Below are positions 1 to 64,000 of a DNA stretch of 64,000 nt, piece by piece (position 1 is the stretch's first letter; every line of letters begins with the position of its first letter). The DNA lies in the NCBI RefSeq assembly GCF_944377805.1, contig NZ_CALWFZ010000001.1:1-64000 (forward strand), in the 5' to 3' direction. The notes under the pieces are model-generated. The model ran no database searches and was not told the origin of the DNA. It was given only the letters and a program-made list of their open reading frames with translations. The DNA comes from an uncultured Mediterraneibacter sp. (lineage in GTDB: Bacteria; Bacillota; Clostridia; Lachnospirales; Lachnospiraceae). The translations under genes were made by a program, and so were the position numbers.

Positions 1-14
1 AAATATAACACAAA

Positions 15-35
15 GTGAGCCGGTCCTCGCTTTTT
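15..35 (+). terminator. Terminator of a gene left of the window
   Basis: A 5-bp stem (GTGAG at 15-19, CTCGC at 26-30, one G-T pair) with a six-base loop is followed by TTTTT at 31-35. It would end a plus-strand transcript entering from outside the window. The stem is short, so this is a modest call. Confidence 0.5.
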
Positions 36-59
36 AAATATTCAGTTGTAACACATGTA

Positions 60-87
60 TTGTAATCCTACATATTTTGGTTATACT
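60..87 (+). promoter_or_regulatory. Promoter for the small membrane protein gene
   Basis: TTGTAA (60-65) and TATACT (82-87) are separated by 16 bases and lie about 55 bases before the start codon at 144. This is a plausible sigma-A promoter. Confidence 0.5.
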
Positions 88-143
88 GTAACTATACGGC
101 TGACATTCGCTGATATAAATATCTGTAATCAGGAGATTTCATT

Positions 144-395
144 ATGAATAAATTAAAACGTATTTTGGCACTGTCCGGCGCCCTGTTGCTCGCGTGCATG
201 TATCTTGCAACACTTGTTTTCGCGTTGATCGATTCCCCTGCCGCCACAGGGTTTTTCAGGGCTTCCATCGCGGCGACAATACTGATTCCGGTTCTCCTCT
301 ATGCTTATATCCTTGTTGCGCGACTGTTGAAAAATCGTTCGGAGAACGATCCCGGAGACGCAGAATCAAATAAAGATCAGTCAGACATAAAGTAA
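144..395 (+). CDS. Small two-pass membrane protein, unknown function
   Basis: An 83-residue protein with two predicted membrane segments: roughly residues 7-29, after a short basic N-terminus (MNKLKR), and roughly 38-60. A polar tail rich in Asp, Glu, Asn and Lys follows. The start has an AGGAG ribosome site eight bases upstream (131-135), and a promoter sits at 60-87. The basic N-terminus suggests the start of the first helix is cytoplasmic. The stop overlaps the 3' end of the convergent 49-residue ORF at 381-530 by 15 bases. I recognise no family; size and layout resemble small membrane proteins common in Clostridia. Function is not inferred. Confidence 0.65.
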   Translation: MNKLKRILALSGALLLACMYLATLVFALIDSPAATGFFRASIAATILIPVLLYAYILVARLLKNRSENDPGDAESNKDQSDIK

Positions 396-530
396 TTCCG
401 CAAGTTTCCATGCCGAAAGTTTCTCATTCTCGCAGTCTACAGATTCCTCCGCTGTTATCGCTTGTCTTTTTTTCAGGTATTCTTCCATCGTTATCATAGT
501 TCTTGCCGTTTCTTCGCTTTTTTGACGCAT
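381..530 (-). CDS. 49-residue small ORF with strong ribosome site
   Basis: An ORF of 49 codons starting at ATG 530-528 and ending at TGA 383-381. A near-perfect Shine-Dalgarno (AAGGAGG) lies seven bases before the ATG, and a TATAAT-like box is at 562-567 (minus). The product begins MRQKSEETARTMITMEEY, is highly charged, has no membrane segment, one Cys (about residue 33) and is probably helical. The strong translation signal is the main evidence that it is real. It lies directly downstream of the intergenic element at 563-731 and overlaps the convergent gene at 144-395 by 15 bases. No family recognised; it could be a small regulatory or antitoxin-like protein, but nothing shows that. Confidence 0.6.
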   Translation of the reverse strand: MRQKSEETARTMITMEEYLKKRQAITAEESVDCENEKLSAWKLAELLYV

Positions 531-561
531 AAAAATACCTCCTTTTTTATCTCAGCTTTAT

Positions 562-567
562 ATTATA
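562..567 (-). promoter_or_regulatory. Possible -10 box for the 49-residue ORF
   Basis: TATAAT on the minus strand, 32 bases before the ATG at 530. No good -35 hexamer lies at 17 bases, so the call is weak. Confidence 0.35.
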
Positions 568-624
568 TGAAACGGACTTCAACATTATGACCATAATCAT
601 CTGGAAGTGCCAAAATACACATAT

Positions 625-692
625 CAGGATTGTAAGCGATCTCCAAGGTCTTACGCAAGCCCGGACTCTGGCTCATCGCTATCGCAAAAAAA
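625..692 (-). repeat. Intergenic repeated element, copy 1
   Basis: A segment of about 68 bases that matches a segment at 38751-38817 in the same orientation. The best-conserved core on the minus strand is GAGCCARAGTCCGGGCTTGC, with a second conserved block, CGCTTRCAATCC, about 15 bases further on. It directly follows the U-run of the purA terminator hairpin. Between the blocks, GTAAG and CTTAC can pair; the core itself can form GAGCC/GGCTT. No known riboswitch or RNA class is recognised. Confidence 0.6.
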
Positions 693-731
693 CGCAGTGC
701 AAAATGCCTGCGCGAGCATTTTTGCACTGCG
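693..731 (-). terminator. purA terminator
   Basis: A stem of about 15 bp (arms 693-707 and 716-731, one extra base in the right arm) is followed on the minus strand by seven T residues (686-692). It lies 22 bases after the purA stop codon. Confidence 0.8.
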
Positions 732-753
732 GTAATTTACATTTTATTTCATT

Positions 754-2034
754 CTATCGGCTGCGGTAGATAATATCATCTCTTCCCGGCCCATTACTGA
801 TCATCGTGATCGGATAGCCGATCTCTCTTTCAATAAACTCGATATAATTACGGCAGTTTTCCGGAAGATCCTCATATTTTCTGATTCCGCGAATGTCTGT
901 CTGCCAGCCCGGAAGTTTCTGGAACACAGGTTTTGCCTTTTCAAGAAGATGAGTCACCGGGAAGTCCTTTGTGATCTCGCCGTTGATCTCATATCCTACA
1001 CATACTGGAATCTCGTCCAGATATCCCAGCACATCAAGGACCGTAAATGCTACATCTGTCGTTCCCTGCATTCTGCACCCGTATTTGGAAGCGACACAGT
1101 CAAACCATCCGACACGTCTCGGTCGACCTGTCGTCGCGCCGTACTCTCCTCCATCTCCGCCGCGGTTTCTTAGCTCATCGGCCTCATCCCCGAATATTTC
1201 ACTTACGAATGCACCTGCTCCAACCGCGCTTGAATATGCTTTACATACCGTAATAACCTGTTTGATCTCATATGGCGGAATCCCTGCTCCGATGGCTCCG
1301 TACGCCGCAAGCGTAGATGAGGAAGTAACCATCGGGTAGATACCGTGGTCGGGATCTTTTAATGAGCCCAGCTGTCCTTCCAGAAGGATGTTTTTCCCTT
1401 CTTTGATGGCATTATAAAGATAGAGCGACACATCGCATACATACGGCTCTACCATCTCTTTGTAGCTCATAAGCTCTTTATATAATTCATCAGGATCAAT
1501 CAATGGTTTATGATACAGGTGTTCCAGCAGTACATTTTTCTGTTCCGCGACGCGTACGACCTTCTCCCTGAGCATCTCCTCATCAAAAAGTTCGCTGACC
1601 TGGAATCCGATCTTAGAATACTTATCAGAATAAAACGGCGCGATTCCGGATTTAGTAGAACCAAAAGACTTGCCTCCCAGTCTCTCTTCCTCATACGCGT
1701 CAAAATTCTTGTGATATGACATCACCATCTGAGCCCTCTCGGATACAAGAATCTTAGGCATCGGAACCCCGCGGTCTACGATCGACTTGATCTCGCCGAA
1801 TAATTTGGGAACATCCAGTGCAACTCCGTTTCCTATCACGCTGGTCGTATGGCCGTAGAAAACGCCGGATGGCAGTGTGTGAAGCGCAAATTTACCATAG
1901 TCGTTTACGATCGTGTGGCCCGCATTCGCTCCACCCTGAAAACGTACGATAATATCAGACTCTTTGCCGAGCATATCGGTAATTTTGCCCTTTCCCTCAT
2001 CGCCCCAGTTTGCACCTACTACTGCTTTTACCAT
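754..2034 (-). CDS. purA: Adenylosuccinate synthetase
   Basis: PurA joins IMP and aspartate using GTP to give adenylosuccinate, the first committed step from IMP to AMP in the cytoplasm. The protein is 426 residues, the normal length. The GTP-loop motif WGDEGKGK is at residues 10-17, with catalytic Asp12, and the conserved GHT is at 39-41, with catalytic His40. Conserved GATTGRPRRVGW follows in the C-terminal half. The start has an AGGAGG site seven bases upstream. A strong promoter lies at 2103-2131 and a hairpin terminator follows the gene, so it appears monocistronic. It is divergent from the gene at 2257. No purine riboswitch or obvious PurR box is seen in the 220-base leader region. Confidence 0.97.
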   Translation of the reverse strand: MVKAVVGANWGDEGKGKITDMLGKESDIIVRFQGGANAGHTIVNDYGKFALHTLPSGVFYGHTTSVIGNGVALDVPKLFGEIKSIVDRGVPMPKILVSERAQMVMSYHKNFDAYEEERLGGKSFGSTKSGIAPFYSDKYSKIGFQVSELFDEEMLREKVVRVAEQKNVLLEHLYHKPLIDPDELYKELMSYKEMVEPYVCDVSLYLYNAIKEGKNILLEGQLGSLKDPDHGIYPMVTSSSTLAAYGAIGAGIPPYEIKQVITVCKAYSSAVGAGAFVSEIFGDEADELRNRGGDGGEYGATTGRPRRVGWFDCVASKYGCRMQGTTDVAFTVLDVLGYLDEIPVCVGYEINGEITKDFPVTHLLEKAKPVFQKLPGWQTDIRGIRKYEDLPENCRNYIEFIEREIGYPITMISNGPGRDDIIYRSR

Positions 2035-2102
2035 TTTTATTCCTCCTGCGTATCGTGCTGATAGATATATTATAATGGCAGACTTTCTCGGCTGCCTTTA
2101 GA

Positions 2103-2131
2103 ATTATACTATAGATTTGCCTTTCTGTAAA
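2103..2131 (-). promoter_or_regulatory. purA promoter
   Basis: TTTACA (2126-2131) and TATAAT (2103-2108) on the minus strand are separated by exactly 17 bases, about 70 bases before the purA start. Confidence 0.7.
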
Positions 2132-2159
2132 ATGTTATTTCCTCTTTTTTACGTTCCTA

Positions 2160-2188
2160 TTGTAATTAAGATAAAAAAGTATTACAAT
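2160..2188 (+). promoter_or_regulatory. Promoter of the 2257 gene
   Basis: TTGTAA (2160-2165) and TACAAT (2183-2188) are separated by 17 bases. It is back to back with the purA promoter. Confidence 0.55.
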
Positions 2189-2256
2189 AAGAACCATATT
2201 CGGGATGTCCTCTTTTCACTCTGGAGCACATCTTCTAACAGAAAGGAGCGCTTGCA

Positions 2257-2532
2257 TTGAAAAAATTAGTTAAATGGTTTAGTATCTTTGCTGTTATCGG
2301 AACAGCGATCGGACTTGCCGTTGCATATTTCTGCAAAAACAGTTCCGACGATCCTGAGGAAAACGAAACAGATTTTACCGAAGATGAAGATTTTGATCTG
2401 GACGCCGACCTTCAGCCGGCCGAACGTGAATATGTATCTCTGAAAAAGGAGAGCGACGGGGAAGATAAATCCCCCTCCGATGACAGCGGGGAGAGCAAGA
2501 GTGAAAAAGAACCGGAGTCAGAGGACAGATAA
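2257..2532 (+). CDS. Membrane-anchored acidic protein, unknown function
   Basis: A 91-residue protein with one membrane segment at about residues 8-26, followed by a long tail dominated by Asp, Glu and Ser with some Lys. The start codon is TTG at 2257, chosen because AAAGGAG lies eight bases upstream and no ATG is available. The tail looks disordered and strongly negative, which fits a surface or membrane-proximal anchor rather than an enzyme. It has its own promoter, and the terminator at 2551-2576 ends the transcript against the convergent MocR-type gene. No family is recognised. Confidence 0.65.
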   Translation: MKKLVKWFSIFAVIGTAIGLAVAYFCKNSSDDPEENETDFTEDEDFDLDADLQPAEREYVSLKKESDGEDKSPSDDSGESKSEKEPESEDR

Positions 2533-2550
2533 TAAGGTACAGATATTTCA

Positions 2551-2576
2551 AAAAGCCGGGAATTTTCCCGGCTTTT
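2551..2576. terminator. Bidirectional terminator
   Basis: AAAAGCCGGG and CCCGGCTTTT are perfect inverted arms around a six-base loop. A-runs and T-runs flank both sides, serving the plus-strand 2257 gene and the minus-strand MocR-type gene that ends at 2580. Confidence 0.85.
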
Positions 2577-2579
2577 CTG

Positions 2580-3983
2580 TTAGCCATACCATGCCTCTTT
2601 CAGCAGGCGGACGGCCTCTCTTATCCTATTCTCATCCAGATTCGCGTAGCCCAACAGTATCACCGCGTCTTCCGTATTCTGGGTTCCATCCACATCATAC
2701 CCGGATAAACCGTAAACCTTTACGCCCTTTGCCACGGCCAGGCGAATCAATTCTTCCTCTGATCTTCCATCCTGAAACCGCAGGAGCAGATGTACACCGG
2801 CATTCTCTCCCGATATGGCAAAATCGCCTCCCATATCTTTCAGTTCGGAGAGAAGCACATCGTGTCTGCTGCGGTAAAGGGCACGCATCTTATTAAGGTG
2901 CCTCTCATAGTATCCCTCCTCGATGAATTTCTGAAGAATCAGCTGGTCGACTTTGGAAACTGTAGAACTGATAAATTCCCAGCGTTTCCGGTAGATCTCG
3001 CAGAGTGATGGAGGAAGAACGAGATAACTCATTCGGATTGCCGGAGCGATCGACTTGGAAAAGGTACCGATATAAATTACCTTTCCATTTCCGTCATATC
3101 CCTGAAGCGCAGGGATTGGCTTCCCTTTGTACCGGAATTCACTGTCGTAATCATCTTCTATAATGTACCGTCCGTCTTTCCGATCCGCCCAGCGCAGAAG
3201 TTCCGTCCGTCTCCGTATTGGCATGACCGTTCCCAGCGGATACTGATGCGAAGGCATTACAAACGCAATATCAGCCCCTGACTTTTCCAGTTCATCGACA
3301 CGCATTCCTTTTTCATCCATGTCAACGGTACACACATCACAGGAGAGATTGGCAAACAGACGGTAAGCCTGTCTGTAGGTTGGGTTTTCCAGCGCCACCC
3401 TGTGCCTGCTGCCGAGCACCGCGCACAGCAGCATCATCAGATAATCATTCCCGGCTCCTACGATGATCTGTTCCGGTGTGCAGTTTACACCCCGCGCCTG
3501 GTGCAGATAGCTGCTGATTGCCCTGCGAAGTTCCGGTTCGCCCTGAGGACAGCCCAGACGGAACAATTCCGCCCTGTCATCCATGAGACATTCTTTCGAC
3601 AGCTTTCTCCATGTATTGTACGGGAAACTTTTAAGGTCTACTCCATTGGGCGTAAAATCATAGGGATATTTCTCAGGTTCACGCCCACTCCTCGCCCCGT
3701 CTTCCGCCCGGGCAGGCCGTATCTGATACAGACCGTCTATCTGAGATACAAAATATCCGCGATAGGGCTGTGACTCGATGTATCCCTCTGACAAAAGCTG
3801 CTCGTAAGCAAGCTCCACCGTGCTTCTGCTGACATCCAAATGACGGCTGAGCGCCCTGGTTGACGGAAGCTTTTCTCCACTTGCTATTCTGCCTTCCCGG
3901 ATCTCGTCACGGATATATTCATAGATCTGTTCATACAGAGGTGTTTTATCTCTCTGTCTGAGATTGATCGTCAGTTCATACAT
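2580..3983 (-). CDS. MocR/PdxR-type GntR regulator with aminotransferase domain
   Basis: A 467-residue transcription factor. A GntR winged helix covers roughly residues 10-78 (PLYEQIYEYIRDEIREG, then LPSTRALSRHLDVSRSTV). A fold-type I aminotransferase-like domain fills the rest. The PLP-binding lysine is in the GTFSKSIAPAIR motif at about residue 310, so the domain should still bind PLP. Such proteins sense PLP or an amino-acid aldimine; PdxR controls pyridoxal synthesis and others control GABA or taurine use. No pdxST lies nearby, so the target is unknown. The gene begins ten bases after the glnS stop with only a weak ribosome site, so it is probably co-transcribed with glnS. Confidence 0.88.
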   Translation of the reverse strand: MYELTINLRQRDKTPLYEQIYEYIRDEIREGRIASGEKLPSTRALSRHLDVSRSTVELAYEQLLSEGYIESQPYRGYFVSQIDGLYQIRPARAEDGARSGREPEKYPYDFTPNGVDLKSFPYNTWRKLSKECLMDDRAELFRLGCPQGEPELRRAISSYLHQARGVNCTPEQIIVGAGNDYLMMLLCAVLGSRHRVALENPTYRQAYRLFANLSCDVCTVDMDEKGMRVDELEKSGADIAFVMPSHQYPLGTVMPIRRRTELLRWADRKDGRYIIEDDYDSEFRYKGKPIPALQGYDGNGKVIYIGTFSKSIAPAIRMSYLVLPPSLCEIYRKRWEFISSTVSKVDQLILQKFIEEGYYERHLNKMRALYRSRHDVLLSELKDMGGDFAISGENAGVHLLLRFQDGRSEEELIRLAVAKGVKVYGLSGYDVDGTQNTEDAVILLGYANLDENRIREAVRLLKEAWYG

Positions 3984-3993
3984 GATCTCATTC

Positions 3994-5664
3994 TCATTTC
4001 TTCGGCAGCTTAAATGAGCTCTTCAGCGAGACAATCCTGTTGAACACAAGATGTTCCGGTGAAGAGTCATGTGGGTCAATGCAGAAGTAACCATTACGCA
4101 CAAACTGGAAGCCGTCATACGCGCCGTATCCTTCGAAACTCGGCTCCACACACGCGTCTTTCACCACGGTAAGAGAATTCGGATTGAGATTCAGAGACCC
4201 GTCCTCCTTGTTGTATACGCCCTTCTCCTCATCGACCAGGTTTTCATAGAGACGCACTTCGGCCTGTACGGCATGAGATGCCGGAACCCAGTGGATCGTT
4301 CCTTTTACTTTTCTTCCCGTAAAGCCGCTTCCGGCCTTTGTCTCGGGATCATAAGTGCAGTGTACGACTGTCACTTTTCCGTTCTCATCCTTTTCATAAC
4401 TTACGCACTTTACAAAGTACGCGTGCATCAGCCTGACTTCATTGCCCGGGAAAAGACGGAAATATTTCTTCGGCGGATCCTCCATAAAGTCCTCCCTCTC
4501 AATGTAGAGTTCACGTCCAAACGGCACTTTACGCACACCCAGCTCTTCATTCTCCAGGTTATTCGCCACATCCAGATATTCGGTCTCTCCCTCAGGGTAA
4601 TTGTCAATCACAAGTTTGATCGGATCAAGTACCGCCATCATACGGGGCTTTTTCATCTTCAGATCCTCGCGGATACAGTACTCCAGCATGGCATAATCCA
4701 CTGAACTCTGCGCTTTGGAGACGCCGCACAGGTCAATGAACATCCTGATGGATTCCGGGGTAAATCCTCGCCTGCGGAGCGCCGCAATGGACACAAGCCT
4801 GGGATCATCCCATCCGTCTACGATTCCATCCTCCACAAGCTTCTTAATATAGCGCTTTCCTGTCACTACATTCGTCAGATACAGCTTGGCGAACTCAATC
4901 TGCCTCGGCGGATTCTCAAACTCACATTCCCGTACTACCCAGTCATAAAGCGGCCTGTGGTCCTCAAACTCCAGAGTACATATCGAGTGGGTAATTCCCT
5001 CGATTGCGTCTTCAATCGGATGCGCGAAGTCATACATCGGATAGATACACCATTTGTCGCCGGTATTGTGGTGTGACATGTGAGCGACGCGATAGATAAC
5101 CGGATCTCTCATATTGATATTGGGAGACGCCATATCGATTTTTGCGCGCAGCACTTTTTCTCCGTCTTTATACACCCCGCTGCGCATCTCCTCGAAAAGC
5201 CGCAGATTTTCCTCCACGGAACGATTGCGGTACGGACTTTCCTTTCCGGGCTCTGTCAGAGTTCCCCGGTACTCTCTCATCTCCTCCGCAGTCAGATCGC
5301 AGACAAATGCCTTGCCTTTCTTAATCAGCTTCACCGCACATTCGTACATCTGGTCAAAATAATCCGAAGCAAAATAGAGGTGATCACCCCAGTCGGCTCC
5401 AAGCCATTTAATGTCTTCTTTGATAGAATCCACGAACTCCATCTTCTCTTTCGTAGGATTCGTATCGTCAAATCTCATATGGAACGTGCCGCCATACTCC
5501 TTGGCAAGCCCGTAGTTCAGAAGAATGGACTTGGCATGTCCGATATGGAGATAGCCGTTTGGCTCAGGCGGAAATCTCGTACATACATGATCATAGACGC
5601 CTTCCGCAAGATCTTTGTCTATTTCCTGTTCGATAAAATTCTTTGAAACAGCTTCGTTTTCCAT
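3994..5664 (-). CDS. glnS: Glutaminyl-tRNA synthetase
   Basis: GlnRS charges tRNA-Gln with glutamine using ATP. Class I signature HIGH is at residues 40-43 ([11 protein letters not shown]). The WDDPRL and [10 protein letters not shown] motifs typical of GlnRS follow, then the C-terminal beta-barrel anticodon domains. Where E. coli has the VMSKR form of the KMSKS loop, this protein has VVTGKR, keeping the Lys-Arg pair but not Met-Ser. The start is set at ATG 5664 because GGAGGAG lies just upstream; an in-frame TTG at 5688 has no ribosome site. Length is 556 residues, normal for the family. Presence of GlnRS means glutamine charging need not rely on the GatCAB route. The MocR-type gene follows in the same direction. 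Confidence 0.95.
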
Positions 5665-5732
5665 TGTCTCCTCCTCTATATAAAGCAAACATTCATGGAG
5701 ATTATCTTACCACAAAATGAGGATGAACACAA

Positions 5733-6083
5733 TTACTTTAGCGCTTCTGCCCTTCCCCGCTCAAAATATTTGCCCACGCCCGCAAGAAGCCGTGCGAAAT
5801 AGAGACATGTCATAGTATCCGCATCCGGATGCATCTTTTTAATGTCGTAGTTCTGAACCCCGATGAACATCATATGGGAAGCTTTCCAGTCTCTTTCAAG
5901 GATCGGAATGAGATCTTCTATGTTCTCACATCCCATGCAGATGAATATTTCTATGTTGTTCTTCATCGCGTCAAAACGGTGATAAAAATAGGGGAGTTCT
6001 CCACTCTCCATGCTTCTGATAAACTCTGTTAATCTGTTCAGGTCTTCTCTTAGCTCTCTTAATTCCTCTCTTCCTATCTTCAT
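5733..6083 (-). CDS. Protein of unknown function
   Basis: A 116-residue soluble protein, starting MKIGREELRELREDL. The start at 6083 has GGAGG eight bases upstream; upstream in-frame starts lack a site. The N-terminal third looks helical and charged. Two Cys residues lie in the middle (about 54 and 58, within FICMGCEN) and one near the end. There is no membrane segment or signal peptide. An extended -10-like TGATATACT lies about 40 bases upstream. The gene stands between glnS (same strand, 70 bases downstream) and tRNA-Thr (divergent). I do not recognise the family. Confidence 0.7.
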   Translation of the reverse strand: MKIGREELRELREDLNRLTEFIRSMESGELPYFYHRFDAMKNNIEIFICMGCENIEDLIPILERDWKASHMMFIGVQNYDIKKMHPDADTMTCLYFARLLAGVGKYFERGRAEALK

Positions 6084-6185
6084 ATTGTTTCCTCCGGCCC
6101 GACGGGAAACACCACAATATTTCCTAGAGTATATCACAGGCCTCAGAGCAATTGGGAAAATGACAGAGATCATTGCATTTTTTTC

Positions 6186-6215
6186 TTGACAATATAAGAA
6201 GGACTGGTGTATATT
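6186..6215 (+). promoter_or_regulatory. tRNA-Thr promoter
   Basis: A consensus TTGACA (6186-6191) and TATATT (6210-6215) separated by 18 bases. The -10 box lies inside a 7-bp inverted repeat (AAGGACT at 6198-6204, AGTCCTT at 6215-6221), and a second dyad (GCGTATG/CATACGC, 6223-6240) follows at once. Confidence 0.75.
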
Positions 6216-6245
6216 AGTCCTTGCGTATGAATACATACGCGGTAA

Positions 6246-6318
6246 GCTGTCTTGGCGCAGTCGGTAGCGCGTCGCCTTGGTAAGGCGGAGGTCGGGGGTT
6301 CAAGTCCCCTAGACAGCT
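6246..6318 (+). tRNA. tRNA-Thr (anticodon GGT)
   Basis: A complete cloverleaf: acceptor GCTGTCT/AGACAGC, D arm GCGC stem, anticodon stem TCGCC/GGCGG with loop TTGGTAA (anticodon GGT), and T arm GGGGG/CCCCT with TTCAAGT loop. CCA is not encoded. It is a single tRNA with its own promoter. Confidence 0.95.
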
Positions 6319-6356
6319 TTTTATAATTTCTTATTATCTACTTTATTAAAAAGCTA

Positions 6357-6395
6357 AGAAGCGCATCAGACAGATTTTTCTCCTGATGCGCTTCT
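6357..6395. terminator. Bidirectional terminator between tRNA-Thr and dtd
   Basis: A 13-bp perfect stem (AGAAGCGCATCAG / CTGATGCGCTTCT) with a 13-base loop. On the plus strand it is followed by CTTTTTG; on the minus strand by TAGCTTTTT. It separates the convergent tRNA-Thr and dtd transcripts. Confidence 0.8.
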
Positions 6396-6472
6396 CTTTT
6401 TGTGATGGCGACAGGCCAACGTCCGGAAGTACCCGAGACCTTGGCCACTGGTTACAGCCATATTCGTTTGTC
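6396..6472 (-). other. Structured 3' segment downstream of dtd
   Basis: Between the dtd stop and the terminator, the minus strand can form nested pairings: ATGGC with GCCAT, GGCCAA with TTGGCC, and an inner GTC...GAC. This amounts to one imperfect long hairpin. It contains no gene with a ribosome site. No known RNA family is recognised. Confidence 0.4.
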
Positions 6473-6917
6473 ACAGTTTTTCTGAGTCAAGCAGTATTGT
6501 AAAGGGCCCGTCATTGATCAGGCTTACTGCCATCTCTGCTCCAAACCTTCCGGTCTGTACCTCTGGCACAGACTTTTTACATTCTCTGATGATATACTCA
6601 TAAAGTTCTTCTGCCTTATCCGGAGCCCCCGCCTCAACAAAACTGGGGCGGTTTCCCTTTTTACAGTTGGCATATAAGGTGAACTGAGACACAAGGAGCA
6701 GGCTCCCTTCCACATCAGCAAGTGAAAGATTTGTCTTTCCGTGCTCATCCTCAAAAATACGCAGTCCCGTCATCTTGCGGATCATCTTATCCGCGGTCTC
6801 CTTTGTGTCGCTGTCTGAAACCCCGATCAGCACAAGGTATCCTTTTTCAATCCGTCCTACAGTCTCTCCCTCTATCCGGACGGAAGCTTCTTTAACCCGC
6901 TGTATCACAAATCTCAT
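6471..6917 (-). CDS. dtd: D-aminoacyl-tRNA deacylase
   Basis: DTD hydrolyses D-amino acids (and mischarged glycine) from tRNA, protecting translation. The protein is 148 residues when started at ATG 6917 (MRFVIQRV), matching the family length; the longer frame adds unrelated residues. The catalytic SQFTLYA motif is at about residues 77-83, and the cross-subunit Gly-cis-Pro motif NDGPFT is at about 136-141. It begins one base after the stop of the CPBP protease gene (TAGCATG), so it is the last gene of the ispF-cysE-cysS-sigH operon or of its distal part. It forms a homodimer in the cytoplasm. Confidence 0.96.
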
Positions 6918-6918
6918 G

Positions 6919-7791
6919 CTATTTCGGCCTCTTTTCTCTGTTCTCTGATAGTTTCTTCGGCTCGCCCACTCCATAATGCATCAACACCAGAACAGCCACG
7001 GTCACCGGCACGCTGCCTACAACCAGCATGCCAAGCATGATTTCAGGCAGTATTCTGCTCTCAAGCGCTACGACAACCGTCCCAAATAAATTAAACAGCG
7101 CATGCATCACCATTGGCACAATCAGGCTGTCGTAACGGTAAGCCAGATATCCCAGCACGAATCCAAGCGCTGTCGCATAGATTCCCTGAATCAGATTCAT
7201 ATGGAAGATTCCGAAAAGCACCGACTGAATCAAATTGACAACCAGAAATCCTGCTCCGGCCCTCTTTAAATACTGAATGATCAGACCGCGGAAAATCGTC
7301 TCTTCCACCAACGGCGGAAGAATGACTGTCGCGATCACCCACATCACGGAATACTGCGTAAGTCCTGATGAGTCCACCATCTCGGTGTAACTTTCCATAG
7401 CAGAGGGAAGCAAAACTGCCACGATCGCCATAAGTAGAGACACGGTGTGCTGAATCGCAAACGTAAGTATAACAAGCCACCCGAAACAGGATGCGCTGAG
7501 CCTCTTCGTCTGTGCGCGAAGAAATTCCGTGGTTCCCTGATTTTCCACAAAAGCAAAATAATACCAGAGGATGAACACAACTCCCGGGATCAGATACATC
7601 AGGCAAGACAAAAGATTCAGATTATCAAGCAAAAAGTTATAAGCTCCTTCGATTCCGGCCTCCCCGCCGATCATAGCTCCTCCCAGCGAGGCTCCCAATG
7701 CCAGAATTATGCTCCCGCCATTTAAAAGCGCCATCGTGAGTATAAATATGATCGCAGCTATCGCGTAATTTGCACCTTTTTTCATCATCAT
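6919..7791 (-). CDS. CPBP-family intramembrane metalloprotease
   Basis: A 290-residue protein of the CAAX/CPBP (Abi) family with about seven or eight membrane segments. The family motifs are present: EETIFRG (Glu-Glu-x3-Arg) at about residue 164, FGIFHMN with the zinc-ligand-like His at about 195, and a later MHALFN. Members act as membrane proteases, in bacteriocin immunity or protein processing; the substrate here is unknown. The start is three ATGs in a row behind AAGGAGAT; the third (7785) has the best spacing. It is 17 bases downstream of sigH and abuts dtd, so it is co-transcribed with both. Confidence 0.88.
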
Positions 7792-7808
7792 ATCTCCTTA
7801 TCCTATGT

Positions 7809-8429
7809 TTAATCGCCGCGGCGAAGCATCTTCTCCGCCTTACCTCTTATCCTCTGTATTGCATTATCGATGGATTTTGGAGTCTTGTCAAGAATTTCGG
7901 CTATCTTTTTATAGTCTGTTCCCATCAAATGAAGATAAAGCACATGATTCTCAAAAGGACTCAGCATCTCCTTTAACTGCTCCACAAACGCCTCAGTATA
8001 TTCTTTTCCAAAATACAGCGCCTCCGGATCCGACTCCCGATCAGTCTCAATTGTATCGATCAGAGGAAGCCTGCTCCCGTCATGATGAATTTCACTCTCC
8101 TCATACAAAGAGATGTATGAATTCAGCGGCAGATGCTTCTTCCGCTTCGAGGCTTCTATGGCACTGTACATCTGACGCGACACACACAGCTGGGCAAAGC
8201 TGTAAAAAGAGGCGCCGTTTGAAGCGTCATAATCACGCACTGCTTTGATCAGGCCGATCATGCCCTCCTGAATGAGATCTTCTGTCTCTCCACCGAAAAG
8301 GTACATGGCCCGGGCTTTCTTTCTCACCATAGGTTTGTATTTATCCATAATATAATCCATGATGTCATGACTGCCGGCCCTTAATTTTTCAATGAGCTGT
8401 TCATCTGTCATTTTATTATATTTTTCCAT
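7809..8429 (-). CDS. sigH: RNA polymerase sigma factor SigH
   Basis: A 206-residue sigma-70-family protein of the SigH/Spo0H type. Region 2 (EDLIQEGMIGLIKAVRDYD, then FYSFAQLCVSRQMYSAI) is at about residues 48-88. Region 4 helix-turn-helix (YKKIAEILDKTPKSIDNAIQRIRGK) is at about 172-197. In Bacillus SigH drives the entry to sporulation and stationary phase; gene order cysE-cysS-mrnC-rlmB-sigH is the same as there except that rae1 (yacP) is missing. The start ATG at 8429 is preceded only by a weak site. There is a 55-base gap behind rlmB, so it may also have its own promoter. Confidence 0.9.
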   Translation of the reverse strand: MEKYNKMTDEQLIEKLRAGSHDIMDYIMDKYKPMVRKKARAMYLFGGETEDLIQEGMIGLIKAVRDYDASNGASFYSFAQLCVSRQMYSAIEASKRKKHLPLNSYISLYEESEIHHDGSRLPLIDTIETDRESDPEALYFGKEYTEAFVEQLKEMLSPFENHVLYLHLMGTDYKKIAEILDKTPKSIDNAIQRIRGKAEKMLRRGD

Positions 8430-8484
8430 ATTTTATCATCACCGTCCCGGCTGTTACCTGTTCCATATCACACCTGAAGCGGCA

Positions 8485-9240
8485 TTACTGCTGTCCCATC
8501 CTCTGTCTGACAATCTCAAATGAAAGAACCGCCCCTGCCACAGAAGCATTCAAAGACGTAATCTCGCCTTTCATGGGAATTCCCGCGACAAAATCGCATT
8601 TTTCCTTAACCAGTCTGCTCACCCCCTGTCCCTCGCTTCCGATCACAAGTCCGATGGGGCCTGTCAGATTCAGGCTATACATGGTCTCGCCTTCCATGTC
8701 CGCACATACAAACCACATCCCCTTTTCTTTGAGTTCCTCTATTGTCTGGGCCAGATTCGTCACTTTCGCCACCGGAGTGTAATTCAGGGCGCCGGCTGAT
8801 GTTTTTGCGACTGTGGCAGTAAGACCCACGGCACGCCTTTTTGGAATTATGACCCCGTGGGCTCCCGCAATATTAGCCGTTCGTATGATAGCGCCCAGAT
8901 TATGCGGATCCTCTATCCCGTCCAGAAGCAGAAGGAAGGGCTCTTCGCCCCTTTTCGCTGCGAGAGCAAGCATATCATCCACTTCCGAGTAGTCATATGC
9001 CGCCGCATAGGCAATCACTCCCTGATGTCTTCCGGTCTCACTGAGCTGGTTCAGCCGCTCTTTTGACACGAAGTTAAGCAGCGCCCCGTGCTTTTTCGCC
9101 TCCCGCACAACAGTCCTTACCGGACCGTCCTGACATCCATCCAGCACGAACACCTTATCAATAGTTCGCCCGGAGCGAAACGCCTCAATAACGGAATTGC
9201 GCCCTTCTATCACCAGAGTATGACCTTCTCTCTGATCCAT
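8485..9240 (-). CDS. rlmB: 23S rRNA 2'-O-methyltransferase RlmB
   Basis: A SpoU/TrmH-class SPOUT methyltransferase, 251 residues from ATG 9240, chosen because GGAGG lies five bases upstream; an upstream ATG at 9282 overlapping mrnC is possible. The N-terminal substrate-binding domain (VIEGRNSVIEAF) is at about residues 10-21. The three SPOUT motifs are LDGIEDPHNLGAIIRTA, VIGSEGQGVSRLV and SLNASVAGAVLSFE. The enzyme methylates a guanosine ribose in the peptidyl-transferase region of 23S rRNA. It overlaps or abuts mrnC, which also matures 23S rRNA. Confidence 0.95.
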   Translation of the reverse strand: MDQREGHTLVIEGRNSVIEAFRSGRTIDKVFVLDGCQDGPVRTVVREAKKHGALLNFVSKERLNQLSETGRHQGVIAYAAAYDYSEVDDMLALAAKRGEEPFLLLLDGIEDPHNLGAIIRTANIAGAHGVIIPKRRAVGLTATVAKTSAGALNYTPVAKVTNLAQTIEELKEKGMWFVCADMEGETMYSLNLTGPIGLVIGSEGQGVSRLVKEKCDFVAGIPMKGEITSLNASVAGAVLSFEIVRQRMGQQ

Positions 9241-9265
9241 GTGCTCCTCCTCCATATCCTGCATT

Positions 9266-9727
9266 TTACTCATCCTCTTCATTGTCTCTTTCTTCCATGC
9301 TCTTTAGTCCGATCGTCACCAGTTCTGTCAGCCTTTCATAGTTCCCGCTCAGATAGAGATATCCGATCAGCGCCTCAAAGCCTGTTGCTCTCCGGTAGTC
9401 TGTGATCGACTGATTTTTCGCGGGTGATACGCTTCGGGCATTTCTCCCCCGCCTGTATACCGCGTGTTCTTCAGCCGTGAGATGCTCCTGCATCGTCCGC
9501 ATCATATAAGACTGCGCGGAAGCCTGCACATAGCGGCTTGTCTCCTCGTGAAGCTTGTGTACCTGTCTGTTTCCTTTGCCGGTAACCATAAGTTTAATAA
9601 TCAGATCAAACACACAGTCACCAATATAGGCCAGGACAAGCGGAGAGCTCGCCTTAGGATCCACCGGGTTCATTCCCGGAATATTTCCGATATACTTCTC
9701 CAATCCGAATTCTACGCCTTTTTCCAT
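9266..9727 (-). CDS. mrnC: Mini-ribonuclease III
   Basis: A 153-residue RNase III catalytic domain without a double-strand RNA-binding domain, the mark of Mini-III, which trims 23S rRNA precursor ends in Gram-positive bacteria. The RNase III signature is [13 protein letters not shown] at about residues 33-45, with catalytic Asp; the second acidic cluster is in [14 protein letters not shown] near residue 120. It overlaps the cysS 3' end by 16 bases and has AAGGGG before the start. Same gene order as in Bacillus. Confidence 0.95.
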
Positions 9728-11121
9728 TTTACCCCTTCTCTTGTGTCTTCCAGAATAATTCCCTTTTCCAGCAGTTCGTCTCTGATCTGATCCGCCAGGG
9801 CAAAGTTCTTCTCTTTTCTTGCCGCCTGACGCTTCTCGATCAGCGCCTCTATCTCATCGTCAAGAATCTCTTCTTTTCTGTCAATAATGATACCGAGCAC
9901 ATCCGTCAGCCCATAAAGTCTGTTATACAGACTGTCAAGGTATTCTTTTGACCTGGATCCGTCTGCAGTTGTATTAATGTATTTTACAAGATCAAAGACA
10001 GAGGCGATGGCATCCGCCGTATTGAAGTCGTCATCCATAGCCCGCTCAAAGCCTTCCACATACTCGGCCGACTTGTCATACAGTTCTTTTTCCTCTTCCG
10101 TCATTTTCTCCAGAGACGCATTCCCCGCAAGGAACTTCAGGTTTTCCGCTGCCGTGAGAATACGCTCAAGACTGCTCTTTGCCGCCTCCATCAGCTCTGC
10201 GCTGAAGTTGAGCGGGCTGCGGTAGTGGGCGCTGAGCATGAAGAAACGAAGAACCTGAAGGTCGTACTTCTCGCTGATCTCACGCACGGTGAAGAAGTTG
10301 CCAAACGATTTGGACATTTTTCGGTTATCTATATTCAGAAAACCATTGTGCATCCAGTATTTCGCAAATTCTTTCCCGTTGGCCGCCTCGCTCTGGGCAA
10401 TCTCATTCTCATGATGAGGGAAGATCAGATCCTCCCCTCCGGCATGTATGTCGATCTGCTCTCCCAGATATTTTTTAGACATTTCCGAGCATTCGATATG
10501 CCATCCCGGACGTCCTTCGCTCCACGGAGACTCCCAGGCCGGCTCTCCCTCTTTTTTCGGCTTCCAGAGCACAAAATCCAGAGCATCCTCCTTCTCATCC
10601 TCTCCGGTGACGAGCAGAGCTCTGCCTCCCGACTGAAGATCGTCCAGATTTTTGTGCGAGAGTTTGCCGTAGTTTTCAAATTTTCTCGTGCGGTAATAGA
10701 CCGTGCCGTTTTTCTCATAGGCATAACCTTTCTCGATCAGAATCCGAATCATGTCTACCATACCGCAGATCTCTTCTGTCGCAAGAGGATTTTTTGTGGC
10801 CGGCTTAATATTCATTGCCTCCATATCCTTTTTACACTCTGCGATATAACGCTTTGATATTTCCTCTGCCGGCACCCCTTCTTCAATCGCTTTCTTAATG
10901 ATCTTGTCGTCCACATCTGTGAAGTTCGACACAAAGTTCACATCATATCCCTTGTACTCGAAGTACCTTCTCACTGTGTCAAACGCGATCATCGGCCGGG
11001 CGTTTCCAATATGGATAAAGTTGTATACGGTTGGGCCGCACACATACATCTTTACCTTTCCTTCCTCCAGAGGAACAAATTCCTCTTTTCTCTTTGACAT
11101 TGTATTATAGATCTTCATCAT
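9712..11121 (-). CDS. cysS: Cysteinyl-tRNA synthetase
   Basis: CysRS charges tRNA-Cys. Length 469 residues, normal. Zinc ligand Cys28 lies in [14 protein letters not shown] variant HIGN is at 37-40; the second zinc ligands are in the WHIECSEMS segment with HHENE following; the KMSKS loop is [11 protein letters not shown] at about residue 267. It overlaps cysE by 17 bases. Two adjacent ATGs follow AGGAGAAG; the second (11118) has better spacing. Transcription is probably governed by the T-box leader before cysE. Confidence 0.97.
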
Positions 11122-11791
11122 CTTCTCCTTCCCTTTCTATACAGCGTAATTCTTTTATTAATTGCTTCAGCGCATTGTGAAGCCTGATATTCTCATCCTG
11201 AAGTTTCTTTATATCGGCAAGTACCGGATCCGGCAGATGTACCTGATCCATGTCAAGCCGGGGCACTTTTTTATTATCCATCCGGACGATACGCCCCGGC
11301 ACTCCCACAACTGTACAATTAGGCGGTACTTCTTCGAGCACTACTGAGCCCGCGCCAATCTTTGAGTTTTCTCCGATCGTAAAAGAGCCCAGTATTTTCG
11401 CTCCGGCGCTGACCATCACATTATCTTCCAGCGTGGGATGGCGTTTTCCCTTTTCCTTTCCGGTGCCGCCCAGAGTCACGCCCTGATACAGCGTCACGTT
11501 ATTGCCTATAACCGTGGTTTCCCCGATAATAACCCCGCTCCCGTGGTCAATAAAGAGGCCCCTTCCGATCGTTGCCCCGGGATGAATCTCGATCCCTGTC
11601 TTTCTGGCTCCTCTTTGAGAAATCCACCTGGCCCAGAAATAATGTCCTCTCAGATAGAGTTTATGCGCCAGACGGTATCTTAAAATCACCCGAAAACTGG
11701 GATAGAGAAAAACTTCCATGTTTGATTTGATCGCGGGATCTCTCTCCCGTATCACCTGAATCTCCTCTTTAATATAAGACAGTATGCCCAT
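11105..11791 (-). CDS. cysE: Serine O-acetyltransferase
   Basis: CysE acetylates serine with acetyl-CoA to give O-acetylserine, the substrate of CysK. The protein is 228 residues from ATG 11791, behind AGGTGAT; the upstream in-frame ATG at 11824 lies inside the terminator and is not used. An N-terminal helical domain is followed by a left-handed beta-helix with hexapeptide repeats from about residue 65 ([19 protein letters not shown]) to about 175. The active-site His and Asp lie in the DHGSGVVIGET-like segment. A C-terminal extension of about 50 residues is charged and probably coiled-coil. It is the first gene after a cysteine-type T-box. Confidence 0.95.
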
Positions 11792-11822
11792 TTTTATCAC
11801 CTCAAAGCTTCTAAACAAAAAC

Positions 11823-12073
11823 AACTCCGCCTCCCGTAAGAGACGAAGTTATATCCGTGGTTCCACTCTATTTTAAAGAATTGCTTCTTCACTCAGAATG
11901 CACATTAACGCATGCAAGACGTACTCCGCTACTTCACTTTTCACGAAATCAGCTCCCGGATGCACTTCACACATTCTCTTCTCAGGAACGCTTCCAGCCG
12001 ATGGCATTCCCTCTCTGTGAGTATCTGAACCCGCTACTCTCTCCGTTCATCGCCTTTTACTTATTCCGACATA
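11823..12073 (-). promoter_or_regulatory. T-box leader (probably tRNA-Cys)
   Basis: The conserved T-box sequence AGAGTGGAACCACGG is at 11855-11869 (minus). It is followed by a terminator stem (arms 11823-11833 and 11840-11850) and a T-run, the standard antiterminator/terminator switch. Upstream, AGAGAGTA, CAGAGAG and an apical hairpin match Stem I features. A TGC triplet in GAAGTGCATCC sits where the specifier is expected and would read cysteine, which fits cysE and cysS downstream. Specifier assignment is by eye. Confidence 0.9.
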
Positions 12074-12079
12074 TACCTT

Positions 12080-12108
12080 ATATTATGAAAATTTTCCATT
12101 TTTGTCAA
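12080..12108 (-). promoter_or_regulatory. Promoter of the T-box/cysE-cysS operon
   Basis: A consensus TTGACA (12103-12108) and TAATAT (12080-12085) separated by 17 bases on the minus strand. The last codons of the upstream acetyltransferase gene end beside the -35 box. Confidence 0.8.
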
Positions 12109-12109
12109 C

Positions 12110-13267
12110 CTATACCACTTCATTGAGAAACACATTCGCAAGCTTTGTAATCTTGTCAAGTTCTCTGGCAAGTCCGGCTGTCATAATCACTTCATCCTGC
12201 CCCGCAAGTTCATCCGCCGTCACTCTTCCAAATAACAATTCCGTAAGAGCAGCAACAGGCAGTACTCCTTCAGAATCTTCTGTTTCCCGCACATGGAGTT
12301 CTGTCTCATCCGTTCCGCTTGTAACACGCCACACACGGCTGTTCTGTCTGATCAGCGGATCGATCACGGCAAAGGAACAGTCCACTTTCATACCGGATGG
12401 AACTGTCAACGCTTTCAGAAATTCTTCCAGACACACGATCCGAGCCATAATGACAGGCTTTTTTTCAACGGAACTCTGCTCCGGGCACGCGTAGATCCTG
12501 ACCGCTGTCTTCGCCCTGTCACCGCAAAGTTCAGTGACGGATCTATAGAAAGCGCTTTCGTACTCCGGCAGATACAGAGGCTCCCGTATTTCCAGTTCTT
12601 CTTCCGCGGCGTAGGCATAGATCCCTTTCAGACTGCCTTCGAATCTGATCAGCCTCAGCCCGCCCTTTTCACTTTGCTGCTCCATGATCATCGTCTGGTA
12701 ATAGGCGGTATCCCTCACAGCATACACCTGCCATTCTGAGGTGAAATGATCACGGACAAATCCGGAGATCTCTTCGGCCTCCCACAGCGCCGCGTCGGAA
12801 AAAGTACACTCTGTCAAAAAAGGATCTCTGTCAGCTCCTCTATGCCCTTCCGGGCCGGCTACTCCGATATTCTGTTCATAAACAAACCGGAAATCATAAG
12901 GCGTGTAGATTGCCTCGGCCGCCGGCATCAGAAAGGTAAATGGGATCTTCTTTTTGTACATATTCTCAAGAGAGGTTCTTAAAAGAGCGCCCATGTAGCC
13001 TCTGCCCCTGTACTTCTCCCTTGTGGCCACAGCGATAATATACGCGGACAGGAATTCTCTGCCCTCTATTACAATCTGGTAAGGATTCAGCTGTAACATG
13101 GAGCAGACCTGATCGTCCTCCTCCACGACATAAATTTCATTGTCCCTTGTTTTTATATAGTAATAGTAATCGAGAAAAGCCTTTGTATCATCCGGAAAAA
13201 CTTCCTCCCAGAGCGGCCTCGTGCTTCCGTGCTCACTCTGATCCAGTTTTCTCAGTTTCATATTCAT
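12110..13267 (-). CDS. Eis-like GNAT N-acetyltransferase
   Basis: A 385-residue protein with an N-terminal GNAT domain. The acetyl-CoA pyrophosphate loop is in VATREKYRGRGYMGALL at about residues 77-93. A second GNAT-like half and a C-terminal SCP2-like domain give the three-part layout of the Eis family. Eis proteins acetylate amines, including aminoglycosides; the natural substrate here is unknown and I would not infer resistance. Two starts (13267, 13261) are possible behind AAAAGGGCGG. It lies between ispF and the T-box promoter. Confidence 0.8.
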   Translation of the reverse strand: MNMKLRKLDQSEHGSTRPLWEEVFPDDTKAFLDYYYYIKTRDNEIYVVEEDDQVCSMLQLNPYQIVIEGREFLSAYIIAVATREKYRGRGYMGALLRTSLENMYKKKIPFTFLMPAAEAIYTPYDFRFVYEQNIGVAGPEGHRGADRDPFLTECTFSDAALWEAEEISGFVRDHFTSEWQVYAVRDTAYYQTMIMEQQSEKGGLRLIRFEGSLKGIYAYAAEEELEIREPLYLPEYESAFYRSVTELCGDRAKTAVRIYACPEQSSVEKKPVIMARIVCLEEFLKALTVPSGMKVDCSFAVIDPLIRQNSRVWRVTSGTDETELHVRETEDSEGVLPVAALTELLFGRVTADELAGQDEVIMTAGLARELDKITKLANVFLNEVV

Positions 13268-13285
13268 CCGCCCTTTTTATCTTTT

Positions 13286-13834
13286 TCACTGTCCGCGTGA
13301 ACAGCATCCCGCGCATCCACCCGGCGCAGCCGTCACATCCACACTCTGATAATTCGTATATTTCTCGAGAGCGCAGACCGCATGAGCGGAAATGCCCTCC
13401 CCGCTTCCGGTAAATCCGAGCCCCTCTTCTGTTGTGGCTTTAACACTCACCTGATCCGTCTCGATCTTAAGGGCAGACGCAATGTTTTCCCGCATCCGGT
13501 CAATATACGGGCGCATCTTCGGACTCTGAGCTATAATTGTTGCGTCGATATTCTCGATCACATATCCATTCTCATCTATAAGCGCCCCCACATGCTCTAG
13601 CAGGCGAATACTCGAAACCCCTTCGTATTGGGGATCTGTATCCGGAAAATGACTGCCGATGTCGCCAAGCGCGGCAGCCCCTAGAATGGCGTCCATAATG
13701 GCATGAACAAGAACATCAGCGTCCGAATGCCCCAAAAGTCCTTTATCATAAGGGATCTCGACTCCCCCGATGATCAGTTTTCTCCCGGCTGACAGCCGGT
13801 GAACATCATATCCCATACCTACACGCATAATCAT
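13286..13834 (-). CDS. ispF: 2-C-methyl-D-erythritol 2,4-cyclodiphosphate synthase
   Basis: IspF closes CDP-ME phosphate to the cyclodiphosphate in the MEP isoprenoid pathway; a trimer in the cytoplasm. The metal site GYDVHRL is at residues 8-14, [11 protein letters not shown] is at about 35-45, and the [11 protein letters not shown] motif is near the C-terminus. The usual protein ends about residue 160; here about 20 more residues follow, ending in a Cys cluster ([11 protein letters not shown]). Start ATG 13834 overlaps the previous stop as ATGA; a second ATG at 13828 is possible. IspG lies far away at 44.9 kb. Confidence 0.95.
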
Positions 13835-14298
13835 TTCTCCTCGTAATCATTTTCTACTTCTTCTGCTGCTTCTTCTGTCTCAGACTCCTCTCCATGCTCT
13901 TCCTCATGCTCTGTTTCCGATTCTGCTTCTGATTTCTCTTCTGTATCAGTTTTTTTGATCTCTGCCGCATTTTCGTCATCCGGCACGCCCTTTACTACTG
14001 TAGCGTTCATATCGATCTGTCTGGCAGAGGCCGCGCCGGCCGTTTCGCCGTTTACGTCAGTTTCCTCAAACTGCTCTTCCGCTTCTTTTCTCTCTTCTTT
14101 TCTGAAATCCAACAGTTTCTTTATGCTGAAAACCGCATGTGCGCCTCCCACAACAATAAACACTACTGAACAGATGCACATGATCACCATATTGCTCGGT
14201 CTTTCATTTATCGTCTGATAGATTAAACTGACGCCAAGGAATGCAAGATAACCTCCAAGCGCGATTCGGAATCCGTAAGCCGCCTTTTTTCCGTTCAT
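13831..14298 (-). CDS. Two-pass membrane protein with acidic tail, unknown
   Basis: A 155-residue protein with two membrane segments (about residues 9-27 and 37-58) and a short basic stretch ([13 protein letters not shown]), then a long tail rich in Glu, Asp, Thr and Ser (about residues 75-155) that looks disordered. The layout resembles small DUF proteins of Clostridia, but I do not recognise a family. GGAGG lies eight bases before the ATG, and a promoter is at 14333-14361. It overlaps ispF by four bases, so it leads the ispF operon. Confidence 0.65.
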
Positions 14299-14332
14299 TG
14301 TCTTTATCCTCCGTAGTTAGTTTGTGCAATAT

Positions 14333-14361
14333 TTTATATTCTAACATAACTCACAGGACAA
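14333..14361 (-). promoter_or_regulatory. Promoter of the ispF operon
   Basis: TTGTCC (14356-14361) and TATAAA (14333-14338) separated by 17 bases, about 35 bases before the start at 14298. Confidence 0.55.
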
Positions 14362-14408
14362 TTCCAGCTTCGCTAAAAAAGGATTGCAGATCACATAAAA
14401 ATCAAAAT

Positions 14409-16085
14409 CTATGACGCCCTGTCATTCTCCATCTCATACACAATATCAGCCAGATTCATCGTAGATTTTCTGTGGGATACGAGGAGTACTGTCTTCTCTC
14501 CTTTTTCCTCCTTCAGAGCTTTCAGGATCATTCCTTCATTAAGTGAATCCAGGTTGCTGGTAGGTTCGTCGAGCAGGAGGAATGGAGCGTCATGGAGAAA
14601 CGCCCTGGCAATTCCGATTCTCTGCTTTTCTCCGCCGGAAAGGGTATCGCCCAGTTCCCCCACTTCTGTATCATATCCTTTTGGCAAAGTCATGATAAAA
14701 TCGTGAACAGACGCCTTCTTCGCTGCCTCTATGATCTCTTCTCTTGACGCTTCGGGATTTCCTATTGCGATATTGTTAGCGATAGAGTCATGGAACAGGA
14801 CAGTCTCCTGGGTTACATACGCTTCCAGCTCACGCAGGTTGGCGGTATTAATTCCCCGCACATCCTGCCCCGAGACCAGAACCTGTCCGCCTTGCACATC
14901 CCAGAATCGCATCAGAAGCTTTAGCAGAGTGGATTTACCGGAGCCGCTGACGCCATGAATGCCAACAACCTTTCCTTTCGGAATCCTGATACAGTAATCT
15001 TTTAGGATCTGTTCCTCTCCGTATGAAAAATCAACATTGTCCGCCTCTGCGTCACTAAAAGAAACATTCCGGGCTCCTGACACTTCCTCCACTTTCGGCT
15101 CTTCCTCCAGAATGGACAACACACGCTCCCCGCTTGCAAGTGTCTGATTCAGATTGTTTGAAAGGCTGGCAAGGGCGGTTACCGGTCCAAAAGATCCCAT
15201 CATGGCAATAGTTCCCACAAGCATACCGGTAAGATCCACGCTTCCCGCCTGACTCATTCCGATCATCAGAAACAGCATGGCAAAGGAAAACAGAAGGATC
15301 ACCAGATTCGTCGTCGATCTCTGGGATGCTTCCAAGCGGTTCAGTCCCTTTAATACTCTCCCAAGCCGGTCTGAGCGCTCCGCCATCTCCTTTCTTCTCT
15401 TGTCTCCCTGACGGTATTGAATCGTCTCATCCAGGCCTCTAAGAGAGTCTAAAATAAAACTGTTCAGTTCACCGAATCCGTTTCGGAACTCCATTCCCTT
15501 CTTCGCTCCCCTGCCTCCGAAAGACAGTGGGATCACTACTCCGACCGCCATGTATCCTGTCAGGGCCAGAATAGCGGCAGGCCATGAGATCTGTCCGATG
15601 AACAGAATCATTACAAGAGAGGTAAGCACCGCTATCGCAATCGGGGAGATCGTATGTGCATAAAATACTTCCAAAAGCTCAATATCTGAGGTGATTACAG
15701 AGATCAGGTTGCCTTTATCTCTTCCCTCAAGCTTCGCGGGACAGAGTTTCCGGAGAGCGGAAAATACTTTGTGCCGGATGATTGCCAGCAGCTTGAATGC
15801 AATAAAATGATTGCAGTACTGCTCTCCGTAATGAAAGATCCCCCGCAGCACCGCCATCAATATAAGCGCAGGAAGCCAGGACGGCAGTTCCATGCCCGGT
15901 CCTGACAGAGCATGCATCAGACCGTATCCCGCAAAAACCGTAAGGAAAATAGCGCACAGGTATCCCACTGTTCCAAGCACAATGGCAAGGAGCATTACCG
16001 GAAAAAGGGGCTTTACCAGACCGATGAGCCGCCCCATGATGTAAACGCCGCTGCGTCTTCTGTTTTCATTTACGTTTTCACTCAT
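14409..16085 (-). CDS. ABC exporter subunit, CydC-like
   Basis: A 558-residue half-transporter: six membrane segments in the first 320 residues, then an ATPase domain. Walker A GVSGSGKST is at about residue 378, the signature is LSGGEKQR (Glu in place of Gln), and Walker B is FLLLDEPTSNLD. Sequence layout fits the CydC group of heterodimeric exporters. In E. coli CydDC exports cysteine and glutathione and is needed for cytochrome bd and NO tolerance. The start ATG overlaps the CydD-like stop as ATGA, so the two are translationally coupled and form one transporter. Confidence 0.85.
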   Translation of the reverse strand: MSENVNENRRRSGVYIMGRLIGLVKPLFPVMLLAIVLGTVGYLCAIFLTVFAGYGLMHALSGPGMELPSWLPALILMAVLRGIFHYGEQYCNHFIAFKLLAIIRHKVFSALRKLCPAKLEGRDKGNLISVITSDIELLEVFYAHTISPIAIAVLTSLVMILFIGQISWPAAILALTGYMAVGVVIPLSFGGRGAKKGMEFRNGFGELNSFILDSLRGLDETIQYRQGDKRRKEMAERSDRLGRVLKGLNRLEASQRSTTNLVILLFSFAMLFLMIGMSQAGSVDLTGMLVGTIAMMGSFGPVTALASLSNNLNQTLASGERVLSILEEEPKVEEVSGARNVSFSDAEADNVDFSYGEEQILKDYCIRIPKGKVVGIHGVSGSGKSTLLKLLMRFWDVQGGQVLVSGQDVRGINTANLRELEAYVTQETVLFHDSIANNIAIGNPEASREEIIEAAKKASVHDFIMTLPKGYDTEVGELGDTLSGGEKQRIGIARAFLHDAPFLLLDEPTSNLDSLNEGMILKALKEEKGEKTVLLVSHRKSTMNLADIVYEMENDRAS

Positions 16086-17818
16086 ACTACTGCCACCTTT
16101 CCGTACTGTTCCAGTTCCATCTGTGACCGGTACAGCTTCGCATATTCGCCGTTCTTTTCCATCAGATTTTCGTGCGTGCCCGCTTCCGCGATACGGCCGT
16201 CTTTCATCATATAGATCCTGTCAGACTCCACCACATTGGCAAGACGGTGGGAAATCAGAAGAATCGTCTTTGTCTTCGCCAGCATGTGAATCACGCTCAT
16301 AATCATCTCTTCACTCTCCGCGTCTATATTTGAAGTTGCCTCATCAAAGATATAGACCGGCGTGTCATGAAGAAGCGCCCGGGCGATTGCAAGTCTCTGG
16401 CACTGTCCGCCGGAGAAGTTACTCCCTTTTTCCATGATTTTAGTAGCAAGCCCCTGCTGGGAGCGCAGAAATTTCCACAGATTCACTTTCTCAAGAGCTT
16501 CCCGCATCTCCTCCTCTGAAGCGTCCGGTTTTCCCATCCGCAGGTTGTCCTCCACCGTTCCTTTAAAGAGATAGCTGTTGTGGCTTATCAGAGTAATGTG
16601 ATCCATCAGGCTGTCCACACAGATACCGGGGAGTTCTTTTCCCTCTATTGTCACGGTTCCCCGATACCCGCGGTTCCTGCCTGTCAGAATCGCCGCGGCC
16701 GTACTCTTGCCACATCCCGAAGTTCCAACGATGGAAGTAAAGCTGCCCGCAGGGAACCGCATTTCAATTCCTTTTAGGATCTCTCTGTCCTTTTCGTAGG
16801 AAAAACAGACCCCGGAAAATTCAATATTCATCTCTTTTCCTTCCAGAGACACAGATTTCTTCTCCGGTTCCGGAAGATCCAGAAGCGCAAAGATCTTATC
16901 GCTTGCCGCCATTCCGTTCATAGCAATGTGGAAAAAGGATCCCAGAAGCCTTAAAGGAATAAAAAATTCCGATGCCAGCAGAATCAGCATCAGTGCCCCG
17001 TGAATGCTTACGTTTCCTTTCGCAAACTGAGAGAGCGTCACAAGCATTCCCACTGCCGCTCCACCGTAAGCGATAATATCCATCACACTGGTGGAATTCA
17101 GCTGCATTGTCAGTACTTTCATAGTGATCTGACGAAACCGCTGGGATTCCTCATCCATCTCCCGCGCCTTCTTCTCGTCCGACCGATAGACCTTCAGCGT
17201 CGTCAGGCCCTGCAGGTTTTCAAGGAAACTGTCACCAAGTCCCGTATAGATTCCCCAGTATTTGCTCAGAAGTTTCTTAGCGATCTTCTGAATCGCAGCG
17301 ATCGAGACAGGAATCAGCGGAACACAGACCAGTAAAACAAGACTTGCCTGCCAGTTGACAAAGGAAAGGATGATAAACAGTGTCACCGGAGCCAGCAGAC
17401 TGTAAAAAAGCTGAGAAAGATACTTGCCAAAATATGTTTCCAGCTGTTCCACCCCTTCCGCCGCCATCTGAACCACTTCAGAAGTTGTCACTTTCTCCTT
17501 GTAGGCAGCGCCGAGCCAGAGGAGTTTCCCATAGATCTTATCCCTTAAGATGCGCTTTACATCCACACTGGCGCGGTATGACGCGCGGGAAGCCTTTCTG
17601 TCACAGACGAACCTCAGAATCAGCGCAACGAACACCAGAACGCCGTAACAGACTGCCGCCTTCAGTTCCACGTCCCGCAGCAGTGCCCGCTCCAGAAGAA
17701 TGGAAGCGCAACAGATCATCACGATCTGACAAAGCAGCGCAAGCCATTGCCAGACCACCTGCCAGATGATATATTTCTTTGAGTGGGACAACAGTCCCAC
17801 CAGTCGTTTTTTAACCAT
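16082..17818 (-). CDS. ABC exporter subunit, CydD-like
   Basis: A 578-residue half-transporter with six membrane segments to about residue 315 and a C-terminal ATPase. Walker A is GTSGCGKST at about residue 369, signature FSGGQCQRL, Walker B VYIFDEATSNID, H-loop ISHRL. It resembles CydD. The substrate is not proven; cysteine, glutathione or a peptide are possible. A GAGAGG site precedes ATG 17818. It is eleven bases downstream of the YgbA-like gene and coupled to the CydC-like gene. Confidence 0.85.
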   Translation of the reverse strand: MVKKRLVGLLSHSKKYIIWQVVWQWLALLCQIVMICCASILLERALLRDVELKAAVCYGVLVFVALILRFVCDRKASRASYRASVDVKRILRDKIYGKLLWLGAAYKEKVTTSEVVQMAAEGVEQLETYFGKYLSQLFYSLLAPVTLFIILSFVNWQASLVLLVCVPLIPVSIAAIQKIAKKLLSKYWGIYTGLGDSFLENLQGLTTLKVYRSDEKKAREMDEESQRFRQITMKVLTMQLNSTSVMDIIAYGGAAVGMLVTLSQFAKGNVSIHGALMLILLASEFFIPLRLLGSFFHIAMNGMAASDKIFALLDLPEPEKKSVSLEGKEMNIEFSGVCFSYEKDREILKGIEMRFPAGSFTSIVGTSGCGKSTAAAILTGRNRGYRGTVTIEGKELPGICVDSLMDHITLISHNSYLFKGTVEDNLRMGKPDASEEEMREALEKVNLWKFLRSQQGLATKIMEKGSNFSGGQCQRLAIARALLHDTPVYIFDEATSNIDAESEEMIMSVIHMLAKTKTILLISHRLANVVESDRIYMMKDGRIAEAGTHENLMEKNGEYAKLYRSQMELEQYGKVAVV

Positions 17819-17829
17819 AATGTCCTCTC

Positions 17830-18180
17830 TTACTTTTTCTTCTCTTTTATACTACACATCACATGCCAGACAGCCAATAGCGGGTGATAGAACATCATCC
17901 TCGGTCCGGAGAATCGCATCACCTGTCGGATTTTCTCACGCATTTCGGGACGATAACAGTGCACCTTGCAGTTGCTGCAAAAAGTCTTCTCTTCCATAAA
18001 AGGACATTTCCCGCTGCGCAGCTTCGCATAATCGGAAAGCTCCCGGCAGACCGGACACATCTGATCTGTCTTTCGGTTATACTCCTTATGATTTTTCCGG
18101 CAGTACAGGCGAATCATCTCATCCACCACATACTGTTCTTTCTTTCTCTTTTTCTCAATGTCTCTCATAGTTACAGCCAC
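17830..18180 (-). CDS. YgbA-like protein (nitrous-oxide-stimulated promoter family)
   Basis: A 116-residue Cys-rich protein of the YgbA_NO family. The layout matches E. coli YgbA: LYCRKNH, CPVCREL near residue 42, KCPFMEEKTFCSNCKVHCY at about 57-75, then RFSGPRMMFYHPLLAVWH. In enterobacteria ygbA is induced by nitric oxide through NsrR and supports growth after nitrosative stress. The many Cys suggest metal or redox binding. The start is GTG 18180 or ATG 18168; neither has a strong site. It sits between DUF454 and the CydDC-like exporter. Confidence 0.85.
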   Translation of the reverse strand: MAVTMRDIEKKRKKEQYVVDEMIRLYCRKNHKEYNRKTDQMCPVCRELSDYAKLRSGKCPFMEEKTFCSNCKVHCYRPEMREKIRQVMRFSGPRMMFYHPLLAVWHVMCSIKEKKK

Positions 18181-18183
18181 ATC

Positions 18184-18600
18184 CTATTCCACAGCCTCTT
18201 CCGGCCTGATTGTCTTCACTTTCAGAAGAAAATATAAAAGGTGACACACCCATACAATTGCAAGACAAATCTGTCCTACGGGAACCCGACTCATCAGTAT
18301 AAAACCGATCGCCATAGTGACAGTCGCCATTCCTACGACCCGCAGCTTTGTTCCCGCTGTCATCTCGCGACGCTTCACAAAACTGTCCAGGTGTTTCTTA
18401 TAAAGTCCGGTTCCCACAAACCAGTCGTACAGCCTCTTTGAACTTCTGGCAAAGCAGAACACCGTCGCCATATAGAAAGGCACTGTCGGAAGGAACGGCA
18501 GAATAATACCTACGGTTCCAATTCCCAGGCAGATAAAACCTAATAAAATCCAGAAAACGCGAAACGGGTTCTTCTTAATGTACTTTATATAGTTAGCCAT
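18184..18600 (-). CDS. DUF454 (YbaN-like) membrane protein
   Basis: A 138-residue inner-membrane protein of the DUF454 family. The typical N-terminal block is [20 protein letters not shown], then [20 protein letters not shown]; three to four membrane segments in all. The role of YbaN proteins is not established. The start ATG 18600 lies six bases after GGGGG, and the transcript starts from a strong promoter at 18671-18700. It is the first gene of the four-gene operon with the YgbA-like protein and CydDC-like exporter. Confidence 0.85.
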
Positions 18601-18670
18601 ATCTAACCCCCTGTCAAAAAACATACCGCGGAATGCGATCGATCATGAATGAGCATCCACGGCTAACGAT

Positions 18671-18700
18671 ATTATAGAAAGTAAGTTCTGCTTTTGTCAA
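18671..18700 (-). promoter_or_regulatory. Promoter of the DUF454-YgbA-CydDC operon
   Basis: TTGACA (18695-18700) and TATAAT (18671-18676), both perfect, spaced by 18 bases. The leader can form a hairpin at 18626-18662 (arms CCGTGGATGC and GCATTCCGCGG with a wobble and a bulge). Confidence 0.8.
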
Positions 18701-18743
18701 TGACTAATTATAGAAAAATAAAAGAGAGGAATTTCGATCATGC

Positions 18744-18769
18744 AAAAAAGCCCGTATTTACGAGCTTTT
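18744..18769 (-). terminator. Terminator of the tRNA-Val-Met transcript
   Basis: A stem AAAGCTCG/CGGGCTTT with a six-base loop, followed by a T-run, lies just after tRNA-Met on the minus strand. Confidence 0.75.
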
Positions 18770-18775
18770 GAAGAA

Positions 18776-18849
18776 TAGCGGAAACTGGATTTGAACCAGC
18801 GACACCACGGGTATGAACCGTGTGCTCTAGCCAACTGAGCTATTCCGCC
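18776..18849 (-). tRNA. tRNA-Met (anticodon CAT)
   Basis: Cloverleaf with acceptor GGCGGAA/TTCCGCT, anticodon stem CACGG/CCGTG, loop TTCATAC. Position 1-72 is a G-U pair rather than the C-A mismatch of initiator tRNA, so it is probably the elongator; a CAT-anticodon tRNA-Ile cannot be excluded by eye. CCA is not encoded. Confidence 0.92.
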
Positions 18850-18866
18850 ATGACATTATTGGTATA

Positions 18867-18939
18867 TGGGGCCTATAGGGCTCGAACCTATGACCCTCTG
18901 CTTGTAAGGCAGATGCTCTCCCAGCTGAGCTAAGACCCC
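18867..18939 (-). tRNA. tRNA-Val (anticodon TAC)
   Basis: Cloverleaf with acceptor GGGGTCT/AGGCCCC, anticodon stem TCTGC/GCAGA, loop CTTACAA, and T loop TTCGAGC. CCA is not encoded. Seventeen bases separate it from tRNA-Met. Confidence 0.95.
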
Positions 18940-18947
18940 ATATTTTC

Positions 18948-18976
18948 GCGGGTTTCGGTATCTCTCCGCAACCCGC
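18948..18976 (-). other. Leader hairpin of the tRNA-Val-Met precursor
   Basis: GCGGGTT and AACCCGC form a perfect 7-bp stem in the transcript between promoter and tRNA-Val. It may help precursor processing; there is no adjacent T-run that would make it a terminator. Confidence 0.45.
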
Positions 18977-18982
18977 TTTGCT

Positions 18983-19012
18983 ATTATACTATCTTTGTCC
19001 GTCAATTGTCAA
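18983..19012 (-). promoter_or_regulatory. tRNA-Val-Met promoter
   Basis: TTGACA (19007-19012) and TATAAT (18983-18988), both perfect, with an 18-base spacer, about 45 bases before tRNA-Val. Confidence 0.8.
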
Positions 19013-19033
19013 CAGTTTTTTTAACATTTTAAA

Positions 19034-22000
19034 TTATTTAAAATACTTGACTCCAGACTCAAATATTTTCATGTCCTGCTCCCCATAAATATTGATGGCA
19101 ACAGAGGAATCCCGGCGCTCAGAATGAGCCATCTTTCCGAGAATACGCCCGTCAGGACTCGTGATTCCCTCGATCGCGCAGTAGGATCCGTTGACATTCC
19201 ACTCTTCGTCCATACTGATCTTTCCATCCGGGTCACAGTACTGAGTCGCCACCTGGCCGTTCTCGAACAGACGGCTGAGCCACTCGGGCGCGGCAACAAA
19301 GCGTCCCTCTCCGTGAGATGCCGGATTCGTATATACGCCGCCAAGCTGCGCCTCCTGAAGCCAGGGTGACTTATTTGTCACAACTTTTGTATATACCATT
19401 CTGGAAATGTGACGTCCGACTGTATTGTAAGTGAGCGTAGGCGAGTCTACCGACTGTCCTGTAATCTTTCCGTATGGCACGAGGCCGAGCTTAATCAAGG
19501 CCTGGAAACCGTTACAGATACCAAGGGCCAGCCCGTCCCGCTCTTCAAGCAGTTTCTCCACGGCCTCTTTTATACGCGCGTTCTGGAACGCTGTAGCGAA
19601 GAACTTCGCAGAGCCGTCCGGTTCGTCGCCTGCGCTGAATCCTCCCGGGAACATTATCATCTGCGCCTGCCCGATAGACTTCTCAAACTCTTCGACGGAC
19701 AATCTGATGTCCTGCGCGTCCATGTTTCGGAATACTTTCGTTATTACCTTAGCTCCCGCGCGCTCAAATGCCCGCGTGCTGTCATATTCACAGTTTGTAC
19801 CAGGGAAGACCGGTATAAACACAGTAGGCTGTCCGATTTTATGGCTGCAGATATGAATATCTGATGCATTGTACAACTTTTCCTCAACCGGGCGATCCGA
19901 ATTTTCTTCCGACTTGGTAGCAAATACACGCTCAAGCGTGCCTGTCCATGCATTGAGGGCTTCGTCCATACCGATCCGGACACTGCCATATTCAAAAGCA
20001 GCGCGATCTGTCACCTCTCCGATCACAGTGTAGGCAATCTGAAGATTTCCAACCTCTCCATCTTCAACTTCAGCGATGATGTCTCCAAACGCAGGGGCGA
20101 AGAGATCCCGCGCATCTATGTTGTGTCCGATTCGGAAACCTTTGCGATTGCCGAAAGCCATGCGGCTGGCCGCCGCGACAATACCATGACGATCAAGCGC
20201 GTATGCTGACACGATGCGTCCTGCCCGGATGTCTTCCGTAAATTTTCCATACTGATCCATCACCTGGCTGTATACCGGAAGATCATATTCATCTCTCTGG
20301 GCACGAAGCCATACAAGTTTATTGCCGGCTTTTTTCAGCTCCGGAGTGATGATCTCATGGGCAAGCGCCATATCAACCGCGAAAGATACAAGCGTGGGCG
20401 GTACGTCAATATCCTGGAATGTTCCCGACATACTGTCTTTTCCGCCAATGGATGGCAGTCCGAAACCGATCTGTGCGGCGTAGGCTCCCAGCAGCGCCGA
20501 AAACGGCTGGCTCCAGCGCTTCGGATCTTCAGTCATACGACGGAAATATTCCTGGAAAGTAAAGCGGATCTTGCGGAAATCACCGCCGGACGCCACGATC
20601 TTTGCCACAGACTCTGTAACCGCATATACGGCTCCATGATACGGACTCCAGCTTGACAGATAGGGATCAAATCCATAACTCATCATCGATACACTGTCTG
20701 TCTCTCCGGTCTGCACCGGTACTTTCGCCACCATAGTCTGGGTCTCTGTCAGCTGATATTTCCCGCCGTGAGGCATAAATACAGATCCTGAGCCAATCGA
20801 TCCGTCAAACATCTCGACAAGACCTTTCTGGGAGCAGACGTTGAGGTCGCTCAAAGTGCGAAGCCAGGCCTCTTTTACATCGCTGACTTCCTCTCTGATA
20901 AACAGACTGTCTCCGTGTACGGGCATCTCTACTTCCACATCGGTCTCCTGATGGGCTCCGTTTGTGTTGAGGAACGCACGCGAAATATTGACAATCTCTT
21001 TTCCTCTCCATATGAGCACCAGTCTGGGATCTTCTGTGACAACCGCCACTTTCGTCGCTTCAAGATTTTCTTCTTTTGCGTAAGCCATAAATATCTCCAC
21101 GTCTTTTGGATCAACCACTACAGCCATGCGCTCCTGGGACTCGGAAATAGCGATCTCAGTGCCGTCCAGCCCCGCATATTTCTTCGGAACTTTATCCAGC
21201 TCTATCCTCAATCCGTCCGCCAGCTCACCAATGGCGACCGATACGCCGCCGGCGCCAAAGTCATTGCACTTTTTAATCAGGCGGCTTACCTCCTCGCGGC
21301 GGAACAGTCTCTGAATCTTACGCTCAGTAGGCGGATTTCCCTTCTGAACCTCTGCGCCGCATGTTTCTATGGACTCCTCTGTATGAACTTTGGAAGACCC
21401 TGTGGCCCCGCCACATCCGTCACGGCCGGTGCGGCCTCCCAGAAGGATGATAATATCTCCGGGGTCAGAATTTTCGCGGATTACCGCACGCCGCGGAGCA
21501 GCCCCAAGAACAGCGCCGATCTCCATGCGTTTCGCCACATAATCCGGATGGTAGATCTCTTTTACAAGTCCGGTCGCCAGACCGATCTGGTTTCCATAGG
21601 AGCTGTAACCATGCGCTGCTTCGCGCACCAGTTTTTTCTGAGGAAGCTTTCCTTTCAGTGTATCTTTGACAGATACCGTAGGATCTGCTGCTCCGGTCAC
21701 GCGCATCGCCTGATAGACATAGGTTCTTCCTGACAGAGGATCGCGGATCGCTCCGCCAAGGCAGGTTGCCGCGCCGCCGAAAGGCTCAATCTCCGTGGGG
21801 TGGTTATGCGTCTCATTTTTAAAATTGATCAGCCATTCTTCCTCCACTCCGTCTACTTTAATCGGCACGACAATACTGCAGGCATTGATCTCATCGGACT
21901 CTTCCTGATCCTGAAGCTTTCCTTCTCTTTTGAGTCTTCGCATCGCCATGAGCGCGAGATCCATCAGGCAGACAAACTTGTCCTCTCTTCCCGCGAATAT

Positions 22001-22789
22001 CTCGCTGTGGTCTCTCAAATACTCTCGATATGTATTTTCAATAGGCTGACGATAATCACCATCAGCAAATTTCACATTCTTAAGCTCCGTGGAAAATGTC
22101 GTATGGCGGCAATGGTCGGACCAGTATGTGTCAAGCACGCGGATCTCCGTCATCGTCGGGTCGCGATGCTCCTCTCCACTGTAATAGTTCTGAATATGAA
22201 GGAAATCTTTGAAAGTCATCGCAAGTCCAAGTGACTCGTATAAATTTTTCAGTTCATCTTCGGACATCTCTTTAAAACCGTCAAATACGACAATGTCCTC
22301 CGGCTCGTCAAAAACAGTGACAAGGGTGTCCGGTTTCTCTCCCGACGCCTCTCTGGAATCCACCGGGTTGATGCAGTGGTTCTTAATCGCTTCAAATTCA
22401 TCATCCGTAATACCGCCTTCCACTACATAAGTGGTAGCAGTACGGATTACAGGCTCCTCATCCTCTCTGATAAAACGGATGCACTGCTCGGCAGAGTCCG
22501 CCCTCTGATCAAACTGCCCCGGAAGAAATTCGACAGAAAAACTACGGTCTCCCCTGTTCATCGGAAATTCCTCTCTGTACAAAGTATCTACCGGAGGTTC
22601 GGAGAACACTCCGCTGCACGCCTTTTCAAATGTCTCATCCGATATATTCTCCACATCATAGCGGATCAGGACACGCACGCCTGTCACATCCATGATCCCC
22701 AGATAATGTCTGATCTCATGGCGCAGCGATTTTGCCGCAACGGCATAATCTGACTTTTTCTCCACAAATACGCGCTTTACACTGCTCAT
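19034..22789 (-). CDS. purL: Phosphoribosylformylglycinamidine synthase, single chain
   Basis: A 1251-residue full-length PurL converting FGAR, glutamine and ATP to FGAM in purine synthesis. The N-terminal PurS-like part is followed by two AIRS-type halves (RGGRTGRDGCGGATGSSK near residue 455 is in the first) and a C-terminal class I glutaminase with nucleophile Cys in ALGICNGFQAL and NPASHGEGRF containing the catalytic His region. Many Bacilli instead carry separate purS, purQ and purL; the single chain is usual in many Clostridia. Start ATG 22789 has AAAGGAG seven bases upstream. No neighbouring pur genes; it stands alone. Confidence 0.96.
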   Translation of the reverse strand: MSSVKRVFVEKKSDYAVAAKSLRHEIRHYLGIMDVTGVRVLIRYDVENISDETFEKACSGVFSEPPVDTLYREEFPMNRGDRSFSVEFLPGQFDQRADSAEQCIRFIREDEEPVIRTATTYVVEGGITDDEFEAIKNHCINPVDSREASGEKPDTLVTVFDEPEDIVVFDGFKEMSEDELKNLYESLGLAMTFKDFLHIQNYYSGEEHRDPTMTEIRVLDTYWSDHCRHTTFSTELKNVKFADGDYRQPIENTYREYLRDHSEIFAGREDKFVCLMDLALMAMRRLKREGKLQDQEESDEINACSIVVPIKVDGVEEEWLINFKNETHNHPTEIEPFGGAATCLGGAIRDPLSGRTYVYQAMRVTGAADPTVSVKDTLKGKLPQKKLVREAAHGYSSYGNQIGLATGLVKEIYHPDYVAKRMEIGAVLGAAPRRAVIRENSDPGDIIILLGGRTGRDGCGGATGSSKVHTEESIETCGAEVQKGNPPTERKIQRLFRREEVSRLIKKCNDFGAGGVSVAIGELADGLRIELDKVPKKYAGLDGTEIAISESQERMAVVVDPKDVEIFMAYAKEENLEATKVAVVTEDPRLVLIWRGKEIVNISRAFLNTNGAHQETDVEVEMPVHGDSLFIREEVSDVKEAWLRTLSDLNVCSQKGLVEMFDGSIGSGSVFMPHGGKYQLTETQTMVAKVPVQTGETDSVSMMSYGFDPYLSSWSPYHGAVYAVTESVAKIVASGGDFRKIRFTFQEYFRRMTEDPKRWSQPFSALLGAYAAQIGFGLPSIGGKDSMSGTFQDIDVPPTLVSFAVDMALAHEIITPELKKAGNKLVWLRAQRDEYDLPVYSQVMDQYGKFTEDIRAGRIVSAYALDRHGIVAAASRMAFGNRKGFRIGHNIDARDLFAPAFGDIIAEVEDGEVGNLQIAYTVIGEVTDRAAFEYGSVRIGMDEALNAWTGTLERVFATKSEENSDRPVEEKLYNASDIHICSHKIGQPTVFIPVFPGTNCEYDSTRAFERAGAKVITKVFRNMDAQDIRLSVEEFEKSIGQAQMIMFPGGFSAGDEPDGSAKFFATAFQNARIKEAVEKLLEERDGLALGICNGFQALIKLGLVPYGKITGQSVDSPTLTYNTVGRHISRMVYTKVVTNKSPWLQEAQLGGVYTNPASHGEGRFVAAPEWLSRLFENGQVATQYCDPDGKISMDEEWNVNGSYCAIEGITSPDGRILGKMAHSERRDSSVAINIYGEQDMKIFESGVKYFK

Positions 22790-22902
22790 ATACAATCTCC
22801 TTTACTTTTTATCCATGCCTTGTACACGCATCGGTTATCTGTGAGTATCGTACCACAATTCACTTCATTAGTATAATTAATATAATTAAAATTAGTAATA
22901 AG

Positions 22903-23601
22903 TCATGCTAATTTCTTTCTTTTCTCTATTACACGCGGCACAAAACTTAAAACCAAAACAAGAATGAGCAGCCCGATAAAAATAAGACCTATCCTGATAA
23001 CCATATCGAAAAACAGACCTTCCGGCAGCATTCGGATCATATAGTCCTGCGCCGGATCAAAAATCCACAGATCATTGTCAAAAAAGATATGGTGAAACTG
23101 TACAAATACAGTATTAAAATCAATCACACACGCTGCTCCGAGCAAAAGGACCAGCGCTCCCGATACTCCAAGGGCAATCTGGTAGCCGCGGGGGATTACA
23201 TTCTTTAGATCAGCGCGGGTTCCCCACAAAAAAAGAATACACAGGACGATGATCACACAGGCTGCCAGACGGATATTTAATCCCCCGATAAAGAGCCCCC
23301 TTACTTCTCCCATATGGAATCTGTCCTGTTCGTTAAAAAAGTCCTGTTCCTTTCCCTCAACAGTCGTTATTACCGACAGTGTCTCGCCTTCCCCTCGAAG
23401 ATATTCCATCATCTCGCGGGTCACATACATGACATCCTCCATTGTCATATCCAGATCGTCAAGCACATCGTGTTTTTCATATTCTCTCTGATATACGCCA
23501 TAGTCCAAATACATGGCGATCTCAAAACTTGTGATCAGCAGTGCAGTAATGACTGCGAATCCCAGAACTACTCCTGCAACCCAATGCAATTTTTTTATCA
23601 T
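22903..23601 (-). CDS. TIGR01906 (DUF1461) integral membrane protein
   Basis: A 232-residue protein with membrane segments near residues 9-30, 108-127, 140-161 and 200-224. The family signature FVQFHHIFFDNDLWIFDP and DYMIRMLPEGLFF is at about residues 165-198. Function of the family is not known. AAAGGAG precedes the ATG. It is divergent from the LysR-type gene at 23680, with a 78-base shared region, so it may be a target of that regulator. Confidence 0.85.
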   Translation of the reverse strand: MIKKLHWVAGVVLGFAVITALLITSFEIAMYLDYGVYQREYEKHDVLDDLDMTMEDVMYVTREMMEYLRGEGETLSVITTVEGKEQDFFNEQDRFHMGEVRGLFIGGLNIRLAACVIIVLCILFLWGTRADLKNVIPRGYQIALGVSGALVLLLGAACVIDFNTVFVQFHHIFFDNDLWIFDPAQDYMIRMLPEGLFFDMVIRIGLIFIGLLILVLVLSFVPRVIEKRKKLA

Positions 23602-23621
23602 ACCTGAATCCTCTCCTTTTA

Positions 23622-23650
23622 TTGTAATTATCTTTGGTATAGCTTATAAT
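23622..23650 (+). promoter_or_regulatory. Promoter of the LysR-type gene
   Basis: TTGTAA (23622-23627) and perfect TATAAT (23645-23650), 17 bases apart, 30 bases before the ATG. Confidence 0.65.
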
Positions 23651-23679
23651 ATGTTTAGCATTTATTAGGAGGTCTTATA

Positions 23680-24570
23680 ATGATTGATATTAATTATGAA
23701 CTTTATAAAGTATTTTACCATGTGGCATCTACCTTGAATTTCTCCGAGGCTTCCAAACAGCTCTTTATCTCACAGTCTGCCGTGAGCCAGTCCATCAAGA
23801 CACTGGAGCGCAAATTAGATCAGACGCTCTTTATCAGAAGCACCAAGAAGGTTCAGCTGACTCCCGAAGGCGAGATTCTTATGAGACATATCGAACCTGC
23901 CATGAATCTGATTCAGAAGGGAGAGTCTCAGCTTCTTGAAGCCTCCTCAACGGGAGGTCAGATCCGCATAGGAGCAAGCGATACGATCTGCCGCTACTTT
24001 TTAATTCCATATCTGGAGCGGTTTCACAAAGCATTTCCCGGCGCCCACATTAAAGTAATCAATCAGACTTCCAAAAAATGCGCGGAACTGCTAAAAAACG
24101 GTCTTGTAGATCTTATCGTCGTAAATTACCCAAACAACTATCTCGGTACTGCCGCGTCTGTACTGCGGATCAAAAAATTCAGTGATGTGTTTATTGCCGG
24201 AAGTCCGTTTCAGGAGCTTGAGAATCAGACTGTCTCATTCTCCGACCTTCTCCGCTATCCGATTCTTATGCTGGACAAGAACAGCACTACCAATGAATTT
24301 CTTCACCAGGTCTTCCAACAGCATCAGCTGGACCTTGTGCCTGAAATCGAACTGACAAGCAACGATCTCCTGATCGATCTTGCGCGTATCGGTCTTGGAA
24401 TAGCATTTGTGCCAGACTACTGTGTTGAGAAAAGTGGAAAAGATCTGTTTGTCCTAAAAACGAAGGAGGAGCTTCCCGGCCGTGAACTGGCCATCGCATA
24501 TAATCAGCATCTTCCCCTCACGAGAGCCTCCTCGGAATTTCTGAGTTATTTCCAGAATGATTCCATATAA
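23680..24570 (+). CDS. LysR-family transcriptional regulator
   Basis: A 296-residue LysR protein. The N-terminal winged helix (FYHVASTLNFSEASKQLFISQSAVSQSIKTLE) spans about residues 12-44; the periplasmic-binding-like effector domain runs from about residue 90 (IRIGASDTI). The effector is unknown. AGGAGG lies eight bases before the ATG. Its 3' end overlaps the convergent helicase gene by 25 bases. Divergent neighbour: TIGR01906 membrane protein. Confidence 0.92.
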   Translation: MIDINYELYKVFYHVASTLNFSEASKQLFISQSAVSQSIKTLERKLDQTLFIRSTKKVQLTPEGEILMRHIEPAMNLIQKGESQLLEASSTGGQIRIGASDTICRYFLIPYLERFHKAFPGAHIKVINQTSKKCAELLKNGLVDLIVVNYPNNYLGTAASVLRIKKFSDVFIAGSPFQELENQTVSFSDLLRYPILMLDKNSTTNEFLHQVFQQHQLDLVPEIELTSNDLLIDLARIGLGIAFVPDYCVEKSGKDLFVLKTKEELPGRELAIAYNQHLPLTRASSEFLSYFQNDSI

Positions 24571-26900
24571 TCCTGCAGTGTGTCTGCGCTGCAGGTCTGT
24601 AAATGGCCCCATTCTCTGGGAAAAATCTCCCGATACTGTCTCTGGGAAAAGCGCGAGTCAAGCAGAAGCACCATCCCTTTGTCCGTCTCCGTCCGGATTA
24701 CTCTTCCGGCAGACTGAAGCACTTTATTCATTCCCGGATAGAGGTAAGCATAGTCGAATCCCCTCACACCCCGGTCATCAAAATATGCCTTTGTAATCTC
24801 CCTGTCGTTGCACACCTGCGGAAGGCCTGTGCCTACAATGATCGCTCCGATCAGTCTGTCATCCGTCAGGTCGATTCCCTCCGAGAAAATACCGCCCATC
24901 ACACAGAACGCCACTAAGCTGTTTTCCCGCGCGCGCTCAAATTCCGCCAGGAACTTCTCCCGCTCTTCTTCTCCCATATTCTGAGACTGAATGATTACTT
25001 CTGTCTTCCGGCTGTAAAGTAAAAACCGGTCATGCACTTCCTCCATGACTCGATAAGACGGAAAGAAAGCCATATAGTTCCCTTTTCTTCCTTCAGCTGC
25101 CATAGCAATATAGTCGGCAATTTTCCGATACATTCCCGCATCTCTCATAGTGTACCGCGTACTCACATCCGTTCCCTGCATAAGAAGCATATTTTCTTTC
25201 GGAAATGGAGATCTTGCATAGATCGCGTAATCATCTTCCTCTACAGACAGAAGACTTTTGTAATATTGAATCGGCAGCAGGGTGGCGGAAAAGAGCACTG
25301 TGCCGACTCCGTACGCAAGATAGTTCTGAAGATTCACTGCGGGATTAACACAGAAAAGCTTCACCTTAAACCTGCCGCTGTTCTCCAGTTCACTGTAAAT
25401 CACATAATTTTCATCAAGTACATCATGAATGTTTACAAAAGACCGTATCTGAAAATACAGATTCAGCACATTTTCACGGATCTCAGGATCTTGGGAATCC
25501 CCTCTATGATCCTCCATATATTTTTCCATTTCGGTCAGAAGATTCATCAGTTTGAGCACAATATGAGATACGCTGTTTAAAATCCTGTAATTCTCGCATT
25601 CCCGCTTTAGCGCCAGGAATAGTTTATTGACATCTTCAAGCCTGCGGGAAAGCCGTCTGCTATGAGGCTTCACAACGCGTTTTAGTTCCAGAAAATCCTC
25701 CTTGTACAGTGTGGCGCTGTACATCTCCCGTCCACGCTCCACCAGGTTATGAGCCTCATCAATCAGAAAGATGTAATCTCCGGCGCCTTCGCAAAAAAAG
25801 CGTTTTAGATAGGCATTAGGATCAAATACATAATTGTAATCGCAGATTACCACATCACACCATGAGGCAGTATCGAGAGAAAGTTCAAATGGACAGACCC
25901 TGAACTTCTCTGCCTGCCGCTCGATCACCGCGCGGCTGATCTCGTCTTCTTTCGTAATGAGGTCATAAACCGCGTCATTCACACGGTCAAAATGACCTTT
26001 TGCATAAGAACACGCATCCGGATTACATTCTGCCTTATCGCAGAAACATATCTTTTCTTTAGCTGTCAGCGTAATCACTTTCATTCGCATTCTCTGCTGA
26101 CTCAGCGTATGAAAGGCGTTCTCAGCAACCGTGCGCGTAATTGTCTTTGCCGTCAGATAGAAAATCTTCTCGCCCAGTTCCTCTCCTACTGCTTTCACGG
26201 CGGGGAACACTGTTGAGATCGTCTTTCCGACTCCTGTTGGCGCCTGTATAAACAACTTCTTTTTCTGCTGAATCGTCCGATAGACCGCTACGGCCACATC
26301 TCTTTGCCCGGGTCTGTAGGAAAATGGAAACTCCACGGCCTTTATGGAATGATTCCTCTTTTGCTTCCACGCTGTCTGGAATCTTGCCCATTTCTCATAT
26401 TCATGAATCAGATCCTCAAACCATTCCTTCAGCTCATTGAAGGAAAAGCTGCTGGCAAATCTTTTGATCTCCTCTGTCTCAAGCTGGCAGTAGGTCATCT
26501 GCACGCCGATCTTATCAAGCTGATTCTGAGCGGCGTAGATATAGGCATAACACTTCGCCTGAGCCAGATGAACCGAGACCGGCTCTGCGATATACTCCAG
26601 TTCTCTTAGAACCCCTTTGATCTCATCCACCACTGCCTCAGTCTTGCCTCCCGCTTCATGAAGAATAAGGCCGTCTGCCCGTCCTTCTACCTGAATGGAA
26701 AACTCCCCGCACGGTATAAGCATTTTTAGACTGACTTCGGCATGGTACTCAGATCCCATCTGCCGCTGGATCTTTCTGTGCAGACGTCCTCCCATCTGCA
26801 TGGCTTCCCGCTCCATACCGGCCGATATTCTGTTGTCAATATCGCCTCCGCGCATAATAAACTCGACCAGATTTCTGACCGATACACGGACGATCTTCAT
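24546..26900 (-). CDS. DinG/XPD-like helicase with N-terminal Cas4-like nuclease domain
   Basis: A 784-residue SF2 helicase. Residues 1-190 look like a PD-(D/E)xK nuclease: EGRADGLI at about 74, DEIKG at about 92, and a QxxxY element (QAKCYAYIY) at about 114. Walker A APTGVGKTIS is near residue 220; four Cys (CFC, x4-C, x4-C and a later FRVCPF) between motifs Ia and II fit the XPD 4Fe-4S site; DEAH box is LIDEAHNLVE. C-terminal motif VI is QSAGRVIRTETDKG. Likely a repair nuclease-helicase on damaged or branched DNA. ATG 26900 is chosen over TTG 26915; ribosome sites are weak. Own promoter at 26978-27006. Confidence 0.9.
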   Translation of the reverse strand: MKIVRVSVRNLVEFIMRGGDIDNRISAGMEREAMQMGGRLHRKIQRQMGSEYHAEVSLKMLIPCGEFSIQVEGRADGLILHEAGGKTEAVVDEIKGVLRELEYIAEPVSVHLAQAKCYAYIYAAQNQLDKIGVQMTYCQLETEEIKRFASSFSFNELKEWFEDLIHEYEKWARFQTAWKQKRNHSIKAVEFPFSYRPGQRDVAVAVYRTIQQKKKLFIQAPTGVGKTISTVFPAVKAVGEELGEKIFYLTAKTITRTVAENAFHTLSQQRMRMKVITLTAKEKICFCDKAECNPDACSYAKGHFDRVNDAVYDLITKEDEISRAVIERQAEKFRVCPFELSLDTASWCDVVICDYNYVFDPNAYLKRFFCEGAGDYIFLIDEAHNLVERGREMYSATLYKEDFLELKRVVKPHSRRLSRRLEDVNKLFLALKRECENYRILNSVSHIVLKLMNLLTEMEKYMEDHRGDSQDPEIRENVLNLYFQIRSFVNIHDVLDENYVIYSELENSGRFKVKLFCVNPAVNLQNYLAYGVGTVLFSATLLPIQYYKSLLSVEEDDYAIYARSPFPKENMLLMQGTDVSTRYTMRDAGMYRKIADYIAMAAEGRKGNYMAFFPSYRVMEEVHDRFLLYSRKTEVIIQSQNMGEEEREKFLAEFERARENSLVAFCVMGGIFSEGIDLTDDRLIGAIIVGTGLPQVCNDREITKAYFDDRGVRGFDYAYLYPGMNKVLQSAGRVIRTETDKGMVLLLDSRFSQRQYREIFPREWGHLQTCSADTLQDYMESFWK

Positions 26901-26977
26901 CTCTTCACTTTCCAACTGTGCTGCCGCCTTTTTAAGCTCCTATTTCATCTGCTTTTACACAATGCGATGATGTATTT

Positions 26978-27006
26978 ATCATAGTCTTATTTTGTGTTTA
27001 ATACAA
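26978..27006 (-). promoter_or_regulatory. Promoter of the DinG-like gene
   Basis: TTGTAT (27001-27006) and TATGAT (26978-26983) separated by 17 bases on the minus strand. Confidence 0.5.
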
Positions 27007-27017
27007 CTATTTTCAAA

Positions 27018-27806
27018 TTATTGATGAAGTTTTGTACTTATGTCACCGGAGAATTCCGTCATATCCGAACGGAAGCGGACAGGCAGATGATTCCGCTGGC
27101 AATTATAGTTCTCCCTCTCCCGAATGGAAATCGAATTAAAAAACCCCTTCCACAATTCTCTGTAATATTCCTCGCCTTTAGATATATGTTCTGAGACAGC
27201 CGTATCAAGCGCCTCGTCCCATACCAGCGTCCACGATTCCCCTCTTTTGTGAAGAAGAAATACACTGTGAGTCTTATCATAGATCGCCCAGTTTTCCAGA
27301 GGAAAACGGTCAGCAAAATGATCTCCTATACAGGTCAGCACCTGAGCTTTCGGTGAAATCTCGGAGAAGAGAATTCCCCCCTTTAGTTCCCGGAATCTGA
27401 TAAACTCTTCATACCGATGCGCTTCATTTGACACACTGCGGCTCATAGCAAACACTTTTGCCACATTCGGATTCCCGAGATGTTCCATAATCCGGTGGCT
27501 GTCTCCGATATTACGAGCCTCCTGCATTGTCCGAAACACCTCAGTTCCCTTCTCACAGTCATCAGACAGCAGCGCATGATAAATATTCCAGTAAGCGTCG
27601 TATCCGAGATGCCGCTTGAGCATATTCTCTAATCGTCTGGCTTTTTTGTCGGACTCGGAGACCGTTTTGTACTGGCAGAAAAACTGCTGCTGAGTTCTCC
27701 CTCTTAATTCGATTCCCGCGTCACTGTCTCGATTCTCAAGCCACGCGTCATGGAGAGCCGAATAGAGCCCTGTAATTGTATCATTGCATATATAGATCTG
27801 TTTCAT
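27018..27806 (-). CDS. TIGR03915 probable DNA-metabolism protein
   Basis: A 262-residue protein of the TIGR03915 family (with a DUF4130 domain), always found next to a TIGR03916 radical-SAM partner. The N-terminal part (YICNDTITGLYSALHDAW) and the central RHLGYDAYWNIYHALL and HRYEEFIRFREL blocks match my memory of the family. It has no membrane segment. The start overlaps the partner gene by four bases (27803-27806), so the two are coupled. The biochemical role is unknown; DNA repair is inferred from the HhH motif of the partner and from the SOS boxes upstream. Confidence 0.88.
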   Translation of the reverse strand: MKQIYICNDTITGLYSALHDAWLENRDSDAGIELRGRTQQQFFCQYKTVSESDKKARRLENMLKRHLGYDAYWNIYHALLSDDCEKGTEVFRTMQEARNIGDSHRIMEHLGNPNVAKVFAMSRSVSNEAHRYEEFIRFRELKGGILFSEISPKAQVLTCIGDHFADRFPLENWAIYDKTHSVFLLHKRGESWTLVWDEALDTAVSEHISKGEEYYRELWKGFFNSISIRERENYNCQRNHLPVRFRSDMTEFSGDISTKLHQ

Positions 27807-29119
27807 GTAATATTCACCCCGTTAAAACCGGCATCATCAAACAGCGACAACTGCCGGTATGTCATCGATCCGATCCCTTCCGGAAGTTTTTCCCCTGTGT
27901 TCAGCAGGTTCCGCGTGATATAATCTTCATCAATGCGAACCGGATACATCATCCTGCCATTGCATGTAATAAAATAAAGGGCACGTTTAAGGACAACACC
28001 GATCTTTTGCAAGTCTTCAAAGTTCAGAACTGATATTCTCCTTGCTTTCACGATCCTTAAAGCGGACTTGTACCCGATCCCCGGAACACGCAGCAGAACT
28101 CTGTAATCGGCGCGGTTGATTTCCACAGGAAAAAGATCCAGATGCTTTAAGGCCCAGCAGCACTTTGGATCAAGCAGCACATTAAAATTAGGATTGTCTT
28201 CATCCAGAAGCTCATGAGCCTCAAAATGATAAAACCGCAGCAGCCAGTCAGCCTGGTACAATCTGTGTTCCCGCAAAAGAGGCGGCTTGTAATCATTTAA
28301 TGCCGGCAGCGCCTTATCGTGATTGACCGGCACAAACGCCGAATAGAATACTCTCTTTAGGTCAAATTTTTTATACAGAGACTCAGCGACATTTAAAATC
28401 TGATAGTCTGTCTCTGGCGTGGCTCCTATGATCATCTGTGTACTCTGCCCTGCCGGCACAAACCGGGGCGCGTTTCTGTAAAGCCTGATCTCCTGCCTGT
28501 TCTCCGTCATTTTATTCTGAACGAGACGCATCGGCGTGAGAATATTCTTTCTGGACTTGTGGGGAGCCAGAATGCGCAGACTCTCGGCAGTAGGCAGCTC
28601 TACATTAACACTCATCCTGTCTGCCAGGTATCCGGTCATCTGAACCAGCCTGGAATCAGCCCCCGGAATCGCTTTTACATGGATATACCCCTGGAAATTA
28701 TATTCATTTCTCAGTCTGTACAAAGTCGCATAGATCAATTCCATCGTGTAGTTCGGGCTCTTTAAAATGCCCGAACTCAGAAAGAGGCCCTCGATATAAT
28801 TCCTTCTGTAGAACTCCATCGTAAGACTGCATACTTCCTCAGGGGTAAAAGAAGCTCTCGGCACATCATTAGAGGAGCGATTCACACAGTACTTGCAGTC
28901 ATAGATACATTCGTTAGTAAAGAGAATCTTCAGCAGTGAAATGCATCTTCCATCCGCTGAAAAACTGTGGCAGATTCCCGCTTTGGTACAATTCCCCATC
29001 CCGGTTCCGTCGCCGCGTCTCTCCACTCCGCTGGAAGTGCAGGAAACATCATACTTTGCGGCATCTGATAAAATATTCAGCTTCTCATTGAGCGTCATGC
29101 TCTCCGGTAATCGTTCCAT
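27803..29119 (-). CDS. TIGR03916 putative DNA modification/repair radical-SAM protein
   Basis: A 438-residue radical-SAM enzyme. The cluster motif CIYDCKYC is at about residues 71-78, preceded by Cys residues in GNCTKAGICHSF. A helix-hairpin-helix DNA-binding motif, LRVPGIGYKSALRIVKAR, is near residue 345. The start ATG 29119 has GGAGG eight bases upstream; the longer frame extends through the SOS box and is not coding. The family is annotated only as putative DNA modification or repair. Two SOS-like boxes overlap its promoter. Confidence 0.9.
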   Translation of the reverse strand: MERLPESMTLNEKLNILSDAAKYDVSCTSSGVERRGDGTGMGNCTKAGICHSFSADGRCISLLKILFTNECIYDCKYCVNRSSNDVPRASFTPEEVCSLTMEFYRRNYIEGLFLSSGILKSPNYTMELIYATLYRLRNEYNFQGYIHVKAIPGADSRLVQMTGYLADRMSVNVELPTAESLRILAPHKSRKNILTPMRLVQNKMTENRQEIRLYRNAPRFVPAGQSTQMIIGATPETDYQILNVAESLYKKFDLKRVFYSAFVPVNHDKALPALNDYKPPLLREHRLYQADWLLRFYHFEAHELLDEDNPNFNVLLDPKCCWALKHLDLFPVEINRADYRVLLRVPGIGYKSALRIVKARRISVLNFEDLQKIGVVLKRALYFITCNGRMMYPVRIDEDYITRNLLNTGEKLPEGIGSMTYRQLSLFDDAGFNGVNIT

Positions 29120-29140
29120 ATTCTTCGCCTCCACAAAACA

Positions 29141-29152
29141 GAACATTTGTTC
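29141..29152 (-). promoter_or_regulatory. LexA (SOS) box 1
   Basis: GAACATTTGTTC, a full match to the Gram-positive SOS pattern GAAC-N4-GTTC, and part of a 16-base palindrome. It lies just downstream of the -10 region of the radical-SAM operon. Confidence 0.8.
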
Positions 29153-29160
29153 TGTATATA

Positions 29161-29189
29161 AGGATAGCACATATGTTCGGGTTTTTCAA
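29161..29189 (-). promoter_or_regulatory. Promoter of the radical-SAM repair operon with LexA box 2
   Basis: TTGAAA (29184-29189) and TATCCT (29161-29166) with a 17-base spacer. The spacer carries GAACATATGTGC (29167-29178, minus), an SOS box with one mismatch. Together with box 1 this would let LexA block the promoter from both sides of the -10 box. Confidence 0.7.
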
Positions 29190-29194
29190 GTATA

Positions 29195-29230
29195 GAAAAA
29201 GACACCATGAAGTTTTTCTTCATGGTGTCT
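29195..29230 (-). terminator. ptsI terminator
   Basis: A 13-bp perfect stem (AGACACCATGAAG / CTTCATGGTGTCT) with a five-base loop, then a T-run on the minus strand, 25 bases after the ptsI stop. Confidence 0.88.
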
Positions 29231-29254
29231 GTCTTATATAAAAAGCTTTTCTGT

Positions 29255-30877
29255 TTATTCACTTTCTCTGATGCGTTTGCGAAGCGGCAGTACCATCGCG
29301 GGAGACACGGAAAGCTCGTCCAGTCCCATCTTCAGGAATGTCTCTGTAAGTTCAAGATCTGCTCCCAGTTCGCCGCATATGCCAATCCATGCTCCCTCTG
29401 CGTGAGCATTCTCGGCTGCCATCTGAATCATCGCAAGAACAGCCGGATGATGGGGATCATAGAATTCGTCCAGCTTGGAGTTCTGGCGGTCAATCGCCAG
29501 AGTGTACTGCGTCAGGTCATTAGTTCCGACACTGAAGAAATCTACTTCTTTGGCCAGTTCACGGCTGACCATTACAGAAGCCGGCGTCTCGATCATAATG
29601 CCGAGCTCCACATCTTCTCTGTACGGGATGCCCTCGCTTTTCAGCTCTTCTTTTACCTCTGCAATGATCTCTTTGATCCTGCGGACTTCTCCGACTGATA
29701 TAATCATCGGGAACATAATGGAAATATTTCCATATACAGCAGCACGGTAAAGAGCGCGAAGCTGAGTTTTGAATATCTCAGGCCTTGTCAGGCAGATACG
29801 TATCGCACGGTAACCAAGCGCCGGGTTCTCCTCTTTTTCAAGTCCGAAGTAATCCACCTGTTTGTCCGCTCCAATATCCAGTGTACGGATAATAACCTTT
29901 TTGCCGGCCATAGTCTCCGCAACTTTTTTATACACCGCAAACTGCTGCTCCTCCGTCGGAAAATCAGTGTTCTCAAGATAGAGAAACTCACTTCTGAACA
30001 GGCCGATGCCGCCGGCGTCATTCTTGAGCACTGTTCCGAGATCAGATACATTGCCGATGTTTGCATATACGTTGATCTTCTGTCCGCTCTTCGTTACATT
30101 CTCCTTGCCTTTGAGCTGCTCCAAAAGAGCCTTCTGCTCAAGATCCTTCTCGCGCTTCTCCTGCATCTTCCGCATCGTCTCCTCATCGGGATCGATGTAC
30201 AAAGTGCCGCTGAAACCGTCTATAATCGCCTCATGCCCGTCATACTCCTGGAGAAGTTCCGGCCCAAGTCCGATTACAGCCGGTATGTTCATTGTGCGTG
30301 CCAGAATTGCCGTGTGTGAATTCGATGAACCGTACATCGTGGCAAATCCAAGCACTTTGCTTTTGTCAAGCTGTACCGTCTCGCTTGGCGCAAGATCATC
30401 TGCCGCGATAATGCACGGCTCTGTCATCTCAACCAACCCGGTATCAACTCCGCACAAAATATCAAGCACTCTCTCGGAGACGTCTTTTACATCTGCCGCC
30501 CGGCCCTGCATGTATGCGTCATCCATTGCCGCAAACATTGCGGAGAAGTTATCCGCCGTCGTGGCAACTGCATATTCCGCGTTTACTTCCTGCGTGCGGA
30601 TAATATTCTCAATTGACTCGAGATAATCCAGATCTTCCAGCATCATCTGATGGATCTCAAAGATCATGGCATTCGCTTCCCCGACGCCTTCCAGCGCCTT
30701 ATCATAAAGAGTCTTTAACTGTGATACCGCAGTGTCCTTTGCTTCCTGGAAACGTTTCCATTCCGCCTCTACATCATCGACATGTGTTCTCTTAATCACT
30801 TTATCGTTTCTTTTATAGAATAAGATCTTTCCGATCGAGACACCGCCGAATACACTTTTACCGCTAATCGTTACCAT
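29255..30877 (-). CDS. ptsI: PTS enzyme I
   Basis: Enzyme I moves phosphate from PEP to HPr in the sugar phosphotransferase system. Length 540 residues, normal. The phosphorylated His is in GSSNSHTAILART at about residue 188; the PEP-binding domain has GGIGLFRSEFLY and the EMIDFFSVGTNDLTQY-like signature (FFSVGTNDLTQYTLA) near 450, and the catalytic Cys lies in GICGELG near 500. It follows ptsH by 25 bases; its ribosome site (AAGGAG) lies in the second copy of a 17-base direct repeat, about 12 bases before the ATG, a little far. Confidence 0.97.
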   Translation of the reverse strand: MVTISGKSVFGGVSIGKILFYKRNDKVIKRTHVDDVEAEWKRFQEAKDTAVSQLKTLYDKALEGVGEANAMIFEIHQMMLEDLDYLESIENIIRTQEVNAEYAVATTADNFSAMFAAMDDAYMQGRAADVKDVSERVLDILCGVDTGLVEMTEPCIIAADDLAPSETVQLDKSKVLGFATMYGSSNSHTAILARTMNIPAVIGLGPELLQEYDGHEAIIDGFSGTLYIDPDEETMRKMQEKREKDLEQKALLEQLKGKENVTKSGQKINVYANIGNVSDLGTVLKNDAGGIGLFRSEFLYLENTDFPTEEQQFAVYKKVAETMAGKKVIIRTLDIGADKQVDYFGLEKEENPALGYRAIRICLTRPEIFKTQLRALYRAAVYGNISIMFPMIISVGEVRRIKEIIAEVKEELKSEGIPYREDVELGIMIETPASVMVSRELAKEVDFFSVGTNDLTQYTLAIDRQNSKLDEFYDPHHPAVLAMIQMAAENAHAEGAWIGICGELGADLELTETFLKMGLDELSVSPAMVLPLRKRIRESE

Positions 30878-30878
30878 A

Positions 30879-30917
30879 ATTTATAAATTCTCCTTAATTG
30901 ATTTATAAATTCTCCTT
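30879..30917. repeat. 17-base direct repeat at the ptsH-ptsI junction
   Basis: AAGGAGAATTTATAAAT (minus strand) occurs at 30901-30917 and again at 30879-30895, period 22. The first copy encodes the last residues and stop of HPr; the second supplies the ptsI ribosome site. Confidence 0.9.
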
Positions 30918-31160
30918 GAAAAATGTCTCCAGTTCAGATGCTGCCTTCTCCTCGTCAGCCCCCTCAACTGTAATCGTCACTTCTTCTCCTGTCTTTACGC
31001 CAAGTCCCATCACTCCGAAGATTCTCTTAGCGTCAGCGCTCTTCTCTCCTTTTGTGATCTTAACCGACGACTCGTATCCCCCTGCCTGCTTAACAAGGAT
31101 TCCTGCCGGCCTTGCATGAATTCCTTCCGGATCTGTAATCACATATTTGAATTCTTTCAT
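30903..31160 (-). CDS. ptsH: Phosphocarrier protein HPr
   Basis: An 85-residue HPr that carries phosphate from enzyme I to sugar-specific EIIA. The active site is GIHARPAG with His15 and Arg17. In Firmicutes Ser46 is the HPr-kinase target for catabolite control; here the aligned residue is Arg46 (DAKRIFGVMGLG against NLKSIMGVMSLG in Bacillus), so this copy cannot be phosphorylated there. GGAGG-type site (AAAGGAGGAGC) precedes the ATG and a good promoter lies at 31202-31230. Forms an operon with ptsI. Confidence 0.95.
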   Translation of the reverse strand: MKEFKYVITDPEGIHARPAGILVKQAGGYESSVKITKGEKSADAKRIFGVMGLGVKTGEEVTITVEGADEEKAASELETFFKENL

Positions 31161-31201
31161 TTCTTTTGCTCCTCCTTTGGCTTATAAATAACTCTTGTTT
31201 T

Positions 31202-31230
31202 AGTATATACCACACAACGCAAATTTTCAA
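31202..31230 (-). promoter_or_regulatory. ptsH-ptsI promoter
   Basis: TTGAAA (31225-31230) and TATACT (31202-31207), 17 bases apart, about 45 bases before the ptsH start. Confidence 0.65.
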
Positions 31231-31269
31231 TCTCGGATTACTCTGCTTTTTGCTATTTCATCACACATT

Positions 31270-32202
31270 TCACTGCTGTGTAAACAGAGGTGTGGACAGA
31301 TAGCGCTCTCCTGTATCCGGAAGAACCGCTACAATCGTTCTGCCTTCATTTTCTTCCTTCTTCGCTTCCTCAATGGCTGTATGAAGAGCCGCTCCGGATG
31401 TGATTCCCACGAGAATACCTTCCTTTGACGCAAGAAGCCTTGCCGCCGCATACGCCTCTTCCTCCTTTACTCGGTTGACGCAGTCGTAAATATCCGTATC
31501 CAGAATATCCGGTACAAATCCCGCTCCGATTCCCTGAAGGCCGTGAGGCCCCGGATTACCTCCTGAGAGGACGGGGGAGCCTGCCGGTTCTACGACAATG
31601 ACCTTTATATCCGGATTCTTCTCTTTCAGATACCGCCCTGCTCCGGTCACCGTCCCGCCGGTTCCCGCGCCCGCCACGAAAAGATCCACATTCCCCCGCG
31701 TGTCTTCCCATATCTCAGGACCTGTCGTTTTATAGTGAACCTGCGGGTTTGCCTCATTCACAAACTGACCGAGAATGACTGCATTGTCCAGCTCTTTTTC
31801 CAGCAAAGCGGCCTTCTCAATAGCGCCTTTCATTCCTTTCGCGCCTTCTGTCAGCACAATCTGAGCCCCGTATCCAAGGAGAAGCTTACGCCGCTCAATA
31901 CTCATCGTCTCTGGCATTACCAGAATCGTTTTGTATCCGCGGGATGCGGCGACAGACGCAAGGCCTATGCCCGTGTTTCCGCTGGTCGGCTCGATGATCG
32001 TAGCCCCCGGTTTAATGCGGCCCTTTTTCTCTGCCTCTTTGATCATATTGAGGGCGACTCTGTCTTTCACGCTGCCGGCCGGGTTGAAATATTCTAATTT
32101 TACCAGGACTCTGGCCTTTAACTGACTGTCACGTTCGATATTTTGCACCTCTAACAGAGGGGTATTTCCAATTAGTTCTGTCACACTTTTATATACTGCC
32201 AT
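31270..32202 (-). CDS. cysK: Cysteine synthase A (O-acetylserine sulfhydrylase)
   Basis: CysK combines O-acetylserine (made by CysE) with sulfide to form cysteine, using PLP. Length 310 residues. The PLP lysine is Lys46 in NPAGSVKDRVA; the substrate loop is PTSGNTG at about residue 73; the phosphate loop is AGTGGTVTGAG near 178; SGAA follows near the end. The C-terminus lacks long extensions. AAGGAGG lies before the ATG. It has its own upstream region and is not in the cysE operon. Confidence 0.96.
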   Translation of the reverse strand: MAVYKSVTELIGNTPLLEVQNIERDSQLKARVLVKLEYFNPAGSVKDRVALNMIKEAEKKGRIKPGATIIEPTSGNTGIGLASVAASRGYKTILVMPETMSIERRKLLLGYGAQIVLTEGAKGMKGAIEKAALLEKELDNAVILGQFVNEANPQVHYKTTGPEIWEDTRGNVDLFVAGAGTGGTVTGAGRYLKEKNPDIKVIVVEPAGSPVLSGGNPGPHGLQGIGAGFVPDILDTDIYDCVNRVKEEEAYAAARLLASKEGILVGITSGAALHTAIEEAKKEENEGRTIVAVLPDTGERYLSTPLFTQQ

Positions 32203-32315
32203 AACATTTACCTCCTTTTTATTCTTTAATATGGGTTATATTTTACACAAACGGCTTCACAAATACAACTCTTTGTAATCTTTTGTATATTTTTACGGAA
32301 CAGATTGGTTTTTGA

Positions 32316-32344
32316 TTGACTTTCATTGTTAAACATGCTACACT
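32316..32344 (+). promoter_or_regulatory. csp promoter
   Basis: TTGACT (32316-32321) and TACACT (32339-32344) 17 bases apart, giving a leader of about 50 bases. Confidence 0.65.
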
Positions 32345-32403
32345 GAGTCAGTATCGATTCATAAGAACGGTACTGTAATTTATTTTTTATGGAGGGCTAC
32401 ACA

Positions 32404-32601
32404 ATGACAGGTACAGTAAAATGGTTTAACAACCAGAAGGGTTACGGATTCATTTCTGATTCTGAGGGAAACGATGTTTTCGTTCACTACACAGGACTTG
32501 TAATGGATGGATTCAAGACTCTTGAAGAGGGCCAGGCTGTTGAATTTGAAGTAACAGAAGGTGCTAAAGGACCACAAGCAACTAACGTAGTAAAACTTTA
32601 A
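32404..32601 (+). CDS. Cold-shock protein (CspA family)
   Basis: A 65-residue single cold-shock domain that binds single-stranded RNA and DNA and melts RNA structure. RNP-1 is KGYGFISD (about residues 13-20) and RNP-2 is VFVHYT (about 26-31); the usual second His-Phe pair is partly replaced (VFVHYTGL). The start is ATG 32404, eight bases after GGAGG; the earlier ATG at 32389 overlaps the ribosome site. Its own promoter and a strong terminator make it monocistronic. Confidence 0.95.
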
Positions 32602-32681
32602 TCTGATTTTTTAATGTACCTTTTAATATATAAACAGACTTGATTTATTATTAAAAAGCTATACTGAGAAACAAGATTAAG

Positions 32682-32728
32682 AAAAGGATGCCAGTCTCGC
32701 CGGTTTCGGCGGAACTGGCATCCTTTTT
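32682..32728. terminator. Bidirectional terminator csp / ACT gene
   Basis: Arms AAAAGGATGCCAGT and ACTGGCATCCTTTT with an inner CGCC/GGCG pairing; flanked by A- and T-runs for both directions. Confidence 0.85.
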
Positions 32729-32730
32729 CT

Positions 32731-33174
32731 CTAGAGATTTGTGTTGGATATATAGGCTTCGGGAGCCTCCCATACATCGAATCCACTCCCTCTTAATATG
32801 TCCACAACTCTCGCCGGATCGTCACATTTTAAAACCGCAGACGCGTCTGTGCCGTTGGCGAAAGCATACATATACTCGATGTTAATGTCGCCCTCTACAA
32901 TCTGATGCATAGCGCGGCTTAAGGAACCTGTCTCATGCGGAACGCGCAGTGCCACGACATCTGTCAGCATAGCGGTGATCCCGTTATCTCTGAGTACCGC
33001 CTTGCCTTTGTTCGGGTCGGAGACAATCATTCTGAGCATGCCGTACTCAGTCGTATCCGCCAGACTTAAAGCCACGATATTCACATCATTGCCGGCCAGT
33101 ACGGAAAGGACCTCATCCAGACGCCCTTCACGGTTTTCGAGAAATACAGATAACTGCTGAATCGTGATTCCCAT
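32731..33174 (-). CDS. Double ACT-domain protein
   Basis: A 147-residue protein made of two ACT domains (about residues 4-68 and 72-140). The first begins IQQLSVFLENREGRL, a typical ACT start. ACT pairs bind amino acids and regulate neighbouring enzymes or transport. It is the last gene of the paaK-iorAB operon, so an aromatic or branched amino acid is the likely ligand. A related protein is encoded at 34544. GGGAGG lies before the start. Confidence 0.88.
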   Translation of the reverse strand: MGITIQQLSVFLENREGRLDEVLSVLAGNDVNIVALSLADTTEYGMLRMIVSDPNKGKAVLRDNGITAMLTDVVALRVPHETGSLSRAMHQIVEGDINIEYMYAFANGTDASAVLKCDDPARVVDILRGSGFDVWEAPEAYISNTNL

Positions 33175-33189
33175 AACTTTTCCCTCCCT

Positions 33190-34521
33190 CTACAGTTTTC
33201 TATTGTCTATGACGCGAACTGCTTTTCCTTCGCTTCGCTGAATTGATTTTGGCTCAACGAGCTTCACGCGGACAGAAATTCCAAGCGCCTGTTTCAGGGC
33301 AGCGGCAATTTTGTTCCGCAGAGCATCCAGTTTGCGGATCTCGTCCGAGAATACGCTCTCGTCTACTTCCACCATAACTGTCAGCACATCCATATTATCT
33401 TCTCTGTCTACGATCATCATATAATGAGGCGCTACGACTCCTCCCATCGAAAGAAGCGCTGTCTCCACCTGAGTCGGAAATACGTTGACTCCCCGGATCA
33501 CCTTCATATCGTCTGTTCTTCCTGTAAACTTGGAAATTCTGGGGAGCGTTCTGCCGCACTTACAGGGACTGTGGTCTATGCTGGTCAGATCCTTTGTACG
33601 GTAACGGATCAATGGCATCGCCTCTTTGGCAAGCGTCGTAAATACGAGTTCCCCGGTAACTTTGTCAGCGCACTTTTCATGAGTCACCGGATCCAATACT
33701 TCCGGATAGAAGTAATCCTCATGCACATGGAGCCCGGCTTTGTGAATACAGTCCTGGGCAACCCCGGGACCCGTAATTTCACAGAGCCCGTAAATGTCAA
33801 AGCAGTTGATATGAAGGATGCTCTCTATCTTCCTGCGCATCTCCTCTGTCCACGGCTCTGCGCCGTGAATACCGGCCTTTAGTTTCATGTGATCGATAAG
33901 GCCGGCCTCCTCAATAGATTCCGCAAGGTACAACGCATAAGACGGGGTGCATGCGAAAGCCGTCGCGCCCAGATCTTCCATGCACATCATCTGACGCTTC
34001 GTATTGCCCGCGGACATGGGAACCGCCGTTGCTCCAAGCGCCTGCGCGCCGAAATCCAGACCCAATCCTCCGGTGAAAAGCCCGTACCCGTAACACACAT
34101 GAATAATATCCTCACCGGTCAGACCTGCCATTGTAAGACCGCGGGCCACACACTCGCCCCATACTTCCACGTCTTTCCGTGAATAGGGCGCGATGGTCAG
34201 TTTTCCTGTAGTGCCCGATGTTCCCTGTACACGCACTACATCTTTCATCGGAATTGCAAGAAGCCCGAAAGGATAGTTGTTCTTAAGATCCTCTTTCGTT
34301 GTAAAAGGCAGCTTCTCAATATCTTCAATTGATCTGATATCTCCCGGTTCTACTCCTCTTTGCTGCATTTTTCTGCGATAGAATTCAACATTGTCATACA
34401 CTCTCCTGACAACATCAACGAGACGTTTGCTCTGCAGGGCAGTCATCTCGTCCCTGCTCATACACTCGATTTTCGGATCGCGGATGCGCTCCACCCAGTT
34501 TTCCAGTGCTACACCTGCCAT
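33190..34521 (-). CDS. paaK: Phenylacetate-CoA ligase family enzyme (first paralogue)
   Basis: A 443-residue AMP-forming aryl-CoA ligase. The P-loop is GTSGTTGKLTI at about residue 97; further motifs are DIYGLCEITGPGV near 240 and YRTKDL near 305, with the CKCGRTLPRISKFTGR zinc-like segment and hinge following. It can activate arylacetates or, beside IorAB, run backwards to make ATP from aryl-acetyl-CoA. A typical AAAGGAG site is present. It lies between two ACT genes and is a paralogue of the ligase at 37316. Confidence 0.92.
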   Translation of the reverse strand: MAGVALENWVERIRDPKIECMSRDEMTALQSKRLVDVVRRVYDNVEFYRRKMQQRGVEPGDIRSIEDIEKLPFTTKEDLKNNYPFGLLAIPMKDVVRVQGTSGTTGKLTIAPYSRKDVEVWGECVARGLTMAGLTGEDIIHVCYGYGLFTGGLGLDFGAQALGATAVPMSAGNTKRQMMCMEDLGATAFACTPSYALYLAESIEEAGLIDHMKLKAGIHGAEPWTEEMRRKIESILHINCFDIYGLCEITGPGVAQDCIHKAGLHVHEDYFYPEVLDPVTHEKCADKVTGELVFTTLAKEAMPLIRYRTKDLTSIDHSPCKCGRTLPRISKFTGRTDDMKVIRGVNVFPTQVETALLSMGGVVAPHYMMIVDREDNMDVLTVMVEVDESVFSDEIRKLDALRNKIAAALKQALGISVRVKLVEPKSIQRSEGKAVRVIDNRKL

Positions 34522-34543
34522 TTTCTTTCTCCTTTAAAGCATA

Positions 34544-34963
34544 TTATAATTCTTCTCCCTCCATGAGCCTGACATCTGCCGCAAGGAGGACTTTCTCAGC
34601 CTGGTCAAAATCGTCCGTATGAAATACCATGACCGGGGCTTTACCTTCACGGATGACAAAAGAATAAATATAGTTTACGTTGATCTTTCCGTCTGCCAGA
34701 ATCTTAAGCATCTCATTGAGATTGCCCTGTTCGTCCTTCAGTTCCACACCTATTACATCGCTGATTCTCGTGACAAACCCTTTTTCCGTCAGACTTTTCT
34801 TCGCCTTCTCGGGATCATCAACGACGAGACGCATGATTCCGAACTCCGGTGTATCGAACGTTGAGATCGCCCGGATATTAACCCCGGACTCTGTCAGAAC
34901 AGATGTTACTTTCATCATGCTGCCCGGCTGATTTTCCACAAATACAGATATCTGCCTGATCAT
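34544..34963 (-). CDS. Double ACT-domain protein
   Basis: A 139-residue protein with two ACT domains beginning IRQISVFVENQPGSM. ATG 34963 is preferred (AAAGGCGG upstream); a GTG at 34972 overlapping iorB is possible. It probably senses an amino acid related to the IorAB substrates. It is about half identical by eye to the ACT protein at 32731, so the two arose by duplication. Confidence 0.85.
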   Translation of the reverse strand: MIRQISVFVENQPGSMMKVTSVLTESGVNIRAISTFDTPEFGIMRLVVDDPEKAKKSLTEKGFVTRISDVIGVELKDEQGNLNEMLKILADGKINVNYIYSFVIREGKAPVMVFHTDDFDQAEKVLLAADVRLMEGEEL

Positions 34964-34968
34964 TGCTA

Positions 34969-35565
34969 TCACCGCCTTTCTCTGCGGATTTTGCTTTTAA
35001 GTCTATAGCCGACATCAAAAGCTTTCTTATTGATCTCAATGGTCTTAGGGGGTACCGTTCTCTCAATCACCTCATACCACTGATCCTTTGTGAAATCCAT
35101 ATGCTGCGCCGCAACTCCCAGCACAATCAAGTTGAATACTTTAGGATTCCCCAGTTTCTTTGACTCTTCTGTGGCGTCCACCCTGTATACTTTGTACTCC
35201 TTTTCCAGATTCTCAAGAATATTTTCCGGATACCCGGCATTTCCAATGACTACGGGCATGGGGTCGATCCTCCAGTCATTTACAACCAGCGCTCCATCCT
35301 TTTTCAGGAAATGTGCATAACGGAGAGCTTCCAGCCTCTCAAATGCAATAATCACATCCGCCTGCCCTTCCTCGACAATGGGCTCGGCCACCTTGTCCCC
35401 GTACCGGACAAATGTAACAACGCTTCCGCCTCTCTGAGCCATGCCGTGTACTTCGGACAGTTTCACATCATAGCCCCCCGCAATAGTAAGCCCTCCTAAA
35501 ATGCGGCTGGTGAGCAGCGTTCCCTGGCCGCCTACGCCGACAATCATAATGTTCTTTACTGCCAT
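34969..35565 (-). CDS. iorB: Indolepyruvate:ferredoxin oxidoreductase, beta subunit
   Basis: A 198-residue gamma-domain subunit of 2-keto acid:ferredoxin oxidoreductases. The N-terminal GVGGQGTLLTSRILGG is the family signature, and HGMAQRGGSVV follows at about residue 40. With IorA it oxidises aryl pyruvates to aryl-acetyl-CoA, CO2 and reduced ferredoxin under anaerobic conditions. It follows iorA after three bases, so the two are translated together. Confidence 0.95.
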   Translation of the reverse strand: MAVKNIMIVGVGGQGTLLTSRILGGLTIAGGYDVKLSEVHGMAQRGGSVVTFVRYGDKVAEPIVEEGQADVIIAFERLEALRYAHFLKKDGALVVNDWRIDPMPVVIGNAGYPENILENLEKEYKVYRVDATEESKKLGNPKVFNLIVLGVAAQHMDFTKDQWYEVIERTVPPKTIEINKKAFDVGYRLKSKIRRERR

Positions 35566-35568
35566 AGC

Positions 35569-37314
35569 CTACTCTCCCTCCTTCACAAGCTCTATCGCGT
35601 CAAACTTACACAGATCTTTACACAGTCCGCATCCGGTACACATTGTATCGTCTATATGAATGGTGCCGTCTGTATTCTTCGTCATGGCCGGGCACCCGGG
35701 TTTCATGCACATGCCGCATTTTTTACACTTGTCTTCACGGGCGGCATAGAGAGGTTTTTTCCTCTTGTCGAGAAGCACACACGGCGTTTTCGTTATAATT
35801 ACGGACACTTCCTCTTTCGCTGTTTCCTCCCGGATCGTCTTTTCAAGGAGAGTCAGATCAAAAGCATTGATTTCACAGACATTTTTCACTCCCATAGCTT
35901 TACAGATACCCGGAATGCTGATCGCATAAGTCGGATCTCCCTGCAGCGTTCTGCCTGTGGCGGCATGATCCTGATGTCCTGTCATGCCTGTCGTTGAATT
36001 ATCAAGGATAATAACCGTTCCTGTGGCATTATTGTATACCATATTCATCAGAGAATTTACTCCTGTATGCATAAAGGTAGAGTCACCGATTACAGCTACC
36101 CAGTTCTTTATGTACTCTTTTCCTTTCGCCTTCTCCATGCCGTGGAGCGTAGAGATACTGGAACCCATGCACATCGTTGTATCGATGACGCTCAGAGGCG
36201 CCACCGCGCCAAGCGTATAACATCCGATGTCTCCCGCCGCATGCATCTTCAGTTTATTGAGGACATGGAACACGCTTCTGTGAGGACATCCCGGACACAG
36301 AATAGGCGGTCTTCCCGGAGTCTCCGCCGGCTGTCTGATGTCTGGTTCCTGCTTTAAAATCGCTTTCCGCAGCATATTTGCGCTGTATTCGCCCTGCACT
36401 GTAAGAATCTCTTTTCCGATGGCATCGATGCCCCAGGATTTCACCTGTTCTTCGATCACCGGATCAAGCTCCTCCACAATATAGAGGGTATCTACCCGAG
36501 AGGCAAAATCCTCAATCAGCTTTCTCGGCAGAGGATTCACTATTCCAAGTTTTAACACAGACGCATCCGGCATCGCCTCTTTCACATACTGGTACGGAAT
36601 TCCGCTGGTGATGACGCCGATCTTCGTATCGTTCATCTCCACTCGGTTAATCGGAAGTGTATCTGCGGCTTCGGCAAGTTCTGAATTTCTCTTCTCAATT
36701 TCAATGTGGCGCAGCCTGGCATTTCCGGGCATCATAACATTTTTGCGGATATTTTTCTCATAAGTTCTGTCTCTGGGAACGACACGTTCCTGAAGTTCTA
36801 CCAGTCCCTGTGAATGTGCAAGCCGTGTCGTCGTCCGGAAGATAAAGGGACGGTCGTACTGCTCGCTGAGCTCAAAGGCCATCTTAAAGTAATCCTTTGC
36901 CTCCGCACTGTCGGAAGGCTCAATCACCGGGATCTGGGCAGCTCTTGCCACCATTCTTGTATCCTGTTCATTCTGGGAACTGTAAAGTCCCGGATCGTCG
37001 GCAACTACCAGGACCAGGCCTCCGCCAACTCCCATATAGGACACAGAAAACAGCGGATCAGCAGCCACATTAAGTCCCACATGTTTCATACAGGCCATCG
37101 CGCGCACTCCGGCAAGACTGGCTCCCACCGCAACTTCTGCCGCCACCTTCTCATTGGGCGCCCATTCTTCGTATACATCGTCTTTGTACTGTACGAGATA
37201 TTCGCTGATCTCCGTACTGGGAGTTCCCGGATAAGCGGATGAAACTTTTACCCCTGCTTCATAGGCTCCGCGGGCAATTGCTTCATTGCCCAGCATAATT
37301 ACTTTCTCTGCCAT
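35569..37314 (-). CDS. iorA: Indolepyruvate:ferredoxin oxidoreductase, alpha subunit
   Basis: A 581-residue TPP enzyme. N-terminal pyrimidine-binding domain, then a TPP site with GDIGCYTLG and GDSTFMHTGVNSL near residue 400, and a C-terminal ferredoxin domain with two 4Fe-4S motifs (CKKCGMCMKPGCP and CTGCGLCKDLC, about residues 530-573). Acts on keto acids from tryptophan, phenylalanine and tyrosine. ATG 37314 has AAAGGATG upstream; ATG 37326 has none. Begins one base after the paaK stop. Confidence 0.96.
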   Translation of the reverse strand: MAEKVIMLGNEAIARGAYEAGVKVSSAYPGTPSTEISEYLVQYKDDVYEEWAPNEKVAAEVAVGASLAGVRAMACMKHVGLNVAADPLFSVSYMGVGGGLVLVVADDPGLYSSQNEQDTRMVARAAQIPVIEPSDSAEAKDYFKMAFELSEQYDRPFIFRTTTRLAHSQGLVELQERVVPRDRTYEKNIRKNVMMPGNARLRHIEIEKRNSELAEAADTLPINRVEMNDTKIGVITSGIPYQYVKEAMPDASVLKLGIVNPLPRKLIEDFASRVDTLYIVEELDPVIEEQVKSWGIDAIGKEILTVQGEYSANMLRKAILKQEPDIRQPAETPGRPPILCPGCPHRSVFHVLNKLKMHAAGDIGCYTLGAVAPLSVIDTTMCMGSSISTLHGMEKAKGKEYIKNWVAVIGDSTFMHTGVNSLMNMVYNNATGTVIILDNSTTGMTGHQDHAATGRTLQGDPTYAISIPGICKAMGVKNVCEINAFDLTLLEKTIREETAKEEVSVIITKTPCVLLDKRKKPLYAAREDKCKKCGMCMKPGCPAMTKNTDGTIHIDDTMCTGCGLCKDLCKFDAIELVKEGE

Positions 37315-37315
37315 A

Positions 37316-38626
37316 TCACAATCCATCCTTTCTTAAATCTGTCACTCGCCTGGCTTTTCCCTCGAACCGTTTAAGGGAATTCGGAGCCACAAGACGTATC
37401 TGGGTTGCAAGTCCAAGCTGGGACTTCAGATCTTTTCGGATTCTTCTCTCAAGTTCGCTGAGTCTGGAATAACTGTCAAGCAGCCTGTCGTCAATCAGTT
37501 CCACGGTGATAGTCATCACATCGAGCCTGTCTCTGCGCTCGATCAGAATCTCATAGTGAGGTCCAATCTCCCCGATCTTCAGGAGCACTTCCTCGATCTG
37601 CGTCGGAAAAACATTTACACCACGGATGACGAGCATATCGTCCGCGCGTCCGGAGATATTCTCCATTCTGCATGTCGTGCGCCCGCATTTACACGGCTCA
37701 TACATCAGCCTTGTAAGATCTCCTGTCCGGTATCTGACCAGGGGAAGAGCCTCTTTGCCAAGGCATGTCACGACAAGTTCGCCAGGTTCACCGGGAGGCA
37801 GAACCTCCTCTGTCTCAGGATCGATGACTTCCGGGATAAACCAGTCTTCATTGATATGCATGCCGCACAACTCCGTACATTCCCCGGCCACACCAGGACC
37901 GCATAATTCACTCATGCCGTAATTCTGGGTACAGACAAACTGATCTCCCCATATTTTGTGCATCTCATCTCGCATCGGCTCGGTCATTCCCTCTCCTCCG
38001 AAAAGCCCGATGCGAAGTTTCAGATCGCTGGATGGGTCGATTCCCCGTTTCCTTATCTCCTCCCCGAGATGAAGTGCGTAGGACGGAGTCGCCACAAGAA
38101 GAGTGACTTCCATGTCCTGTAAAAACATAATCTGCTTATTCGTATTTCCAGAAGACATGGGAATCACAGACGCTCCGATCTTCTCCAGCCCTCCGTGCAG
38201 GCCCAGGGCACCTGTGAACGTGCCGTATCCGAACGAGATCTGGGCTACATCGTCCGAAGATGCCCCGCCCATACAGGCAAGTCTCGCCACATTGTTAAGC
38301 CACATGTCCAGATCATTTCTGGTGTAACCGACAACAGTCGGCTTTCCCGTTGTGCCGGAACTCGCGTGATACCTGACAATCTCTTTCCTGTCTACGGCAA
38401 ACAGGCCATCCGGGTAGTGGTCTTTAAAATCCGACTTGCGGGTAAAGGGCAGTCGTCTCAGATCCTCTAGTGTCCGTATCTCTTCCGGCTTAACCCCCGT
38501 TTCATCCATCTTCTCCCGGTACGGCTTCACACGGTCATAAATGTAGCGCACCGTATCCTTTAATCGGGCAAGCTGGATGGCTTCCATCTCTTCTCTGGGA
38601 AGAGTTTCCTCCTTGTCCCATATCAT
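37316..38626 (-). CDS. paaK: Phenylacetate-CoA ligase family enzyme (second paralogue)
   Basis: A 436-residue aryl-CoA ligase with P-loop SSGTTGKPTVVGY at about residue 92, YGMSELCGPGVAG near 235, YRTGDLTRL near 300 and CKCGRTTCRMENISGR near 318. Its start is ATG 38626, nine bases after GGAGG; the longer frame has no site. First gene of the operon. By eye it is a clear but diverged paralogue of the ligase at 33190, suggesting different acyl ranges or one regulatory copy. Confidence 0.92.
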   Translation of the reverse strand: MIWDKEETLPREEMEAIQLARLKDTVRYIYDRVKPYREKMDETGVKPEEIRTLEDLRRLPFTRKSDFKDHYPDGLFAVDRKEIVRYHASSGTTGKPTVVGYTRNDLDMWLNNVARLACMGGASSDDVAQISFGYGTFTGALGLHGGLEKIGASVIPMSSGNTNKQIMFLQDMEVTLLVATPSYALHLGEEIRKRGIDPSSDLKLRIGLFGGEGMTEPMRDEMHKIWGDQFVCTQNYGMSELCGPGVAGECTELCGMHINEDWFIPEVIDPETEEVLPPGEPGELVVTCLGKEALPLVRYRTGDLTRLMYEPCKCGRTTCRMENISGRADDMLVIRGVNVFPTQIEEVLLKIGEIGPHYEILIERRDRLDVMTITVELIDDRLLDSYSRLSELERRIRKDLKSQLGLATQIRLVAPNSLKRFEGKARRVTDLRKDGL

Positions 38627-38665
38627 TGTGTATGACCTCCTTCGATTAAACATTCGCCTTATTTA

Positions 38666-38701
38666 AGTATAGCATAATACTTTGACGAATTAAAGTGTCA
38701 A
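38666..38701 (-). promoter_or_regulatory. Promoter of the paaK-iorAB operon
   Basis: TTGACA (38696-38701) with ATTATG 17 bases on (38673-38678); an extended -10 TGCTATACT (TATACT at 38666-38671) is the alternative. TTTGAC and GTCAAA form an inverted repeat over the -35 box (38681-38702), a possible operator. Confidence 0.5.
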
Positions 38702-38750
38702 AACTCTCTCCTACGGGTTTTGCAATTAAGCCACAGAAAGCGTCAAAAGT

Positions 38751-38817
38751 CCCGGGATTGCAAGCGGCCGCAGGATCCCGGCAAGCCCGGACTTTGGCTC
38801 GTTGCCGCCGCAAAAAA
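38751..38817 (-). repeat. Intergenic repeated element, copy 2
   Basis: Second copy of the element at 625-692, same strand and same place relative to a hairpin with a T-run. Core GAGCCAAAGTCCGGGCTTGC differs from copy 1 by one base. CCGGGAT and ATCCCGG around the second block form a 7-bp stem; GGC...GCC close the core. Confidence 0.6.
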
Positions 38818-38908
38818 CCGGGTATTCGGCGTTCGTCATACAGATGGAACTGCCTGAGCAGAATGAGCTATCCATCCGGATGATCAGTTTTTCGCCAAAT
38901 CCCGGTTT
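38812..38908 (-). terminator. Long hairpin with T-run downstream of glyA
   Basis: Arms AAACCGGGATTTGGCG (38893-38908) and CGCCGAATACCCGGTTT (38815-38831) pair with one small internal mismatch across a 61-base interior; six T residues follow (38812-38817). It probably ends glyA transcription. The interior holds a smaller inverted repeat. Confidence 0.55.
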
Positions 38909-38931
38909 CTTCATATCAGTATTTACCTAAT

Positions 38932-40167
38932 TTAACACAGAGGATATTTCTTTGTGAGTTCTCCTGCCATTTCTCTTGCTTTTTCTACGTTGTCCCCACT
39001 CTCGATAACCATAGCGATGATCTCGGCAATCCTGTCCATGTCTGTCTCGACCATCCCTCTCGTCGTCACCGCGGGAGTTCCAAGTCTCACGCCGCTTGTG
39101 ACAAACGGTGACCTGGGATCATTGGGGATCGTATTTTTATTACAGGTAATATGGGCATCATCCAGACGCTTCTCCAGTTCTTTCCCGCTGACGTCTTTTC
39201 CTGTCAGATCCACAAGCATCAGGTGATTATCCGTATCGCCTGACACGATCCTGACCCCGCGCTTTTTCAGCCCCTCGCAGAGCGCTTTCGCATTCTTTAC
39301 TACCTGTTTTTGATACTCCTTGAATTCCGGCGTAAGAGCCTCTTTAAAGCACACTGCTTTTGCGGCGATCACATGCATCAGAGGTCCTCCCTGAATGCCG
39401 GGGAATACCGCTTTGTTAAAATTAAACTTCTCGTTGATCTCATTGCTGGAGAGAATCATGCCGCCTCTTGGCCCCCTCAGTGTCTTGTGAGTCGTTGTCG
39501 TCGTCACATGCGCGTAGGGGATCGGGCTCGGATGAAGTCCTGCTGCCACCAGGCCGGCGATATGAGCCATATCTACCATGAGGTATGCTCCGACTTCGTC
39601 CGCGATCTCGCGGAAACGCTTGAAATCAATGGTTCTGGCATAGGCGCTTGCCCCGGCTACGATCAATTTCGGTCTGCATTCCCTGGCGATCCTGAGCACT
39701 TCGCCATAGTCGATCACACCCTCGTCATTGACGCCATAAGGTACGACATGGAAGTATTTTCCGGACATATTAACGGGAGAGCCGTGAGTCAGATGTCCGC
39801 CGTGATCCAGATTCATTCCCATATAAGTGTCGCCCGGCTCAAGCATCGCAAAGAATACTGCCATGTTTGCCTGAGCGCCTGAATGCGGCTGTACATTGAC
39901 ATATTCACACCCAAACAGCTCTTTAGCCCGCTCTCTCGCCACATCCTCCACCACATCGACGCACTGGCATCCGCCATAGTATCTTCTGCCCGGATACCCC
40001 TCTGCGTATTTGTTTGTCAGAGGGCTTCCCATCGCTGCCATTACCGCTTTGCTCACCCAGTTCTCGGATGCAATCAGTTCGATGTGGGAATTCTGCCTCT
40101 CCATCTCAGCTTTAATCGCGTCGGCAATCCGGGAGTCCGTTGTCATGATCTCATCGAAGTCGTACAT
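38932..40167 (-). CDS. glyA: Serine hydroxymethyltransferase
   Basis: GlyA makes glycine and methylene-tetrahydrofolate from serine, a PLP enzyme. 411 residues from ATG 40167 (MYDFDEIM), nine bases after GGAGG; an earlier ATG at 40173 is only three bases from it. PLP lysine is in [15 protein letters not shown] at about residue 225; [13 protein letters not shown] near 52 is the folate/PLP region. Its promoter lies at 40219-40248. It is followed by a structured 3' segment. Confidence 0.97.
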
Positions 40168-40218
40168 TCTCATTGTCCTCCATAATTATTAATATTTGCA
40201 TTGTCATGCTTATGGGTC

Positions 40219-40248
40219 ATTATAGCACACCGAAAATATATCCCGCAA
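40219..40248 (-). promoter_or_regulatory. glyA promoter
   Basis: TTGCGG (40243-40248) and perfect TATAAT (40219-40224), 18 bases apart. It lies just after the polC stop. Confidence 0.6.
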
Positions 40249-40275
40249 CTTGTCATTTCACCTTACCCCGCGGGC

Positions 40276-43200
40276 TTACAGATCAAAGAGCGAGAGCTGG
40301 TTACTCTGAGGCAGACCGCCGAACAGGCCCAGTTCCTGCATCAGGTCAATGACCGTCTTGCTGACTTTTGTCCGCTGGCGGAAATCATCAAGCGACAGGT
40401 AAGGACCGTCTTTGGATGCCTCTTCCACGGCCTCCGCCGCCTTATCTCCCATACCCTCAATGCTGGCAAATGACGGCATCAGCTTCCCGTCGATGATCTG
40501 AAACATTTTCGCCTTTGCCCGGTACAGATCCACTGGCATGAATTCAAATCCTCTGGCATACATCTCCTGAACGATCTTCATGTCTTTCATGACATCCTGC
40601 TCTTTCTTGCTCAGGGAGTCGCTCCTCTTTTTGTAATCCTGCATATAATAATTTAATCTGTCCTTTCCCTGACACATAATCTCATAGGAAAAGGCGTCGG
40701 CGCGGATGCTGAAATACGCCGCATAATAGGCCAGAGGATAATGGATCTTACAGTAAGCGATGCGGTACGCCATCATAACATACGCCGCCGCGTGAGCCTT
40801 TGGAAACATGTAGCTGATCTTCTTGCAGGACCAGATATACCAGTCCGGCACGTCCTGCGCCTTCATGGCTTCCTCCCACTCCGGCTTCAGCCCCTTTCCT
40901 TTTCGCACACTCTCCATGATCGTAAAGGCAAGGGCACTCTCTACCCCTTTGTTTATCAGGTAAATCATAATATCGTCACGGGTACAGATAGCTGTGGAAA
41001 TCGTTGCCTTCCCGGATTTTACCAGTTCCTGGGCATTGCCAAGCCATACGTTCGTTCCGTGGGACAGTCCTGAAATACGGATCAGATCCGACAGTGTCTG
41101 CGGCTTTGTATCCTCCACCATCTGGATGACGAAATCCGTGCCGAACTCGGGAATGCCAAGGCATCCCAGTCTACATCCGTCTATATCTTCGGGTTTGATG
41201 CCGAGCACTTCTGTTCCGTGGAAAAGTTCAATCACCTCTTTGTCGTCCAGCGGAATCTCCGTGGCAATAAAAGGATTCTCCTCATTATACTCATTTTCCA
41301 TCGCATCCGATGTAATATAGTCCTCCAGCGTGCGGATCATAGTTGGATCGTCGTGCCCGAGAATATCAAGCTTCAGAAGGTTATGGTCGATGGAGTGATA
41401 GTCGAAATGAGTTGTTATTATCCCGCACTCCATATCATTGGCCGGATGCTGAACCGGGGTAAACTCGTTAATATCATGTCCGTGAGGCAGCACAACAATA
41501 CCGCCCGGATGCTGTCCGGTGCTTCGGCGGATGCCGGTGCATCCTTCCGTGATTCTCTCGATCTCACAGCGGCGTTTTCTCTGCTCCCTCTCCTCATAGT
41601 AGTTTTTTACAAAACCATAGGCCGTCTTGTCGGCAAGGGTACCGATCGTTCCCGCTTTAAACGTGTGCCCCTCTCCAAAGAGAACCTCCGTATATTTGTG
41701 TGCCTTTGCCTGATAGTCTCCGGAGAAGTTAAGGTCAATATCCGGCTCCTTATCACCCTTAAATCCGAGAAAGGTCTCAAAAGGAATGTCAAATCCGGCC
41801 TTTATCAGCGGTTCCCCGCACACCGGGCAGGCTTTGTCAGGCATGTCAAATCCGCAGCCCCCCGCATATGAGCGCACCTCTTCGGATTCAAAATCGCTGT
41901 AATGGCATTTCCCGCAGTAATAGTGCGGACTTAACGGATTTACTTCCGTGATTCCCGCCATCGTCGCCACAAACGAAGAGCCGACAGAGCCTCGGGAACC
42001 TACCAGATAGCCGTCCGCATTAGATTTCCACACAAGCTTCTGGGCGATGATATACATTACGGCATACCCGTTGGAAATGATCGAATTAAGTTCTTTCTCC
42101 AGACGCTCTGATACCTGTGCCGGCAGATCTTCTCCGTACATCTCATGGGCCTTCCGATAACAGATGTCTCTTAGTTCCTGGTCCGAATTCTCGATGACAG
42201 GGGGACACTTATTAGGATTCACCGGGGAAATCTTCTCGATCATTCCTGCGATCTTCACCGGATTTTCCACCACTATCTCCCGTGCTTTCGCGGCTCCCAG
42301 ATAGGCGAACTCCTCCAGCATCTCATCTGTTGTGCGAAGGAAAAGCGGAGCCTGATTATCCGCGTCATCGAATCCTTTTCCCGCCATTATGATGCGGCGA
42401 TATACTTCGTTCCCCGGATCAAGAAAGTGCACGTCACAGGTAGCCACCACCGGCTTTCCGAACTTTTCCCCAAGTGTTACAATCTCCCGGTTAATATTCC
42501 TGAGGTCTTCTTCCGAAGTAACATCCGGCGTCCGGTCGCTTGCTATCATAAAACGGTTGTTTCCTACCGGCTGAATCTCGTAATAGTCGTAGAAATCCGC
42601 CAGACGCGCGATCTGCTGGGCCGAACGCTTTTCAAGCACGGCCTGATAGAGTTCACCCGCCTCACACGCGCTCCCGATAAGAAGACCCTCTCGGTATTCG
42701 TTCAGGAGACTTTTCGGAATTCTTGGCCTTCTGAAATAATATGTCAGATGGGACTCTGTGATAAGCTGGTATAAGTTATATCTCCCAATATCATTTTTCG
42801 CAAGAATAATGATATGATGGGTCGGCATCTTTCGGATCGCGTTTACATTGCGGTCCCCGTAGTGGTTGACTTCTTTCAGTGTAGAGATGTTGTCTTTTTT
42901 CAGCATTTCCACAAATTTTACGAATATCTCTGCCGTAGCCCCGGCATCATCCACCGCCCTGTGGTGGTTTTCAAGGGAAATGTTCAGCGCCTTTGCAACA
43001 ATATTGAGCTTATACTTTGAGAGCGTGGGAAGAAGCACTCTTGCAAGCGCCACCGTATCCACATATACAAAATGATCATTCAGCCCCAGTTCCCGGCAGT
43101 TCTGCTCGATAAATCCCACGTCAAATCCGGCATTGTGCGCGACAAGGACGCCGTCTCCCGCAAATTCAAGAAACTCAGGAAGCACCACGTCGATTCCCGG

Positions 43201-44847
43201 AGACGTCATGACCATCTCGTCCGTAATACCGGTCAGGTTCGTTATTTCAAATGGAATAGGCCGTTTGGGATTTACAAATGTACTGAACCGGTCCACAATT
43301 CTGCCGTCCGTCACCTTCACGGCTCCAATCTCGATAATTCTGTCGCGGATCGAACTAAAACCTGTCGTCTCAATATCAAATACAATGTAGGTCCCATCCA
43401 GAGTCTCTTCTCCTGCATTCACAGCAATCCCTGTCAGATCATCGACCACATACCCCTCCACACCGTAAAGCACTTTGAACGGATCGTCTTTATCAAGTGT
43501 CTCGATATAGTGATTTGCATCCGGAAATGCCTGCGCCACACCGTGATCCGTAATGGCAATGGCCGGATGTCCCCAGTCATGAGCCCGCTTTACAATATCT
43601 TTTACCTCGGATACGCCGTCCATGTCGCTCATCTTCGTATGGCAGTGGAGCTCCACCCGCTTTACAGGACTTAAGTCCTCCCTCGCCACCGTAAAGTCTC
43701 CGATCTTTTTAATACCGGTGACAGAACCGATTGTCAGCTCTCCGTCGAATTTATCGATTGTCGTGATTCCTTTGATCTTGACAAAAGCGCCTTTTTTCAA
43801 CTCTCCCAGTATTTCCGGGAGCTGATCATTCCGGGTGAACATCTTTACCCCGATCGTATCCGTAAAGTCTGTCACCGCAAACATAATAATCGTCTTTTCA
43901 TTGCGGATCTCACGGGTATCAAAATTTATGATCTTGCCGTGAACCGTAATCTCTCCCATCTCTCCCACTACCTGATCGAGAGTGATCGGCTCATCGTCAA
44001 AGTTCTTACCGTAGATCAGGTTCGGATCGTCTCCTACCTTGACAGGCCGGTAATAGTCTTTCTTTCTGAAGCTGTCTTTTTTCCTTTCTTTCCGCCCGGC
44101 AGACGTTCCCAAAGAAACGCTTCCCGAGGCCGAATCGGAAGAAGAGCCTCCGTCCGCGGCACTCTCCCTCTTTCCCTCTGTTCGGGTCAGCGCGCCGTTG
44201 GCATCCGCGCTCTCTTTGCCGTCTTCATGATCGTCCTGTCTTCCTCTCTGCCTCAGGCTCCGCTCGAAAATAGCATTGATTTCATGCTGTACTCTCTGTT
44301 CATCATACGCAAGAGTTCCTTCCCCATCCGGTTCGCGGTAGGTGATCCTGATGTCCGCGTGAACACGGAAACGCCCGGAAAAGATCTGCTGCAGGAGATT
44401 TAGGATCTCTTCCTTTCTCCCCTCCGAGACAATCGTATCAAGCAGTTCCAGACAGATTACATTGCCCTCTTCATAACGGATGTCCGCCTGGGCAAACATA
44501 TTGGAAGCAAGTACGCTCCTCTCTTTTAACTCCAGGATGATGCTCTCCCTGTATTCATTCATCAGCGCCTCTGGGGTATACTGTCCGGAAAGCGCATACT
44601 CCTCCTCAATATGTACAGACACCGGCACATTTGCGAACAGCTGCTCCTTTATCCTCCGCTCCATTTTCATAATCTGTATTTTCTGAATAAGATGACGGCT
44701 GAAAATATGTACGCGAAGAAAATCACGCCGGGAATTCGTCGTGATCTTCCTCACCTCAACATCCGCAAAAAGAATCTGTATGTCATCTTCCACCTTCAAT
44801 GTGGGAAACACATAAAAAAAAGCTTTGTCATTCTTCGTCTGTTCCAA
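40276..44847 (-). CDS. polC: DNA polymerase III, PolC type
   Basis: The Gram-positive replicative polymerase with built-in proofreading, 1523 residues (Bacillus PolC about 1440). Order: N-terminal domain; OB fold; PHP (VELHCHTKMSDMDG near 400) split by a DEDD exonuclease (FDIETTGFSSIRDRIIEIG near 490); zinc Cys (CGKCHYSD and CPVCGEP); polymerase core with PDIDLNFSG. An insertion of about 60 residues at 200-270, rich in Asp, Ser, Gly and Ala, accounts for the extra length. Start is TTG 44847 with GGAG eight bases upstream. Directly behind ispG. Confidence 0.97.
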   Translation of the reverse strand: MEQTKNDKAFFYVFPTLKVEDDIQILFADVEVRKITTNSRRDFLRVHIFSRHLIQKIQIMKMERRIKEQLFANVPVSVHIEEEYALSGQYTPEALMNEYRESIILELKERSVLASNMFAQADIRYEEGNVICLELLDTIVSEGRKEEILNLLQQIFSGRFRVHADIRITYREPDGEGTLAYDEQRVQHEINAIFERSLRQRGRQDDHEDGKESADANGALTRTEGKRESAADGGSSSDSASGSVSLGTSAGRKERKKDSFRKKDYYRPVKVGDDPNLIYGKNFDDEPITLDQVVGEMGEITVHGKIINFDTREIRNEKTIIMFAVTDFTDTIGVKMFTRNDQLPEILGELKKGAFVKIKGITTIDKFDGELTIGSVTGIKKIGDFTVAREDLSPVKRVELHCHTKMSDMDGVSEVKDIVKRAHDWGHPAIAITDHGVAQAFPDANHYIETLDKDDPFKVLYGVEGYVVDDLTGIAVNAGEETLDGTYIVFDIETTGFSSIRDRIIEIGAVKVTDGRIVDRFSTFVNPKRPIPFEITNLTGITDEMVMTSPGIDVVLPEFLEFAGDGVLVAHNAGFDVGFIEQNCRELGLNDHFVYVDTVALARVLLPTLSKYKLNIVAKALNISLENHHRAVDDAGATAEIFVKFVEMLKKDNISTLKEVNHYGDRNVNAIRKMPTHHIIILAKNDIGRYNLYQLITESHLTYYFRRPRIPKSLLNEYREGLLIGSACEAGELYQAVLEKRSAQQIARLADFYDYYEIQPVGNNRFMIASDRTPDVTSEEDLRNINREIVTLGEKFGKPVVATCDVHFLDPGNEVYRRIIMAGKGFDDADNQAPLFLRTTDEMLEEFAYLGAAKAREIVVENPVKIAGMIEKISPVNPNKCPPVIENSDQELRDICYRKAHEMYGEDLPAQVSERLEKELNSIISNGYAVMYIIAQKLVWKSNADGYLVGSRGSVGSSFVATMAGITEVNPLSPHYYCGKCHYSDFESEEVRSYAGGCGFDMPDKACPVCGEPLIKAGFDIPFETFLGFKGDKEPDIDLNFSGDYQAKAHKYTEVLFGEGHTFKAGTIGTLADKTAYGFVKNYYEEREQRKRRCEIERITEGCTGIRRSTGQHPGGIVVLPHGHDINEFTPVQHPANDMECGIITTHFDYHSIDHNLLKLDILGHDDPTMIRTLEDYITSDAMENEYNEENPFIATEIPLDDKEVIELFHGTEVLGIKPEDIDGCRLGCLGIPEFGTDFVIQMVEDTKPQTLSDLIRISGLSHGTNVWLGNAQELVKSGKATISTAICTRDDIMIYLINKGVESALAFTIMESVRKGKGLKPEWEEAMKAQDVPDWYIWSCKKISYMFPKAHAAAYVMMAYRIAYCKIHYPLAYYAAYFSIRADAFSYEIMCQGKDRLNYYMQDYKKRSDSLSKKEQDVMKDMKIVQEMYARGFEFMPVDLYRAKAKMFQIIDGKLMPSFASIEGMGDKAAEAVEEASKDGPYLSLDDFRQRTKVSKTVIDLMQELGLFGGLPQSNQLSLFDL

Positions 44848-44863
44848 TGTAAAAACTCCAGTC

Positions 44864-45919
44864 CTATTCTTTCCAGTTCAAAAGTTCCTGCCGAAGCGTA
44901 TCTAAGAGTTCCTCTTCCTTCACTTTCTTTATGATCTCACCTTTTTTGATCAGAAGGCCTTCACCTATGCCTCCGGCAATACCTATATCAGCTTCCCTGG
45001 CCTCCCCGGGACCATTGACGACACACCCCATCACAGCCACTTTCAGATCAAGGGGGATGTCTGCCGTCATTTTCTCCACCTCATTGGCAAGTCCGATCAG
45101 ATCAATCTTCGTCCTGCCGCAGGTGGGACAGGACACCACTTCGATACCGCCTTTTTTTAATCCCAGAGTCCTTAAGATCAGTTTTGCTGTGCGGATCTCC
45201 TCTGTCGGATCTCCCGTCAGTGATACGCGGATCGTATTGCCGATCCCCTCATACAGAATGATCCCAAGCCCCACAGAGGATTTGACGTTTCCGGAATACA
45301 CAGTGCCCGATTCGGTGATACCGACATGAAGCGGGTAGTGGCATTCTTTGGCAATCAGTTCATGGGCTTTCACGCACATAAGGACGTCGGAGGATTTGAT
45401 GCTGACTACAAGATTATCATATCCCATCTCCTCAATCATGCGGACTTTGTCAAGCGCGCTCTCGACAATCCCTTCAGCCGTCACCCCTCCGTATTTTTCC
45501 AGAAGGGGTTTCTCCAGGGAGCCGCTGTTCACTCCAACGCGGATCGGCACCCCTTTCTCCTTTGCCTTGTCCACCACAGCTTTTACTTTCTCTTTAGAAC
45601 CGATATTGCCCGGATTGATTCTGATCTTGTCCGCACCGTTCTCAATGGCCGCTATGGCAAGCCGGTAATCAAAGTGAATATCCGCCACCAGCGGAATATG
45701 GATTTTCTTCCTGATCTCCTTTAACGCCTCCGCAGCCTCCATCGTGGGAACTGCGCAGCGGATAATCTCACATCCCGCCGCCTCAAGCTTCAGGATCTGA
45801 GACACAGTGGCATCTACATCTTCGGTCTTTGTATTTGTCATGGACTGAATCGCAACCGGATGATCTCCTCCGATCACGACATTTCCAATACGGATCTCTT
45901 TCGTTTCGTTTCTTAACAT
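44864..45919 (-). CDS. ispG: 4-hydroxy-3-methylbut-2-enyl diphosphate synthase
   Basis: IspG reduces the cyclodiphosphate made by IspF, in the MEP pathway, with a 4Fe-4S cluster. 351 residues. N-terminal TIM barrel (GGDHPVAIQSMTNT near 18); the cluster Cys are in SCPTCGRT near 262 and GCVVNGPGEA near 299. ATG 45919 follows AAGGAGAAGATTG; an upstream TTG is possible. It is followed at 16 bases by polC, the usual clostridial order ispG-polC. Confidence 0.97.
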   Translation of the reverse strand: MLRNETKEIRIGNVVIGGDHPVAIQSMTNTKTEDVDATVSQILKLEAAGCEIIRCAVPTMEAAEALKEIRKKIHIPLVADIHFDYRLAIAAIENGADKIRINPGNIGSKEKVKAVVDKAKEKGVPIRVGVNSGSLEKPLLEKYGGVTAEGIVESALDKVRMIEEMGYDNLVVSIKSSDVLMCVKAHELIAKECHYPLHVGITESGTVYSGNVKSSVGLGIILYEGIGNTIRVSLTGDPTEEIRTAKLILRTLGLKKGGIEVVSCPTCGRTKIDLIGLANEVEKMTADIPLDLKVAVMGCVVNGPGEAREADIGIAGGIGEGLLIKKGEIIKKVKEEELLDTLRQELLNWKE

Positions 45920-45956
45920 CAATCTTCTCCTTATTCCTGTTTTCCCGTTTATTCAC

Positions 45957-45990
45957 AACAGGAGAGTCCCATAAACGGCACTCTCCTGTT
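45957..45990. other. Inverted repeat between ispG and the upstream gene
   Basis: An 11-bp perfect stem (AACAGGAGAGT / ACTCTCCTGTT) with a 12-base loop, followed on the plus strand by TTGTCC and on the minus strand by GTGAATAAAC. The lack of a T-run on the minus strand makes a terminator for the minus-strand gene uncertain; it could be a processing or stability hairpin. Confidence 0.5.
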
Positions 45991-45995
45991 TTGTC

Positions 45996-46391
45996 CTACT
46001 GACGTACAAATACTAACTGCTCTCCGTACTCGCGTTCCGTGAGGGTCAGCGTATCCTGCTCCACATTATAACTGTATGTTCCTGAGAGAGCTCTCTCAGC
46101 ATAGGATTCATCGTCCTGCTGAACTGTCAGCACTTTTGTCTTTGTATCCACAGTGTATTTCAAAGTGTATTCATCTCCGCTGCCGTCGGATTGTTTCACT
46201 GTCAGTTCCCCGCTGTCGCGGATCTGCACGATCTCTCCGTTATCCTCGCTGACCCAGCTTCCCTCTAACGGGTTGGAGGTAAAAAGCCTTACAACAAAGA
46301 AAACAGCGATAATGATAATAAGAATCGAAGACACCGTCAGCACAGTCCGCCAGACTGTGCTTCTCTTTTCTTCATTATTTTCAAAAAGCAT
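45996..46391 (-). CDS. Membrane-anchored beta-rich protein, unknown
   Basis: A 131-residue protein with one membrane segment (about residues 17-36) and an extracellular domain with alternating polar and hydrophobic residues (GEIVQI, ELTVKQ, KYTVD, VLTVQQ, TLTLTE) that looks like a small lipocalin-type barrel, similar to DUF5640-like domains. No Cys in the outer domain. The start has AAAGGAAA nearby; a promoter lies at 46421-46449. It may be a lipid- or cell-wall-linked protein; the function is unknown. Confidence 0.65.
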   Translation of the reverse strand: MLFENNEEKRSTVWRTVLTVSSILIIIIAVFFVVRLFTSNPLEGSWVSEDNGEIVQIRDSGELTVKQSDGSGDEYTLKYTVDTKTKVLTVQQDDESYAERALSGTYSYNVEQDTLTLTEREYGEQLVFVRQ

Positions 46392-46420
46392 AAAATATTT
46401 CCTTTCTTTTACTGTCTTTC

Positions 46421-46449
46421 ATTATACGAAATTCCCCCGGACCTGTCAA
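46421..46449 (-). promoter_or_regulatory. Promoter overlapping the hisC terminator hairpin
   Basis: TTGACA (46444-46449) and TATAAT (46421-46426), both perfect, 17 bases apart. The -35 box lies in the loop of an 8-bp hairpin (CCCCCGGA/TCCGGGGG, 46434-46467) that would end hisC. Confidence 0.7.
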
Positions 46450-46467
46450 CGCTGCGGGCTCCGGGGG
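46434..46467 (-). terminator. Probable hisC terminator
   Basis: CCCCCGGA and TCCGGGGG arms with an 18-base loop and AATTT behind. The poor T-run makes it a weak terminator. Confidence 0.5.
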
Positions 46468-46486
46468 ATAACATTTCACGCGCTTT

Positions 46487-47551
46487 TTACTTCTCCAGTT
46501 TTTTCTTAAGAGACTGAAGCAAAACCCTCATCTCTCCGTCAGTTCCGACAGTAATCCGCAAGTAGTCCTTAATCCTTGCATCATTCCAGTGTCTGACATA
46601 GATTCCCTCGCTTTTCAGCTCCTCGAACAGCTGTGACGCGTCGTAATCCGGGTGCTTTGCAAAGATAAAGTTTGCCTTTGAATCAGGAAATATGAATCCG
46701 AGCGCTTTTAATTCTTTCCCAACCCATTCTCTTGTCTCTGTTATTTTACGGATATTTTCCTCAAAGTATACCCGATCGCGCACAGATGCCGCGCCGCACA
46801 CAAGCGCCGCCTGACTCATTGTATAAGAGTTGAAAGAGTATTTCACATCGTTCAGACAGCAGATCAGACTCTCATCTGCCAGGGCATATCCGATTCTCAT
46901 GCCCGCCATGCTGCGCGATTTTGAAAAGGTCCGTGTGACAATCAGGTTGTCATACCGGCCGATCAGTTCCACGGCCGACCTTCCCGCAAAGTCCACATAA
47001 GCCTCGTCCACAATCACGATGGAATCATGGTTATGCTCCAAAATATCTTCGACAAATCCGAGATCCTCATATACTGCCGTTGGCGCGTTTGGGTTCGGAA
47101 AGATAACGCCTCCGTTTACCCTGTAGTAATCTTCCTTCACAATGCGGAAATCACTGTCAAGCCGGGGGCACTCATAAGGAATCTGGTAGAGCTGCGCCCA
47201 CACTTTATAAAAGGAATAGGTAATGTCCGGAAACAGGATCGGCTGATCCGAGTTAAAAAAGGTCAGAAAACACAGCGAGAGTACATCGTCGGATCCCACT
47301 CCGACAAAGATCTGCTCTTCCTTCAAACGGTGAAAATCTGAGAGCGCCTTTATCAGTACGCCGGAGGCCGGGTCCGGATACAGACGGAAAGAATCTGTAT
47401 TAAGTTCCTCAAGCGCACGCTTCACTGCCGGAGAAGGCGGATAAGGGTTCTCATTCGTATTGAGTTTCACCACCTTGTCCTGCGGCTGTTCTCCCGGAAC
47501 ATAGGGATCCACCCTGCGGATATTTTTCAAAAGTTCATCACGAATTGTCAT
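46487..47551 (-). CDS. hisC: Histidinol-phosphate aminotransferase
   Basis: A 354-residue fold-type I PLP enzyme making histidinol phosphate in histidine synthesis; related HisC paralogues can also act on aromatic amino acids. PLP lysine is in RTFSKSRSMAGMRIGYA near residue 215; NPNAPT near 150. GGAG lies before ATG 47551. No other his genes nearby, so histidine function is by homology only. Upstream gene is another aminotransferase. Confidence 0.9.
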   Translation of the reverse strand: MTIRDELLKNIRRVDPYVPGEQPQDKVVKLNTNENPYPPSPAVKRALEELNTDSFRLYPDPASGVLIKALSDFHRLKEEQIFVGVGSDDVLSLCFLTFFNSDQPILFPDITYSFYKVWAQLYQIPYECPRLDSDFRIVKEDYYRVNGGVIFPNPNAPTAVYEDLGFVEDILEHNHDSIVIVDEAYVDFAGRSAVELIGRYDNLIVTRTFSKSRSMAGMRIGYALADESLICCLNDVKYSFNSYTMSQAALVCGAASVRDRVYFEENIRKITETREWVGKELKALGFIFPDSKANFIFAKHPDYDASQLFEELKSEGIYVRHWNDARIKDYLRITVGTDGEMRVLLQSLKKKLEK

Positions 47552-47591
47552 CTTTTTTCTCCATTATCATTATAGGCAGCCCTGATCATTT

Positions 47592-48779
47592 TTATTTATA
47601 TTCGGCTGCAAGCTCCGCGAACTTAGGCAGAGAGTTTATGATCGTCTCATATGATACACAGTATGCGATGCGCACATATCCCGGACATCCGAAAGAACTT
47701 CCCGGCACCAGCAGTATATTGTATTTCTTCGCCTCTGCGCAGAAAGCTTTCTCATCCTCCACAGGCGATTTTACGAAAAGATAAAAAGCCCCTTCCGGTT
47801 TGATACACTCAAATCCCAGTTCTCTTAAGCCATTGTAGAGCGCCTCCCTGTTTCTGTTATAGAAAGACAGGTCTGTCTTTTCATCCAGGCAGGCTTTTAC
47901 AACTTTCTGCTGAAGAGTGGGAGCATTGACAAAACCGAGGATACGGGTTGCCACATTCGCCGCGGCAATCACGTTCTCGCTGTCCGACGCATCATCTGGT
48001 ATCACAAGATACCCTATACGTTCTCCCGGAAGCGACAGCGACTTACTGTAGGAATAGCCTACGATTGTATTCGCGTAATATTTTGTAAGATAGGGCACTT
48101 CTACCCCGTCATAGGCCAGTTCTCTGTACGGTTCGTCAGAGATCAGATATATGTCCGTGCCGTATTCGGCCTGTTTTTTCTCAAGGACTGAGGCCATCTT
48201 CCGGATTGTGTCTTCAGAGTAGACGACTCCCGTCGGATTGTTCGGCGTATTCACAATCACCGCACGCGTCCGGTCCGTAATCTTCTCTTCAAGCTCGTCA
48301 AGCCTGGGCTGGAAATTTTCTGTATTCGGAGATACTTCGACGAGAACTCCGTCATAATTGTCGACATAACTTCTATACTCCCCAAAATAAGGTGCAAATA
48401 CAATCACCTCATCTCCCGGATTGAGCAGTGCTTTCAGGATAACATTTAATCCCCCCGCCGCTCCTACTGTCATGGTAATATTATTTGCGGAAAATCCGGT
48501 TCCGAATCTTTTGTTCAGAGACTCAGCGACTGCCTGGCGTACATCCTCGTATCCGGCGTTGCTGTTTGTATATCCGTGAAGCGCCACCGGATCTTCCTCG
48601 TTCAGCAGTTCAACAATGGCATCTTTCACAGCCTCCGGAGCAGGCACGTTCGGATTGCCAAGACTGAAGTCAAATACATTCTCCGGGCCATAGAGTTTTG
48701 CCAGACGGTTTCCCTCCTCGAACATTGCCCGGATCGCGGAACTGTTCGCTACCATGTTTTCCATTTTCTTAGATATCAT
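47592..48779 (-). CDS. Aspartate-aminotransferase-like PLP enzyme
   Basis: A 395-residue class I aminotransferase. PLP lysine is in GYSYSKSLSLPGERIGY near residue 240; NTPNNPTG near 170. The group makes or uses aspartate, alanine or aromatic amino acids; substrate cannot be fixed by eye. ATG 48779 is eight bases after GGAG; a GTG at 48788 overlaps the previous gene by four bases. In a row with DUF2156 and hisC. Confidence 0.9.
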   Translation of the reverse strand: MISKKMENMVANSSAIRAMFEEGNRLAKLYGPENVFDFSLGNPNVPAPEAVKDAIVELLNEEDPVALHGYTNSNAGYEDVRQAVAESLNKRFGTGFSANNITMTVGAAGGLNVILKALLNPGDEVIVFAPYFGEYRSYVDNYDGVLVEVSPNTENFQPRLDELEEKITDRTRAVIVNTPNNPTGVVYSEDTIRKMASVLEKKQAEYGTDIYLISDEPYRELAYDGVEVPYLTKYYANTIVGYSYSKSLSLPGERIGYLVIPDDASDSENVIAAANVATRILGFVNAPTLQQKVVKACLDEKTDLSFYNRNREALYNGLRELGFECIKPEGAFYLFVKSPVEDEKAFCAEAKKYNILLVPGSSFGCPGYVRIAYCVSYETIINSLPKFAELAAEYK

Positions 48780-48784
48780 TGCCG

Positions 48785-49684
48785 TCACTCCATTTCTTTT
48801 ACGATTCCTTTATCTTCCAGAAATACCGGTCTGTATGAAAGCTTCGCCCTGCGCAGGCCTTCCGCGCCGGTATCCTCCTCTCTGTTTACATATTTATAAT
48901 CCATACATTCATGCTGTACAAACTGCTGGTTTATCATCGGATAAGCGCCCTCTATGTCCGGAAACGCCTTCTCGATATGCACGACGAACGTATCCCCGCA
49001 GAGCGGTTCCCCCATTGTAAAGGCCGCGATCTCTCCATTTACTCTGAGCACGCCGCCCGTTAAGTTCAGCTCTTTGTACAGACGAAGAGAATTCAGAGTC
49101 ACACACATCTCCGCATTTTTATCCGGATCATCCTCACAGCCGTTCTGATTCCGCCATTTAAGCGCCATCTGGAAACAATCTTCCACATTGTCGTCGCTGA
49201 GTTTCTCATAGGACCAGTCCTGATAAAGCGTTCTGAACTTGTTAATATGATTGCGCTTCCCGTGAAGTTTCTTTCCCGAGAGAGTTGCAAGTTTCTCAGT
49301 CTCATATACATAGTCCGCAAGGTCTCTGTTGTACTCCACCTGAAATCTGCCCGGATACCAGCCGTCGAGCTGGGCAAACATCTCGGGGGTCACATTGTAG
49401 AACACAAGCGGACATTCCAGCCTCCGGCAGTATTCTGTCAGATAATCGACCGCATTTTTAATGCACTCTTCCTCTCCTGCCGGATATGAAAAAGCAAGCC
49501 CGTTGTCGTCACTGCGGAAAACAAGGGCGCCTTCGATCACCGCGTATTTTACTCTATAATGTCTGGACCACAAGTATACATTCACAAAGGTCCTCTCACA
49601 GCTCCGGCTCGGGGACAGCTCAAAATAACGAGAAATGAGCTCTTTGTCCTCCAGCTCCGGCCGTTTAAATTCTGGTTCTGTCAT
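48785..49684 (-). CDS. DUF2156 protein (acyltransferase-like fold)
   Basis: A 299-residue protein of the DUF2156 family, related to the C-terminal GNAT-like part of MprF lipid lysyltransferases but without membrane segments. Signature segments are TFVNVYLWSRHYRVKYAVI near 33 and YPMINQQFVQHECMDYKYVNREEDTG near 250. Possibly transfers an aminoacyl or acyl group; substrate unknown. Four bases before prfA-side gene end; overlaps the aminotransferase start. Confidence 0.85.
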   Translation of the reverse strand: MTEPEFKRPELEDKELISRYFELSPSRSCERTFVNVYLWSRHYRVKYAVIEGALVFRSDDNGLAFSYPAGEEECIKNAVDYLTEYCRRLECPLVFYNVTPEMFAQLDGWYPGRFQVEYNRDLADYVYETEKLATLSGKKLHGKRNHINKFRTLYQDWSYEKLSDDNVEDCFQMALKWRNQNGCEDDPDKNAEMCVTLNSLRLYKELNLTGGVLRVNGEIAAFTMGEPLCGDTFVVHIEKAFPDIEGAYPMINQQFVQHECMDYKYVNREEDTGAEGLRRAKLSYRPVFLEDKGIVKEME

Positions 49685-49688
49685 CTTA

Positions 49689-50759
49689 TTACTCCTCCAT
49701 TTTAGCCAGTTTTGCAGTCTGGTCCGCCGCGATCAGACTGTCGATAATCTCGTCCAGATCTCCGTTTAATACAGAGTCAAGCTTGTGGAGCGTCAGTTTG
49801 ATCCGGTGGTCGGTCACACGTCCCTGAGGGAAGTTATATGTGCGGATTTTCTCAGAACGGTCGCCGGTGCCGATCTGGCTCCTTCTCGCCTCCGCCTCGG
49901 AAGCCTGCTGCCTCTCAAGTTCCAGATCATACAACTTGGACCGCAGAAGGCGGAATGCCTTTTCTTTATTCTGAAGCTGAGACTTTTCAGTCTGGCTGTA
50001 AATTACAATTCCTGTCGGATAATGAGTCAGGCGCACCGCTGAGTCAGTCGTGTTGACACACTGTCCTCCGTTGCCTGACGCACGCATTACATCAATGCGA
50101 ATATCTTTATCATCAATCACCACATCCACTTCCTCGGCTTCCGGCATAATCGCCACGGTTATCGTAGATGTGTGGATTCTGCCGCCGCTCTCCGTCTCCG
50201 GCACTCTCTGAACCCGATGTACGCCGCTTTCGTACTTCAGCCTTGAATAGGCTCCATTTCCCGTGATCATAAACACGCATTCCTTGAAGCCGCCGATGCC
50301 GTTCTCGTTCAGGGAAATCAGTTCGCTTTTCCATCCCCGGCCATCCGCGTAATGCACATACATGCGGTAAACCTCAGCCGCAAAAAGCGCGGCTTCATCT
50401 CCGCCTGCGCCGGCGCGAATCTCCACAATTACGTTCTTATCATCGTTGGGGTCCTTCGGAAGAAGAAGGATTTTCAGTTCCTGCTCCAGTTCCTCCACAC
50501 GTTTCCTGGATTCGTTCAGCTCCTCTTTTGCCAGTTCCCGCATCTCCTCATCGGACTCCTCCTCGAGCAGAGCCAGACTGTCATCGATATTCTGCTTACA
50601 TTTTTTATATTCCTGATATGCCTCCACAATGGGCGCAAGATCGCTCTGCTCTTTCATCAGCTTCCGGAACCTCTCCGGATCATCAGCCACCCCGGGCTCC
50701 TGCAGCTCTCCCATTACTTCCTCATATCGAATCAGCAAATCATCTAATCTGTCAAACAT
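49689..50759 (-). CDS. prfA: Peptide chain release factor 1
   Basis: RF1 reads UAA and UAG and triggers peptide release. 356 residues. The GGQ is in [17 protein letters not shown] near residue 230 (most RF1 have GAGGQHVN; here Asn and Cys flank it). The decoding domain has [14 protein letters not shown] near 190. Gene prmC, which methylates the GGQ glutamine, follows upstream at 50808. Four bases from the DUF2156 gene. Confidence 0.96.
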
Positions 50760-50807
50760 TTTTACCTACGTCCTTTACTATAATCTATACTTTTTCCTTA
50801 AGATTCT

Positions 50808-51668
50808 CTATTTAATATATCTTCCATATACGACACGGTCAAGCCCTGCCAGATCTCTTTTCACCGCAACCCCCTCAAATCCGGCCTGTCTCATCATATC
50901 AGTCACCGCTTCCGCCTGATCGCAGCCAATCTCAAAGACAAGGTACCCGCCTTCTTCGAGGTGCGCTTTACTTTCCTTTATGATTCGCCGGTAAAAAGAA
51001 AGCCCGTCCTCTCCTCCATCCAGTGCTTTCAGCGGATCGTGGATCCTGACCTCATCCTGAAGTGATTCGATCCGGCCGCTCTCTATGTAGGGAGGATTGG
51101 ACAGGATCAGAACATACTTTCCCGTCAGATTCTCAAACAGATCACTCTGAACAAATGAAGATTTTATATTCAGCCGACGCGCATTCTCCTTCGCTGTCAT
51201 GAGTGCCCTCTCTGAAACGTCACTCCCCACGCCTTCTATCTTCCGGTCCGACCAGTGGAGCACGCTTAAAAGGATACAGCCGGATCCCGTACAGAGATCA
51301 AGGATACGCACTCTTCCCCCTTCGGAGGGAAGACCTTCCATCTTCAAGATCTCCAGTGCTTCCTCCACAAGAATCTCCGTATCCTGACGCGGAATTAACA
51401 CATCTTTATTGACGCAGAAACTCAACCCCATAAATTCCTGCACTCCGGTAATATGCTGAAGTGGAACTCTTCTGGAGCGCTCGGAAAGGCAATTTTCATA
51501 TTCCACCGACTGTTCCCGGCTCATCTGCCGGTCCGGATCCGCATAATATGCCGCCCGTCCGATCCCCGTCACATACTCGAGAAGATACCATGCGTCGATC
51601 TGTGGTTCGGGAATCCCTGCATTTTTAAGTCTCTCGATCCCCTGCTCATATGCATGTTTCAGAGTCAT
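50808..51668 (-). CDS. prmC: Release factor glutamine methyltransferase
   Basis: PrmC methylates the GGQ glutamine of RF1/RF2. 286 residues. SAM site ILDLCTGSGCILLSVL near 125 and catalytic SNPPYIESGRI near 195. ATG 51668 overlaps the DUF1385 stop as ATGA, so the genes are coupled; prfA follows after 48 bases. Functionally linked to prfA. Confidence 0.96.
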   Translation of the reverse strand: MTLKHAYEQGIERLKNAGIPEPQIDAWYLLEYVTGIGRAAYYADPDRQMSREQSVEYENCLSERSRRVPLQHITGVQEFMGLSFCVNKDVLIPRQDTEILVEEALEILKMEGLPSEGGRVRILDLCTGSGCILLSVLHWSDRKIEGVGSDVSERALMTAKENARRLNIKSSFVQSDLFENLTGKYVLILSNPPYIESGRIESLQDEVRIHDPLKALDGGEDGLSFYRRIIKESKAHLEEGGYLVFEIGCDQAEAVTDMMRQAGFEGVAVKRDLAGLDRVVYGRYIK

Positions 51669-52579
51669 AGATTCTCCTTCTGCCAGGCGCGCCAGTCAAA
51701 TACTTCCTCAACTGCCCGAATCCCCACCTCAATCATCTCATCGTCCGGCTCTTTCGTTGTCATGTTCTGAACCCACATTCCGGGCTGACTGAGCAGATTT
51801 ATAAGGAAATTATCACTGTTTCCCGCCAGTCGGATGATTTCATAGGAGACACCTGCAATCAGCGGAAGAAGGGCAATGCGGATCAGCACCCTCGCGACCT
51901 GAGATTCCGCTGTAATAAAGAAGCAGAATATAATACTTACAACCATTACAAAGAAGAGAAAACTCGTTCCGCAGCGCTTGTGCTGCTTGGAGCTTTTTCT
52001 TACGTTCTCCACATTCAGTTCAAGTCCATGCTCGATACAGTTAATGCACTTATGCTCCGCCCCGTGATACATGAATGTCCGCTTAATATCCTTTGTCTTC
52101 GAAATCAGAAAAATGTATATCAGAAAGATCACCACGCGGATCACTCCCTCAAAGATGGTCATTGCTGTCCGCGAAGATGTATATCTCTCAACAAAACTGC
52201 TCAGAAAATATGGCAGCACCATAAAAAGAGCGATGGCTACGAACATGGAGGCAACAACCGTGATATTCATAAAAATTCTGTCCTGCCTTTGCTGTTTTGC
52301 CGCCTGCTCCGCTGTCATATTGTTCTCTTCTTCCTCTTCAAAAAACGAGGCAGAATACATCAGCGTCTTCATGCCAAGCACAAGGGAATCCACAAAGTTG
52401 AAAATCCCCCTGATAAAAGGAATTTTGAGGGGCAGTTTCCACGGAATCACACTACGGTATTCCTGTACGTCAACGGCAATCTCGCCGTCAGTTTTCCGCA
52501 CCGCCACTGAGTATTTTCCGCCATTTCTCATCATTATGCCTTCTAACACTGCCTGTCCGCCTATATTGGATGATTTCAT
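51665..52579 (-). CDS. DUF1385 membrane protein (YqhQ-like)
   Basis: A 304-residue protein of the DUF1385 family. N-terminal signature NIGGQAVLEGIMMRNGG near residue 5 and YHGAEHKCINCIE near 186, and four to five membrane segments between about 95 and 250. Function unknown in the family. Start ATG 52579 follows AGGAGGAGAT; the longer frame has none. Between rpmE and prmC, the usual clostridial order. Confidence 0.9.
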   Translation of the reverse strand: MKSSNIGGQAVLEGIMMRNGGKYSVAVRKTDGEIAVDVQEYRSVIPWKLPLKIPFIRGIFNFVDSLVLGMKTLMYSASFFEEEEENNMTAEQAAKQQRQDRIFMNITVVASMFVAIALFMVLPYFLSSFVERYTSSRTAMTIFEGVIRVVIFLIYIFLISKTKDIKRTFMYHGAEHKCINCIEHGLELNVENVRKSSKQHKRCGTSFLFFVMVVSIIFCFFITAESQVARVLIRIALLPLIAGVSYEIIRLAGNSDNFLINLLSQPGMWVQNMTTKEPDDEMIEVGIRAVEEVFDWRAWQKENL

Positions 52580-52660
52580 ATCTCCTCCTGTCATTGTAAA
52601 AACGATCGTACAAAACAAAGAGGCTGAGATGATTCCACCTCAGCCTGCTGCGTCTGTTTC

Positions 52661-52861
52661 CTATTTAATACCGTATTTCTTGTTGAACTTATCAACACGG
52701 CCGCGTGCCTGCGCTGCTTTCTGCTGTCCTGTGTAGAACGGATGGCACTTGGAGCAGATCTCAACGTGGATGTTCTCCTTTGTAGAACCTGTCACAAATG
52801 TATTTCCACAGTTGCAGGTAACTGTAGCCTGATGATATTCTGGATGGATTCCTTCGCGCAT
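52661..52861 (-). CDS. rpmE: Ribosomal protein L31
   Basis: A 66-residue zinc-type L31 with CNCG near residue 16 and CSKC near 35, the C+ form. It joins the central protuberance of the 50S subunit. ATG 52861 follows GAGAGG; a GTG at 52870 is possible. Presence of the four Cys makes it the zinc-replete form. Downstream of rho by about 90 bases. Confidence 0.95.
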
Positions 52862-52951
52862 GATTTTCACCTCTCTATTTCAAAATAGTTATTATACTCT
52901 CTAAACAGCTTTTTAATTGTATCACAAGATAATCCTGTTTGCAACTCTTTT

Positions 52952-54301
52952 TTAGATAAACTTCTGCCGAATCACCTGATGTACCAGTTCGGCGTTTGTC
53001 TTCGTCCTCGAGAACATGTTCAAAAGATTGTCGGCAGCCTCGTCTGCTTTCATCCCGTTCAGAGCTCTGCGCATAATGTACACGGCTTCCTGTTCTTCTT
53101 TATTTAACAGGAGATCCTCTCGCCTCGTTCCCGATTTGGCAATATCGATGGCAGGGAATACTCTTCTCTCCTGGAGCCTGCGATCCAGAATTAGCTCCAT
53201 ATTTCCGGTTCCTTTAAACTCTTCGTACACTACATCGTCCATCTTGCTTCCTGTATCCACGAGAGCTGTCGCCAGTATGGTGAGACTTCCTCCCTCTCTC
53301 ATATTTCTGGCGGCACCGAAGAAACGCTTCGGGCTGTAAAGCGCTGCCGGATCAAGTCCTCCCGAAAGAGTCCGGCCCGAGGGAGGCACAATCAGGTTAT
53401 ATGCGCGGGAGAGCCTCGTAATGCTGTCCAGAAGAATCATGACGTCCTGGCCATGCTCAACGAGACGTTTCGCTCTTGCGATTACCATCTCGGATACTCT
53501 CTTGTGATGTTCCGGAAGTTCATCGAATGTCGAATGAATGACTTCTACATTGGGGCCCGATATTGCTTCCTTAATATCAGTGACCTCCTCAGGCCTTTCA
53601 TCGATCAACAGAATGAGAAGGTGCATATGAGGTTCTGTTCTGAGAACGGAAAGCGCCGTTTCCTTTAACAGTGTTGTCTTTCCCGCTTTCGGGGGCGATA
53701 CAATCATCCCCCTCTGCCCTTTTCCGATCGGGGATATGAGATCCATCACACGCATGGCTGTGCTGCTGCCAGGAGTCTCAAGACGGATTCTCTGATTTGG
53801 AAAGACGGGAGTGAGATCCTCGAAATTTTTACGTTTCATAGCTTCAGCCGGACGCATTCCATTAATGGTAGATACATAGAGAAGCGCACTGAACTTCTCC
53901 GCCTGTGTTTTTACTCTTGTATTTCCCGTAAGTATATCTCCTGTTTTCAGGCCGAATCTGCGGATCTGAGCGGGAGACACATAGACATCATTCTCACCGG
54001 GAAGATAATTGTCGCTCCGGATAAACCCAAAACCATCCTGCATTACTTCAAGAATACCGTTTGCTGTATATCCGCTGTCAAGCTGCTCAATATCCGTCTC
54101 TCCCTTTTTCTCCTTCAGCTCTTCCCTCACTTCTTCTTTTGCCTCAAAAGCAGCTTCCTGCTGTTCCTCCTGCTCATCCAGGGCGAGCATTGCGTCGATG
54201 AGATCCCCTTTCTTGAGAGTGGAAATGCCTTTCATTTTTCTCGCTTTCGCAAGTTCACGAAGAGTTGCAAGCGGCAGTGATTCATACCTTTCTCTTGTCA
54301 T
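52952..54301 (-). CDS. rho: Transcription termination factor Rho
   Basis: A 449-residue hexameric RNA helicase that ends transcription. N-terminal helical domain (LRELAKARKMKGISTLKK near 14); an acidic, Glu- and Lys-rich linker at about 50-75; RNA-binding cold-shock domain GFGFIRSDNYLPGENDVYVS near 91; Walker A PPKAGKTTLLK near 207; Walker B LLILLIDERPEEVTD near 230. ATG follows AAAGGATCG. Promoter at 54399-54427 gives a leader of about 90 bases with a small hairpin. Confidence 0.97.
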   Translation of the reverse strand: MTRERYESLPLATLRELAKARKMKGISTLKKGDLIDAMLALDEQEEQQEAAFEAKEEVREELKEKKGETDIEQLDSGYTANGILEVMQDGFGFIRSDNYLPGENDVYVSPAQIRRFGLKTGDILTGNTRVKTQAEKFSALLYVSTINGMRPAEAMKRKNFEDLTPVFPNQRIRLETPGSSTAMRVMDLISPIGKGQRGMIVSPPKAGKTTLLKETALSVLRTEPHMHLLILLIDERPEEVTDIKEAISGPNVEVIHSTFDELPEHHKRVSEMVIARAKRLVEHGQDVMILLDSITRLSRAYNLIVPPSGRTLSGGLDPAALYSPKRFFGAARNMREGGSLTILATALVDTGSKMDDVVYEEFKGTGNMELILDRRLQERRVFPAIDIAKSGTRREDLLLNKEEQEAVYIMRRALNGMKADEAADNLLNMFSRTKTNAELVHQVIRQKFI

Positions 54302-54398
54302 AAATACGATCCTTTCTAAAATTTTAATACTTTAAAATGCTTCGGGAAATGTCGTCTGAATTGACACAGATACGTTAATCTGTATTAAATATGCAATA

Positions 54399-54427
54399 AT
54401 TATACATTTGCTGCATGCCCTTGTCAA
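54399..54427 (-). promoter_or_regulatory. rho promoter
   Basis: TTGACA (54422-54427) and TATAAT (54399-54404), both perfect, 17 bases apart. Confidence 0.8.
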
Positions 54428-54449
54428 GTCAGAGGGGAAGTGCTATGAT
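54421..54449 (+). promoter_or_regulatory. Promoter of the TIGR01212 gene
   Basis: TTGTCA (54421-54426) and TATGAT (54444-54449), 17 bases apart. Its -35 box overlaps the rho -35 box on the other strand. Confidence 0.6.
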
Positions 54450-54511
54450 ATGCAATAAAAAGACTGACATATGAACTGTAACAATCATAACTGAAAAAGC
54501 GAGGTTGATCT

Positions 54512-55447
54512 ATGGCGGGGCAGATCCGGTGGGGCGAAAAACGCTACCATTCACTGGATTGGGAACTTAAAAACAGATTTGGTGAAAAGGTATACAAAAT
54601 CACATTAAACGGTGGCATGACCTGTCCTAACCGGGACGGCCATCTCGGATATGGCGGATGTATCTTCTGCAGTTCACATGGGTCGGGAGATTTTGCCGGA
54701 GACGCCGCCCTGTCTGTATCTGAGCAGCTTTCGCATGGAAAGGACGCGCTTTTAGAAAAGCGGCCGGTGCACTCCTATATCGCGTATTTTCAGGCATTTA
54801 CAAATACTTATGCTCCTGTGGAATATCTGGAAAAGATATTTATGGAAGCAATAAATGATCCAGAAGTAAAAATTCTCTCTATCGCAACCAGACCGGACTG
54901 CCTGGGAGACAATGTCCTTAAGCTCCTGGCACGCCTCAATCGGATCAAACCCGTATGGGTGGAATTAGGACTTCAGACGATTCATCCGGATACGGTCAGA
55001 CTGATTCGCCGGGGCTATCCCACAGAAGTTTTTGATAAGGCAGTGTCTGCGCTTTGCTCAATCGGAATCGAGGTTATCGCACATGTTATTTTGTATCTTC
55101 CTGGAGAGACGGAACAGATGATGCTTGAAACACTGCAGTATCTGAACCGCTCCGGCATACGGGGAATAAAACTGCAGCTTCTCCATGTGTTAAAAGACAC
55201 GGATCTGTACGGTCTCTACAAAGCAAAACCGTTTTTCATTCCGGATATGGAGCATTATATCCGTTTTACCGGAAGATGCATCAGTATTCTCCGCCCCGAC
55301 ATCGTCATTCACAGACTGACAGGGGACGGGCCAAAAGATCTGCTTGCCGCCCCAATGTGGACAGGGGCCAAGCGGACCGTATTAAACCGCCTGCACCGCT
55401 ACTTGAAAGAAGCCGATCTGTGGCAGGGAAAGGAATATTATGGCTGA
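54512..55447 (+). CDS. TIGR01212 (YhcC-like) radical-SAM protein
   Basis: A 311-residue radical-SAM protein. The cluster motif is CPNRDGHLGYGGCIFCSS (Cys near 38, 50 and 53), with the unusual spacing of the family. The segments LSIATRPDCLGD near 130 and VELGLQTIHPDTV near 151 fit the barrel. The reaction is not established. GAGGT before the ATG. Its stop overlaps the start of the DUF4364 gene by eight bases. Confidence 0.9.
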   Translation: MAGQIRWGEKRYHSLDWELKNRFGEKVYKITLNGGMTCPNRDGHLGYGGCIFCSSHGSGDFAGDAALSVSEQLSHGKDALLEKRPVHSYIAYFQAFTNTYAPVEYLEKIFMEAINDPEVKILSIATRPDCLGDNVLKLLARLNRIKPVWVELGLQTIHPDTVRLIRRGYPTEVFDKAVSALCSIGIEVIAHVILYLPGETEQMMLETLQYLNRSGIRGIKLQLLHVLKDTDLYGLYKAKPFFIPDMEHYIRFTGRCISILRPDIVIHRLTGDGPKDLLAAPMWTGAKRTVLNRLHRYLKEADLWQGKEYYG

Positions 55448-55952
55448 AACATTTACACTCTACAAACTGATCATACTCTATATGCTGAATAAAGTGGACT
55501 TCCCTCTGACAACCTCGCAAATATCGGAGTTTGTTCTGGACAAAGGATACACGACCTATTTTAAACTGCAGGAAGCTCTCTCCGAACTAGCGGACTCCGG
55601 TCTCATTCAGACAGAGACAACCCACAACCGGACGCTCTACCACCTGACGGAAAACGGAGCCGAGACGATCCTCTACTTTGACAGAAAGCTCTCCTCTGCC
55701 ATCCGCAAGGATATTGATGATTTTTTAAGGGAAAAGCAGTATGACCTCAAAGAGGAGGCTTCTGTAAAAGCTGACTACTATCTGAATGTCCGCCGGGAAT
55801 ATGAAGTACGGTGCCGGATTGAAGAAAACGGCTCCTGCCTGATCGATCTGAAACTTACCGTTCCGACCGAGCAGGAGGCAGAAGCCATCGCCAATCGCTG
55901 GAATACAAAAAGTCAGGAAATCTATACTCTACTCCTGTCGAATCTTCTTTAA
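55440..55952 (+). CDS. DUF4364 family protein
   Basis: A 170-residue protein of the DUF4364 family common in Clostridia. The N-terminal 80 residues look like a winged helix (LYKLIILYMLNKVDFPLTTSQ, then YFKLQEALSELADSGLI), a possible DNA-binding domain; the rest forms an alpha-beta region. Function not established. The start ATG lies inside the end of the previous gene; the 3' end overlaps the convergent rarA by 24 bases. Confidence 0.85.
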   Translation: MAETFTLYKLIILYMLNKVDFPLTTSQISEFVLDKGYTTYFKLQEALSELADSGLIQTETTHNRTLYHLTENGAETILYFDRKLSSAIRKDIDDFLREKQYDLKEEASVKADYYLNVRREYEVRCRIEENGSCLIDLKLTVPTEQEAEAIANRWNTKSQEIYTLLLSNLL

Positions 55953-57245
55953 ATATTCCCCGATCTGTTTTTCATAACCAAGTACGCCAGGTTCGTAGAA
56001 TCTGGCGTCTTTTATCTCGTCCGGGAGATATTGCTGCTTTACATAGTGTCCCGGATAGTCGTGGGCATATTTATATCCCTCTCCATGTCCCAGTTTCACA
56101 GCTCCTTTATAATGTGAATCCTTAAGATGTACCGGCACTGTCGTTCTGTATTTCTGTACCGCCTCGTTCGCGGCAAATATCGCATTGCACGCAGAATTGC
56201 TCTTCGGAGCGCAGGCCACATAAGTCACTGCCTGAGACAGGATAATCTGAGATTCCGGCATCCCGACGCGCTCTGCCGCCTGAGCCGCTGAAACCGCAAC
56301 TGTCAGCGCCATCGGATCAGCGTTTCCCACATCCTCAGAAGCGCAGATCATGATCCTTCTGGCAATAAACTTGATGTCCTCGCCCGCGTAGAGCATTTTT
56401 GCAAGATAATAGACAGCAGCGTCCGGATCCGATCCTCTCATGCTCTTAATAAAGGCAGAGATAATATCATAATGATTGTCGCCCCGCTTATCATAGTTTA
56501 CGACACGTTTCTGGATGCATTCGGAAGCGACCTCTGTCGTTATGTGGATGATCCCGTCTTTGCTCCGTTCTGTTGTCAGGATGCCAAGTTCTATGGCATT
56601 GAGCGCATTCCTCGCGTCACCGCCCGCCATATCCGCCAGAAAGTCCAGAGCTTCCTGATCGATCTGTGCATGAAAGCTTCCCATTCCTTTCTCCGTATCC
56701 TCGACCGCCCTTTTTATGAGCATTTTGATGTCTTCTTTATCAAGCGGTTCCAGTTCAAATATGCTGGAGCGGGAAATCAGGGCGCTGTTCACCTCAAAAT
56801 ACGGATTCTCTGTAGTGGCTCCAATCAGAATTATCGTCCCGTCCTCTACAAATGGAAGCAGATAATCCTGCTGCCCCTTATTAAACCGGTGGATCTCATC
56901 GATAAACAGGATCGTTTTCTTCCCGTACATCCCCATCAGATCTTTTGCCTCTTTTACTACTTCCTCCATATCCTTTTTCCCGGCTGATGTAGCATTGATC
57001 TGCTTAAACTGCGCGCTGGTCGTATTGGCGATCACCCGCGCAAGCGTTGTCTTCCCTGTTCCCGGAGGACCGTAAAATATGACGGAGCTCAGCTTATCCG
57101 CCTTAATTGCTCGGTAGAGAAGCCTGTCCTTCCCGATAATATGCCGCTGTCCCACTACCTCATCCAGCGTCGCCGGCCTCATCCTGGAGGCCAGCGGAGA
57201 TTCCTTTTCCTTATTATTTTCCCTCATATAATCAAACAGATCCAT
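55929..57245 (-). CDS. rarA: Replication-associated recombination protein A
   Basis: A 438-residue AAA+ ATPase (MgsA/RarA) acting at stalled forks. Walker [14 protein letters not shown] near residue 49; Walker [21 protein letters not shown] near 105; sensor [12 protein letters not shown] near 132; C-terminal tetramer domain ([17 protein letters not shown] near 270). GGAAGAGGA before the ATG. Downstream of tcdA by 15 bases. Confidence 0.95.
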
Positions 57246-57260
57246 TGTCCTCTTCCTTTC

Positions 57261-57986
57261 TCATGATACCTGCGCCAGTTCCCTGAGCACCTCACCCGCA
57301 ATCAGAAGTCCGGCTACCGGCGGAACAAATGATATACTTCCCGGTACCGCCCGGCGCATTCCGGTATCTTCACCGGATACTCTCCCGTTTGTGTCAACCG
57401 GCTTCTCCCTGGAATATAAAACTTTCAGGCTCGTAATCCCCCTGTTTTTCAATTCTTTTCGCATCACCCTGCACAGGGGGCATACGCTTGTCCTGAACAG
57501 ATCTTCTATCTCAAAGAGCTCTGCATGAAGCTTGTTCCCTGTTCCCATGCTGCTGAGAAGACGTATTCCTCTTTTCTGCGCCTCCTCTGCGATGGCGATC
57601 TTGGCGCTCACGGTGTCAATGGCGTCTATAATATAATCAATCGAAGCTTCCTGATCCAGTATGGACGCAAGATTATCCGGCAGAACAAAAGTCTCATAAG
57701 TCCGCACTGTGATGGAAGGATTGATGTCTCTGATCCGCTCGGCCATCACTTCTGTCTTCTTCTTCCCGATCGTACTGTGATATGCTATGGACTGCCTGTT
57801 GATGTTCGTAAGAGATACATCGTCATTATCTATCAGAATCAGAGTTCCGGTTCCGCTTCTTGCAAGCGCTTCGATACAGTGGGATCCTACTCCTCCCACA
57901 CCAAATACCATGACGGATGAATGTTTCAACCGTCTCACCGCCTCCTCACCGATTAAAAGTTCTGTTCTTGTATATTCATTGATCAT
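57261..57986 (-). CDS. tcdA: tRNA threonylcarbamoyladenosine dehydratase
   Basis: A 241-residue E1-like enzyme that cyclises t6A37 in tRNA to ct6A using ATP. GVGGVGSHCIEALARSG near residue 29 is the nucleotide site; DNDDVSLTNINRQ near 52; DAIDTVSAKI near 118; Cys residues in SVCPLCRV near 169 and SMGTGNK near 145. It begins five bases after the AraC gene stop and is followed by rarA, so all three may be one transcript. Confidence 0.93.
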   Translation of the reverse strand: MINEYTRTELLIGEEAVRRLKHSSVMVFGVGGVGSHCIEALARSGTGTLILIDNDDVSLTNINRQSIAYHSTIGKKKTEVMAERIRDINPSITVRTYETFVLPDNLASILDQEASIDYIIDAIDTVSAKIAIAEEAQKRGIRLLSSMGTGNKLHAELFEIEDLFRTSVCPLCRVMRKELKNRGITSLKVLYSREKPVDTNGRVSGEDTGMRRAVPGSISFVPPVAGLLIAGEVLRELAQVS

Positions 57987-57991
57987 CTCTT

Positions 57992-58834
57992 TTACACTCC
58001 CGTATTTTTTGTTTTTCTGTATTCAGATGGGCTCACTCCCTTCTGTTTCCGAAAGGCTTTGGAAAAATAAAGATTATTCTCAAAACCGACGGAGTAGGCG
58101 ATCGCCGAGACAGACAGGTCGGTCTCCCGCAAAAGATGGCATGCCTGCTTGATTCTGTATCCGGTCAGAAAGTCTTTCGGGGACTTGCTCATATAGTTTT
58201 GAAAAGACCGGAACAGATGGCTTCTGCTGATTCCGACGTAGGCCGCGATGTCTTCCACTGTAACCGGGTAGGAGTAGTTTGTCTCAATATAACTGACCGC
58301 CTTATCCACATACATGGCATGCAGGTTTTTCTCAGGTTCTGTCCGTCTGGAATAGTGCATGAACAGCGCCAGGAGACTGTACAGTTTCCCGGTCATTGCC
58401 ACTGCGGACTCATATGTATTGCCTTTGAGCATATAGATCTGCTCCATACCGCTTCGTATCTTATCTCCGGGAATTCTCCCTTTTAAAATATAAGGGCTCT
58501 CTTTTCCGAATTCTGTATTGCGTATGATGGAGGCGGCATCTGCCCCCATAAATCCGGCCCAGCAGTATTCCCACGGCTCTTCTCTGTCGGCCTGGTACTG
58601 GAGTTCAACTCCCGGAAAGAGGATGAACGTATCTCCCGCCCCCAGACGCACCGATACTTTTCCTGTCGTATATACTCCGCTTCCTGAGAGAATATGATGG
58701 ATGCAGTAGTGATCCCTGACGCCTGGGCCCCACTGATACTCCGGTTCACATTTCTGATATCCCACATTATAGACAGACAGGGAACTTAAAAGGTTCTCAC
58801 CGACTTTGTAAGAATGTTTATATGAATCTGACAT
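57992..58834 (-). CDS. AraC-family regulator, probable galactose control
   Basis: A 280-residue AraC-type protein. N-terminal cupin-like sensing domain (about 20-140, with VSVRLGAGDTFILFPG near 60). C-terminal double helix-turn-helix from about 180 (VTVEDIAAYVGISRSHLFRSF, then AIAYSVGFENNLYFSKAFRKQ and GVSPSEYRK). It is divergent from galK-galT with a 206-base shared region, so it probably responds to galactose or a galactoside. GGAACTG before the ATG. Confidence 0.9.
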   Translation of the reverse strand: MSDSYKHSYKVGENLLSSLSVYNVGYQKCEPEYQWGPGVRDHYCIHHILSGSGVYTTGKVSVRLGAGDTFILFPGVELQYQADREEPWEYCWAGFMGADAASIIRNTEFGKESPYILKGRIPGDKIRSGMEQIYMLKGNTYESAVAMTGKLYSLLALFMHYSRRTEPEKNLHAMYVDKAVSYIETNYSYPVTVEDIAAYVGISRSHLFRSFQNYMSKSPKDFLTGYRIKQACHLLRETDLSVSAIAYSVGFENNLYFSKAFRKQKGVSPSEYRKTKNTGV

Positions 58835-58922
58835 CTGATCAGTTCCTTTCTGAGGTCATTTCCTGATTTGACCGCCGTCATTGTCATTATAGTATTCTTC
58901 CGGTCATCCGCGCAACATTTTT

Positions 58923-58944
58923 ACATAAATTTGCACATAATTTT
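58923..58944 (+). promoter_or_regulatory. Direct repeats upstream of galK
   Basis: ACATAAATTT (58923-58932) and ACATAATTTT (58935-58944) form two near-identical repeats, period 12, just before the galK -35 box. A candidate AraC-type operator. Confidence 0.4.
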
Positions 58945-58946
58945 TA

Positions 58947-58975
58947 TAGACACTGTCCCGCCCTTCCCTTATACT
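58947..58975 (+). promoter_or_regulatory. galK-galT promoter
   Basis: TAGACA (58947-58952) and TATACT (58970-58975) are 17 bases apart, about 65 bases before the galK start. Confidence 0.6.
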
Positions 58976-59040
58976 GATACCAGGACAGAGATAAGAGACA
59001 ATTATCCGTATATTTCTAGAATTATAAGGAGGATCATCAG

Positions 59041-60219
59041 ATGAAAAAAAAGCTATTTGACAAATTTGGAGAACTTTTCGGAAGTGCCGAGGGGGCACAT
59101 TTTTATTTTTCTCCGGGACGTGTCAATCTGATCGGAGAACATACTGACTATAACGGAGGACACGTCTTCCCCTGCGCGCTCACCTTGGGCACATACGGCG
59201 CAGCCCGCAGAAGAGACGATCGTCTCATCCATTTTTATTCGATGAATCTGGAAAGCTTCGGGGTAGTCGAAGCTTCCCTTGACGACCTGACGAATAAGGA
59301 TGAATATAACTGGGCGAACTATCCCCTTGGAGTTGTCTGGGCTTTCGCCGAAAGAGGCTATAAGCTTGACCGGGGCTTTGACATGGTAATCTGGGGGAAT
59401 ATCCCAAATGGCTCCGGCCTGTCCTCCTCCGCTTCTCTGGAGGTGCTCACGGGAGTTATTCTCACAGACCTGTACGGAATCGACAGCTTAAGCATGACGG
59501 ATCTCGCGCTGATCGGTCAGTATTCCGAAAATAATTTTAACGGGTGCAACTGCGGCATTATGGATCAGTTTGCCGTGGCTATGGGAAAGAAAGATCACGC
59601 CATCTTCCTTGATACAAATACAATGAACTATGAGTATGCCCCGATCGCACTTGAGGACGCAAAAATCATTATCACAAACAGTAAAGTAAAGCACAGCCTT
59701 GTGGACTCTGCTTACAACGACAGACGCCGGGAGTGCTCTGATGCCCTTGCCGCACTTAAGACGGAGCTGAGTATCAACGCCCTGGGCGATCTGTCCCCGG
59801 AGGAATTTGAGTCTCACAAATCGCTGATCAAAGATCCGGTACAGTTTAAGAGAGCGAAACACACCGTGTATGAAAACCAGCGTACAATCGACGCGGTTGC
59901 CGCCCTTAAGAGCGGAGATCTTACACGATTCGGCGAACTGATGAACCAGTCTCATATCTCTCTTCGGGATGACTACGAAGTCTCCTGTGAGGAAATCGAT
60001 ATTCTTGTAGATCTGGCATGGAAGGTTCCGGGGGTGATCGGTTCCCGCATCACTGGCGGCGGATTCGGTGGCTGTACAGTAAGCATTGTCAAAAATGATT
60101 CTGTGGACGCATTTATCGAGAGCATCGGCAAGGCATACGAGGAGAAAGTCGGACACAAAGCCGAGTTCTACACGGTAGAAATCGGAGACGGCGCTTCGCG
60201 CATTGATGAATCCCACTAA
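59041..60219 (+). CDS. galK: Galactokinase
   Basis: GalK phosphorylates galactose with ATP, the first step of the Leloir pathway. 392 residues. The galactose motif PGRVNLIGEHTDYNGG is near residue 25; ATP loop GSGLSSSASLE near 125; the third motif GGGFGGCTVS near 340. AAGGAGG lies nine bases before the ATG. The operon is galK-galT; galE is not in this window. Confidence 0.97.
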   Translation: MKKKLFDKFGELFGSAEGAHFYFSPGRVNLIGEHTDYNGGHVFPCALTLGTYGAARRRDDRLIHFYSMNLESFGVVEASLDDLTNKDEYNWANYPLGVVWAFAERGYKLDRGFDMVIWGNIPNGSGLSSSASLEVLTGVILTDLYGIDSLSMTDLALIGQYSENNFNGCNCGIMDQFAVAMGKKDHAIFLDTNTMNYEYAPIALEDAKIIITNSKVKHSLVDSAYNDRRRECSDALAALKTELSINALGDLSPEEFESHKSLIKDPVQFKRAKHTVYENQRTIDAVAALKSGDLTRFGELMNQSHISLRDDYEVSCEEIDILVDLAWKVPGVIGSRITGGGFGGCTVSIVKNDSVDAFIESIGKAYEEKVGHKAEFYTVEIGDGASRIDESH

Positions 60220-60272
60220 ACTGGCATCCTGACAGAACTTTTTGCAAAAACGAGAAAGCGGAGGTATAAGAT

Positions 60273-61763
60273 ATGCTCTATGAGGCAATTAAGAAATTGG
60301 TACAGTATGGAATCGATACCGGCCTGACCCCGGAGTCTGAAAGAATCTATACAACGAATCTTATTCTCGATGTCATGAAAGAAGACGACTATGAAGATGT
60401 AGAATGTGATCTCTCTAATATCATACTGGAAGATGTGCTTTGCGAACTTCTCGACGAGGCTGTTAAAAGAGGTCTTATCGAGAACAGCATTACATACCGG
60501 GATCTTTTTGACACCAGGCTGATGAACTGCCTGATGCCCCGCCCGGCGCAGATTCAGGAAAAATTTCAGAAAAAATACGAAATATCACCGGAGGAAGCGA
60601 CTGCTTACTATTACAGGCTGAGCCAGGACAGCGACTATATCCGGCGCTACCGCATCAGCCGCGATCGCAAGTGGACGGTAGATACTCCATACGGTACGCT
60701 CGATATTACGATTAACCTTTCCAAACCGGAGAAGGATCCAAAGGCTATCGCGGCCGCAGGCGCCGCGAAATCTTCCGCATATCCGAAATGCCAGCTCTGT
60801 GTGGAGAATGAGGGATATGCCGGAAGGGTGAACCACCCGGCCCGGGAGAACCACCGTATTATTCCCATTACAATCCAGGGAAAGAAATGGGGATTCCAGT
60901 ACTCCCCCTATGTGTATTACAACGAGCACTGCATCGTCTTCAACGGTGAACACATTCCTATGAAGATCGACCGCAGCGCTTTTGCGAAGCTCTTTGATTT
61001 TATTAAACTCTTCCCCCACTATTTCCTCGGGTCCAACGCGGATCTCCCGATTGTGGGCGGCTCGATCTTAAGCCACGATCATTTCCAGGGCGGACACTAT
61101 ACATTCGCTATGGCAAAAGCTCCTGTGATAGAGAACTTCACAGTGGCCGGCTATGAGGATGTGGAGGCCGGTATTGTAAAGTGGCCGCTCTCCGTCATCC
61201 GTCTGCGCGGAAAAGACACGGAGCGCATCATCGACCTGGCAGATCATATTCTGGGCAAATGGCGTTCCTATACAGATGAGGCAGCGTTTATCTTCGCAGA
61301 GACAGACGGCACGCCTCACAACACGATCACTCCGATCGCACGCATGAAGGACGGCATGTATGAGCTGGATCTGACTCTCAGAAATAACATCACCACAGAG
61401 GAACATCCGCTCGGGGTATATCACCCTCACGCAAAACTGCATCACATCAAGAAAGAGAACATCGGACTGATCGAGGTTATGGGTCTGGCTGTTCTTCCTG
61501 CCCGCTTAAAAGGCGAGATGGAACTTCTCAAAGAGTATATTCTAAAAGGAAAAGATATTCGCAGCAACGAGCAGATCGAGAAACACGCGGACTGGGTCGA
61601 TGAATTCCTCCCTTCCTATCCTGAGGTAAACGAAGCAAATATCGAACATATTCTGGAACAGGAAGTCGGAAAAGTATTCTGCCAGGTACTCGAAGACGCG
61701 GGAGTATACAAATGCACAGAGGAAGGACTGTCAGCATTCCATCGGTTTATCAGCGTGCTGTAG
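60273..61763 (+). CDS. galT: UDP-glucose-hexose-1-phosphate uridylyltransferase
   Basis: GalT of the Gram-positive class (about 490 residues, longer than E. coli GalT at about 350). It exchanges galactose-1-phosphate for glucose-1-phosphate on UDP. The catalytic His region is SHDHFQGGHYTFAM near 268; NEHCIVFNGEH near 217. GGAGG lies before the ATG and the gene follows galK by 53 bases. Confidence 0.96.
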   Translation: MLYEAIKKLVQYGIDTGLTPESERIYTTNLILDVMKEDDYEDVECDLSNIILEDVLCELLDEAVKRGLIENSITYRDLFDTRLMNCLMPRPAQIQEKFQKKYEISPEEATAYYYRLSQDSDYIRRYRISRDRKWTVDTPYGTLDITINLSKPEKDPKAIAAAGAAKSSAYPKCQLCVENEGYAGRVNHPARENHRIIPITIQGKKWGFQYSPYVYYNEHCIVFNGEHIPMKIDRSAFAKLFDFIKLFPHYFLGSNADLPIVGGSILSHDHFQGGHYTFAMAKAPVIENFTVAGYEDVEAGIVKWPLSVIRLRGKDTERIIDLADHILGKWRSYTDEAAFIFAETDGTPHNTITPIARMKDGMYELDLTLRNNITTEEHPLGVYHPHAKLHHIKKENIGLIEVMGLAVLPARLKGEMELLKEYILKGKDIRSNEQIEKHADWVDEFLPSYPEVNEANIEHILEQEVGKVFCQVLEDAGVYKCTEEGLSAFHRFISVL

Positions 61764-61793
61764 AAAAGCGAGCTCTCCATACATACCCATATA

Positions 61794-61823
61794 AAAAGAG
61801 GACGGAAATAACCGTCCTCTTTT
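61794..61823. terminator. Bidirectional terminator galT / fumarase
   Basis: AAAAGAGGACGG and CCGTCCTCTTTT arms with a six-base loop, near-perfect in both directions. Confidence 0.88.
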
Positions 61824-61838
61824 CTGATTTATTAACAC

Positions 61839-62396
61839 CTATTTTTTAGAATCAAGATAAGCATTTCTACCTTCTTCGTAAAGGTTGTTTCCCTCGCTGT
61901 CAATGATGACTACAAGAGGCATATCCTCCACATAGAGTTTCCTGAGGGCTTCCGCGCCCAGGTCTTCATAGGCGACAAGCTCCGCTTTCTTGATACATTT
62001 TGCCAGCAGCGCTCCTGCTCCTCCGATAGCGCCAAAATACACGCCGCTGTATTTCTTCATGGCTTCCACAACTTCAGGAAGACGCGCGCCTTTTCCGATC
62101 ATCCCGCGTGCTCCCACAGACATCATGGTCGGCGCGTATGCGTCCATACGTCCGCTCGTTGTCGGGCCTGCGCTTCCAATAACCTGACCCGGTTTCGCAG
62201 GTGTCGGACCCACATAATAGATTGTCGCGTCTTTCGGATCAAAGGGGATCTCTTCTCCCTTTGCCAGAGCCTCGCACATTCTCTTATGTCCTGCATCTCT
62301 GGAAGTATAGATCGTTCCGGTCAAAAGCACCTGATCTCCCGCGTGAAGTGTCTTAGCAAGCTCCTCTGTGAGTGGTAATGTAATCTTTCTTGCCAT
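61839..62396 (-). CDS. Fumarate hydratase, beta subunit
   Basis: A 185-residue C-terminal part of class I iron-sulfur fumarase. GPTTSGRMDAYAPTMM near residue 78 and YFGAIGGAGALLAKCI near 120 are family signatures. It binds fumarate with the alpha subunit. It follows the alpha gene with no gap, so the two form one transcript. Tartrate dehydratase is the alternative substrate assignment. A class I fumarase is oxygen-sensitive and fits an anaerobe. Confidence 0.92.
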   Translation of the reverse strand: MARKITLPLTEELAKTLHAGDQVLLTGTIYTSRDAGHKRMCEALAKGEEIPFDPKDATIYYVGPTPAKPGQVIGSAGPTTSGRMDAYAPTMMSVGARGMIGKGARLPEVVEAMKKYSGVYFGAIGGAGALLAKCIKKAELVAYEDLGAEALRKLYVEDMPLVVIIDSEGNNLYEEGRNAYLDSKK

Positions 62397-63239
62397 TTAT
62401 ATCACCTCCGATTTGTGGCGTGTCACATGACAGTTGATATTAACCGCGCAGGGCATTCCCGCGATATGAGTTGGCAGTGTCTCGATATTAAGGCCGATAG
62501 CTGTCGTCTTTCCGCCAAAACCCTGAGGTCCGATACCCAGCTCATTGATCTTTTCCAGCATTTCCTTCTCAAGATCTGCGTAGAACGGATCCGGATTGGA
62601 GGAATCGAGCGGTCTCATGAGCGCTTTTTTGGCAAGAAGCGCACACTTGTCAAATGTTCCTCCGATACCCACGCCTACTACCATAGGCGGACATGGATTG
62701 GGGCCTGCCGTCTCCACTACTTCAATAATAAAGTCCTTGATACCCTGAAGTCCTGCAGACGGTTTGAACATGCGGATCTGACTCATATTCTCGCTTCCAA
62801 ACCCTTTTGGTCCCACTGTGACTTTAATCTTATCACCCGGCACGATCTCCGTATAGAGCATGGCCGGTGTGTTATCCCCAGTGTTACCGCGGCGCACCGG
62901 ATCTTTTACAACTGACTTGCGCAGATAACCTTTATCATACCCTCTGCGAACCCCCTCGTCCACAGCCTCACTCAGGTCTCCTCCCACAAGACGCACATCC
63001 TGTCCGATCTCAAGGAACACGCAGGCCATTCCTGTGTCCTGACAGATCGGCACATTCTCGCTGTCAGCAATCTCAAAGTTTTCGATAATATTATCCAGAA
63101 CGCCCTGGGCAATCTCTCCGTCCTCACAGGCACGGCAGTCACGGATTGCGCATTTTACGTCTCCCGGAAGATGATTGTTGGCATCGATGCAGAGTCTCTC
63201 GATCACATCGGTGAGTGTACTTACATTTATTTCACGCAT
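62397..63239 (-). CDS. Fumarate hydratase, alpha subunit
   Basis: A 280-residue N-terminal part of class I fumarase that holds the 4Fe-4S cluster. Cys ligands are in [10 protein letters not shown] near 66, [14 protein letters not shown] near 181, and further on with [15 protein letters not shown] 63239 has AAAGGAG upstream; the longer frame does not. Reaction: fumarate plus water to malate, in a reductive TCA branch. Confidence 0.92.
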
Positions 63240-63353
63240 GGAAATCAACTCCTTTCCTGATTGTACCATTGTTTTTGTTCAGCCATACACAGAGCCGTTC
63301 TACAAAGCATACGAGGTTGCTTTCTACTCCGCCCCATGTACGGCCGGACTTTT

Positions 63354-64000
63354 TTATAAAAATATTCCGATAAACTGGCAGCCCAGCACCACAAATACGA
63401 GGGCTACCGGATAAGTTGCCGCATAAGCGGAGGCCACATCGTCTGTACCTGTCACGCGAATCAGTGTTCCGAGAGCCGGAGTACTTGTCATTCCGCCACA
63501 GATAGAGCCAAGTGTGTTGAACAGGCTCAGCTTCATCAGCTTCACGGCTACAAAATATCCGATGAGCATCGGAATCAGTGTGATCAGCGCTCCGTACACA
63601 AACAGGACGAGCCCCTGCTCTTTAAGGATCTCAATAAACCCTGCGCCTGCTTCTACTCCCGCGCCGATGAGGAACAGCGCCAGCCCAAACTCACGCAGGC
63701 ATTCCAAAACAGATTTCTCTACATGGAAACTAATCTTTCCTGCATGGCCGAAATGTCCCAGGATAAGCCCAGCAATCAGCGGGCCTCCCGATGTTCCCAG
63801 TGAGAACTCCGCTCCGCCCGGAAGCGGAATAACGATTTTTGCCAGAATGATTCCCAGCGCGATCGCAAGCGCAAATGCGAAGAATCCCATCTCATCCACA
63901 ATGAAAAGTTTCTCTTTCTTCTTCAGCGCATCGTCGCCTACATTCTGAGCCGCCTCAAATTTCGCTCTCTCTGCCGCCATATCTGTCTTTAAAAATTTCG
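63354..64000 (-). CDS. AspT/YidE-family transporter, C-terminal part (partial)
   Basis: The last 215 or so residues of a transporter that continues past the window end; the frame stays open to base 64000. Six membrane segments are visible. The block REFGLALFLIGAGVEAG and the motif GGMTSTPALGTL identify the AspT-type duplicated half (aspartate-alanine antiporter and YbjL/YidE relatives). Substrate cannot be fixed; aspartate or succinate-like acids are possible beside fumarase. Behind it, 63270-63353 has no gene. Confidence 0.85.
   Translation of the reverse strand, partial: KFLKTDMAAERAKFEAAQNVGDDALKKKEKLFIVDEMGFFAFALAIALGIILAKIVIPLPGGAEFSLGTSGGPLIAGLILGHFGHAGKISFHVEKSVLECLREFGLALFLIGAGVEAGAGFIEILKEQGLVLFVYGALITLIPMLIGYFVAVKLMKLSLFNTLGSICGGMTSTPALGTLIRVTGTDDVASAYAATYPVALVFVVLGCQFIGIFL

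Follow-up and report, generated by a model that had tools for sequence, protein, structure and literature searches.

Directly behind the terminator of purA lies a short intergenic segment that recurs at a second site in the window (the whole stretch of 64,000 nucleotides that was analysed), and the question is what kind of sequence this is and how it came to lie there. The initial annotation had described two copies in the same orientation, sharing a 20-base core and a second block. This pair is real. The core, GCAAGCCCGGACTYTGGCTC, was found at 655-674 and 38781-38800 in the same orientation, and both copies also contain the second block, which on the minus strand reads CGCTTRCAATCC. Shuffled sequence was expected to yield 0.01 matches to the core with at most 3 mismatches, and none of 100 shuffles reached two. 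The extent of 625-692 proposed for the first copy stood only in part: the repeat is there, but the element itself occupies 595-685 on the minus strand, reaching about 30 nt beyond the reported segment. Copy 1 takes up 91 nt of the minus strand, from 685, next to the T-run of the purA terminator, to about 595. The typical element is about 90 nt long, contains two unlike hairpins (A and B) and is read on the strand of the upstream gene.

A third copy, absent from the initial annotation, was found in the window by a scan with a covariance model (R1) built from 25 copies of the window's genome. This genome is labelled G000; G-numbers denote genomes and L-numbers the loci compared. The nhmmer match of the third copy (locus L219) covers element positions 1-58 only. 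The genes upstream of copies 1 and 2 are presumably purA, as named in the initial annotation, and glyA. The features of the window are given below, with a slash marking a junction.

595..685, minus strand: copy 1, full length, 91 nt, behind purA (R1 covariance-model match at 594-693, minus strand, 96.3 bits)
686..692, minus strand: T-run of the purA terminator, the insertion target, with left junction TTTTTTT/GCG (from the sequence; in near relatives the T-run is followed by GTCATA within a few bases)
693..731, minus strand: hairpin of the purA terminator, part of purA and not of the element (inverted repeat 686-704 / 720-738)
754..2034, minus strand: presumed purA (adenylosuccinate synthetase), upstream gene of copy 1 (ORF of 426 aa, with matches in 40 of 41 genus genomes)
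6246-6318: tRNA upstream of the terminator of copy 3 (Rfam)
6357..6401, plus strand: terminator hairpin and T-run receiving copy 3 (from the sequence, by eye)
6402..6459, plus strand: copy 3, degraded, without hairpin B, behind the tRNA gene and its terminator (R1 match at 6394-6501, plus strand, 37.9 bits, E 1.2e-6)
38729..38811, minus strand, 3' end approximate: copy 2, diverged and missing part of hairpin B; its neighbours are glyA and a gene resembling phenylacetate-CoA ligase (R1 match at 38727-38819, minus strand, 78.6 bits)
38812..38817, minus strand: T-run before copy 2 (from the sequence)
38932..40173, minus strand: presumed glyA (serine hydroxymethyltransferase), upstream gene of copy 2 (ORF of 413 aa, with matches in 37 of 41 genus genomes)

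Read the same way as the upstream gene, the consensus is TTTTTT/GTGACGGCGACGAGCCAAAGTCCGGGCTTGCCCGAGACCTTGGCGACCGCTTACAATCCCGGAATGTGCCTTTTGGCACTTCCGGTGATT/. Its 5′ part consists of the T-run, then GY, three lineage-dependent bases and GGCGACGA. Hairpin A follows (GCCAAAGTC CGGG CTTG CCCG A GAC C TTGGC), then GACCGCTTACAATC, then hairpin B (CCGGAA T GTGCC TTTT GGCAC TTCCGG) and the 3′ end TGATT/. The consensus was predicted to fold at -46.6 kcal/mol (z -5.8) into an outer stem and the two hairpins. The outer stem takes in the last T of the target, which pairs with TACAA of the element, and among 20 lineage sequences its pairs 11-65 and 14-64 were most often G-U. A G(CUUG)C loop and a tandem G-A beside hairpin A were noted by eye. 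At the right end, AATC precedes hairpin B and GATT follows it, and the three counted pairs between them form in 19, 20 and 19 of the 20 lineage sequences. Guide bases for the T-run were not seen at the foot of hairpin A, at the left end. Terminal inverted repeats are absent from the consensus as judged by eye, the 5′ end GTGACGGCGACGAGCC being unlike the reverse complement of the 3′ end, AATCACCGGAAGTGCC. The local stems proposed earlier, GTAAG/CTTAC and CCGGGAT/ATCCCGG, are each private to one copy and are not the conserved structure of the consensus and the lineages.

The initial annotation had supposed that similar stretches recur between genes in Lachnospiraceae and had proposed a search of the whole genome and its relatives. 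This search recovered further copies in G000, in the genus and in the family, and the recurrence was borne out by matches in 22 of 37 genus genomes and 20 of 397 family genomes. The model search of G000 gave 62 matches at E≤1, of which 58 remained at E≤0.01 and 36 at E≤1e-13; no other of the 61 genomes searched had as many. The 22 matching genomes (E≤0.01) all lay among the 37 of the genus, own genome included, with 0 to 58 matches each; the 24 genomes representing other families of the order gave no match in the same search under stricter filters. The exact 27-base core was found in 70 stretches, mostly from records titled Mediterraneibacter or close relatives such as Mordavella, [Ruminococcus] torques and Faecalimonas. 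The 20 family genomes, in other Lachnospiraceae, carried diverged versions (E≤1e-4, 10 candidates scored per genome). The family-wide search identified a second version with another hairpin B, TTTACGCGAGCAACGAGCC...GGCGACTGCCGCGATAACTTGAG...CATAGTT, and the version in G288 has a different hairpin A. Plasmids contained no match to either version, and two exact patterns gave no matches in viral contigs. In a phage collection, 5 and 10 records matched the two versions, all of them unannotated fecal contigs (MT83xxxx). Copies in these records (MT835472, MT835784, MT836568, MT837115 and others) were up to 98.9% identical, and they may lie in phage or in host sequence.

Several other arrangements were recorded among these loci. 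Hairpin B alone (25 bases, 0-1 mismatch) occurred at three G000 loci, L321 (C24:984-1008), L322 (C25:12571-12595) and L330 (C16:39692-39716), and at two of the three it was followed by a T-rich, terminator-like stretch. Another dispersed repeat, TGCGGTTTTACGAATGGCGCGGGCTGAACTGTTAC, was present at L067, L102, L120, L355 and L365, with AAAACAG in the upstream part in several; at L067 it lay directly behind a copy of the element. At L090 (G020) a full copy ran straight into TTTTTTGTACAGGCGA, which repeats the element's initial ten bases after another T-run and looks like the trace of a further, very short insertion.

The sequence preceding the copies was a terminator hairpin that differed from copy to copy, followed by a T-run, and the copies lay at the 3′ end of these T-runs in one orientation. 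A link with terminators had been suggested for the purA copy, and a position test established it more widely. Of 167 full copies, 136 satisfied a strict terminator criterion (at least 5 T in 9 bases, plus a strong stem), compared with 2 of 240 TTTG and 17 of 240 TTTT control positions from the same loci; since the 167 were drawn from the best model matches and the exact-core matches, well-kept copies are over-represented among them. Of the 31 that failed, a number had a long-loop hairpin by eye and others had none. The left junction was TTT in 149 of the 167, and the last four bases of the element were GATT in 131. By a rough count based on mechanical ORFs, the upstream neighbour of these copies was on the same strand in 77 cases, on the opposite strand in 17, and far or missing in 73. 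Mechanical ORFs of 120 aa or longer enclosed 37 of the 167; these are presumably shadow ORFs.

Filled and empty sites were compared directly. The purA site is filled in G000; purA matched in 40 genomes, 30 loci were fetched, and the 29 others lacked the element. Twenty-eight of the 29 aligned over the downstream flank, and the remaining one (G029) had a different flank and showed no element within 330 bases. In close relatives the hairpin and T-run are followed by GTCATA, and in G000 GTCATA comes after the element. A second clean pair was found in G026 (filled) and G035 (empty), with the insertion again at the end of the T-run. These two comparisons show that the element was gained by insertion. 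Of the 29 other loci fetched for glyA, 12 could be aligned across the site, and the element was absent from all 12. No clear target duplication was seen at purA or in the G026/G035 pair, though these are comparisons between different species, so a shift or duplication of 1-3 bases is possible. Taken as a whole, the element is almost certainly mobile and targets the T-runs of terminators, where landing probably does little harm.

The covariation analysis proposed in the initial annotation gave a strong signal between lineages. In a set of 20 sequences, to which each genome contributed one or two, 94.7% of cells were paired and 16 of 36 pairs had changed on both sides, a count reached in none of 500 shuffles. 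The second version has the same topology; in 12 sequences (11 distinct), 6 of 34 pairs had changed on both sides (5/500 shuffles), in 12 cells (0/500 shuffles), and the figure for further pair types was 19/500. Within G000 the picture was different. Among its 36 full copies 86.7% of cells were paired, compared with 86.4% in shuffles, and 91 of 500 shuffles reached this value; change rates per copy were 0.116 at paired and 0.143 at unpaired positions. The fold is thus held by covariation between lineages but not among the landed copies of G000. Since pairs covary between lineages but decay within G000, structure matters to what spreads and not to the copies that have landed. This pattern fits a mobile element recognised by its structure rather than an RNA selected by the host.

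Recent and repeated movement was also considered. Some genomes contain very young sets of copies; one of 25 copies in M. glycyrrhizinilyticus BSD2780061687b had a median identity of 97.8% to its own consensus, a value that leans towards similarity because most of these copies were fetched by an exact 27-base match. In all 15 orthologous-site pairs, the two copies resembled each other less than they did the best copy within the same genome, where there was one. This suggests repeated landing at the same terminators, although comparing the best of many with a single copy is biased. Shortened copies were of two kinds. Eight G000 copies lacked hairpin A, deleted between flanking GGCGAC repeats with a loss of about 26 bases; a reading of these as copies of the 3′ half only was ruled out by their full left end. 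In 13 copies, 10 of them in G000, the nhmmer match ended before hairpin B (contig-cut and version-2 loci left out).

What moves the element is less clear than that it moves. The best explanation, which we hold with moderate confidence, is a non-autonomous IS200/IS605-like element of about 90 nt mobilised in trans by a Y1 transposase. The Y1 (HUH) transposase of an IS200-type insertion sequence would move it in trans as single-stranded DNA, gripping the hairpins and cutting at the T-run and at GATT, and it would prefer a T-run just behind a hairpin. Landing after a terminator would spare coding and regulatory sequence, so that the cost would be low, and decay would follow. IS200/IS605 elements have neither terminal inverted repeats nor target duplication, according to PMC7290912. 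Unlike hairpins near both ends, a single orientation and the lack of a clear duplication are IS200/IS605-like traits (PMC7290912, PMC6006769). With this group and its palindrome-associated non-autonomous derivatives (PATEs) the element shares hairpins near both ends, the absence of terminal inverted repeats and of a clear target duplication, one orientation, and insertion 3′ of a fixed short sequence. Unlike IS200/IS605 it has no transposase, and beyond the termini no likeness to IS200 ends was noticed; a terminator requirement is not mentioned in the available parts of the same two sources.

IS200 elements of the same bacterial family share with the element both the type of site and the terminal bases, TT/GT ... 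GATT/. In G034, the three loci fetched of four Y1 matches were near-identical IS200 copies behind a hairpin and T-run, and in G001 all five fetched of nine matches lay at such sites (both by eye). In these copies tnpA reads away from the terminator; the T-run of L440 is short. Further IS200 types were seen by eye behind terminators, one each, in G011, G012, G029, G239, G288 and G166. This choice of site may be a general trait of the IS200 group in Lachnospiraceae. One type, in G011 and G012, runs from TT/GTA to TGATT/, with ends as in the element, and the IS200 of G288 also ends in TGATT/. A transposase group with GATT ends was present in 99 of 397 family genomes. Thirty of its loci were fetched; in six the left end could be placed together with the preceding sequence, and in each of the six a hairpin and T-run stood no more than a few bases away. 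The right end was placed in 27 of the 30 as GATT (17) or GACT (10), which is weaker evidence than the G011/G012 comparison because these ends were set by alignment to a GATT-ending query.

By eye, IS200-type elements began immediately behind terminator T-runs, or a few bases away from them, and ran in the same direction at L435-L442, L451, L174, L167, L458, L459, L461, L468-L470, L473, L474 and L477. Other Y1 types were not seen behind terminators by eye (L165, L166, L168, L176-L178, L180, L445, L443, L444, L446-L448, L460).

The search for a partner was negative. None of the 93 Y1 loci scanned had the hairpins of the element as its own ends. Pieces of the element occurred at two of them (L175 and L436), in both cases as separate copies beside an IS: at L175 an IS200 beside a separate version-2 copy, and at L436 a G034 IS200 copy exactly between the T-run and a degraded copy of the element. 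A scan of 45 loci gave two partial matches, at L175 and at L170, of which the one at L170 (19 of 26 bases) was taken as chance. Y1 was present in 36 of 41 genus genomes and in 6 of 11 chosen carriers. No Y1_Tnp match was found in G000 (92.6% complete), despite its having the highest element count, and none was found in G035 (15 copies), in G016 (4 copies), in G385 (near-identical copies, 99% complete) or in G085, G230, G250 and G431. The association with the GATT-type transposase was weak: 8 of the 20 genomes that carry the element have it, as do 91 of the 377 that do not (Fisher p 0.12), a comparison that takes both 397-genome sets as identical and for which 10 candidates per genome were scored for carriers. 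By eye, the presence of neither Y1 transposase nor group II maturase tracked copy number. The G-U pairs 11-65 and 14-64 of the outer stem also count against an IS200 mover, being better suited to RNA than to DNA. Our confidence in the mechanism is held to this level by the lack of Y1 in high-copy genomes, the weak association, the lack of a partner and of a left guide, and the G-U pairs. Because no partner with the same hairpins and no Y1 gene in G000 were detected, the mechanism is one that we infer.

Those G-U pairs bear on the first of the alternatives, a SINE-like retroelement, in which a structured RNA of about 90 nt would be reverse-transcribed into the T-run behind a terminator, in trans, for example by the reverse transcriptase of a group IIC intron. 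Group IIC introns insert behind terminators in the same orientation. The element shares with them this target and orientation, the sense insertion directly behind terminator hairpins; the G-U pairs, the G(CUUG)C loop and the tandem G-A are RNA-like, and the pairing of the last T of the target with TACAA is compatible with such a route. The 13 copies that keep the T-run end and stop before hairpin B are what copying anchored on the T-run could give, but they may have arisen by later deletion, and in some (L007, for example) a trace of the 3′ end survives. The element differs from group IIC introns in that no group II domain was found in it and it has no room for a reverse transcriptase gene, and Rfam gave no group II match on it. 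A GIIM maturase domain was found in 12 of 41 genus genomes, and none was detected in the high-copy genomes G012, G034 and G022. On this evidence we regard the retroelement as unlikely. If it were true, the element would be a bacterial counterpart of a SINE, spread by RNA and with terminators as its target.

A structure useful to the host, such as a 3′-end RNA or a back-up terminator under selection behind many genes, would account for the consistent position behind terminators and for the stability of the predicted fold (-46.6 kcal/mol, z -5.8), and hairpin B standing alone at three G000 loci, two of them before a T-rich stretch, agrees with it. Yet G000 copies keep their pairs no better than shuffles (rates of 0.116 against 0.143), the number of copies in a single genus varies from 0 to 58, and the orthologous purA and glyA sites lack the element wherever they can be compared. 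A host function is therefore quite unlikely.

We thought it equally improbable that the element is a REP-type palindrome spread by a RAYT, here a Y1 protein of about 275 aa in many members of the genus. REPs and REPINs are likewise small, hairpin-bearing, intergenic and non-autonomous, with tens of copies and a lineage-dependent distribution; the element also has GT at its 5′ end, and many genus genomes encode a Y1 protein of roughly 245-310 aa. However, the element combines two unlike hairpins in about 90 nt with a terminator site, has no GTAG/GTGG tag at the foot of a hairpin, and was not found near the scanned loci of the RAYT-like gene, whose flanks share a different repeat, GGGACAGGGCAAAATTCAATTT. 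The gene occurs in G006, G014 and G030-G032, in which no copy of the element was found, and it was not detected in G000. The repeat GGGACAGGGCAAAATTCAATTT, which flanks the gene of about 275 aa among L183-L194 in genus genomes, is unrelated to the element.

A small protein gene reading RFFA-x-A-x-SQSPGL, a frame free of stops in 111 of 167 copies, has next to no probability and was rejected on frame changes and stops: 56 of the 167 copies from all genomes and 8 of 36 G000 copies contain stops, in 11 of the 36 full G000 copies the length departs from 90 nt by a non-multiple of three, the 8 G000 copies without hairpin A have lost about 26 bases, and in the copies read nothing between terminator and element was noticed that resembles a start codon preceded by a ribosome site. 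The shared frame looks like a by-product of shared DNA, and the initial preference for an RNA or DNA element over a protein is upheld by these frame-breaking lengths and stops.

Known families were also searched for a name. The impression that no named RNA class fits agreed with Rfam 15, which gave no match to the element at the gathering score in the window or at L416, L421 and L433 (version-2/3 loci). With one copy as query at E≤10, nothing that fits and no group II match was returned. An ordinary T-box leader was identified elsewhere in the window by Rfam, at 11836-12059 on the minus strand. The pneumococcal BOX and RUP repeats are, like the element, small dispersed intergenic repeats of Gram-positive bacteria. 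RUP has terminal inverted repeats and target duplication, neither of which was seen in the element. Searches of a library of open-licence papers gave no description of the element.

We suggest that it is a miniature IS200-like element that targets the T-runs of terminators, with its membership of that group unproven because no partner transposase was found. This explains a repeat, so far without a name, that reaches tens of copies per genome in some common gut bacteria. It also matters for annotation, as copies of the element yield false short reading frames and false RNA candidates. For the biology of these bacteria, the finding points to a ‘safe haven’ for the spread of small DNA parasites, just behind a terminator and facing the same way as the gene. 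As several IS200-type sequences of the same family lie at such sites, the possible recognition of the terminator, as hairpin plus T-run, by a single-strand transposase becomes testable.
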